Assembly (NCBI GenBank): GCA_019308785.1
Contig: JAFDHL010000027.1
Span: 1-35,256 of the forward strand
Direction: 5' to 3'
From: Deltaproteobacteria bacterium
GTDB lineage: Bacteria > Desulfobacterota > DSM-4660 > Desulfatiglandales > Desulfatiglandaceae
Length of the DNA stretch: 35,256 nt
The notes under the pieces were generated by a model. That model saw nothing but the letters and a program-made list of their open reading frames with translations. It searched no databases and was not told the origin of the DNA. Each line of letters opens with the position of its first letter. Positions within the stretch are counted from its first letter, which is position 1. This document shows, piece after piece, positions 1 to 35,256 of this stretch. The position numbers were made by a program, and so were the translations under genes.

Positions 1-1808
1 TTCTTCAGCTGCTTTTCGTAATATCCCCTGTTTTCGGTTGCCAGGGCAATCGCCTCTCTAATAGCCTTTTCAGCCTCCCGGATGAGCCCGTTAACATAGT
101 AGGCCTCTGCAAGTGTATCAAGAAATATAGGGGATCTATCGAGCTCCACTGCCTTCTTGGCCAGATCAAGAGCCCGATCCGGATTTCTCAGGTCATCATC
201 AGAAACAGTAACTAAAAGCCAGGCCAGATTGTTTAAAGACACCGCGTGGTTTGCATCCAGATTAATGATCCTTTCATAGGTCTCAATGGCCTCTTCATTT
301 CTGCCCAGATGCTGGTAAACAATAGCCAGACCCTGGTAAAGATCGATGTTGTCCGGTTCCTTCAGAAGCCGCTGGTTCAGCGCCTTTCCGACGAACTCAT
401 AGGTCATATTTCTTTTCATGGTGCTGAAATTCAAGAAATACCCCAGTCCGCCCAAACAGACCAAATATATCAAAAAGGAAACGGCCACAAACCGGTTATG
501 CCGTCTGACCAGGCCAGGGTCCCTGAGGGTTCGCCAGAGGGTGTCCACCCTCTCCCTGATGCTGAAGTGGTGCCAGCTGGGAAGATCCCTGCTTTTTCCG
601 CCAAGATCAGCAATCTTTTCCAATGAACTGATTGCGGGTTCGGGGGTGCCCATGGTCTCTGCCGAATAGAGATCAGCCTGACGTTCGAAGTTGCGCATAA
701 AAAAGCCCATTACATAGCGAAAATAGACAAAAAGGCAGATGAGCATCGGAGCGGACAGAATCATATAGAAAAGGTTTACGGCCTGAGAATCCCTACCGGA
801 AATCATATTTATCAAAAGGGGATGTCCATAAAACAGGTAGAAAAAAAGATCAAATAGCCCGGTAGAAAGCACCATAAACCCCACAAAAAAGACAATATAC
901 AAAACGAGGTGTCGGTATCTGGCGTGCCCCATCTCATGGGCCAGCACAGCCTTGAGTTCTTCTTCGGAAAGGACTTCCAAAAGCGAATTGGTAATTAGGA
1001 GGTATCTGTATCTGGGAAGAATACCCATTATTCCAGCAGTCATTATTCTCCCCTCAAAAATCGGCCAGTCCAAGAGATGACGGTACTTGAAGCCCTTCTC
1101 ATTGAGGAACTTCTCCAGTTTCCGGCCCTTTTCTGATGTCCTGATTGGCTTGCATCCCCACCAGTACTGGATAACTGCGGGCATAAAAACCATAAGTAGA
1201 ATTAGAAAACATGAAAAAAAGGCAATCTGTCCCTGCACACTGTCCAGGAACCCGTTGGGTCCACCCCAACGGGTAAAAAGCATCAGGTCATACGCTAAGG
1301 AAAGTACAAACCACGGAAAAAGGATGGGAAGATTAAATCTGAAATTGGAACGGACATAGGATTGTCTTGTAATTTCCACACGAAAAATGGCTTTATACGC
1401 CGGATAAGCGAAATACCAGATTGTGCTGAGATAGAACATAAAAAGCGAAAGGGCAAAAAGGCCCTGCAGTACGGACAATCGCTCAATCCATGGAATTGCC
1501 TGGAGCCAATGCTTCAGGTTAAGGAAATAAACGGCCAGGGCAAACAGAAATATTGCCATGGCTGAAAGCCTGGCGATCAGTCTCTGGTATTCGGCTGTCA
1601 GACTTCCATTATTCTGTTGATAGGGCTTACCCTTATTGAACCGCTTCAGTATATCCAGAAATCCCCAGTAGCAAAATCCAGCGAAGATCAACCAGGTAAG
1701 GAAAAGCATGGTAAGGGAAAAAAAGAGGGAATTCTCCGGGGAGTTGTCAGGATAGTTAAGGCTGAAAATGAGGAGAACGATAATAAAATAAATGATATTG
1801 TTGAACAT
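1..1808 (-). CDS. M48-family membrane metallopeptidase with C-terminal TPR repeats (3' end outside window)
   Basis: One frame is open without a stop from an ATG at 1808 to the window edge, about 602 residues, so the C-terminus is missing. The N-terminal half holds several hydrophobic segments (residues 1-20, 35-50, 80-100, 110-130, 185-205). The zinc-protease motif HEMGH lies at about residue 291 (bases 924-938), and the downstream third-ligand motif ERQAD follows two further hydrophobic segments, as in Ste24/HtpX-type M48 enzymes. After another membrane segment comes a soluble region with TPR-like helical repeats (FVGKALNQRL, GLAIVYQHLG, RNEEAIETYERI, DRALDLAKKAVEL). The likely role is membrane-bound proteolysis in envelope quality control, with the TPR part binding partners. 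The ribosome binding site is weak (GGA about 12 bases upstream), so the start could be nearby. The gene follows rng after about 150 bases of repeat-rich DNA. Confidence 0.85.
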   Translation of the reverse strand, partial: MFNNIIYFIIVLLIFSLNYPDNSPENSLFFSLTMLFLTWLIFAGFCYWGFLDILKRFNKGKPYQQNNGSLTAEYQRLIARLSAMAIFLFALAVYFLNLKHWLQAIPWIERLSVLQGLFALSLFMFYLSTIWYFAYPAYKAIFRVEITRQSYVRSNFRFNLPILFPWFVLSLAYDLMLFTRWGGPNGFLDSVQGQIAFFSCFLILLMVFMPAVIQYWWGCKPIRTSEKGRKLEKFLNEKGFKYRHLLDWPIFEGRIMTAGIMGILPRYRYLLITNSLLEVLSEEELKAVLAHEMGHARYRHLVLYIVFFVGFMVLSTGLFDLFFYLFYGHPLLINMISGRDSQAVNLFYMILSAPMLICLFVYFRYVMGFFMRNFERQADLYSAETMGTPEPAISSLEKIADLGGKSRDLPSWHHFSIRERVDTLWRTLRDPGLVRRHNRFVAVSFLIYLVCLGGLGYFLNFSTMKRNMTYEFVGKALNQRLLKEPDNIDLYQGLAIVYQHLGRNEEAIETYERIINLDANHAVSLNNLAWLLVTVSDDDLRNPDRALDLAKKAVELDRSPIFLDTLAEAYYVNGLIREAEKAIREAIALATENRGYYEKQLK

Positions 1809-1820
1809 AATCGTCAGGGG

Positions 1821-1955
1821 TCCGTTGTCAGTGGTCCTTTGTTATCCTGAAAAAAGCATCTTAGGCGCACAAAAACCGTTCAGAACTCCACGCCCCAGCA
1901 AGAGTAAATGTGCACAGTTTATGCAATGGACAACGAGCAATAGACAACAGACAGG
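1821..1955. repeat. Degenerate intergenic repeat pair, 'GTCCGTTGTC' family
   Basis: Between rng and the M48 gene, bases 1821-1844 read TCCGTTGTCAGTGGTCC and bases 1924-1955 carry a diverged copy in the opposite orientation (TGGACAACGAGCAATAGACA). The same word family recurs at 28581-28640 between the two acyl-CoA dehydrogenase genes, again as an inverted pair. No ORF or RNA gene is recognisable here. Confidence 0.55.
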
Positions 1956-1964
1956 CGAGACATA

Positions 1965-2099
1965 TCAGCTCGCTATATCATCGCTTTCCTTTACAAATTT
2001 CAGTTTCCCTCCCCCAGGGGGAAGCGAAGGATCGCCACGTAAAACAATGTTTACACCATATCGGGACTCAAGCTCTGCGAGTTCCTTTCTCTTCTTGCT
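1965..2099 (-). pseudogene. rng: Out-of-frame C-terminal segment of rng
   Basis: The 44 codons in the +1 frame begin SKKRKELAELESRYGV and contain GDPSLPPGGGKL before a TGA at 1965. This is what RNase G/E proteins carry after the conserved helix that precedes it (in E. coli RNase G, the corresponding end reads SLAEVEIFVGKQVKVQIEP, recalled from memory). Joined to the upstream frame after SYL it would give a protein of about 499 residues. Nothing before SKKRKEL in this frame looks like protein of the family, which places the break at the CTTCAGC stretch near 2100. Confidence 0.75.
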
Positions 2100-3462
2100 G
2101 AAGATAGCTACTGACCTCCAAAGGCAGTACTCCCTGGACCTCGGCAATCTCTTCTCTTGACATACCCATCCAGATCTGGCGCAAAAAAGACACCGCAGCG
2201 GATTCAACAGATAGAACAAGACCCCGTCCCTGGCAGTAATTACATGTCTGGTAGCTCCTGGACTCTATAGAAGGCCTCAATCTCTGTCTCGAGAGTTCGA
2301 GGAGGCCAAATTTGGATATGTGGGAGGTATCTATTTTGGCACGATCTTCTTTTGTCTTCTCACGTAACAACCTCTCGATTTCCCTGATATGTCTTTTATC
2401 TTTCATATCAATGAAATCGATAACTACAAGCCCGCCTATATCTCTCAGACGAAGCTGGCGGGCAATTTCCGCAGCAGCTTCGAGATTGGTCTTGAAGGCC
2501 GTGCTCTCAACATCTTTTTCTGCCCTTCCCCGTCCGGAATTCACATCAATAGAAATCAATGCCTCAGTAGGGTCAATGACAATATAGCCGCCTGATTTTA
2601 AAGACACATCATTACTGTAAATGGTTTCTATCTGCTTCTCGATCTCATAGTGGGCAAAAATGGGACGTTTTTCCTTGTAGAGCCTGACCCTTCTCTGGTG
2701 CCTGGGAGATATGACCTTCATGTAATCTTTCACTTTAAAAAACGTTTCCTTGTCATCTACCAGCACCTCTGTAATTTCGCTGGTAAAATAGTCACGAAGG
2801 GTCTGGAGGCAAACGTCCTGTTCCTTGTGAACGAGGGAGGGTGCGGGGGCTTTATTCACCTTTTTCCGGATGTCCTTCCACATCCTCAAAAGCCGGCCGA
2901 GATCTCTGGAAAGCACCTTCTTGTTCTGTTTCAGGGCCGCAGTTCTGACAATATACCCAATTCCTTCCGGGAGCCTTAACTGATTCATAATGGACTTAAG
3001 CCGGAGCCGCTCTTTTTCGTCCTCTATCTTCTTTGAAATTCCGCCTGTTGTCTTTCCCGGAGTCAGAACAAGGTATCGACCGGCCAGGGAAAGATACGTG
3101 GTCAACTGGGCCCCCTTGCGTCCCGGCATCTCTTTTGTCACCTGCACAAGCAGTTCCTGTCGCTCTTTCATAACTTTCTCAACTGGAGGTAGAGCTTGTT
3201 CCTCCGTCACCTCACAGGTATCCAAGTAGTACTCAGGATGGACTTCACTCACCTGCAGAAATCCGTTCCTATCACCTCCAAAATTGACGAAGCAGGCCTG
3301 CAAGCCGGGTTCGATTCGTTCCACAATCCCCTTGTAGATATTCCTGACCCTTTGCTCTGCCGTGGTGGTTTCGATGTAGAATCCATCCAGAAATCCGTCT
3401 TTGATGATAGCCACCCTGAACTCTTCTGCCTCCACGGCATTAATAAGCATTTTTGTTGCCAT
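2068..3462 (-). CDS. rng: Ribonuclease G/E family endoribonuclease, C-terminus frame-disrupted
   Basis: This is an RNase E/G-type 5'-end-dependent endoribonuclease for rRNA processing and mRNA decay. The S1-like RNA-binding region is near the N-terminus (NIYKGIVERIEPGLQACFVNFG). The two catalytic, metal-binding aspartates lie in ISIDVNSGR and VVIDFIDM. The Zn-link motif is CNYCQGRG near the C-terminus. The ATG at 3462 is preferred over an in-frame one at 3474 because GGGGAG lies five bases before it. The in-frame protein ends with an atypical tail after PLEVSSYL. The family-like C-terminal strand continues in the next frame (see 1965-2099), so a one-base excess or two-base loss sits at about 2098-2103. 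Only about the last 45 residues are lost, and the catalytic core is whole. It may be co-transcribed with the HgdB-like gene 99 bases upstream. Confidence 0.9.
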   Translation of the reverse strand: MATKMLINAVEAEEFRVAIIKDGFLDGFYIETTTAEQRVRNIYKGIVERIEPGLQACFVNFGGDRNGFLQVSEVHPEYYLDTCEVTEEQALPPVEKVMKERQELLVQVTKEMPGRKGAQLTTYLSLAGRYLVLTPGKTTGGISKKIEDEKERLRLKSIMNQLRLPEGIGYIVRTAALKQNKKVLSRDLGRLLRMWKDIRKKVNKAPAPSLVHKEQDVCLQTLRDYFTSEITEVLVDDKETFFKVKDYMKVISPRHQRRVRLYKEKRPIFAHYEIEKQIETIYSNDVSLKSGGYIVIDPTEALISIDVNSGRGRAEKDVESTAFKTNLEAAAEIARQLRLRDIGGLVVIDFIDMKDKRHIREIERLLREKTKEDRAKIDTSHISKFGLLELSRQRLRPSIESRSYQTCNYCQGRGLVLSVESAAVSFLRQIWMGMSREEIAEVQGVLPLEVSSYLQQEEKGTRRA

Positions 3463-3478
3463 AGGTCTCCCCATAGGA

Positions 3479-3573
3479 CACGGATCTCCACAGATACACG
3501 CTGATAATAAATAGACTCTCCGGTTAAGCCTTTGTATTTAAATATCCTGGTAATCCGTGTTCATCTGTGTCCG
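3479..3573. repeat. Inverted pair of 'CACAGATGAACACGGAT'-type repeats
   Basis: Bases 3489-3504 (CACAGATACACGCTGA) and 3552-3571 (AATCCGTGTTCATCTGTGTC) are diverged copies of one word in opposite orientation. ACAGAT/ATCTGT and ACACG/CGTGT can pair across a roughly 50-base spacer. The second copy reads into the HgdB-like gene: on the minus strand its CACAGATGA supplies the last codons (GHR) and the TGA stop. It lies between two same-strand genes and has no downstream T-run, so it is not a typical intrinsic terminator. Confidence 0.6.
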
Positions 3574-4928
3574 GACAGGTTTTTCCTCCCGTTTCGTTTT
3601 AAATGCTGGTGCGCCTGATACATAAATGTCCGAATGGCTGCTTCCCTCCCCGGCTGGAAGCTCGAATCATATGGTGTGTCCAGGTAGGGAATTCTGAGTT
3701 TATTCATAAGAGGCTTTACAATGGCCGAAGTGACCGTACTGGGCATGCAGGTAAACGGATAAACGTTCACCACGCCGTTATATCCTTGTCTTGCATATTC
3801 CACGATTCCGGGAATGCTCAAACAGGCCTCTGTACCCGCATCAAAACAGAACAGGTCCTCTTCTTTAAGTATATTTTCAAGGTGTGCCACCTTATGGTCT
3901 TCTGCCAGATCAATAAGCGACCTCACCCGCTTATAAACTTTCTTCTGTTTCGATTCCTGATAAAGAAGCTCCCCTCCAAAACCGAGTATCTTTTTTAGAT
4001 GATCCCTCATGGGGCCAAAGCGAAGCTGTTTCAGATTCAACCGGAATCCTATTCTGGCGTCCCTCAACTTGTCATATGTCGTGTAATTCACCCATTCGGC
4101 AATAGAGGCATTCACTACCTCGGCGCCATACCTTTCGAGAACCCTGATCACATCCTGGTTTGCATGGACCTGTGTCCTTAAATAAATCTCGCCAACTATC
4201 CCGATAAGGGGTTTAGGAGGGATGGTGAAATCAATAATGGTTTTTCCCTCCTCGACAATCTCTTCCAGTTTATCAAGAATTTTATCAAATTTCTTATTGG
4301 TCCCATAGGTTTTAAAACTGCCTTCCAGGACGTGCATAGATTCTTCGATAAAATCATCCGTCATACCGGTTTCTCGTTCATAGGGTCTGATTCTCCATAG
4401 CAACCTGTCAAGAATATCCGCCACTACCACGGAAAAATAGGCGACTTTCCTGAGGTCCCTGACCCTTTCCTTTTCAATTATTCCATCTAAGGAGTATCCA
4501 TCCTTTGTAGTAAGGGACCCTATTTTCACCCTGCTCAGCTCCGGAAAAGAATCCAGGACAATTCGCTGGTATTTGTTGTACATGCCGAAGCGGCATGGCC
4601 CATCTGATTCCGGCATGAAGTAGATGTAGTCTTCGGGATTAAAAGAATGACCCAGCCTTTCTTTTTCTTTCTTCATGAAATACAGGATATCTCCTGTAGT
4701 GATCTGGCATGGGTAACATTCTTTGCCTGAGGTGTATTCCATACCAAGGTCAAGGCCCTTGTAGGTTTCCATGACTACTGCATCAATTCCAAACCCCATG
4801 AATGTTGCGGCAAGAAGATGAGTCCCTATCCTGTTCATCTGTGGAACCAGGAATGTCTTATTTTTCAGATCAAACCTGCCAACATTTTCACTAAGCGATT
4901 TGAAACTTACTACTTTGTTTGATTCCAT
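3561..4928 (-). CDS. HgdB-like 2-hydroxyacyl-CoA dehydratase-family protein, partner of the activase
   Basis: About 455 residues from an ATG at 4928 (a TTG four codons upstream is also in frame; neither has a clear ribosome binding site). The protein resembles the HgdB/DUF2229-type module found as the C-terminal part of very large fused activase proteins. Visible motifs are GKECYPCQ (about residue 70), ESDGPCRFG (about 110), DAGTEACLS and YPFTCMPS near the C-terminus. These cysteines would ligate iron-sulfur cluster(s). By family knowledge it accepts low-potential electrons from an ASKHA activase and uses them for a difficult reduction or dehydration of a CoA thioester or other substrate; the substrate cannot be read from sequence. 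It lies about 220 bases downstream of the activase gene on the same strand. Its stop codon falls inside a dispersed repeat, so its extreme C-terminus may have been altered. Confidence 0.8.
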   Translation of the reverse strand: MESNKVVSFKSLSENVGRFDLKNKTFLVPQMNRIGTHLLAATFMGFGIDAVVMETYKGLDLGMEYTSGKECYPCQITTGDILYFMKKEKERLGHSFNPEDYIYFMPESDGPCRFGMYNKYQRIVLDSFPELSRVKIGSLTTKDGYSLDGIIEKERVRDLRKVAYFSVVVADILDRLLWRIRPYERETGMTDDFIEESMHVLEGSFKTYGTNKKFDKILDKLEEIVEEGKTIIDFTIPPKPLIGIVGEIYLRTQVHANQDVIRVLERYGAEVVNASIAEWVNYTTYDKLRDARIGFRLNLKQLRFGPMRDHLKKILGFGGELLYQESKQKKVYKRVRSLIDLAEDHKVAHLENILKEEDLFCFDAGTEACLSIPGIVEYARQGYNGVVNVYPFTCMPSTVTSAIVKPLMNKLRIPYLDTPYDSSFQPGREAAIRTFMYQAHQHLKRNGRKNLSGHR

Positions 4929-5115
4929 TTTATGTAACAACAGCGTTTTGAAAAAATCAGTCTTGGATTATACTATAGGGCCCGCCAGCCGTACTGCGGG
5001 CAGGCCATGGGGGTCTCTTTTCAAAAGACGCATCACAAATTCTACTGAGTTTATCCGCCTCTGGCGGGATAGTCGAACGCCCCCAGACCCGCAAATATCC
5101 ATGAAATGATATCGT

Positions 5116-5147
5116 TCTGGTTCCGATGCTCTGCGTCGGAACCCATT
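5116..5147. repeat. Palindromic dispersed repeat, copy 1 (GGTTCCGA/TCGGAACC)
   Basis: GGTTCCGA (5119-5126) and TCGGAACC (5136-5143) form a perfect 8-bp stem around a 9-base loop. A second copy at 28640-28671 is identical at 31 of 32 positions, including the flanks. Copy 1 abuts the activase gene and overlaps its stop codon by two bases. There is no T-run after it on either strand. Confidence 0.8.
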
Positions 5148-8100
5148 AATTCGCAACTTTCAAGTCTGATTTCAGATCTGATCTCACCTTCTGCATTGTG
5201 TTTTCTATGACATTCTTATAGGCCTCAAGCCGAGTCATTACACCGGCTACACCACTATGCTCATCCAGTTCCAGAATCAGATATGCCTTATCTCCCATAA
5301 TATGGCTGTAAAAGTGTTCGATAAAAGAATCCACGCCACAACTAAAATTTGTCAAATGAAGGCCAAAGTAATTTGGATAATCCTTGATATACTTTGCGGT
5401 CCTCAATATCTGGGCACCAAGGCCCCAGTACATGGACGGAAAATCTGAAAGATCTACCGAAGACACGTCAATAAAATCCATGGGCAGAGCAGTTACCCCT
5501 ATCTTGGACAGATTCCGGCCCAGCCTCAAATTCAATCTTTCATCGTATAGATTATAGGGACGACCTGTCACCACGACAACTGGGTCTCCGGAGTTCTGAC
5601 CTTCAAGAATCTCCTGGCCCCTTCTATACATCTCCCTTGCAAACTGATCATTTTTCTCAAGGGCAAAATATATCGCCTTTTTTATCTCAGCCTTTGTCAC
5701 GCGAAGTTTCGATTGTATCTGTTCTGATATCTCCAGTGCAATGGTATCGGGATCGTACTTTAAATGAACAACCGGATTCAAAACCAATACCGGGTCTATG
5801 TGAAGGGCCATGCGCACCATATAAGAATTGGCCTGGAGCATGGGGCAATAAAATCCGGCTTCCGAAGGTTTAGGAGTAGGAATGGTGATTATACTGGGGA
5901 TAAACAGGTATCTTGTTTTTCCCATCAACTCTTTGACGTGGCCGTGCGAGACCTTCACAGGGTAACAGGTTTCGGCCGTCATTGTCTCTATCCCGACCTT
6001 TGAAATACGCGTATTGGTGGGTGGTGTCAGCACAAGCCGAAATCCGAGCTGGTCAAAAAAATGGGCCCATAAGACACTGGTCTGGTAGCCATAAAGCGCT
6101 CTTTGCATGCCCACGGTCGGACGATTGTCCGACACCATAATAGGCTCTCCCTTAAGCTCTTCATATACTCCGGCCATGTATTTCTGCCAAACCTTTTGTC
6201 TCAATTCGAAAAAATTTTCTTTTTTATGACCCTTGGCTTTTGTCAATTCATAGCGACCACATTCCCCACCCCAGACACTACGACGACCGTCAAAATCGTA
6301 AACCTTGAGTTTGCACTGGTTATGACAGTTAGGGTCTGCATGACACACCTTTTCCGAATATTTCATCTGGTCATTTATGGCGCTGTCCAGCCCCCTGAAG
6401 ACACTTTCCTTCCCGCCCTCCAGTTGCACTTTCTCACGGACACTTATGGCGGCGCCAAAGGCCCCCAAAACCTCTCTGTGTTTTGGCACCAGGAGCCCAC
6501 GTCTCAGGACATTCTCAAATGCGGCAACTACTCCTTTATTTAAAGAAGGGCCACCCAAAAACATGACCCTTTGGCCTATTTTTCGCTTCTCCACCACCCG
6601 GTTCAGGTAGTTGTAGACAATGGCATAGCACAACCCGGCTATTAGATCTGTCTGGTCTACCCCTTTTTGGTGGTAAGACACAAGATCTGATTCCATGAAC
6701 ACAGTACATCTCTCAGCCAATTTGACGGGTGTCTTCGATGAAAGAGCAATTTCTTCGAACTCACCCACTATGTTAATCCCGTATTTATTGGCCAGTTCAT
6801 GCAAAAAACTTCCCGTACCCGCAGCGCACACCTTGTTCATGTCAAAATCAAGGGGATAGGTATTGGCGATGTAAATATATTTTGAGTCCTGCCCTCCAAT
6901 CTCAAATATAGTATCCACTGCCGGATCTATCTCAACCGCGCCCCTTGCATGGGCTGTTATCTCGTCAATGATCAAATCAACATTAAGAAAGTCACCTACA
7001 ACATTCCTGCCGGAACCGGTGGTAGCAGTACCAACAATTTCAATCATATTTCCCACATCATCTCTTATTGTCTTCAAAAGCCCCTGGGTGACTTCTATGG
7101 GTTTGCCCTGAGTCATTACATAGCTCTTATGAATGATCTCCCCCTCTTCGTTGATAATGGCATATTTCGTGGTTGTAGATCCAACATCAATACCCAGATA
7201 AACCAAAGTCTTTTTGTGCAGGGATCTTGCTTCGATCTCATTTGTCTCTGGAAAGTGCGTCTCTTTCATTTCCAATTTTGTTGCCACCGGGACCGATAGC
7301 TCGCCGTCCAGACCTTTTTTTTCCAGTATCTCCAGGTTCAAGCGGTATTCCTTCTTTGAGTCAAGCGCCTGTAATGCCACCCCTAAGGCACCTATGGAGG
7401 TATTATAGGGAGGCACTATCAAACCCGGGAAATAGTCTTTAAAGGCATTTACCTGGAGTTCGTTCAATGAAAGCCCACCGATAAAGACAACAGGTTCTTC
7501 CAATACCCGGTTGCAGACAATTGTGCTCATGTAGTTTCTTGCGTTTCCAATATGAAGACCGTGAATAATATCCTCTAACCTTTCCCCCTTGTTTTGCAGG
7601 TGAATCATGTCGGATTTTGTAAATACCGTGCAGCGGCACGCCACATTAGCAGGCTTCTGGCTCCTTAAACCAAGATTGATAAAGTCAGCCAATATCTTGT
7701 CGATATGCTTTTGAGACACGTCCGTCTCTCTGGTATACAGGGCCGTAGCCAGTCTCTGGGCCTGCTGCTCGATAAAAGATCCGGTTCCGGAGGCGCACGG
7801 TCCATTGGTATTGAAGTATTCAAGGTCCCAACCGCCATCATAATGATTAACCTGCAATAAGGCTGTGTCCTGGCCTCCCATACTTATGATCGATTTTACG
7901 TCTGGATTGATGAAAAGAGCACCCAATACCTGGCTAATGGTATCAAATTCATAGAATGTCCCCAATTGCTCGCTGAGTTTCTTCCCGTGATTTCCCGTAA
8001 AGGAAACAGATTTGATCTCCTTTTCCCCGAATTTCTCATACAGGTCCTGAAGAAGGGCCAGAAGCCTCTCTTCTACCTTTCCCATGTGACGATTGTAAGG

Positions 8101-8253
8101 GGATTCATAGACAATCTCCCTTCTGTCATTTACGACAATACAATTCAAGCTCATAGATCCGGCATCAATACCAACATAGTATTGTTCAGAATCCCGTGAC
8201 ACTTTTCGTTCTCTATCGGATGTATATTTCATTGTTCTTATAAATTTAAGCAT
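5146..8253 (-). CDS. Double-ASKHA acyl-CoA dehydratase activase with DUF2229-like C-terminal half
   Basis: This 1035-residue protein has two BadF/BadG/BcrA/BcrD-type ATPase domains in tandem (about residues 26-300 and 352-605). Each starts with a phosphate-binding motif (GIDAGSMSLN; GIDVGSTTTKY), and each carries the two cysteines that hold the bridging [4Fe-4S] cluster of HgdC-type activators: GPCASGTG (C153) with CRCTVF, and VCAAGTG (C476) with ERCTVF (C516). A linker with four cysteines follows (C637, C643, C647, C665). Next is an HgdB-like DUF2229 half with ETCYP (C763), YCPML (C803) and NFSCGVDSF (C972), ending in the family signature LELDEHSGVAG. ATP hydrolysis would drive an electron to very low potential for the partner at 3561-4928. 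The start may be the ATG at 8253 or the one at 8232; neither has a good ribosome binding site. The substrate is unknown. Confidence 0.85.
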   Translation of the reverse strand: MLKFIRTMKYTSDRERKVSRDSEQYYVGIDAGSMSLNCIVVNDRREIVYESPYNRHMGKVEERLLALLQDLYEKFGEKEIKSVSFTGNHGKKLSEQLGTFYEFDTISQVLGALFINPDVKSIISMGGQDTALLQVNHYDGGWDLEYFNTNGPCASGTGSFIEQQAQRLATALYTRETDVSQKHIDKILADFINLGLRSQKPANVACRCTVFTKSDMIHLQNKGERLEDIIHGLHIGNARNYMSTIVCNRVLEEPVVFIGGLSLNELQVNAFKDYFPGLIVPPYNTSIGALGVALQALDSKKEYRLNLEILEKKGLDGELSVPVATKLEMKETHFPETNEIEARSLHKKTLVYLGIDVGSTTTKYAIINEEGEIIHKSYVMTQGKPIEVTQGLLKTIRDDVGNMIEIVGTATTGSGRNVVGDFLNVDLIIDEITAHARGAVEIDPAVDTIFEIGGQDSKYIYIANTYPLDFDMNKVCAAGTGSFLHELANKYGINIVGEFEEIALSSKTPVKLAERCTVFMESDLVSYHQKGVDQTDLIAGLCYAIVYNYLNRVVEKRKIGQRVMFLGGPSLNKGVVAAFENVLRRGLLVPKHREVLGAFGAAISVREKVQLEGGKESVFRGLDSAINDQMKYSEKVCHADPNCHNQCKLKVYDFDGRRSVWGGECGRYELTKAKGHKKENFFELRQKVWQKYMAGVYEELKGEPIMVSDNRPTVGMQRALYGYQTSVLWAHFFDQLGFRLVLTPPTNTRISKVGIETMTAETCYPVKVSHGHVKELMGKTRYLFIPSIITIPTPKPSEAGFYCPMLQANSYMVRMALHIDPVLVLNPVVHLKYDPDTIALEISEQIQSKLRVTKAEIKKAIYFALEKNDQFAREMYRRGQEILEGQNSGDPVVVVTGRPYNLYDERLNLRLGRNLSKIGVTALPMDFIDVSSVDLSDFPSMYWGLGAQILRTAKYIKDYPNYFGLHLTNFSCGVDSFIEHFYSHIMGDKAYLILELDEHSGVAGVMTRLEAYKNVIENTMQKVRSDLKSDLKVAN

Positions 8254-8342
8254 CAGCTATCAGCAGAAATGAGGACTAGACAAAAGGTCCTGCAGCGGCC
8301 GAACCAGTAACTAACAATAGACTTATTGTCTTTCATTTTTTT

Positions 8343-9287
8343 CTATGGTTTACCACTGACTTCTGATTGCTGATTGCTCACATAATAAATCTCTCCCGAA
8401 TGTTCTTGCTTACGAATATAGCCCTTAATGAGCAATCCCTTGACCAGATCTTCAACTTCCTCCATGGATAACGCTAATGTATTCGAGATATCAACCGGCT
8501 TAAGCGGTCTCCTTCTTATCATATCCAGAAGACTACCAGCCAGGGAATCTTTGTTTTTCCCCTTCCCCGTAACTGGATCACCGACCACAATTTCCGCCTT
8601 ATCGCCGAAAAATATCCTTATATCTTCTAACCTTCTCCTGTCAAGTGGCATGGCCTTGGAGTCTGCCGGGGGGCGCACAACCGTATTGAGTTGTATCTTG
8701 TCCGGAGAAATCTGACCGATTAATGTCTTTAGTCCTTCCACCTCTTTTCCCGTGTCATTGATCCCGGCCAGCAAGACAACCTCTAATAACAGTTGCCCTT
8801 TGTATTCCTGCCGCAGAGTCTTTAGTCCTTCAACAACCATTCCAAGCTCAAGCCCGGAATGGGGTCTGTGGATCTTCCTGAAGGTGTTTTCAAAGGCGCT
8901 TGTCAATGTCGGCATAATAACATCCGCATTCAGTGCACGCTTTCTGACCTCTTCTCTCCAGAAAAGGGAGCCGTTTGTTAAAAGGACAACCCTTTTTTCA
9001 GTCATTTTTTTGATGGCAGCAATAACCTGATCGATTTCGCAATTGAGCGTGGGTTCGCCTGAACCCGCAAGGGTTATAACATCAGACTCACTTTTGACAA
9101 GTTTCTTTCTGATTTCCTCAATGACTTCGCTGACAGGGACAAAAGGAGCTGTTTTTAGTGTCTTTGATGTGGTTCTTCCCACTTGACAGTATATGCAGTC
9201 AAAGGTACAGGTCTTCGGCGGGATCAGATCAATCCCTAATGACAGGCCCAGTCGTCTTGAGGGAACAGGGCCGAAAACGTAAGGCAT
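8343..9287 (-). CDS. Radical SAM protein, COG0731-type, with C-terminal winged-helix-like region
   Basis: This 314-residue protein opens with the subfamily signature FGPVPSRRLGLSLGID and carries the radical SAM cluster motif CTFDCIYCQ (C27, C31, C34). SGEPTLN matches the GGEP-like S-adenosylmethionine-binding motif. The C-terminal 80 residues (RRPLKPVDISNTLALSMEEVEDLVKGLLIKGYI) look like a winged helix. Members resemble the wyosine-synthesis radical SAM group in sequence but mostly have no assigned reaction; a bacterial role in tRNA wyosine formation is not expected. The ATG at 9287 has GGAG eight bases upstream. It lies about 90 bases upstream of the activase gene on the same strand. That position would allow co-expression but does not prove a shared function. 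Confidence 0.8.
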   Translation of the reverse strand: MPYVFGPVPSRRLGLSLGIDLIPPKTCTFDCIYCQVGRTTSKTLKTAPFVPVSEVIEEIRKKLVKSESDVITLAGSGEPTLNCEIDQVIAAIKKMTEKRVVLLTNGSLFWREEVRKRALNADVIMPTLTSAFENTFRKIHRPHSGLELGMVVEGLKTLRQEYKGQLLLEVVLLAGINDTGKEVEGLKTLIGQISPDKIQLNTVVRPPADSKAMPLDRRRLEDIRIFFGDKAEIVVGDPVTGKGKNKDSLAGSLLDMIRRRPLKPVDISNTLALSMEEVEDLVKGLLIKGYIRKQEHSGEIYYVSNQQSEVSGKP

Positions 9288-9310
9288 TCGTCAAACTCCG
9301 TTTGCGAACT

Positions 9311-9536
9311 TAGTTGAGTGGTTAAATGGTTAAGTAGTTGAGTGGTTAAGCCATTAAGTCGTTGAACGGTTAAATAGTTGAGTCGTGAAGTGGTTGAGTC
9401 GAGAAGAATGAAATTGTTCGGCAACGGGCTTGGTTTATGCCATTTCTTTCTCTATCCTTGTTTTGGCCTTTTACTTAAACCGATGGACAAAATGAACATC
9501 ACGACCAACTATTCAACTACTCGACTAATCGACTCT
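9311..9536. repeat. Degenerate 8-9-bp-period repeat (GTTGAGTGGTTAA), with an inverted arm
   Basis: Bases 9311-9403 consist almost entirely of variants of GTTGAGTGGTTAA and GTTGAGTCGTGAA. Bases 9502-9536 carry the reverse complement form (CAACTATTCAACTACTCGAC). The two arms could form a long imperfect hairpin between polA and the radical SAM gene. A third cluster of the same family lies at 22763-22838 between atpA and atpG. Units are too short and variable, and spacers absent, for a CRISPR. Confidence 0.7.
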
Positions 9537-9572
9537 TCATAAATATTAGTTACTTTAGTCACTTTAGTCACT

Positions 9573-12254
9573 CTAATGGGCTTCATCCCAGTTCCTACCT
9601 TCCTTAATATCAACCTTTAGCGGCACTTTCAAAGGATAAACCTCTTCCATTTCCTCCTTAATCATAGGCATAACAGCATCCAGTTCTTCCTCGGGCACTT
9701 CAAAAACAAGCTCGTCATGGACCTGAAGGAGCATCTTTGATCCAAGTTTTTCCTCTTTCAAACGATTGTGGATATTGATCATGGCCTTTTTTATCAAATC
9801 CGCTGCTGTGCCCTGGATAGGAGTATTAATAGCCATCCGTTCCGCCTCGGAGCGAATCCTATTGTTGCCGTGCTGAATATCCGGCAGATACCTTCTCCTC
9901 CCAAAAAGCGTTGAAACATACCCTTTTTCCCGCGCCTTTTTAATCGTTTTCTCCCTGTATCTTGCAACACCCTGGTATCTTTCATAATAGGCATCTATGT
10001 AATTCTTTGCTGTCTTATGTTCTATCCCCAACTCCTCGCTAAGCCTTCGAGGGCCCATGCCATAAATGATCCCGAAATTAATAGCCTTTGCAATCCGCCT
10101 CATATCAGGAGATGCCGTCCGGCTATTCTCTCCCAGGATTTCCATGGCAGTACGGGTATGAATATCCTCATCCCGCCTGAATGCTTCCATAAAGGCTTCA
10201 TCCTCAGAATAATGGGCAAATACCCTCAGCTCCACCTGGCTGTAATCAGCAGACACAAGACAGTGTCCCGTTTCTGCCACAAAACCCTTCCTGATCTCAC
10301 GGCCCTCCTCTCCACGAACAGGGATATTTTGAAGATTTGGATCACTGCTGCTAAGTCGTCCTGTGACAGTAACTGTTTGGTTATAGGACGTATGAATCCT
10401 TTCTGTAACCGGATCCACCATCTTTACCAAGGCGTCAAGGTAAGTGGATTTAAGCTTTGAAAGGGTCCTGTATCTCAATATCAGTTTTGGCATTTTATGC
10501 GGAAAGGCACAGAGTTTTTTCAAGACCTTAACATCTGTGGAGTATTTTTTTGTCTTGGCAGTCTTTCTTTGCACCGGAAGCTGGAGCTTTTCAAAAAGCA
10601 CTTCTCCCAACTGCTGTGGAGAATTGATGTTGAATTCCATACCAGCCTCATCGAAGATTCCCCTTTCAACCTCCTTTAACTGCTCGGCAAAACGTGCGGA
10701 CATCCTTTTAAAAAAGCCCGTATCAATCTTAATGCCGGCCATCTCCATATCCATGAGGACCGGTATGAGTTTCATCTCCAGTTCGTAAAAAAGATCCTCG
10801 TTTTTATCTGACCGGAGCTTCATGTCCAGGATCTTCATCAATCTGAAGGTGATATCGGCGTCTTCACAGGAATAGGCCATGGCCCTTTCCACATCTACCT
10901 CTGAAAAACTGCACGCCTTTTTGCCCTTTCCGACTACATCATCATAACTGATCATCTTGTGATTCAGATAATGCTGTGCAAGATAATCGAGATTATGCTG
11001 CCTTAGACCCGGATTGATGACATAGGATGCAATCATGGTGTCAAAGTGGATTCCCTTCAGATCCACCCCATGCCGCTTCAGAACCTCTGCGTCATATTTG
11101 ATATTCTGGCCCACCTTCCTGATCTGTTCGTCTTCCAGTACGCCTTTTAAGATCTCTGCGGCTTCCGACCAGTTTAACTGGGACGGGGCACCTAAATAAA
11201 GGTGAGCAAGGGGCAGATACGTTGCATTTCCCTCATTACAGGAAAAGGAGATACCCACAAGTTTGGCCTCAAGAGGATTCGTGCTGGTGGTCTCAGTGTC
11301 AACGGCAACCATGCCCTTTGACTTTATTTGCCTGACTAAGGCCTGTAACGACTCTCTTGAAAGACACAGGTTGTAATCCTTAGGCCCTTCTTTTCTCGTG
11401 GCAAATTGTTCCCATAAACCTTTAAATTCCTGTTCTCTGAAAATATCAGCCAATTCGTCACCAAGGGGTTCGCCCACCTTTAGCTGATCAATATTGTTGT
11501 CAACAGGTACAAAACGATCAATGGTGACCAGCTTTTTGCTTAAGACGGCATCATCCCTGAATTGCTGAAGATTTTCCTTCAACTTCTTTTTCTTTAACTC
11601 TTCGACATGATCAAACACGCCTTCAAAAGATCCGAATTCCCTGACAAGACCAACGGCCGTCTTTTCCCCCACGCCGGGAACGCCCGGAATGTTGTCCGTA
11701 CTGTCACCGGAAAGGCCCATTACATCTATGAACTTTTCAGGTTCGAGCCCATAGGTCTCTTTGAGAGATGCACGATCAGTGACCGCGTCCTTCATGGTGT
11801 CCCACATGCATACATTGGGTGTGATGAGTTGCCTGAAATCCTTATCCCCGGTCACCATAACGACCCTGAAACCCTTTTCTTCACATGCCCTGGCCAGGGT
11901 CCCGATAATGTCGTCGGCCTCATACCCCTCCTTTTCTATCATTTTTATATTCAGGTTTTTTACGATCGACTTGATGACAGGGATCTGTTCGGCCATATCA
12001 TCCGGCATTGGGGGCCGGTTGGCCTTGTAATCCGGATAAATCTTATGTCTGAATGTGGGACCCCTGGCATCAAAGACGATGGCAAGATACTCCGGTTCCT
12101 TATCCTTAAGAAGCTTGAGGACCATTTTGGTGAAGCCAAAGGAGGCGTTCGTAGGAAAGCCCTTTGAATTGGCAAGGTTCCTTATGGCATGATATGCCCG
12201 GTGGATATATGAACTCCCGTCTATAAGGTAGATTATTTCTTTCTCTTGAGGCAT
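9573..12254 (-). CDS. polA: DNA polymerase I
   Basis: This is a full-length three-domain Pol I of about 893 residues that fills gaps and removes primers in replication and repair. The 5'-nuclease domain (1-290) has GYEADDIIGTLA, TGDKDFRQL and the helix-hairpin-helix GVPGVGEKTA. The 3'-5' exonuclease looks catalytically intact: DTETT (exo I), NIKYDAEVL (exo II) and YSCEDAD (exo III). The polymerase domain has DPNLQNIPVR, motif A ADYSQVELR, motif B RRIAKAINFGIIYG and motif C QVHDELVFEV. The ATG at 12254 is preferred to an in-frame TTG at 12272 because the family starts just before the YLIDGSSY strand. The stop (9573) is preceded by a short 9-bp tandem repeat (ACTTTAGTC) lying downstream of the gene. 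Confidence 0.97.
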   Translation of the reverse strand: MPQEKEIIYLIDGSSYIHRAYHAIRNLANSKGFPTNASFGFTKMVLKLLKDKEPEYLAIVFDARGPTFRHKIYPDYKANRPPMPDDMAEQIPVIKSIVKNLNIKMIEKEGYEADDIIGTLARACEEKGFRVVMVTGDKDFRQLITPNVCMWDTMKDAVTDRASLKETYGLEPEKFIDVMGLSGDSTDNIPGVPGVGEKTAVGLVREFGSFEGVFDHVEELKKKKLKENLQQFRDDAVLSKKLVTIDRFVPVDNNIDQLKVGEPLGDELADIFREQEFKGLWEQFATRKEGPKDYNLCLSRESLQALVRQIKSKGMVAVDTETTSTNPLEAKLVGISFSCNEGNATYLPLAHLYLGAPSQLNWSEAAEILKGVLEDEQIRKVGQNIKYDAEVLKRHGVDLKGIHFDTMIASYVINPGLRQHNLDYLAQHYLNHKMISYDDVVGKGKKACSFSEVDVERAMAYSCEDADITFRLMKILDMKLRSDKNEDLFYELEMKLIPVLMDMEMAGIKIDTGFFKRMSARFAEQLKEVERGIFDEAGMEFNINSPQQLGEVLFEKLQLPVQRKTAKTKKYSTDVKVLKKLCAFPHKMPKLILRYRTLSKLKSTYLDALVKMVDPVTERIHTSYNQTVTVTGRLSSSDPNLQNIPVRGEEGREIRKGFVAETGHCLVSADYSQVELRVFAHYSEDEAFMEAFRRDEDIHTRTAMEILGENSRTASPDMRRIAKAINFGIIYGMGPRRLSEELGIEHKTAKNYIDAYYERYQGVARYREKTIKKAREKGYVSTLFGRRRYLPDIQHGNNRIRSEAERMAINTPIQGTAADLIKKAMINIHNRLKEEKLGSKMLLQVHDELVFEVPEEELDAVMPMIKEEMEEVYPLKVPLKVDIKEGRNWDEAH

Positions 12255-12354
12255 GGCCCCATCATACTTCAACGGATAACAAACCGGAAGAAATATTTAT
12301 GAAAATCCAATTTGCTTGCAAATTATTGGTAGTTGAAATTAATCCAATGAAAAG

Positions 12355-12386
12355 ATAATAGGGGACGTTGTTGACTATGTTGACAA
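12355..12386 (+). repeat. Left terminal inverted repeat of the element
   Basis: This is a 32-base perfect reverse complement of 13426-13457. It starts six bases after the transposase stop codon as read on the minus strand. Its outer end is ATAATAGGGGACG. Confidence 0.85.
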
Positions 12387-12392
12387 ACTCTT

Positions 12393-13358
12393 TCACCGCC
12401 TTTTCAATATTTTTGAAATAGCAGATGTGGACACACCCAGTTGTCGCCCTGTTTCCGCTAATGTCATCCCATATTCCGTAATCAATTGATACGCCAAATC
12501 CGACCTGATTTTTGGTATCTTTCCCCGACGGCTGCCCAACTGCATCTCTTTGAGGTTAATACCTTCTTTTTCAGATACCCCTCTGATTAGCTTTAAAGCC
12601 ATCTTCCTTTGCGTATTTCCTGAATACTGATATTTCATTCTCTCATCAGCTTCTTCAATCAATTTTTCTACAAACTCACCACTGCCCAATATCCTTTCAT
12701 CACTCAAAACCTTCTCATTGCTTCGCCTTAAAGACATTACAGCAGACCATCCACCAAGTGATCGTATTAATCCGCCACCTACCAGTTCCGGCCGCCTTCC
12801 ATCTGATAAACCGTTTTTTACATATTCACGGTAGGCTTTTCTTTCTTCTCGTTTTTTACGACCAAACCAGGATAACACATAATCCACATTCTGCCATTCA
12901 TGCATTCTTCTGCCCATCAATACGCTGTGGCCGCACCAAGGATATCTGTCAAGGCTCGATAGATCTTTAACGATTTTTGCTCTTAAGGGATTGAGATGGA
13001 TGTACCGAACAAGTTCTTGAAAATAGGCATCCTCTTCACACACAATGGATTTGTAGCGGTTTTGAAAAAGATGTCCATGTCGTTTATGGCGGAGGTTATA
13101 GCTTATCGCATACCCACTTAGCAATCTTCTCATATACTTTGAAAGACCAGGAGGACCACTGCGTAAAAGAATATGGGCGTGATTGGACATCAAGGACCAG
13201 GCATAGATTTCGGTTTTTGTATCAGAGGCAAGATCTCCAAGGCGGGTTACAAAATTCTTTCGGTCATATTGATCATCGACTATTTTTCTCTTTTCTATCC
13301 CCCTGATGATAACATGGTGCAGGGTTCCTGGGGCATCCAGCCGGGCTTGGCGGGGCAT
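12393..13358 (-). CDS. REP-associated tyrosine (Y1/IS200-like) transposase with C-terminal helix-turn-helix
   Basis: This 321-residue protein has the RAYT-type N-terminus MPRQARLDAPGTLHHVIIRG, in which the HHVIIRG strand is a family hallmark. The HUH motif is SNHAHILL (HAH, about residue 60). The helix with the candidate catalytic tyrosine is KYMRRLLSGYAISYN, followed by GHLFQNRYKS and YIHLNPLRA, all standard for Y1_Tnp proteins. About residues 240-321 add an accessory domain ending in a helix-turn-helix (TLAETGRQLGVSTSAISKIL), probably a DNA-binding module recognising the element ends. The enzyme would cut and rejoin single-stranded DNA at hairpin-forming sequences. The start is well supported: AGGAG five bases before the ATG at 13358. 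The ORF appears intact, so the element may still be active. Confidence 0.92.
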   Translation of the reverse strand: MPRQARLDAPGTLHHVIIRGIEKRKIVDDQYDRKNFVTRLGDLASDTKTEIYAWSLMSNHAHILLRSGPPGLSKYMRRLLSGYAISYNLRHKRHGHLFQNRYKSIVCEEDAYFQELVRYIHLNPLRAKIVKDLSSLDRYPWCGHSVLMGRRMHEWQNVDYVLSWFGRKKREERKAYREYVKNGLSDGRRPELVGGGLIRSLGGWSAVMSLRRSNEKVLSDERILGSGEFVEKLIEEADERMKYQYSGNTQRKMALKLIRGVSEKEGINLKEMQLGSRRGKIPKIRSDLAYQLITEYGMTLAETGRQLGVSTSAISKILKRR

Positions 13359-13425
13359 AATTACTCCTGATTAATTTCTGTGTATTGTCATTTCCATTAT
13401 TGATATCTCAAACAATTAACATACC

Positions 13426-13457
13426 TTGTCAACATAGTCAACAACGTCCCCTATTAT
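13426..13457 (-). repeat. Right terminal inverted repeat, overlapping the asmA-like 3' end
   Basis: This is the exact reverse complement of 12355-12386. Read on the minus strand it encodes the last residues (NRGRC) and the stop of the AsmA-family ORF. Confidence 0.85.
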
Positions 13458-16400
13458 GCTCCAATTCTTTGAGAAGCCCTTTGACCTTTTCCTCAAGGAC
13501 CTTTGAAGGGCTGCCCTCCTCATCACCGCCCGTAATAATCTCCTTGAGACGAGAGGGCGCAGCAAGTCCTTTCTTAATGGTCTGTACAACAGCGCCCTTA
13601 AGATCGGGGCGGAACTTGGGTGATGAAAAGGTCCCGGTGACCAGAATGGGAACTATGAGTCCAGAACGGATCTTTGCATCCCCCTGCCCCTTGAGGCTTG
13701 CCACGACCTTTGGCTCTATCCTGATGTCCAGGGTCTCCTTTACCAGATCGGCATTCCCCGAAGCCACTACCCTTATCAGGGGAGACATTAAGCTTGTCTC
13801 CTGAATGTTTACTACCCCGTCCGTAATTGTGAAGGGCACCTTAAGCTCGGAGAAGTCTGTTTTCGGCCTCGCCCCTCCCCTCTCGGCAAGACCAAAGGTG
13901 GCCTTTATGTTACGGACCATCCCGGTCAGATCGAACCCCTTTATAGTGCCGTCCTGAAGAAGGAGTTCCCCGCTTCCATTCAGGGTTTGCTTGATCCTAA
14001 CCGGATCATCTCCTGACATCCGCAGGACCATATCTGCCCGTGCAGTCCCTTCCAGGACATCCTTTTTCAACACGTCCCGAAGGAGGGGTCCGATTTGAAC
14101 CTTTTCAGCGTGGAGTTTCAGATTACTTTTCGGCATATCCTGCCGTACGTCAAATATCCCTTTAGCGGATACGACACCTCTGTACATGCTCAAATAGACA
14201 GGAGACAGATGAAAAACCCCTTTTTTCCCGATGACCTTGAGTTTGAGATTCTGAATTCGGGCATTATTGAGCTTGAGTTTCGCCGCCTGCATCGTACCAT
14301 CCAAAGTCATCTTACGGAGCGTGCTGTAATCAGGTTTCTTTTGCCCGGTCGCGGGGGTCTTCCCCTTTCCCCCGGCAACCTTTTTCTCGCCTGGAGGCGG
14401 GAGGTATCGATCCAGGTCGATATTATCAACGTCGAGCTTAAAGGTAACATCAGGTGTGTCAAAATCCTTTGCTTTGACGAAATAACTGAGCCTGGATTTA
14501 TCCACATCCATGGTTCCATCTAAGACCATGGAGTTCTTAAGATCCCCCTTCAGCCTGGCCTTAAGGCCCACCCGGGTTAAAGCCTTGGGATCGGCTGTCC
14601 TAACCGGAAAGGCTTTCCCCATATCGGCAAACAGCCTACGAGGCGAAAATGGTTGTACCTGAAGGGCAATGTCAAACCGCGGCTCATCCCGCCCTACGTC
14701 TATGCTCCCTCTAACAGATACGCCTCCCTCATGCAACTTGAGGCTCAGGGGATTGAACTGAAAGCGGCCATTTCTCCCGGTGACCTTGACATAGACATCA
14801 CGGGCTGCAACCCCTTGTGCTTTAAGCTCTCCCACCCGGATCTTACCGTCTACGATTAGCCGTCGAAGCGGCGCATAATCGGGCTTCTTTTTCCCTGAAC
14901 CGGGACTTCTCCGCTTTTCCCTGGTTCCAATGGCCTTTTTCGGGGTCGATGGTGCCAGATACTGACCCAGGTTGAGCTTATTTACATCAACTCTGAAGGT
15001 GACATCCGGTCTGGTAAGGTCTTTGGCCGTCCCAAAAAATGTCACCCTGGATTCATCCAGATCCAGAGAACCTTCCAATAGACTTATGTTCTGAAGACTC
15101 CCTTTGATTAGGGCCTTAAAGGCCAACCTGTTTAAAACGTTAGGATCGGCCGTGGCCAGGGGAATGCCCGGTTTTAGGTCAGCCAGCAGCTTTCGAGGCG
15201 AAAAAGGTGTCGCATGAATGGCAAGTTCAAACAGGGGCACATCCCGCCGGACATCCAGTGAGCCCTTTGCGGATATAGTGCCCTGATATATCTTAAGACC
15301 AAGGGTATTTAACTGAAAGAGGCCGTTTTTCCCGGTAACATTCACATGAACTTCTTGAACCTTGGCCCCCCGTGCCTTTATTTCTCCTATCCGGATCTTA
15401 CCGTCTATGATCAGCCGTCGAAGCGGCGCGTAATAGATCTTCTTTTTCACTGCTCCCGGCATTTTAGCCTTTACCCTTTCTCCCGTAATCTTCTTCTTTT
15501 CCGGGGGCGGCAGGTATCGATCTAAATCGATCTTGTCAAGATCAAAGTTAAACGCAACGTCGGGCAGATTAAACGCTTTTGCCTTCATAGAAAACGTCAT
15601 TTTGGATCCATCCAGATTCAGGAACCCGTTTGAGAGCGTTACCTGTTTAGAATCCCCCTTGACCTTGGCTTTCAGCGCCAAATCGCTCAAGGCCTTGGAA
15701 TCGGCCGTGACTACCGGAAAGGCCTGACCCAGAGCCGCCATCACCTTTCGGGGTGAAAACGGCGACACCTCCAGGGCCAGGTCAAACTGCTGCCGAGTGG
15801 CCAGGTCCACGATCTTACCCTTCAGGCCTATGTCCAGTTCATTCAGGGCCTTCACCGAAAGGCTAAGGGGAATGGTTCCCTTACCCGGGTCCTTCCCCAC
15901 AGGCCCTATACTCCCCTCTAAGGACAGCGGTTTTTTATCAAGCTGGGCCGAGAGGGCCAAACGGATCGGACGATCCAGGGAGACATCCTGGAGTCGGAGG
16001 TTAAAATCGGAGAGTTCTCTTCGTATCCCTTTGGCGTGATCAATGAACAGGACCGATCCATTTTTTATGGCAAACTCACCCACGGCTAACGACTTAATGG
16101 GAAGTGCAGTGCTGATGCCGCCTTTAGACGCCTTTGTCTCTTCCTTAGGGTGTTTGGGAGGGGCCTTTTTTGACGGCCTTCCCAGATCTTCCCAGTTTCC
16201 CCGACCATGCTTGTCTTTCTCCAGGACAACCCGGGGTCCGTCAAGCACAAACCGCTTCACCTGGATATCCTTGGATATGAGGGGCAGGAGCTTCACCTGG
16301 ACATCAAAGGACTTCACCAATACGAAATTCTTCTCCCTGAAGCCGGGTGGGTTACCCAGACGGAGATCTGACATAGCAACTCCCGCCCATGGAAAAAGCG

Positions 16401-16578
16401 AAAGCTTGATATCCCCCCCTATGGTAAAAGTACGCCCAATCGCCTCAGATACTTTTTTTTCGATCTCGGGCTTGTACGTATTTATGTCCACGAACATTGG
16501 GACGATAAGGAGGGCCGCGATAACCAGTACGACCAGGACCCCCAAGACGATAGATGTCCATTTAATTGCCTTTTTCAT
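13438..16578 (-). CDS. Large AsmA-family protein with three internal repeats, 3' end rewritten by a mobile element
   Basis: This 1046-residue protein has an N-terminal membrane anchor (about residues 8-30) followed by the AsmA signature (VDINTYKPEIEKKVSEAIGRTFTI). The rest would be a periplasmic beta-rich groove. AsmA-like proteins bridge inner and outer membranes and are thought to affect lipid transport. Residues 273 to about 828 are three tandem units of about 185 residues, each with PFSPR(K/R), TADPKAL, LDxDxSR, DLDRYLPPP and PLRRL-DGKIRxGE; these explain the excess over the roughly 620 residues of E. coli AsmA. The conserved C-terminal AsmA region (DPVRIKQTLNGSGELLLQDGT, LMSPLIRVVASG) is present. 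The last residues come from the inverted repeat of the inserted element. GGAG lies seven bases before the ATG. Confidence 0.88.
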   Translation of the reverse strand: MKKAIKWTSIVLGVLVVLVIAALLIVPMFVDINTYKPEIEKKVSEAIGRTFTIGGDIKLSLFPWAGVAMSDLRLGNPPGFREKNFVLVKSFDVQVKLLPLISKDIQVKRFVLDGPRVVLEKDKHGRGNWEDLGRPSKKAPPKHPKEETKASKGGISTALPIKSLAVGEFAIKNGSVLFIDHAKGIRRELSDFNLRLQDVSLDRPIRLALSAQLDKKPLSLEGSIGPVGKDPGKGTIPLSLSVKALNELDIGLKGKIVDLATRQQFDLALEVSPFSPRKVMAALGQAFPVVTADSKALSDLALKAKVKGDSKQVTLSNGFLNLDGSKMTFSMKAKAFNLPDVAFNFDLDKIDLDRYLPPPEKKKITGERVKAKMPGAVKKKIYYAPLRRLIIDGKIRIGEIKARGAKVQEVHVNVTGKNGLFQLNTLGLKIYQGTISAKGSLDVRRDVPLFELAIHATPFSPRKLLADLKPGIPLATADPNVLNRLAFKALIKGSLQNISLLEGSLDLDESRVTFFGTAKDLTRPDVTFRVDVNKLNLGQYLAPSTPKKAIGTREKRRSPGSGKKKPDYAPLRRLIVDGKIRVGELKAQGVAARDVYVKVTGRNGRFQFNPLSLKLHEGGVSVRGSIDVGRDEPRFDIALQVQPFSPRRLFADMGKAFPVRTADPKALTRVGLKARLKGDLKNSMVLDGTMDVDKSRLSYFVKAKDFDTPDVTFKLDVDNIDLDRYLPPPGEKKVAGGKGKTPATGQKKPDYSTLRKMTLDGTMQAAKLKLNNARIQNLKLKVIGKKGVFHLSPVYLSMYRGVVSAKGIFDVRQDMPKSNLKLHAEKVQIGPLLRDVLKKDVLEGTARADMVLRMSGDDPVRIKQTLNGSGELLLQDGTIKGFDLTGMVRNIKATFGLAERGGARPKTDFSELKVPFTITDGVVNIQETSLMSPLIRVVASGNADLVKETLDIRIEPKVVASLKGQGDAKIRSGLIVPILVTGTFSSPKFRPDLKGAVVQTIKKGLAAPSRLKEIITGGDEEGSPSKVLEEKVKGLLKELEHNRGRC
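14095..15762 (-). repeat. Three tandem ~555-bp coding repeats inside the asmA-like gene
   Basis: Three in-frame units encode about 185 residues each, starting at PFSPRKVMAA, PFSPRKLLAD and PFSPRRLFAD. Each ends just before the next PFSPR or before the HAEKV segment. The first two units share the PLRRLI(I/V)DGKIR(I/V)GE block almost exactly; the third is more diverged. The linkers after YLPPP are short, lysine- and proline-rich, and variable. Confidence 0.8.
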
Positions 16579-16801
16579 GGTAAATCTCCATAGTTGCTGG
16601 GGTCATATCTTCATATGTCACTTAATACTCCTTCTTCCAACTTTTATTTGTCAGGCTTTGAATGATAAACAAGATGTGAGTCCAGAGCATAAAGATATAT
16701 AATGTTAACAGAGCCGATATACCGTTGCAACTTTCTTTCAACTCTCAAATTAAAGCAATCAGAAAGGAATTAGGGACAAAAAAACGTGCTTTCGGGTATG
16801 T

Positions 16802-17258
16802 TTGAAGATCGAATTCTTGCGGATGAATATCACCTCGAAATCCCCGGAATCAGGCCATCTTGGAGATTCTAATATGGGTGGTGATTTTGGGGCCGAACTG
16901 GTCAAAGCAGGTTTGAGCCACCTGGTGATCACAGGTAAAAGTCAAAAATCCGTATATCTCCTTATTAAAAATGGCGGGATAGAGATCCGCGATGCTCAAA
17001 GGCTGAAAGGCCTTGATACGGTTGAGACGCAGAAAAAAATTCGTCTCGAGCTGGGGGATGAAAATGTCCAGGTCGCCTGTATCGGTCTTGCCGGAGAGAA
17101 GCTTGTAAGATACGCCGGAATCCGCTCAGGCATGAAAAATTCTGCCGGAAGAACCGGAATGGGAGCTTGTCATGGGTTCTAAAAATCTGAAGGCAGTGGC
17201 CGTCAAGGGAAGCCTGGATATCAGGATTTCAGATCCAGAGAAGTATTTGAAACGGAGA
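16802..17258 (+). pseudogene. Relic of an aldehyde:ferredoxin oxidoreductase (AOR) N-terminal domain
   Basis: Translation gives typical tungsten AOR N-domain sequence: ITSKSPESGHLGDSNMGGDF, LVITGKSQKSVYLLIKNGGI, VQVACIGLAGEKLVRYAGI and NSAGRTGMGA. The frame breaks there: the expected V-M-G-SKNLKAVAVKG continues one frame over from the ATG at 17172. This is explained by one extra T at 17167-17168. The first 60-80 residues normally preceding this region and all sequence after EKYLK are missing; the relic ends where rny ends on the opposite strand. No molybdopterin/tungsten-domain remainder is seen nearby. AORs oxidise aldehydes with ferredoxin; this copy cannot be functional. Confidence 0.85.
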
Positions 17259-18821
17259 TCACTTGGCATATTCCACGGCCCTTGTTTCACGAATTACTAT
17301 CACCTTTATCTGTCCGGGATAGGTCAGTTCCTTTTCTATTTTCTTTGCAATATCCTTGCAAATAATATAAGCCTGATCGTCACCGACAATTTTTCCTTCA
17401 ACCATAATACGAATCTCGCGCCCGGCCTGAATGGCGTAGGACTTATTGACCCCATTAAAAGACATGGCGATCTTCTCCAGCCCTTCCAGCCTTTTCACGT
17501 AAGACTCCAGCATCTCCTGACGTGCTCCCGGCCTTGCACCTGACAAGGTATCTGCTGCCTGAACCACAACGGCCAAAACAGTCTCAGGCTGCACATCCTC
17601 ATGATGAGCCGCAATAGCATGAACGACCTGGCTTGATTCTCCGTATTTTCTTGCAAGATCTGCCCCAATAATCGCATGGGGGCCCTCCACTTCATGGTCT
17701 ACAGCCTTGCCAATATCATGAAGCAATCCGGCCCTCTTTGCCTGTTTCATATTCAAGCCAAGTTCGGCCGCTATCACGCCGCTGATAAAGCTGACTTCCC
17801 TTGAGTGCTGGAGTACGTTTTGGGCATAACTCGAACGGTACTTCAGTCGACCGATGAGCTTGACAAGCTCATGATTAATCCCATGGACCCCGACATCAAA
17901 TGTGGCCTGTTCCCCTGCCTCCTTGATACTCCCTTCGATCTCCTTACCGACCTTTGCTACAATCTCCTCTATCCTGGCAGGATGAATCCTTCCATCATCT
18001 ATTAATCTCTCCAGGGAGATCTTGGCCACTTCTCTCCTTACAGGGTTGAACCCGGATAATATAACGGCCTCCGGGGTGTCATCAATAATCAGATCTATCC
18101 CGGTAGCAGCTTCAATTGCCCGAATGTTCCTTCCTTCCCTTCCAATGATCCTTCCCTTCATCTCATCGTTTGGCAGGTTGACCACAGAAACTGTCTTTTC
18201 CGCCACGTAATCCCCTGAGTATCTCTTTACTGCCAGGGCGAGAATTTCCTGAGCCTTCCGGTCAGCCTCAGCTCTTGCCTCATTTTCAATCCTTCGCATA
18301 ATTTTTGCGGCATCATGCCTTGCCTCTGATTCCATTGATCTGATGAGTAACTGTTTTGCCTCCTCACTGGATATACCGGCCAGGTTCTCCAGTTGCCTTC
18401 TCTGATCCTGAATGAGACGTTCATATTCCTCCTCTTTTCGTCTCAGATCCTTATCAATCCGATCAATAGCCCTTTCTCTTTCACCAATTCTACCTTCCCT
18501 TTTCTCAAGCTGTTCAATTTTCCTGTCTAAATTCTCCTCTTTATGAAACAGACGCTTTTCCTGGACCAACAACTGCTCTTTTTTCTCTTTTGTCTCCTTC
18601 TCAAACTCAACCTTCATCTGGTAGAGCGTATCCTTGGCCTGAAGCGCCGCCTCTTTTTTCACTGTTTTGGCTTCTTTTTGGGCCTCCTCAAGTATTCTCT
18701 TCGAATATTTCTCTATGGAATCAACCCTGCTCTCGACGACCTTCTTGCGTATTAAAAAACCGACTGGAATACCCGCAATTAGGCCTACCATAATAATTCC
18801 AATTATATGAATAGCAGTCAT
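17259..18821 (-). CDS. rny: Ribonuclease Y
   Basis: This 520-residue protein has the full RNase Y architecture. An N-terminal transmembrane helix ([20 protein letters not shown]) is followed by a long coiled coil (about 30-200), a KH domain with [15 protein letters not shown], and an HD domain with [16 protein letters not shown]. The C-terminal [18 protein letters not shown] is standard. It is a membrane-attached endoribonuclease that starts mRNA decay. The ATG at 18821 has AGGAG about 13 bases upstream, a long spacing, but the N-terminal sequence supports the start. It follows zapB-zapA on the same strand after about 420 AT-rich bases. Its 3' end meets the AOR relic head-on. Confidence 0.96.
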
Positions 18822-19238
18822 GATAGAACAATGCTCCTAAATTTTACTTAATAAATCCTGACATTAGAACGATATTCTTATTATCAGCATTTATATTCGA
18901 TTTAATTAATGAATCGGGAAGTAAGGATTAAAGGAAGGGCTAAACCTGATTAAGAAGGGTATAAAGGAATTGATCGAGCTTTTAAAAAAGCGAATTTAAC
19001 TTAACTTAATATTACTCATGACAGAAAGTGAACCTTTTCCTTGACAGTATATCTGTCTTTTCTGACTCAACCAACCAAACTTTATATAATTCACCCTTAG
19101 TGGAATTAGTCCTCATAACCTTCGATCCTGCTTTATATTATCATTTCCTCGCTTCCTTGCTTACAAATCTTATCTATACCATTAAAATACACGTGGCGAA
19201 TCGCAGGAAATGTTGTTTTCTCGAAAACCTGGCGTTTC
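18822..19238. other. AT-rich gap between zapA and rny; no gene recognised
   Basis: There is no convincing ORF on either strand and no tRNA. I looked for 6S RNA, which often lies downstream of zapA, and found no long closing stem with a central bubble. Small stem-loops are present (GACAG/CTGTC at 19043-19057; a GCTTTT/AAAAGC palindrome near 18978). The rny promoter on the minus strand is probably here but could not be pinned down. Confidence 0.4.
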
Positions 19239-19520
19239 CTATGTACTAATTGAGTCAATTTGGTAATTCAGCGACCTTGCCCGATTCTGAATATCCCTTA
19301 CTAAATCATCGCGCTCTTTCAGTACATGAAAATAATCGCTGGCAATATGAAAAGCGGCCAATATGGCAGTCTTTCCTTCTGACAGGTCCTTCGTATCCTC
19401 CCTGATCTCCCTAAATCTATCATTCAGGAATTTGGCGATGTTCTGGACCTGCTCTTCGTCTTCATCGCTCTTGATCAGGTATTCATGATTAAATATTTTA
19501 ACTTTGATGGGTTTTTCCAA
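19239..19520 (-). CDS. zapA: Cell division protein ZapA
   Basis: This 93-residue protein has the ZapA fold. The N-terminal strands are KPIKVKIFNHEYLIKSDEDEE, followed by helix VQNIAKFLNDRFREI and the conserved segment KTAILAAFHIASDYFHVLKE, and then a terminal coiled coil. ZapA binds and bundles FtsZ filaments at midcell. The start is a TTG at 19520; no ATG or GTG lies between it and the upstream stop, and the sequence begins at the usual point for the family. It sits 26 bases after the zapB-like gene, so the two are almost certainly one operon. Confidence 0.9.
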   Translation of the reverse strand: MEKPIKVKIFNHEYLIKSDEDEEQVQNIAKFLNDRFREIREDTKDLSEGKTAILAAFHIASDYFHVLKERDDLVRDIQNRARSLNYQIDSIST

Positions 19521-19546
19521 GTGTATCCGTGTATCCCTTCGAAAAG

Positions 19547-19786
19547 CTAAATTTCAATTTGTTCAATTTTCTCCAAAAGAGAAATAATCCTCTGCTTGGC
19601 ACCGTCTCTGGATTCCTTCAGGCGTAATATCTGCTCGCTTTGATCGGCCAGTTTTTCTTCTTGAATCTGGGCCTTTTCAGCAAGAGATTCTTTCTCCTTT
19701 TTCAACGTCCTTATCTTTTCAATCAGACCCTCTATCTTCTCCTCAAGTATCTGAAATTGATCAATATCACCTGTAGTCGTATTCAT
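19547..19786 (-). CDS. zapB: ZapB-like coiled-coil cell division protein
   Basis: This 79-residue, almost wholly coiled-coil protein is rich in Glu, Lys and Leu (FQILEEKIEGLIEKIRTLKK and KLADQSEQILRLKESRDGAK). It is close in length to E. coli ZapB (81 residues) and is followed directly by zapA. The call rests on size, heptad pattern and neighbour, since such short coiled coils carry little sequence identity. The ATG at 19786 has GAGG about 11 bases upstream. Its expected role is to link ZapA-decorated FtsZ rings to the nucleoid. Confidence 0.8.
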   Translation of the reverse strand: MNTTTGDIDQFQILEEKIEGLIEKIRTLKKEKESLAEKAQIQEEKLADQSEQILRLKESRDGAKQRIISLLEKIEQIEI

Positions 19787-19847
19787 GGAGCGCCCATCCT
19801 CGGTTAATAAGTCACTATATTATACCCTTACCCATTATTACGTCAAT

Positions 19848-19879
19848 AAAAAAGGCAAGCGCCTTTGGCTTGCCTTTTC
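19848..19879 (-). terminator. Intrinsic terminator at the end of the ATP synthase operon
   Basis: AAAAGGCAAGC (19850-19860) and GCTTGCCTTTT (19868-19878) form a perfect 11-bp stem with a 7-base loop. On the minus strand the stem runs into TTTTTT, a textbook Rho-independent terminator about 60 bases past the ancestral atpC stop. With A-runs on both sides it could also work weakly on the plus strand. Confidence 0.92.
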
Positions 19880-19948
19880 TACACCATTTCCTTGGAATCT
19901 GTAAGTTATTTTGCCGCTTCTGCAACCTTAATACGGATGATCGCCCTT

Positions 19949-20012
19949 CTTAAGGCCGCCTCAGCCCTTAAAAAATCAATCTTAAGGCCGCCTCAGCCCT
20001 TAAAAAATCAAT
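19949..20012. repeat. Perfect 32-bp tandem duplication within atpC
   Basis: Bases 19949-19980 and 19981-20012 are identical and adjacent. Because 32 is not a multiple of three, the second copy shifts the atpC frame. Removing one copy restores the family-like end of the protein with a stop at 19906-19908. Confidence 0.97.
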
Positions 20013-20348
20013 ATCTTCAGATCCTCTATCCTTTGCTAACCTTTCCTTGGCCCTTTCCATTGCACGCTGTGCGCGTTCCACATCAATATCATGGACCATC
20101 TCGGCTGCATCCACCAGGACAGAAACCCTGTTATTGAAAACCTCGGAAAAACCGGTAGTTACGGCAAGGGATTCCATCTTATCGTCAAGTCTGTAACGAA
20201 GTTCGCCGGGTACAATTCCCGAAAGAAAACCTACGTGCTCAGGAAGTACACCAAACTCTCCCAAGGTCCCGGGGGCAACAACAATATCTACCTCCTGGCT
20301 CACTACTACTTTTTCCGGGGTAATAACCTCCAAATAAAGCTCGCTCAT
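19968..20348 (-). CDS. atpC: ATP synthase F1 subunit epsilon, C-terminus altered by a 32-bp duplication
   Basis: This 126-residue protein has the epsilon beta-sandwich (LYLEVITPEKVVVSQEVDIV, GEFGVLPEHVGFLSGIVPGE) and most of the C-terminal helical hairpin (ERAQRAMERAKERLAK). Epsilon is the central-stalk subunit that couples and inhibits rotation. The ORF now ends AEAALRLIF because the 32-bp tandem duplication shifts the frame. Without it the end would read AEAALRRAIIRIKVAEAAK, 136 residues, a typical C-terminal helix. About 13 residues of the second helix are lost. That helix is regulatory and dispensable in several bacteria, so the enzyme may still assemble. AGAGGTG precedes the ATG, and atpD ends 13 bases upstream. 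Confidence 0.93.
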   Translation of the reverse strand: MSELYLEVITPEKVVVSQEVDIVVAPGTLGEFGVLPEHVGFLSGIVPGELRYRLDDKMESLAVTTGFSEVFNNRVSVLVDAAEMVHDIDVERAQRAMERAKERLAKDRGSEDIDFLRAEAALRLIF

Positions 20349-20361
20349 GTATCCATCACCT

Positions 20362-21795
<1,434 letters not shown>

Positions 21796-21818
21796 TTATT
21801 ATCAAAAACCATTATGCC

Positions 21819-22694
21819 TTATCTCAAGGCCTCAGCACCACCAACAATATCCATCAGTTCAGCCGTAATGGCTGCCTGTCGCGCCTTATTATATACAAGC
21901 GTAAGATTCTCTACAAGTTCATTACAGTTCTTGGAAGCATTGTCCATTGCGGCCATACGGGCAGCATGTTCGCTGGTCTCGTTTTGCAGAAAGGCATTAA
22001 CTATTTGCACGCCGATATGTTTTGGCAGCAGCTCGATTAAAAGCTCCTCAGGATCAGGTTCACACAGGTATTCTGCAGGACTCGATTCTCCTTGCCCTTC
22101 TTCACTCTTCGGCGGCTCAACGGGAATAAGTTTTACCAATGTGGGCTCCTGCCTGGCCATGCTAATAAAACGACTGTAAATCATATAAACCTCATCAATT
22201 TCATCGGCCATATATCTATCGATAAAGCCCTTGGCCATCTGACCAATAAAAGACATGTCTATAATGCCGTACACATTGATATAACTGTCGATAATGTCAA
22301 AACCTCTTTTGCCGAAGTAATCCCTGCCTTTTTTCCCGACAGTGGTTAAACGGCAGTCCACGCCTTTGCCTTTTTGGTCATTGATCCACTTCTCGCCCAT
22401 GTTGATAAGGTTCGTGTTGAAACTGCCGCAAAGTCCTCTGTCGCTTGTAAAGTGAAGCAAAGCAAGGCTGGATATATCCTCTTTTTTTACAAGCAAGGGG
22501 TGGATATCGGGTTCTATCCGGCTCGCAAGATTGCCCAGGACTTCGGAAAACTTGGCCGCGTATGGGTCAAAACCTTCCATCTTTGCCTGGGCACCCCGGA
22601 GCCTGGCAGCTGCCACCATATTCATGGCCCTGGTAATCTGTCTTGTCTTCTTGACGGCTCCTATCTTACGCAGAATATCTCTTAAGGTTGCCAT
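21819..22694 (-). CDS. atpG: ATP synthase F1 subunit gamma
   Basis: This 291-residue protein has the gamma-subunit ends: N-terminal LRDILRKIGAVKKTRQITRAM and C-terminal NKARQAAITAELMDIVGGAEAL, which form the rotating coiled coil. The mid-domain has LALLHFTSDRGLCGSFNTNL. AAAGG lies six bases before the ATG. It is separated from atpA by about 150 bases containing a degenerate repeat cluster, the only sizeable gap within the operon. Confidence 0.97.
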   Translation of the reverse strand: MATLRDILRKIGAVKKTRQITRAMNMVAAARLRGAQAKMEGFDPYAAKFSEVLGNLASRIEPDIHPLLVKKEDISSLALLHFTSDRGLCGSFNTNLINMGEKWINDQKGKGVDCRLTTVGKKGRDYFGKRGFDIIDSYINVYGIIDMSFIGQMAKGFIDRYMADEIDEVYMIYSRFISMARQEPTLVKLIPVEPPKSEEGQGESSPAEYLCEPDPEELLIELLPKHIGVQIVNAFLQNETSEHAARMAAMDNASKNCNELVENLTLVYNKARQAAITAELMDIVGGAEALR

Positions 22695-22762
22695 GTAGCC
22701 TTTCTCTCTCTATACTCATGTTTAATTAAATTCGCCATCAGCGGACTACCTCATGGTAAGCC

Positions 22763-22838
22763 GGTTGAATCTTTAAGTCGTTTTGTCTATTCAACCATTT
22801 GACCACTCAACTATTAGACCATTCGACTACTCAACCGC
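22763..22838. repeat. Degenerate repeat cluster (CAACTATTCGAC family) between atpA and atpG
   Basis: The stretch is built of variants of TCAACCATTTGACCACTCAA and GACCATTCGACTACTCAACC with an 8-9-base period. These are the reverse complement of the GTTGAGTGGTTAA cluster at 9311-9403. It interrupts an otherwise tightly packed operon. Confidence 0.65.
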
Positions 22839-22846
22839 CCTTAACA

Positions 22847-24361
22847 TCAAGCAGACGGCTGGAAAATTTCTTTGAATTCATCAAGGGCCTTTTTCAACTT
22901 TTCATCCGTCTCATCGGTGATATCTTCCTTTTCCTTGATGTCATTCAGGATATCAGAATGCTTGCTCTCCATAAACTCCAGCATCTGACTTTCATATTCC
23001 CCCACGCCCTCTACAGGCCATTCATCTAAATACCCGTTCGCTCCCGCAAACAGGATTGCCACCTCTTTCTCAGCCGGCATCGGTTGAAACTGGGACTGTT
23101 TCAACACTTCGACCAGCCTCTGACCCCTGTTGAGTTGCTGCTGGGTAGCCTTATCCAGGTCACTGCCAAATTGGGCAAATGCCTCCAATTCCCTGAACTG
23201 GGCCATATCAAGACGAAGCGTTCCCGCCACCTTTTTCATTGCCTTTGTCTGGGCAGCACCCCCAACTCTCGAAACGGAAAGGCCCACATTAATGGCAGGT
23301 CGAACGCCCGAGAAAAAAAGGCCCGGCTCCAGATAGACCTGACCATCGGTAATTGAAATCACATTTGTGGGAATATAGGCAGAAACGTCACCAGCCTGGG
23401 TTTCAATGATAGGCAGGGCTGTAAGCGATCCACCTCCCCGTTCATCATTAAGTTTGGCTGCACGCTCCAGTAAGCGGGAATGGTTGTAAAAAATATCTCC
23501 CGGGAATGCCTCCCGGCCGGGCGGCCGCCTGAGTAGAAGGGAAACCTGCCTGTACGATACAGCCTGCTTTGAAAGGTCATCATAAATAATCAGGGCATGT
23601 TGCCCTTTTTCTCTGTAATACTCACCGATCGCACAACCTGAATAGGGGGAAATAAACTGCTGGGTGGCAGGGTCGCTGGCACAGGCCGCGACAACAGTAG
23701 TATATTCCATGGCACCATTACGTTCCAGTACATCAACAACCTGTGCCACAGTAGATTTCTTCTGGCCTATCGCCACATAGATACAATAAATATCGGTGTT
23801 TTTCTGGTTAATAACGGCATCAACACATATAGCCGTCTTGCCGATCTGCCGATCACCAATAATCAATTCGCGCTGACCCCTTCCAATGGGCGTCATTGCA
23901 TCAATTGACTTGAGCCCTGTATACATGGGCTCCTTCACCGGCTGGCGCTCGATAACGCCAGGTGCCACCACTTCAATGCGGCGGAACTCGGTGGCATCAA
24001 TGGGCCCCTTTCCGTCTATAGGCTGACCCACAGCGTCAATAACCCGGCCGAGGACGGCTTCACCCACAGGAATCTCTGCAATCCTGCCTGTTCTCTTAAC
24101 GCTGTCGCCCTCCTTTATTTTGGAATCATCTCCCATGACGGCGACGCCCACATTATCCTCTTCCAGATTAAGACAAAGACCGAAGATACCACCAGAAAAC
24201 TCAACCATTTCCATGGCCATGGCCTTCTCAATCCCGTAGACACGGGCAATGCCATCGCCGACGGATAATACGGTTCCGGTCTCGCTCACCTCTACCTTTT
24301 TCTCGTAATCCTTAATCTGGTCCCGGATTACCTGACTTATTTCTTCTGCTTTGATCTCCAT
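22847..24361 (-). CDS. atpA: ATP synthase F1 subunit alpha
   Basis: This is a full-length 504-residue alpha subunit, the non-catalytic nucleotide-binding subunit. It shows the N-terminal [16 protein letters not shown], the P-loop GDRQIGKTA, the segment [27 protein letters not shown] (in pieces) and the C-terminal alpha signature [17 protein letters not shown]. The ATG overlaps the atpH stop by one base (TAATG), indicating translational coupling. Confidence 0.98.
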
Positions 24362-24912
24362 TAGTTATATTCACCCCTCTTTAATGATTCTTTCAGCCCT
24401 TCAAGCTGGGCCTTTACACTTCCATCCAACACCAAATCTCCTATTTTAACAATAATCCCTCCGATGAGGGACTCATTTTCCTTCACCTCCATCTTGACAT
24501 CCTTTGAAGTCAGCCCAGCCAAGGCCTTCTCCAGCCTGTCCAGTGCATCCGTTTTCAAAGGTTTGGCCGTAATTATATCCGCACGCGTGATTCCAGAAAT
24601 CTCATCCGTGAGCTTCGAATAGTAATCGGTAATCTCTTGAACAACCCCTATCCTGTTTTTGTCGAGAAGGAGTCTCAAAAAATTCTTGACCACATCGGGA
24701 AAAAGGCTCTTTCCCAGAACAACTTCAAGCACATTTTTTCGATCTTCCACGGAAAATAAGCGGTTTGAAACAACCCGAAAGAACTCCTTATTGGCCGAAC
24801 AAAAACTGGCAAATTCCTGAAGGTTCTGTCCGTACTCCGCATATTGCCCGTCTTCCTGCCCTAAACCGAGCAGGGCTTTGGCATATCTCCTGGAAATCCT
24901 TGAACCGATCAA
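24361..24912 (-). CDS. atpH: ATP synthase F1 subunit delta
   Basis: This 183-residue peripheral-stalk subunit begins [13 protein letters not shown], has the conserved core [21 protein letters not shown], and ends [25 protein letters not shown], the delta/OSCP signature. The start is a TTG at 24912, overlapping the atpF stop (TTGA) with GGGGAAG just upstream. The sequence begins exactly where delta proteins normally start. Confidence 0.95.
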
Positions 24913-25520
24913 TTTAACTTCCCCACACTTTTTATGAATTCATTAACAAGGTTGTCCTGATCACTGTCTTTTATCTCTTTAGCAATAATTTCCTTGGCCT
25001 TTTGGGCTGCAACATCCACCATTTCCTGCTTTAACCTGTCTCCTGCTGCACGGATCTCTCGCTCTATTGTCAGATCCGCTTGATTCAGGATCTGCCTTGC
25101 TCTTTCTTCTGCATCAGCAATAATCCTTTCCTTTTCTTCGATTCCTTCCGCCCTGAATTGATCAATAATTTCTTCCTTCTTTGTCTCAAATTCCTTTAGC
25201 TTTTTCTCCAGCTCTTGATAACGGCTTTCAGCAGTATCCCTTTCAGCCTTCAGGCTATCGAAATTTTTCCTGATTTCTTCCCTTCTGGCTGAAAAAAAAT
25301 CCTTTATCGCAGTTTTTCTTATCACCACAAAAAGGATAATGACTAATAGGGTAAAATTAAGGAAACGGTAACCGAGGTCCAACAGCCGGGCATTGTCATG
25401 TCCATCGCCATGACCTCCCCCCTCTGAGGCGAAACCTAACCCGCAAAGCAAAAGCAGGCCTAATACAATACAACCGGCTATTAATGCAGGGCTCGTTCTC
25501 CGTCCTCGCAGGGTAATCAT
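24909..25520 (-). CDS. atpF: ATP synthase F0 subunit b
   Basis: This 203-residue protein has an extra N-terminal signal-like hydrophobic segment (ALIAGCIVLGLLLLCGLGFA) before a glycine/histidine-rich linker. The usual b membrane helix (NFTLLVIILFVVIRK) and a long charged coiled coil for the peripheral stalk follow. The ATG overlaps the stop of the b' gene by four bases (ATGA). Deltaproteobacterial b subunits commonly carry such a cleavable-looking leader (family knowledge). Confidence 0.92.
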   Translation of the reverse strand: MITLRGRRTSPALIAGCIVLGLLLLCGLGFASEGGGHGDGHDNARLLDLGYRFLNFTLLVIILFVVIRKTAIKDFFSARREEIRKNFDSLKAERDTAESRYQELEKKLKEFETKKEEIIDQFRAEGIEEKERIIADAEERARQILNQADLTIEREIRAAGDRLKQEMVDVAAQKAKEIIAKEIKDSDQDNLVNEFIKSVGKLN

Positions 25521-25945
25521 TGAATGCTCCTCCCCAGTATCTTTTCGGCCAATTCTTGAGAAAACCCGGCAACCTGCTCTTCTAAAATTTTACGCACATC
25601 CGCTATTTTACTTCCCAGTTCTTTATCGGCCTTGTCCTTTTTTTCTTCCACCGAGGAACCTGCCTCTTGCAATATCGCCTTTTCTTCGTCAAGGGCCTGA
25701 CCCTTTACATTCTCTTTTTGCTCATAGCCCTCTTTTCGGGCCTGAACCACGCCCTCTTCGATACCTCTTTCGTTCTGTTCGGACCGATCATTATAATCCT
25801 CTATTGTTTTCTTGAGAGAACTCGTTTCATCATGCCTCTGACTCAGAATTCTGCGAATAGGTCTATAAAGAAAAATATTCAGAAAAAAAAGAAGTAAGAG
25901 AAAATTGGCAATCTGGATGAGCAAGGTAGAATCAATCTTCAGCAT
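25517..25945 (-). CDS. atpF': ATP synthase F0 subunit b' (second b-type subunit)
   Basis: This 142-residue protein has an N-terminal membrane helix (LLIQIANFLLLLFFLNIFLYRPI) with the b-type R-P-I-R-R-I-L-S-Q-R junction and then a coiled coil. Together with the adjacent longer b gene it would form a heterodimeric peripheral stalk. It is the first gene of the F1 cluster. Genes for a and c (atpB, atpE) are not in the window, as expected where they lie at a separate locus. The ribosome binding site is weak. Confidence 0.9.
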   Translation of the reverse strand: MLKIDSTLLIQIANFLLLLFFLNIFLYRPIRRILSQRHDETSSLKKTIEDYNDRSEQNERGIEEGVVQARKEGYEQKENVKGQALDEEKAILQEAGSSVEEKKDKADKELGSKIADVRKILEEQVAGFSQELAEKILGRSIQ

Positions 25946-25984
25946 AACACACGCAACTTTCTTTTTATGAATTGATAAAGGAAT

Positions 25985-26005
25985 GTAGGGGCGGGCCGCC
26001 CCTAC
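25985..26005. repeat. GC-rich palindrome between the bactofilin gene and the atp operon
   Basis: GTAGGGGCGG (25985-25994) and CCGCCCCTAC (25996-26005) are perfect complements around a single G. It is similar in style to a less perfect hairpin at 28721-28748 (GTAAGGTCGG/CCGACCCTAC). There is no T-run after it on the minus strand, so it is more likely a repeat element than a terminator. It could still attenuate readthrough into atpF'. Confidence 0.7.
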
Positions 26006-26069
26006 GAACTAATGAGCAACGCGGTATTCAATCCGGAAATATTTATATCGTCTTGTATAAAACCAAATA

Positions 26070-26441
26070 TCAAGGGAGAACCACCACTTTCTTGTCAGCC
26101 ATCTCACCTTGCTTTTTCATGTGGCAATTTCCCTCAAAAATGGCACCTTCGTCCATCGTAAGAGTGGGGGCCTGGATATTCCCAAAAACTCTACCCGAAG
26201 CAAGCATTTCAATTCTTTTTGCCGCAGAAATATTTCCACGTACTTCCCCGCTAATAATAATACGGGAAGCATGGATATCAGACTGAATGACTGCCGTCTC
26301 ACCGACAATCAAAGTGCCTTCAGTAAAGATCTCGCCCTTAAAAAGGCCATCAACACGGACAGTACCGCTGAAGGATAGTTTCCCTTCAAAATCAGTATCC
26401 TTGCCGAGAAATGCATTGATATGATCCCTTGTGTTTTTCAT
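26070..26441 (-). CDS. Bactofilin-family cytoskeletal protein
   Basis: The ATG at 26441 gives 123 residues; it has AAAGG seven bases upstream and is preferred over an earlier in-frame start at 26510 whose extra sequence is unlike the family. The core has the repetitive right-handed beta-helix pattern of bactofilins: INAFLGKDTDFEGKLSFSGT, VRVDGLFKGEI, LIVGETAVIQSDI, IIISGEVRGNI, KRIEMLASGRVFGNI and PTLTMDEGAIFEGNC. Bactofilins polymerise without nucleotide and scaffold cell-shape or envelope machinery. It lies just upstream of the atp operon on the same strand. Confidence 0.92.
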   Translation of the reverse strand: MKNTRDHINAFLGKDTDFEGKLSFSGTVRVDGLFKGEIFTEGTLIVGETAVIQSDIHASRIIISGEVRGNISAAKRIEMLASGRVFGNIQAPTLTMDEGAIFEGNCHMKKQGEMADKKVVVLP

Positions 26442-26680
26442 CTTATGGCCTTTCCCTTTTTCAATCAGCGCTGCATAACATATTGACTTTTGCATTGCAA
26501 GAAAAATCACAAAATAATTAATCTCCCCAAAAAGGCTTTATTTGATCTGTATGAAAAGCATTGCTGCATATCTTGTCGTAGCCTTTTTTGAGACGGAGAC
26601 AAAACAACATCGTATTTGTGAAGCACAGGAAATAAAGCGTAAGGCTTAGTAAAACGCCGGAAACGGACAAGGCATAAAGA

Positions 26681-26702
26681 ATTGATTGACAAGTCAATCA
26701 AT
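26681..26702. promoter_or_regulatory. Perfect 10-2-10 palindrome, candidate TetR operator over the tetR promoter
   Basis: ATTGATTGAC (26681-26690), then AA, then GTCAATCAAT (26693-26702) is an exact inverted repeat of the size and AT/GA-rich type bound by TetR-family regulators of acyl-CoA metabolism. It overlaps a possible -35 box TTGACA (26687-26692) whose -10 would be about TATTAC (26711-26716). Binding would repress tetR and the downstream operon. No second copy was seen in the window. Confidence 0.75.
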
Positions 26703-26721
26703 ATATGTTTTATTACTGCCC

Positions 26722-27342
26722 GTGAAAAAAGATCCTTCAGCCGTCAAAAGAGATAAAGAGTCGGTCATTTTCGGTGCTGCCCTGAAGGTTATCAAACAGA
26801 AGGGCTTTCATAAGGCCAGGATGTCGGATATCGCCAAGGAAGCCGGGATTTCCTACGGCCTGGTATATCATTATTTCAATAATAAGGAAGACCTGTTTGA
26901 TGCCATTCTCAACCGGTGGTGGGACGGCCTGTTCGGGCTGATGAAAGGTATCAGTGAGGGCGATAACGACGTTCACAAAAAACTCAGGCAAATAATCGAC
27001 TATTTCCTGGATACCTACCAGAGCGAACCCGAACTGGTGAATATCTTTATCACGGAGATTTCCAGGTCCACAACAAACCTGACCAGCTACCGTCTGGACC
27101 ATTTCAAGAAATCTATGTCCCTTACTGAAGAGATAATTGCAGAGGGCCAGAAAAAGCAACTGCTGAGAACAGATATAAAAGCGCGATACCTAACCTACAT
27201 GTTTTTAGGGTCTGTTGAAACGTTTCTTTCGACCATGGTCCTTGTGGACCAGAAGATTAAAGGAGATACACAGAAAGAGAGGATCGCACAGAGTATTTTA
27301 GAGGTTTTTCTGAATGGAGCCAGAAATCAAAAAAATCTTTGA
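26722..27342 (+). CDS. TetR-family transcriptional regulator
   Basis: The protein has an N-terminal TetR helix-turn-helix: VIFGAALKVIKQKGFHKARM, SDIAKEAGISYGLVYHYFNN and KEDLFDAIL. A helical ligand-binding domain ends EVFLNGARNQKNL. I chose the GTG at 26722 (206 residues) over a TTG at 26686 because the TTG lies inside the palindromic operator. The GTG is close to the predicted -10, so the transcript could be nearly leaderless. Heading a cluster of acyl-CoA genes on the same strand, it probably senses an acyl-CoA and represses the cluster; ligand identity is inference. It is transcribed away from the bactofilin gene. Confidence 0.85.
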   Translation: MKKDPSAVKRDKESVIFGAALKVIKQKGFHKARMSDIAKEAGISYGLVYHYFNNKEDLFDAILNRWWDGLFGLMKGISEGDNDVHKKLRQIIDYFLDTYQSEPELVNIFITEISRSTTNLTSYRLDHFKKSMSLTEEIIAEGQKKQLLRTDIKARYLTYMFLGSVETFLSTMVLVDQKIKGDTQKERIAQSILEVFLNGARNQKNL

Positions 27343-27388
27343 CAGAAAAGCCAGCCGAATAGCTGAGTGCCTTTAAATCGAGGAGATT

Positions 27389-28531
27389 ATGGATTTTTCT
27401 TTCACTGAAGAGCAAATGATGTTTAAGGAACAGGTCATCCGCTTTGCCAGAAAAGAGATAGTTCCCAGGGTCCAGGAACATGATCTCAAAGGGGAATTTG
27501 ACTTTGAATCCTTTCGAAAGCTTGGGGAATTCGGCATCCTGGGTCTTCATTTTCCTGAAAACCTGGGCGGAAGTGACGCTGATGTCGTGACCACGGTAAT
27601 GGCCGGAGAGTCCCTGGGTGAAGCAGGAGTAGATGGCGGTCTGACCCTGGCTTACGGGGCCCACACATTTCTTTGTGCTGATACAATTTTCGCCCACGGA
27701 ACAGACGCCCAGCGGGAGAAATATATCCCCAAACTGGCTTCTGGTGAATGGATCGGTTGCATGGGTCTTACTGAACCCGGTGCTGGTTCTGACGTGGCCT
27801 CTATGACTACCCGGGCAGAAAAAAAGGGAGACCGCTATGTCCTGAACGGTAACAAGATGTTTATCACCAACGGCCCCGTGGCCGATGTGGCTGTTGTCTA
27901 TGCCAAGACAGAAAAAGAATTAAAACATGCGGGGGTCTCCACATTTATCGTGGAAAAAGGCACTCCCGGATATTCCGCAGGTAAGAATTTCATCAAAATG
28001 GGTGTCAGAACCTCTCATACCTCGGAACTGATTTTTGAAGACTGCATAATACCGCAGGAAAATCTGGTCGGCCAGGAAGGGGCCGGATTCCTTATGGCGA
28101 TGCAGACCGTAGAGTGGGACAGGAGTGCCCTTCTTGCCCCGTTTGTCGGGGGAATGACGTACGTTCTGAACAAATGCATCCGATATGCCAAGGAACGATA
28201 TCAGTTCGGTCGGCCCATTGCCCAATTCCAGGCTATCAAGCACAAATTAGCAGACATCAAGATCTTTATCGAAGCGGCCAGGTCCTTAGTTTACCGTATC
28301 GCCTGGAGGAAAGATCAGGGAAGACCGCTTAATCATCTGGATGCGGCCGTGGCCAAACTCTTTATAGGGGATTGGGGCCTCGGACCGGCCAACGATGCAG
28401 TAGTCCTGCACGGCGGCTACGGGTATTGTCACGAATATGATGTGGAAAGAAACTTCAGAGACAGCCGGCTGGCCCCCATAGGGGGCGGTACTTCTGAGAT
28501 CGCGAAAAAGATTATTACTAAATTGATATAG
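27389..28531 (+). CDS. Acyl-CoA dehydrogenase with shifted catalytic residue
   Basis: This 380-residue flavoprotein oxidises an acyl-CoA to the 2-enoyl-CoA, passing electrons to ETF. It has the FAD-binding signatures MGLTEPGAGSDVASM and YQFGRPIAQFQAIKHKLADI, and the C-terminal HGGYGYCHEYDVERNFRDSR. At the canonical catalytic-Glu position of short/medium-chain enzymes (IYEGTSEI) it reads IGGGTSEI, so the base is absent there (G366). Isovaleryl-CoA dehydrogenases also lack it there and use a Glu in helix G; the aligned residue here appears to be Asp244 (VEWDRSALLA). This suggests a branched or cyclic acyl-CoA substrate. GAGGAG precedes the ATG, and tetR ends 46 bases upstream. Confidence 0.93.
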   Translation: MDFSFTEEQMMFKEQVIRFARKEIVPRVQEHDLKGEFDFESFRKLGEFGILGLHFPENLGGSDADVVTTVMAGESLGEAGVDGGLTLAYGAHTFLCADTIFAHGTDAQREKYIPKLASGEWIGCMGLTEPGAGSDVASMTTRAEKKGDRYVLNGNKMFITNGPVADVAVVYAKTEKELKHAGVSTFIVEKGTPGYSAGKNFIKMGVRTSHTSELIFEDCIIPQENLVGQEGAGFLMAMQTVEWDRSALLAPFVGGMTYVLNKCIRYAKERYQFGRPIAQFQAIKHKLADIKIFIEAARSLVYRIAWRKDQGRPLNHLDAAVAKLFIGDWGLGPANDAVVLHGGYGYCHEYDVERNFRDSRLAPIGGGTSEIAKKIITKLI

Positions 28532-28580
28532 CATTTCCTTTGGCACTGCTGAGCCGGCATGTTTTGCCAGAGTGACGTGT

Positions 28581-28802
28581 ATTGTCCATTGTCAGTTGTC
28601 CGTGGTCTGTGGCAAAAGAATGACGACGGACAACAGACATCTGGTTCCGATGCTCTGAGTCGGAACCCATTTTGACAGACGCTCTGCGTTTATTCATAAA
28701 AGCACGGAGCGCCAAAGAGCGTAAGGTCGGCGCAGTGGCCGACCCTACAGTCTTCTTTTAAGCGGCGAAGCCGCGCTACATAAAATCGCAAAGCGATTTT
28801 AT
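28581..28802. repeat. Repeat-dense gap with several hairpins between the two acyl-CoA dehydrogenase genes
   Basis: In order: an inverted GTCCATTGTC-family pair (28581-28612 and 28622-28640); copy 2 of the GGTTCCGA/TCGGAACC palindrome (28640-28671); a GTAAGGTCGG/CCGACCCTAC hairpin (28721-28748, one mismatch); GCGGC-GAA-GCCGC (28762-28774); and a perfect ATAAAATCGC-AAA-GCGATTTTAT hairpin (28780-28802). The last ends at the Shine-Dalgarno sequence of the next gene. No ORF is supported here. Confidence 0.8.
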
Positions 28803-28817
28803 AAAGGAAATGGGAAT

Positions 28818-29948
28818 ATGAACTTCGATTTTGACAAAACGGAAAAGACTCTTCGCGATAAAATCAATGGACTGTTTGATCCGGACTCCAAGGCTGCCCT
28901 GGCAAACCTGGAAAACGGAGACATTGATGAGGTTCGCGAGGCGACCCTGAACTGTTCAAAAATTCTTGGTCAGGCAGGCTATATGGCACTCGGTCTGGAT
29001 GATGGAAAAAATGGAGCAAGCCTTACGGCAACCCAGGAAAGCCTGGCCGTTGTCTCCCCTTCGCTTTTCCTGTCTGTGGAGGTAAGCGCCCGGGTTTTCG
29101 GGCGCCTGGTGGCTGTTTATGGCACGCCTGATCAAGAGGAAAAAATCCTTCTTCCCATGAAGGAAGGGTTGCTTATCGGAACAGTGGCCATTTCGGAGGG
29201 AGGCATGAATATTGAGAACGATCCTCTGGACACAGCAGGTGTATCCAGTGACGACGGCTTCCGCGTCTCCGGGTCAAAGGGTCACGTGGTGAATGGCCCT
29301 ATTGCGGATTGGATCGCGGTTGCGGGAAAGGTTGGAGATGAAATCGGTTTCTTCCTTATCAAGAAAGACAGTGAAGGCATGTCCATAGGGCAAAGGCTCA
29401 CCACGCTTGGTTACAACGGCGTAACCATATCCGCGGTTACGCTTGAAAACTGTCATGTTCCATCAACCTATATCATCGGCCCGTTCGAAGGGGAAGAGCA
29501 GCTAAAGACCGTCCGCAGGTGGGAGGACCAGGCACTCACAGCGGCCAGCTTAGGCCAGATACAGCGCTCTTTTGATACCGCTCTGAACTATGCAAAAAAC
29601 CATAAAAGTGGTGGCAAGCCGATCATTGCATACCAGGAGGTGGGTTTTAAACTTGCCGAGATGCTGACCCTTTTGCAGACAGCCCAACTGCTGGCTTACA
29701 GGGCCGCCTGGATGGCGGACACAGGAGACAGGGAGGCGGCCGTCCTTGCCCATTGCGCCAAAGTTTTTTGTACTGAGTCCTCCGAAAAGGTGGCAAGCTA
29801 CGCCCTGCAGATCCTGGGCGGACAGGGATATATCAGTGGCAACCCGGCGGAAGAGGGATATCGCGAATCCAAATACCTTCAGATTGCCGGCACCTCATCG
29901 GAAATATCCCGCATGAAAATCGCGGACAACGTATTGATGAGTCAGTAG
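28818..29948 (+). CDS. Second, divergent acyl-CoA dehydrogenase
   Basis: This 376-residue protein has a recognisable acyl-CoA dehydrogenase fold: mid-domain LLIGTVAISEGGMNIENDPL in place of the usual LTEPGAGSD block, C-terminal helices KPIIAYQEVGFKLAEMLTLL and SYALQILGGQGYISG. It is diverged at key sites: the FAD-contacting motif is SEGGMNIEND, and the canonical catalytic-Glu position reads QIAGTSSEI. A glutamate in the helix-G region (VRRWEDQALTAASLG) could serve as base. It may have a different substrate from its neighbour or act as its partner. An AAAGGA ribosome binding site follows directly on a perfect hairpin. Same strand and operon context. Confidence 0.85.
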   Translation: MNFDFDKTEKTLRDKINGLFDPDSKAALANLENGDIDEVREATLNCSKILGQAGYMALGLDDGKNGASLTATQESLAVVSPSLFLSVEVSARVFGRLVAVYGTPDQEEKILLPMKEGLLIGTVAISEGGMNIENDPLDTAGVSSDDGFRVSGSKGHVVNGPIADWIAVAGKVGDEIGFFLIKKDSEGMSIGQRLTTLGYNGVTISAVTLENCHVPSTYIIGPFEGEEQLKTVRRWEDQALTAASLGQIQRSFDTALNYAKNHKSGGKPIIAYQEVGFKLAEMLTLLQTAQLLAYRAAWMADTGDREAAVLAHCAKVFCTESSEKVASYALQILGGQGYISGNPAEEGYRESKYLQIAGTSSEISRMKIADNVLMSQ

Positions 29949-29979
29949 TTAAACCACGAATGATTTTGATGGTGGTAAT

Positions 29980-31596
29980 ATGGAAGTCATAGAGACAAAA
30001 ATAGACACATCCAGCGAGGAATATAAGGAGAATTACCAGGCCATGCAAGCACTGGTATTGGATCTCAGAAAAGAGCTGGAAACAGCACTTAACAACCGCT
30101 CGGAAAAGGCCCGGGGCAGGCTGGCCCAACAAAACAAACTGCCGGTCCGTAACCGGCTGGAACTCCTTTTTGACAGGAACACGCCTTTTCTGGAAATAGC
30201 ACCTCTTGCCGCCAGGGACATGTATGACAAAAAAATCCATGGCGCAGGGATAATTACCGGTATTGGCGTGGTTGAAGGCCGTGAGGTGATTGTGCATGCC
30301 AATGATTCCATGATCAAGGGTGGAACCATATATCCTATGGGGGTCAAGAAGGGGATCAGGACCCAGACCATTGCCATGGAAAACAGCCTCCCCATTATCT
30401 ATCTGGTGGATTCCGGTGGCGCCTATTTACCTCTCCAGTCCGAGATCTTTCCTGATGCGGATGATGGCGGTCGCATATTTTACAACCAGGCCATCCTCTC
30501 AAAGATGGGAATTCCCCAGATCTGCGGGGTGATGGGATTATGTACTGCGGGAGCCGCCTACATCCCGGCAATGAGTGACGACGTGGTCCACGTTAAGGGC
30601 ACCGGGGCTATTTTCCTGGGAGGCCCGCCTCTTGTCCTTGCGGCCACAGGTGAAGAGGTAACGGCCGACGAACTGGGAGGGGCAAATGTACATTGCATGG
30701 AGTCAGGTGTCTCCGACTATTTCGCTGAAGATGATGCCCACTGCATTGAGATCATCCGCCAGATCATCAAAAATCTCCCGCCTCCCAAAAAAACGGAGAT
30801 AGGTTTAAGGGAAGCTAAACCCCCTCTATACGAACCCGAGGAGATTTACGGCATCGTTTCCAAAAACTTGGCCACGCCCTACGATGTTCGGGAGGTTATC
30901 GCACGAATGGTTGACGGGAGTGAATTCCTTGAATTCAAGGCCCTTTACGGACCGACCCTGGTCTGCGGCTGGGCCTATATCCATGGTTATCCCGTGGGCA
31001 TCCTGGGGAACAACGGTGTTCTTTTTTCTGACAGCTCACTAAAGGCCACCCAGTTCATCCAGCTTTGCGATAAACGTGGCATTCCCCTTGTGTTTCTCCA
31101 GAACATTAACGGTTACATTATTGGGAAGGAATACGAACGAATAGGAATCACCAAGGATGGCCACAAGATGGTCAATGCGGTGTCCACGGCCACGGTCCCG
31201 AAATTTACTGTGATTATCGGAGCCTCTTTCGGAGCGGGCAACTATGGCATGTGCGGCCGGGCCTACTCTCCTCGCTTTTTATGGATATGGCCCAATGCCC
31301 AGATCGGGGTCATGGGCGGTGAGCAGGCGGCAGACGTCATGATCACCGTGAAAAACGATCAATTGGCCCGAGAAGGACAGCCTCCCCTTCCCGAAGAGAT
31401 GGTCCGTCAAATCAAGGAACCTATTATCGCTTCGGCCATGCGCGAGGGAAATGCGTACTATTCCACCGCCAACATATGGGATGACGGGATCATTGATCCC
31501 GCAAAAACAAGAGATGTGCTCGGGCTGGCCATCTCAGCATCCTTAAATGCACCACTCAGGGATGATGTGTATGGGTATGGAACATTCAGGATGTAA
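29980..31596 (+). CDS. Acyl-CoA carboxylase carboxyltransferase subunit, 3-methylcrotonyl-CoA carboxylase beta-like
   Basis: This 538-residue protein is full length for a propionyl-/methylcrotonyl-CoA carboxyltransferase and transfers CO2 from carboxybiotin to an acyl-CoA. Its N-half has IIYLVDSGGAYLPLQSEIFP, DADDGGRIFYNQAILSK and IFLGGPPLVLAATGEEVTAD. Its C-half has LVFLQNINGYIIGKEYE and IGASFGAGNYGMCGRAYSPR, then WPNAQIGVMGGEQAA. The LPLQSEIFPD, GRIFYNQA and NYGMCGRAYSPRFLWIWPNA blocks are those of the methylcrotonyl/geranyl-CoA carboxylase branch rather than the propionyl-CoA branch. With the acyl-CoA dehydrogenase upstream and hydratase downstream, 3-methylcrotonyl-CoA is the most likely substrate. 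This is inference. Confidence 0.9.
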   Translation: MEVIETKIDTSSEEYKENYQAMQALVLDLRKELETALNNRSEKARGRLAQQNKLPVRNRLELLFDRNTPFLEIAPLAARDMYDKKIHGAGIITGIGVVEGREVIVHANDSMIKGGTIYPMGVKKGIRTQTIAMENSLPIIYLVDSGGAYLPLQSEIFPDADDGGRIFYNQAILSKMGIPQICGVMGLCTAGAAYIPAMSDDVVHVKGTGAIFLGGPPLVLAATGEEVTADELGGANVHCMESGVSDYFAEDDAHCIEIIRQIIKNLPPPKKTEIGLREAKPPLYEPEEIYGIVSKNLATPYDVREVIARMVDGSEFLEFKALYGPTLVCGWAYIHGYPVGILGNNGVLFSDSSLKATQFIQLCDKRGIPLVFLQNINGYIIGKEYERIGITKDGHKMVNAVSTATVPKFTVIIGASFGAGNYGMCGRAYSPRFLWIWPNAQIGVMGGEQAADVMITVKNDQLAREGQPPLPEEMVRQIKEPIIASAMREGNAYYSTANIWDDGIIDPAKTRDVLGLAISASLNAPLRDDVYGYGTFRM

Positions 31597-31614
31597 CATA
31601 GGCGTAAAGGCGTT

Positions 31615-31746
31615 AGGCACAAGGCGCAAGGCGTTAGGTATCGTTGGTGAAATATAGGGCAAAAAATGATGCATTTGGCTGAGTATTGCAATGGGGGCTA
31701 AAAAGACACTTGTACTGAGGGAAGTTTTTCCTTGCGCCTTGTGCCT
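31615..31746. repeat. 17-bp perfect inverted repeat (AGGCACAAGGCGCAAGG) in the carboxylase gap
   Basis: Bases 31615-31631 and 31730-31746 are exact reverse complements about 100 bases apart. Flanking sequence repeats related words (GGCGTAAAGGCGTTAGG). The arms lie in the 233-base gap between the carboxyltransferase and biotin carboxylase genes. There is no T-run after the stem, so termination is unlikely. Confidence 0.8.
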
Positions 31747-31829
31747 TGAGCCATTGTCGTCCATTAGACCGTCAGATTCACGTTCTAAACCATACTCATG
31801 TCTCGCGACTGTTTGATAAAGAGCACATT

Positions 31830-33314
31830 ATGTTCAAGAAAATACTGATTGCCAATAGAGGGGAAATAGCCGTCAGGATCATGAGGACCTGCCGGGAAAT
31901 GGGAATTCAAACAGTCGCTGTTTATTCTGATGCAGACGCGGCCGCAGCCCATGTCTTAGAAGCGGACGAAGCGGTCCTGTTGGGAGAATCGGAACCCTCC
32001 AAAAGCTATCTTAATATTAACCAGGTTATTATTGCGGCAGAAAAAACCGGTGCTGAGGCCATTCATCCGGGATACGGTTTCTTGGCTGAAAACCCGGACT
32101 TTGCGGAGAGTTGTGAAACATCCGGCATCACCTTTATCGGCCCCCCTTCCCGTGTCATACGGGACCTGGGAAACAAGACCCTGGCGAGGACCATGATGGA
32201 AAAGGCCGGCGTCCCGGTGATCCCCGGGATGCTGGAAGCCACGACCGATCCTGCGCTTTTGTATCAGGAGGCGGAACGAATGGGGTATCCTGTTCTGGTC
32301 AAGGCGGTTGCTGGAGGCGGCGGTAAAGGGATGAGAATCGTTTCTGAACAGGAGGAAATGGAAGAAGCCTGTCTCTCTGCCATGAGTGAAGCTGAGAAGG
32401 CATTCGGAAACGGCTCTCTGTATCTGGAGAAGTGCGTGGAATCGCCCCGTCACGTTGAATTCCAAATCCTGGCCGATCAACACGGCAATGTTGTGCACCT
32501 GTTTGAAAGGGAATGTTCCATCCAGCGGAGGCATCAGAAAATCATCGAGGAAACGCCCTCCCCTGCGATGACACCTTCCCTTCAAGACGCCATGGGAAAT
32601 GCGGCCCTGTCTGTAGCTTTGGCCTCGGGATATGTCAACGCCGGAACCGTGGAGTTTCTCTTAGAACCATCAGGACAATTTTATTTTTTAGAGGTCAATA
32701 CTCGGCTTCAGGTGGAGCACCCCATTACAGAGATGACCACCGGTATTGATCTTGTAAGGCTACAACTGGAGATCGCCACTGGGAAGCCTTTGGCATTCAA
32801 ACAGCAAGATATCACACGGAGGGGACACGCCATTGAATGCCGCATTTATGCGGAGGACCCGGAGGCTAATTTTTTCCCTTCACCCGGACTTGTGTTACTT
32901 CACCGGGAACCTGCCGGCCCCGGGGTTCGAAATGATTGCGGCATCTACGAGGGCTTTGAAGTCCCAGTAGAATATGACCCGATTCTCGGCAAGTTGATTG
33001 TCATGGCCGGAACCAGAGAAGCAGCCCGCATGCGCATGACCCGTGCCCTCGAGAGCTATGTCATCTTGGGGATTCGCACCATAATCCCGTTTTTAATAGA
33101 TATTCTGAAATCTTCTGAGTTCGCAGAAGGTAATACTTATACCGATTTCATAGACCATAATTTTAGAGACTGGACTCAAAAGATGGAAGATGCTGATCTG
33201 GCAAGAATCGCTTATGTGGTAGACGAAATGACTTCATCCGCCAAGCCGTCTGCAACAGCAAAAGAGAGAGGCTGGCCAACGCCCTGGGAAACGCTCAGGG
33301 CATGGAAGATTTAA
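31830..33314 (+). CDS. Biotin carboxylase subunit of an acyl-CoA carboxylase
   Basis: This 494-residue ATP-grasp enzyme carboxylates biotin with bicarbonate and ATP. It shows N-terminal FKKILIANRGEIAVRIMRTC, ATP-binding GGGGKGMR, the active-site region FERECSIQRRHQKIIEE, and EVNTRLQVEHPITEMTTG with the substrate-interacting glutamates and arginine. The ATG at 31830 is chosen because the family starts at this point; a longer in-frame extension from 31746 has no resemblance to the family. There is no fused biotin carrier domain: the protein stops soon after the biotin carboxylase C-terminal domain, and the carrier is encoded separately 150 bases on. Confidence 0.94.
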   Translation: MFKKILIANRGEIAVRIMRTCREMGIQTVAVYSDADAAAAHVLEADEAVLLGESEPSKSYLNINQVIIAAEKTGAEAIHPGYGFLAENPDFAESCETSGITFIGPPSRVIRDLGNKTLARTMMEKAGVPVIPGMLEATTDPALLYQEAERMGYPVLVKAVAGGGGKGMRIVSEQEEMEEACLSAMSEAEKAFGNGSLYLEKCVESPRHVEFQILADQHGNVVHLFERECSIQRRHQKIIEETPSPAMTPSLQDAMGNAALSVALASGYVNAGTVEFLLEPSGQFYFLEVNTRLQVEHPITEMTTGIDLVRLQLEIATGKPLAFKQQDITRRGHAIECRIYAEDPEANFFPSPGLVLLHREPAGPGVRNDCGIYEGFEVPVEYDPILGKLIVMAGTREAARMRMTRALESYVILGIRTIIPFLIDILKSSEFAEGNTYTDFIDHNFRDWTQKMEDADLARIAYVVDEMTSSAKPSATAKERGWPTPWETLRAWKI

Positions 33315-33334
33315 CGCTCTCGTTGTCCGGTTTG

Positions 33335-33372
33335 CCAGTTTGCCGGATCAACAGGATTAACTGGCAAACTGG
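33335..33372. repeat. Perfect 10-bp hairpin between biotin carboxylase and carrier genes
   Basis: CCAGTTTGCC (33335-33344) pairs exactly with GGCAAACTGG (33363-33372) over an 18-base loop. Related words (GGTTTGCC, GCCGG, CTAACCGG) surround it between 33325 and 33390. There is no following T-run, so it is probably a repeat element, perhaps affecting mRNA stability within the operon. Confidence 0.7.
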
Positions 33373-33468
33373 TCAACGGGCTAACCGGCGTAACCTTAAC
33401 AGGCTCGTTTGAGAAACTGATTTATCTTCATTCCTTAACCCAGGAATAAGCAAAAAAGAGACCAGACC

Positions 33469-33990
33469 TTGAAATATCGACTTAAGATTGCACAAGAGAC
33501 TGCCGATGTTGATGCCTTCAGTTCAGGTAGCGAGCAGAACATAGAGTTTATCATTGGGGAAGAGACATATCATGTCGGCTACCGGGCCGTTTCGAATAAT
33601 TGCCTTCATCTGGTAGTGGATGGAAAGGCAATCGAGGCCTTTCATATACGGGGAGGACATGGAAAACACGTTTTTGTAAACGGCCGGAGTTTTTTGGTCG
33701 AAGATGCGGATCAATTGCCTTTGCGCCGTGGCAGGCGAACGGGCATAGATCAAGCCCCCGGTGATGTAACACCTCCTATGCCCTCTGTAGTGGTTCGAAT
33801 TATGGTCGAAGAAGGAGACCTTGTGAAAAAGGGCCAGGGATTGATCGTGGTAACCGCCATGAAGATGGAAACAACCCTGAAGGCCCCTTATAACGGCAGG
33901 GTAACAGCGATAAAAACAACTGTAGATGCAAAGGTGGCCCCCGGAGACATCCTGGTGGAGATCGAAGAAGAGGAACCGGAAAATGAATAA
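33469..33990 (+). CDS. Biotin carboxyl carrier protein of the acyl-CoA carboxylase
   Basis: This 173-residue protein has a C-terminal biotinyl/lipoyl domain with the biotinylation motif VVTAMKMETTLKAPYNG (lysine of AMKM) and the preceding VVVRIMVEEGDLVKKGQGL. The N-terminal 90 residues resemble the BT-type region of methylcrotonyl- and propionyl-CoA carboxylases that docks the carrier on the core complex. The start is taken as the TTG at 33469; the ribosome binding site is weak. Its last eight bases overlap the start of the enoyl-CoA hydratase gene, indicating coupled translation. Confidence 0.88.
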   Translation: MKYRLKIAQETADVDAFSSGSEQNIEFIIGEETYHVGYRAVSNNCLHLVVDGKAIEAFHIRGGHGKHVFVNGRSFLVEDADQLPLRRGRRTGIDQAPGDVTPPMPSVVVRIMVEEGDLVKKGQGLIVVTAMKMETTLKAPYNGRVTAIKTTVDAKVAPGDILVEIEEEEPENE

Positions 33991-34759
33991 TGACCTTATC
34001 TATAAGGTGAATGACCGCGCTGCCTTCCTGACAATCAATCGCGAGTCAAGAAGAAACGCCATTAGCCAGGAGATGATTACGTCCTTTATGGATTACTTTG
34101 ACAGGGCTGATCAGGACGAAACGGTGCATGCTGTCTGTATCACAGGAAAAGGAGAAAAGGCATTTTGCTCCGGGGCCGATCTTGCCGTCACCCTGGCAAA
34201 GGAAGGGGAAGATCGGCTGTCCGGTACCAGGAACTATGCCGAACTTCTAAAAAAGATGTCCGGGTTTGGGAAGCCTTTACTTGCTAAGGTCAATGGGCCA
34301 TGTCTTGCCGGCGGTCTGGGCCTGATGCTCTCCTGTGATATCATCATTGCTCGAAACGACACATTTTTTCGCACCCCCGAAGTAAATGTAGGTATTTTCC
34401 CAATGATGGTCGGGGCCCTGCTTTACCGAAACGTTGGGAGAAAAAAGGCCATGGAAATGGTATTGACTGCACGGAAAGTACCAGCCCCCGAGGCTGAGAA
34501 TATGGGGCTTATCACCCGGGCCGTTGAACCGGAACATCTGGATGACGAGGTTCAAGAGACTCTGAAGCTCCTCACATCCAAGAGCCCTATTGGAATGCGT
34601 ATCGGGAAAGAAGCTTTCAGGGCCATGAGTGATATGCCATTTGAAGAGGCCGTGGATTATCTGTGCGAGGCCCTTGGCAGGGCTATTTCCACCGAAGACG
34701 CCATGGAGGGTATGATGGCCTTTATGGAAAAGAGGGAACCGAACTTTAAAGGAAAATAG
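33983..34759 (+). CDS. Enoyl-CoA hydratase/isomerase-family protein (3-methylglutaconyl-CoA hydratase candidate)
   Basis: This 258-residue crotonase-fold protein has oxyanion-hole motifs FCSGADL and GPCLAGGLGL, and the acid/base region TPEVNVGIFPMM. The second glutamate (Glu164 of rat mitochondrial hydratase) is present in the PEV motif. The first (Glu144) is replaced: GGLGLMLSCD instead of GGGCELAMMCD, a pattern also found in some leucine-pathway hydratases. Position after the carboxylase genes fits hydration of 3-methylglutaconyl-CoA to HMG-CoA. An isomerase or decarboxylase role is also possible. It starts inside the carrier gene (8-base overlap) with GAGG upstream. Confidence 0.88.
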   Translation: MNNDLIYKVNDRAAFLTINRESRRNAISQEMITSFMDYFDRADQDETVHAVCITGKGEKAFCSGADLAVTLAKEGEDRLSGTRNYAELLKKMSGFGKPLLAKVNGPCLAGGLGLMLSCDIIIARNDTFFRTPEVNVGIFPMMVGALLYRNVGRKKAMEMVLTARKVPAPEAENMGLITRAVEPEHLDDEVQETLKLLTSKSPIGMRIGKEAFRAMSDMPFEEAVDYLCEALGRAISTEDAMEGMMAFMEKREPNFKGK

Positions 34760-34896
34760 AGTATACACTGGGAAAATGTCTGCATCCCGACCCCTTCCGC
34801 TCTGCCAAACAAAAAGCGGACTTTCAACAGGAGGGTGGGAATGTGTGGTAGGGTTCAAATAGAAATTTGGAGTGCATAGTATATCAATAAATTTCA

Positions 34897-35098
34897 GACG
34901 CTTTCGTAAAAGCTGCAGATACAAGGCGCACAAATCTTGAGGAATGCCCGTCCTCCGCAGTAGCCTTGCTACGGAGGGTGGAAGGCGTACAGCATGGCGA
35001 GAATTTAACAGGGCGAGGATGCAGTGCAACGCCGCCCTTCGGCTTTGCTCAGGGCCGTGAGCCTGTCGAACGGTAGATGTAGCTTTTACGGAAGCGTC
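34897..35098. mobile_element. 202-bp MITE-like element with 18-bp terminal inverted repeats
   Basis: GACGCTTTCGTAAAAGCT (34897-34914) and AGCTTTTACGGAAGCGTC (35081-35098) are inverted repeats with one mismatch in 18. Between them lie an internal hairpin (CCTCCG...GTAGC-CTT-GCTAC-GGAGG, 34952-34977) and a GCCCTTCGGC...GTCGAACGG palindromic segment (35034-35073). There is no coding capacity. The right end stops one base before the ribosome binding site of the next gene. Confidence 0.75.
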
Positions 35099-35109
35099 AA
35101 GGAGTGAAT

Positions 35110-35256
35110 ATGTCATCATTCTGGCTAACCGAAAACCACAACTATGAGCGTACATGCATGATCACATGCGCCCTTTCGGGCGTGGTAGCCAACAGAGATC
35201 AATGCCCTGCTATTCCATATAAACCGGAGGAGTATGCGGCCGAGGCCAAACGGGCA
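35110..35256 (+). CDS. Start of a BKACE-family (DUF849, beta-keto acid cleavage) enzyme, 3' end outside window
   Basis: 49 codons are visible to the window edge. The ATG at 35110 has AAGGAG five bases upstream. The segment [20 protein letters not shown] followed by [14 protein letters not shown] matches the N-terminal strand and first helix of BKACE enzymes (typical pattern: IITxAxxG...P.TPEEIAxEAxxA). These zinc enzymes condense a beta-keto acid with acetyl-CoA to give acetoacetate and a new acyl-CoA. The substrate-specific residues lie outside the window. Its place after the carboxylase/hydratase genes suggests it handles a keto acid made or consumed by the pathway. Confidence 0.75.

Follow-up and report, generated by a model that had tools for sequence, protein, structure and literature searches.

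The 2-hydroxyacyl-CoA dehydratases have an activase whose cluster is held by two cysteines of each monomer, and a three-cysteine cluster in each of two homologous subunits (PMC11574389). The double-cubane [8Fe-9S] site uses six cysteines per subunit (PMC11971306). The gene pair described here lies in a stretch of 35,256 nucleotides from a Deltaproteobacteria bacterium (the window, at its full length) and shares features with several of these systems. With (R)-2-hydroxyisocaproyl-CoA dehydratase (HadBC) and HadI it has in common two homologous three-cysteine subunits, two cysteines per activase monomer and a similar fold, but HadI is a separate homodimeric activase, no four-cysteine linker has been described there, the CoA substrate is known and the subunits belong to the HGD-D family. 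Compared with the class I benzoyl-CoA reductases BzdNOPQ and MbdONPQ, its activase is closest to MbdQ and its two-subunit core is similar, although BzdN has a six-cysteine double cubane (PMC11971306), which the pair lacks, and the substrate of these reductases is known. DCCP and its reductase resemble the system in fold and differ from it in their six-cysteine cluster and separate activase. Finally, fused DUF2229 proteins of about 1400 residues, annotated as “acyl-CoA dehydratase activase” or “2-hydroxyacyl-CoA dehydratase” in Listeria, Collinsella, Haliovirga and many Desulfobacterota, are like the pair in domain order and in 14 cysteines, but consist of one polypeptide instead of two and lie outside the monophyletic clade to which the pair belongs. 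We conclude that the two genes are a genuine core system, a split variant of this widespread, uncharacterised family of probable ATP-driven Fe-S reductases.

The gene pair and its domains

The larger gene encodes two ASKHA activase domains followed by DUF2229, an order that is a trait of the fused family (Table 1). Pfam identifies BcrAD_BadFG twice together with DUF2229 (1.2e-60, 1.2e-50), and NCBIfam also gives activase and DUF2229 matches. The HgdB-like reading frame at its full extent covers 3561-4940 on the reverse strand (459 residues), and its start is more likely the ATG at 4928, as in relatives. Its sole Pfam match is to DUF2229, below threshold (E=8e-4); the HGD-D profile gave no match to it at E<=0.001. 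The original prediction of a double-ASKHA activase and DUF2229 chain beside a separate HgdB-like gene, together making up a domain set usually found in one protein of about 1400 residues, is thus borne out: both open reading frames are present, the Pfam domains agree, and most genomes of the phylum with a match have the set in one chain. The single-chain arrangement itself is replaced by two genes here and in the other split-clade genomes; it is usual in the DUF2229-type family but variable, with splits annotated in Fusobacterium and Monoglobus, and was not used to define membership.

Table 1. Features of the gene pair and its conserved neighbours. Positions are nucleotides of the window unless given as residues.
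Feature	Position	Strand	Basis or remarks
RNase E/G family protein	2068..3474	-	conserved downstream neighbour
HgdB-like protein, ~455 aa, probable second half of two-subunit core	3561..4928	-	invariant C71, C112, C394
Dispersed palindromic repeat between the two genes	4941..5145	.	205 bp; 44 matches in genome including itself
Activase-DUF2229 protein, 1035 aa	5146..8253	-	ORF and Pfam/NCBIfam matches
ASKHA-1 of 1035-aa protein	residues ~24-300		
ASKHA-2 of 1035-aa protein	residues ~351-608		
Four-Cys linker of 1035-aa protein			C637, C643, C647, C665
DUF2229 half of 1035-aa protein, putatively of electron-relay type	residues ~700-1020		C763, C803, C972
Radical SAM protein, C-terminal winged-helix-like region	8343..9287	-	conserved upstream neighbour

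The gap between the two genes consists of the dispersed repeat and is for this reason not taken to mark separate units; of 30 split-clade relatives, 21 have the genes at most 30 bp apart. A gene for a tyrosine transposase of the REP-associated type, below the NCBIfam cut-off, lies in the same window at 12393-13358 and might mobilise the repeat.

Conserved cysteines and the predicted fold

Fourteen cysteines are near-invariant across 66 split, fused and other-phylum homologues: two in each activase domain (C153/C208 and C476/C516), four in the linker, three in the DUF2229 half and three in the HgdB half. Each of these sets is kept in nearly all of the 66 rows, the exceptions being mainly partial or very divergent ones, and a further cysteine of the HgdB-like protein, C74, occurs in all seven split-clade rows and in some fused rows. 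In the linker, a C-x5-C-x3-C cluster had been proposed at residues 637-647; its three cysteines are indeed conserved, but the count is four, with C665 present in almost every homologue. All except the linker four fit the 2-hydroxyacyl-CoA dehydratase plan. As in the BcrAD/BadFG activases (archerases), an ASKHA ATPase carries two putative cluster cysteines per monomer, and the fold agrees; as in the dehydratases, two homologous subunits have three cysteines each, which would bind the clusters.

The model of the 1035-residue protein is of moderate quality (pLDDT 70, pTM 0.45), with the cysteine loops as its poorest regions. Its ASKHA part matches MbdQ, HadI, HgdC and the DCCP reductase by fold, and the second activase domain matches the solved MbdQ, HgdC and HadI by sequence. 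As a stand-in for the complex of both chains, the last 813 residues of a fused relative were modelled (pLDDT 85.5, pTM 0.84), and all 11 Foldseek matches to this half at E<0.001 were HAD, DCCP or benzoyl-CoA reductase subunits. Alignment of the relative's DUF2229 half by VIA-align on HAD, DCCP and BzdNO subunits gave Z of 10.2-14.1; the best unrelated chain reached about 8. Z was higher on the presumed relay chains (3o3m_D 14.1 vs 3o3o_A 10.2; 8s02_B 13.1 vs 8s2r_C 11.2), the relay subunits (HadC, BzdN) having been assigned to chains by chain length only. This fold alignment was run on the DUF2229 half, and the HgdB half is tied in by an hhalign profile comparison of the two halves, which covers 274 columns at E=4e-4 with a low probability (34%) and has the three cysteines in register. 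Sequence searches of the PDB with the HgdB-like protein, its profile or the fused C-terminal half yielded no convincing relative.

Judged by profile comparison and predicted fold, the DUF2229 part, too, is a subunit of the HgdB type and the halves are homologous, so that the two chains would form an ordinary two-subunit core, one subunit of which bears the fused activase. We therefore regard a single dehydratase-like core of two subunits with a built-in activase as most likely, and the split into two genes as a modest variation, seen also in Fusobacterium.

Distribution of the split and fused forms

The HgdB-like protein was found in 41 of 41 genomes searched in the window's family and order, with full-length matches 57-83% identical, and the two genes are adjacent in nearly every checkable locus (the exceptions are L053, L068 and those truncated at a contig end). 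Across the order, both proteins keep about 55-85% identity, which shows that the pair is not there by chance. The named relatives are mostly metagenome-assembled genomes of Desulfobacterota. In a sample of 158 genomes of the phylum, 123 had a match, most of them as single frames of about 1400 residues; the separate form occurred in the window's order and in a few other families.

In a tree of 53 proteins, for which split pairs were concatenated, the seven separated forms make up one clade (SH-aLRT 100) on a long branch, which falls in a larger group with fused proteins of Desulfobacterota, its exact sister being left unresolved by this tree. The order-wide occurrence, the single clade and the 205 bp between the genes rule out a sequencing error or a recent break as the origin of the two-gene form. 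An activase and 2-hydroxyacyl-CoA dehydratase pair of Fusobacterium animalis has the same split boundary (about 975 + 404 residues) but stands elsewhere in the tree, which implies an independent split; in Monoglobus there are three separate genes. One genome (G042, with 4% contamination) carries both the split and the fused form, so their relation may be one of paralogy and not of simple replacement. Distant fused paralogues of about 1400-1540 residues (L149-L152, L146-L148), which belong to two or more clades of this tree, are present as well in part of the genomes of the window's family.

A search of the window's own genome found HGD-D on contigs C236 and C58 only, each locus comprising an activase and two HGD-D subunits. 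No characterised dehydratase or benzoyl-CoA reductase was found to be an orthologue of the pair, and the two separate canonical loci imply that it is not a hidden orthologue; canonical work of either kind can be done from those loci. The one on C236 (G000, 1336-5638; L001, L004, L006) has the appearance of a four-subunit class I benzoyl-CoA-reductase-like locus, and one activase copy in it runs across two reading frames (1336-1617 and 1626-2045), which may reflect a frameshift.

Neighbouring genes, proposed mechanism and role

As the original prediction held, no CoA-transferase or electron-donor genes adjoin the pair: its neighbours are genes for radical SAM, PolA, RNase E/G and M48/TPR proteins, and the order at the named loci is rnaseY, polA, (radical SAM), activase, hgdB, RNase E/G, M48. 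The upstream radical SAM and the downstream RNase E/G genes recur as partners, which the first reading of the locus had not reported. Taken from phylum-wide match positions, a strong radical SAM match adjoins the system in 26 of the 75 genomes where both occur (11 families) and one RNase E/G type does so in 19 of 52 (9 families), where chance proximity, on a rough estimate for a genome of about 3 Mb, is about 0.3% per genome. In eight other families (9 of 60 genomes) the radical SAM gene adjoins RNase E/G with no system between them. All 54 adjacency cases are on the same strand, the gaps between system and RNase are mostly below 70 bp, and radical SAM usually comes upstream. The system occurs without a strong radical SAM match in 25 genomes, and the presence and absence of the two are moderately correlated (odds ratio 3, p=0.002, without correction for relatedness). 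The winged-helix-like region of the radical SAM protein exceeds the Pfam cut-off in one relative, and the window's protein is without a solved relative by sequence. A small look outside the phylum, at Listeria, Fusobacterium, Collinsella and Haliovirga, found neither RNase E/G nor radical SAM annotated as a partner.

This same-strand adjacency suggests a housekeeping, perhaps RNA-linked, role, and it supports a role shared among the neighbours, though a shared ancestral gene order is an alternative explanation. RNase E/G and an RNase Y (17259-18821) both lie in the window, within a span of about 17 kb, and many genomes of the phylum hold two RNase E/G paralogues of different similarity.

The pair is probably an oxygen-sensitive enzyme in which ATP pushes electrons via four iron-sulfur clusters to a target. 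The two ASKHA domains of the one chain would form an internal pseudo-dimer with one [4Fe-4S] cluster between C153/C208 and C476/C516. Binding or hydrolysis of ATP would bend the activase hinge and drive a low-potential electron into the three-cysteine cluster of the DUF2229 half, the putative relay, from which it would pass to the open-coordination three-cysteine cluster in the HgdB-like partner chain; radical chemistry may there reduce or dehydrate a substrate. The four-cysteine linker probably bears a further [4Fe-4S] cluster, perhaps the point of electron entry. We infer this mechanism with fair confidence. The literature searched, mostly without subscription papers and including COG3580/3581, COG0731 and activase essentiality, contained no member of the DUF2229 family with an assigned reaction or function, and the enzyme class is for this reason inferred. 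We consider it likely that the two proteins act as an ATP-driven one-electron reductase with the proposed cluster relay, a member of the benzoyl-CoA reductase / 2-hydroxyacyl-CoA dehydratase fold superfamily. Homology, cysteine inventory and fold sustain the ATP-driven low-potential electron system that had been predicted, although the prediction missed the partner genes and the core is of the ordinary two-subunit type.

Three other readings have to be weighed. The first takes the pair for a genuine (R)-2-hydroxyacyl-CoA dehydratase or a class I benzoyl-CoA reductase with a CoA thioester as its catabolic substrate, and the cluster plan and the fold agree with it. But the HgdB-like protein has no HGD-D match, canonical activase and HGD-D loci occur separately in the same genome and the window has neither a CoA-transferase gene nor catabolic genes close to the pair, which makes this improbable; any single catabolic pathway is further disfavoured by the presence across the order and by the occurrence of the family in Listeria, Collinsella and Fusobacterium. 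The second reading is a double-cubane [8Fe-9S] reductase of small molecules, in keeping with DCCP as one of the best fold matches. Such a site, however, requires six cysteines per subunit (PMC11971306) and each half has only three that are invariant; the double-cubane reading is ruled out on this count, leaving a DCCP-like enzyme very improbable.

Alternatively, the pair may activate or repair another metalloenzyme or cofactor, re-reducing it by protein contact as corrinoid activators do, with no small-molecule substrate. The HgdB-like protein is present in all relatives of the order without substrate genes, and ATP-driven reductive activation of corrinoid proteins is known (PMC6739815), but a two-subunit three-cysteine core looks like dehydratase subunits and not like an activator alone, and we think this unlikely.

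As for the role of the proposed reductase, it is probably housekeeping rather than catabolic and shared with the radical SAM enzyme and RNase E/G. That it consists in the modification or repair of RNA or a cofactor is a guess, with the odds against it. A more specific and distinctly doubtful speculation is that the radical SAM/winged-helix protein, the reductase and RNase E/G make up one anaerobic pathway of RNA modification or processing, in which the reductase would reduce a nucleoside, instead of a CoA ester, by dehydratase- or Birch-like radical chemistry.

The enzyme family is widespread, strongly conserved and anaerobic, and apparently makes electrons of very low potential at the cost of ATP. 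The two-gene form means that the presumed relay and catalytic halves can be purified and mutated separately, and the radical SAM and RNase E/G neighbours provide a first handle on the role of this family of reductases.

Follow-up and report, generated by a model that had tools for sequence, protein, structure and literature searches.

A Y1 transposase gene between long inverted ends in a Desulfatiglandaceae genome, and the recurrence of such elements among its relatives

In a 35,256-nt stretch of DNA from a Desulfatiglandaceae bacterium (assembly GCA_019308785.1, contig JAFDHL010000027.1; hereafter the window), a gene for a Y1 transposase lies between two long inverted repeats. RAYT-like genes placed between long terminal inverted repeats (TIRs) have been named TIRtrons or TIRYTs (Di Nocera 2013, PMC3733652). 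Does the segment at 12355-13457 move as a unit, and which part of the protein would recognise its ends?

The two arms, 12355-12386 and 13426-13457, form an inverted pair of 32 nt, 100% complementary, with 1,039 nt separating them. Since nothing else in the 2.2 kb examined exceeded inverted matches of 13 nt at 92%, the 32-nt pair is not a product of chance. The arms enclose a single ORF (12393-13358, minus strand, 321 aa), and GTTGAC occurs twice per end, 9 nt apart. The initial annotation, which described a lone Y1/HUH transposase gene, its product carrying a helix-turn-helix (HTH) at the C-terminus, between exact 32-bp inverted repeats, was borne out. Rfam gave no match in the window. The features are as follows.

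12355..12386, plus strand: left terminal inverted repeat, on the 3' side of the gene, 32 nt (in the family, the end corresponds to the 27 nt beginning at 12361; the outer ATAATA is only weakly conserved)
12361..12367, plus strand: left-end GGGGACG core, near-invariant (family profile)
12370..12375, plus strand: GTTGAC unit 1 of the 9-nt direct repeat, left end (sequence; family periodicity at lags 8-9)
12379..12384, plus strand: GTTGAC unit 2, left end (sequence; family profile)
12393..13358, minus strand: Y1/HUH transposase gene (TIRYT), 321 aa (ORF, profile matches, structure model)
12996..13316, minus strand: Y1_Tnp catalytic domain, residues 15-121 (Pfam; H60, H62 and Y119 invariant in 49 sequences)
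12399..12488, minus strand: C-terminal helix-turn-helix, about residues 291-320 (weak profile matches, structure model)
13426..13457, minus strand: right terminal inverted repeat, on the 5' side of the gene, exact inverted copy of the left (inverted-repeat search)
13445..13451, minus strand: right-end GGGGACG core, near-invariant (inverted-repeat search, family profile)
13437..13442, minus strand: GTTGAC unit 1, right end (sequence; 24-nt pattern placed at 13428-13451)
13428..13433, minus strand: GTTGAC unit 2, right end (sequence; 24-nt pattern)

The transposase and its surroundings

The protein matched Pfam Y1_Tnp with an E-value of 6.8e-12 and 46 bits (cut-off 23). Its score against NCBIfam REP_Tyr_transpos (NF047646) was 61.6 bits, under the curated cut-off of 80. 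In an alignment of 49 sequences, H60, H62, F98-Q99 and Y119-I-H-L-N-P124 were invariant. The predicted model had a mean pLDDT of 82, with residues about 191-250 poor; its best PDB match was the E. coli RAYT 4er8 (E 2.1e-6), followed by the transposases of ISDra2 and IS608. A weak HTH match (Sigma70_r4) covered residues 290-320 of the window protein. HTH_23 matched the C-terminal part of the protein P0001 (E 0.0014) and Bac_DnaA_C matched two relatives in the host genome (E 0.00028 and 0.0014), all under the respective cut-offs.

The host genome (G000; 4.0 Mb, 399 contigs, 95% complete) contained 10 matches to the window protein at E of 0.001 or less. Five host-genome elements passed the later filters, and the end word differed for each. 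Contigs with 100% identity to named Desulfobacteraceae MAGs are present in some genomes of the same family (for example L125 and L144), which would most likely place the host in this group. On contig C131 (L046), two distinct TIRYT genes stand in tandem, with 67% and about 50% identity to the window protein.

The neighbours of the element are polA (9573-12272) on one side and an asmA-like gene (13438-16578) on the other. The asmA-like frame enters the right TIR, which supplies its stop codon TGA (13440-13438); the homologue in genome G008 ends differently (window 13438-13480). The asmA stretch is 92% identical to G008 at the nucleotide level, and polA about 76%. Among 20 loci upstream of polA (L192-L211, several cut by contig ends), rny and polA were no more than about 1 kb apart in nine; in the window, asmA and the TIRtron lie between them (12272-17263). 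A fragment of an aldehyde ferredoxin oxidoreductase gene (AFOR_N, E 1.3e-38) is located at 16802-17182, between asmA and rny, and in G008 the aligned stretches flanking this site are separated by only about 40 bp.

The ends in related elements

Two sets of homologues were compared. In the named-genome set, 4 of the 80 loci had too little flank, and 76 were scored: an inverted-repeat score of at least 13 was found in 55 of them, while the best of 20 shuffles attained 13 in 2 of 76. The larger set comprised 194 hits, which gave 179 distinct proteins; for 162 of them the flank on each side was 120 nt or longer. A wider search pointed to at least 564 candidate places. GGGGACG, allowing for one change, was present on both sides in 143 of the 162 eligible elements. 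The left and right ends agreed in at least 20 of 27 positions in 126 of these 143, compared to 203 of 2,860 mismatched left/right pairings scored by the same best-pair rule. In the other 19 elements the motif was absent on one or both sides, and the ends of some (L106, L109, L111) appeared decayed by eye. The comparison shows that, as judged by position-wise agreement, the two ends of one element are far closer to each other than ends of different elements. Element length was nearly constant, with a median of 1,088 bp and a 5-95% range of 1,063-1,139.

Relatives need not have the 32-mer of the window: their ends have GGGGACG in common, and the remainder was element-specific. A profile was made from 130 elements with a left-right match of at least 18 of 27. 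Positions 2-7 (GGGACG) showed an agreement of at least 0.98 both within and between elements, and position 1 about 0.7. At positions 8-27 the agreement was 0.52-0.98 within an element, a range inflated by the choice of the 130 elements on left-right match, and 0.28-0.57 between elements (0.93 at position 12). Agreement dropped from position 28 onward, so the end is about 27 nt long. Outside the GGGG we saw weak A-richness and slight left-right agreement, nothing more; the window's outer ATAATA extends its repeat to 32 nt. As delimited by this profile, the end consists of a common GGGGACG core and a private word of 20 nt that differs from element to element.

The word has internal structure as well. 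The best 7-nt match at lags 8-9 was 4.72 in the 130 elements, compared to 3.28 in shuffles (z 15.6), and lags 6-7 and 10-11 were under the shuffle level. In a first set of 74 elements the value at lag 9 was 0.453, but the control with other elements was also high (0.394). Since the repeat at lags 8-9 is family-wide, the GTTGAC direct repeat, which the initial annotation had placed correctly in each end, is its local form.

Copies of the end occur beyond the element. The pattern GGGGACGTTGTTGAC, with at most two mismatches, was found at 38 places in the host genome, compared to 5 for a reversed-pattern control, and a 24-nt form of the end was found at both element ends and at one further place, on contig C164. 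The 32-nt repeat is thus not private to the locus 12355-13457. At C164:1854-1949 (L040), a right-end copy of 63 nt at 98% identity directly adjoins a variant end of the same orientation. A miniature on contig C10 consists of about 105 nt from one end fused to about 66 nt from the other. Another end-like repeat, CGGGACGTTGTTGACTAGGTTGACAA, is present on contigs C191, C350 and C357 (L043-L045) with a surrounding identity of 94-96% over up to about 120 nt; these copies are perhaps a non-autonomous family. Ends that stand alone in the genome, or are incomplete, would represent by-products or remnants. One-ended transfer, proposed from partial copies extending 44-291 nt inward from one end, was dropped, as two of these copies abut runs of N and one stops at a contig edge.

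Could the ends be read as hairpins? In a usual REPtron, they would be REP-like single-strand hairpins with GGGGACG as the guide, recognised as in E. coli TnpAREP. The window end can indeed fold into an 8-bp stem with two G.T pairs, in which TTGTTGAC pairs with GTTGACAA. On the left side this fold had a z of -0.44, equalled or bettered by 63 of 200 shuffles, and on the right -1.56 (18 of 200), so that the folding of the window's own end is not convincing. Among the 130 elements, the hairpin energy on both strands equalled that of shuffles (mean z 0.03 and 0.01); the best stem length in the set of 74 was likewise equal to shuffles, and we rejected hairpin ends as a family feature. We found no GTAG or GTGG foot at the ends. 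In the part of Quentin 2018 (PMC6006769) that treats TnpAY1 subclass 2.1, discussed below, its genes are without REPs. The REPtron reading would accommodate the RAYT fold (4er8) and the dispersal of end-like repeats, some of them near each other in opposite orientation; the hairpin results, the missing GTAG and the score below the REP_Tyr_transpos cut-off nevertheless make it unlikely.

A candidate for reading the end word is the HTH. Covariation was scored as normalised mutual information, with 253 columns of the protein alignment set against 19 of the ends. Pairs joining the HTH to end positions 8-15 made up 8 of the top 40; high-ranking residue-end pairs were 320-14, 301-9, 311-10, 313-14, 311-11, 301-10, 300-11 and 316-13. 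In the null model the ends were shuffled only inside protein clusters, with nine different clusterings. The null mean for the top 40 was 3.1-4.7 in five of the nine (P 0.005-0.04) and 7.0-8.2 in the four tightest (P 0.29-0.88), where the HTH excess was not significant. The mean HTH signal at positions 8-15 was above the null in all nine clusterings, with z from 2.3 to 10.8 (2.3-3.5 in the four tightest). In the looser clusterings other blocks, too, had a mean signal higher than the null, which means that these clusterings do not wholly eliminate shared descent.

A three-way rank regression gave coefficients of 0.36 for the HTH, 0.14 for the Y1 domain and 0.06 for the middle part at positions 8-15; at positions 16-27 the values were 0.15, 0.23 and 0.21, the HTH not being the largest, and resampling with only 5 clusters gave wide intervals. 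The division into positions 8-15 and 16-27 was chosen from the look of the ends before the first covariation result and was kept after the result was seen. Reading of positions 8-15 by the C-terminal HTH is therefore suggestive: the proposal in the initial annotation that the HTH may read the ends is favoured by the top-40 pairs in five of the nine clusterings and loses significance in the four tightest.

Recurrence at unrelated sites

A copy in genome G036, 91.6% identical, covers positions 12359-13455 of the window and no flank; the polA gene of G036 aligns separately, about 5 kb off. The same behaviour was seen on a larger scale. When 125 elements having 100 nt or more beyond each end were compared, 41 pairs aligned over 900 bp or more at an identity of 74% or higher. 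Homology stopped close to both ends, no further than 20 nt outside them, in 32 of the 41 pairs, which involve 34 elements. Both flanks were common to one pair only (L107/L108). As to the other eight, in seven the homology ended before it reached one or both of the marked ends, and the eighth pair lay within a single locus. These alignments show the TIR-bounded segment to be the unit that recurs at unrelated sites. Together with the paired ends of the 143 elements, they dispel the concern that homologous transposases might lack flanking inverted ends, and they support the earlier description of a compact single-gene mobile unit.

For example, the element on G000:C391 and an element of G008 are 96% identical, compared to about 76% for the polA regions of the same genomes; recent movement or transfer would be the simplest reading. 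Matches to plasmid records were few (11 of 72,556, all below 60% identity), and viral contigs gave one matching fragment. With respect to target duplication, direct matches of at least 4 nt flanked the elements in 0.10 of own pairings and 0.11 of cross pairings, i.e., none was detected.

Empty sites had been proposed at the outset as a way to define the exact ends. No precise one was found at the five sites followed, namely the window's polA/asmA site, G036, L106, L108 and L304. An extra change is present beside the element at all five, so the exact ends and the target are not readable there. The flanks of the window site are kept in G008 up to 8 and 16 nt from the 32-mers, with asmA and polA on separate G008 contigs. 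In G110 and G114, the junction between a tRNA and an apparent peptide deformylase gene (a reading of the sequence by eye) is without the L108 element and has a different stretch of about 180 bp in its place.

A resident, domesticated gene whose flanking repeats serve as operators for its own HTH, with no mobile unit, would explain the place of the upstream end, about 60 nt ahead of the start codon (median 63 in the larger set), and the HTH-end covariation fits a repressor equally well. It is hard to reconcile, though, with the 32 similar pairs in unrelated flanks whose homology ends at the repeats, with a downstream end that is likewise conserved and with the several divergent homologues per genome (the 10 in G000), and we regard it as very improbable. 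A DDE-type cut-and-paste element carrying a Y1 gene by chance has in its favour the long perfect terminal inverted repeats and is extremely unlikely, as the sole gene encodes a Y1/HUH enzyme in which H60, H62 and Y119 are invariant and there is no target duplication.

Proposed mechanism and comparison with known systems

The best explanation, to which we assign a probability of roughly 0.75, is that the locus is a TIRtron. Such an IS-like element, about 1.1 kb long, has a single gene, for a RAYT-like, HTH-bearing Y1 HUH transposase, and two inverted copies of a 27-nt end. The C-terminal HTH, with other parts of the protein, would bind the end through its tandem repeat, and Y119, by analogy with the family, would nick one strand of single-stranded DNA near GGGGACG. 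The inverted arrangement puts one GGGG-type end on each strand, so that nicks at the two ends would fall on opposite strands. This is the simplest scheme, and it would contrast with the same-strand excision in IS608. Transfer would then proceed by single-strand chemistry, with no target duplication. We hold only tentatively, at somewhat less than even odds, the more specific proposal that the private tandem-repeat word is read as duplex, largely by the C-terminal HTH, and not as a single-strand hairpin, that word and HTH coevolve, and that the HUH domain nicks opposite strands. Such recognition is not described for Y1 HUH transposases in the sections of the TIRtron and TnpAY1 papers dealing with these genes. 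If the HTH does set the end word, the element would represent a small HUH enzyme with modular end recognition; the private end sequence of each element makes the enzyme's end recognition testable.

REPtrons (E. coli TnpAREP, 4er8) share with the window element the fold of the catalytic domain and the inverted repeats flanking the gene. REPs, however, are GTAG-tagged hairpins, while ends of the window type are words built on a tandem repeat and show no excess of hairpins. The window protein, at 321 residues, is about twice as long as E. coli TnpAREP (165). The IS200/IS605 elements (IS608, ISDra2) have the Y1 HUH chemistry in common with it by homology and are not known to make a target duplication, of which there was none in the present elements either. 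Their hairpins are short, subterminal and of the same polarity on one strand, whereas the window element has long inverted ends. The Y motif here is Y---NP in a protein of 321 aa, in place of the Y---Q and short core-only protein of IS200/IS605 (subclass 1.1). Relative to this family the end structure is unusual, as the initial annotation stated; it is not new, given that TIRtrons/TIRYTs were named in 2013 (PMC3733652).

In a literature search, the terms TIRYT and TIRtron were found only in Di Nocera 2013 and Quentin 2018. The window element has what TIRtrons have in common: a RAYT-like Y1 gene (Y1_Tnp at 46 bits, fold match to 4er8), flanked not by REPs but by long terminal inverted repeats in which a GGGG motif occurs, and end-like repeats elsewhere, as in some genomes. 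The motif GGGGWSAS was stated by Di Nocera 2013 for some TIRs only; the first six of its eight letters fit the window end GGGGACGT and the last two do not. The main text of that paper is without the terms Desulf or Geobacter. The element is a further member of the known TIRtron kind, and its architecture was already published.

Quentin 2018 (PMC6006769) assigned 20 of 26 TIRYTs to TnpAY1 subclass 2.1, whose members have an HTH at the C-terminus, and asked for more analysis. The window transposase probably belongs to the same subclass. It shares the C-terminal HTH of Bac_DnaA_C/HTH_23/HTH_28 type (via the sub-cut-off matches), the FQ and Y[IV]HLNP motifs and the lack of REP hairpins; with respect to the subclass motifs Y[IV]HLNP/YIELNP and FQ/W[EQ], YIHLNP and FQ are invariant in the 49 sequences. 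The HUH consensus of the subclass, NHVH or NH[YF]H, is replaced by NHAH (H60 and H62 being invariant), and the membership is graded as probable for this reason.

In its passages on these subclasses, Quentin 2018 questions a role of the HTH in reading the ends and describes the subclasses as without typical IS features; the present data point the opposite way on both. Together, the accounts of Di Nocera 2013 and Quentin 2018 left open the movement of TIRtrons, their status as insertion sequences and the role of the DnaA-like HTH. Movement as a unit, which the passages of Di Nocera 2013 on these elements do not demonstrate, is indicated here, and that question is answered on sequence grounds by the present comparison. 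Set against the passages of these two papers on such elements, three things are added: the survey of the ends, the test for movement as a unit and the covariation analysis.
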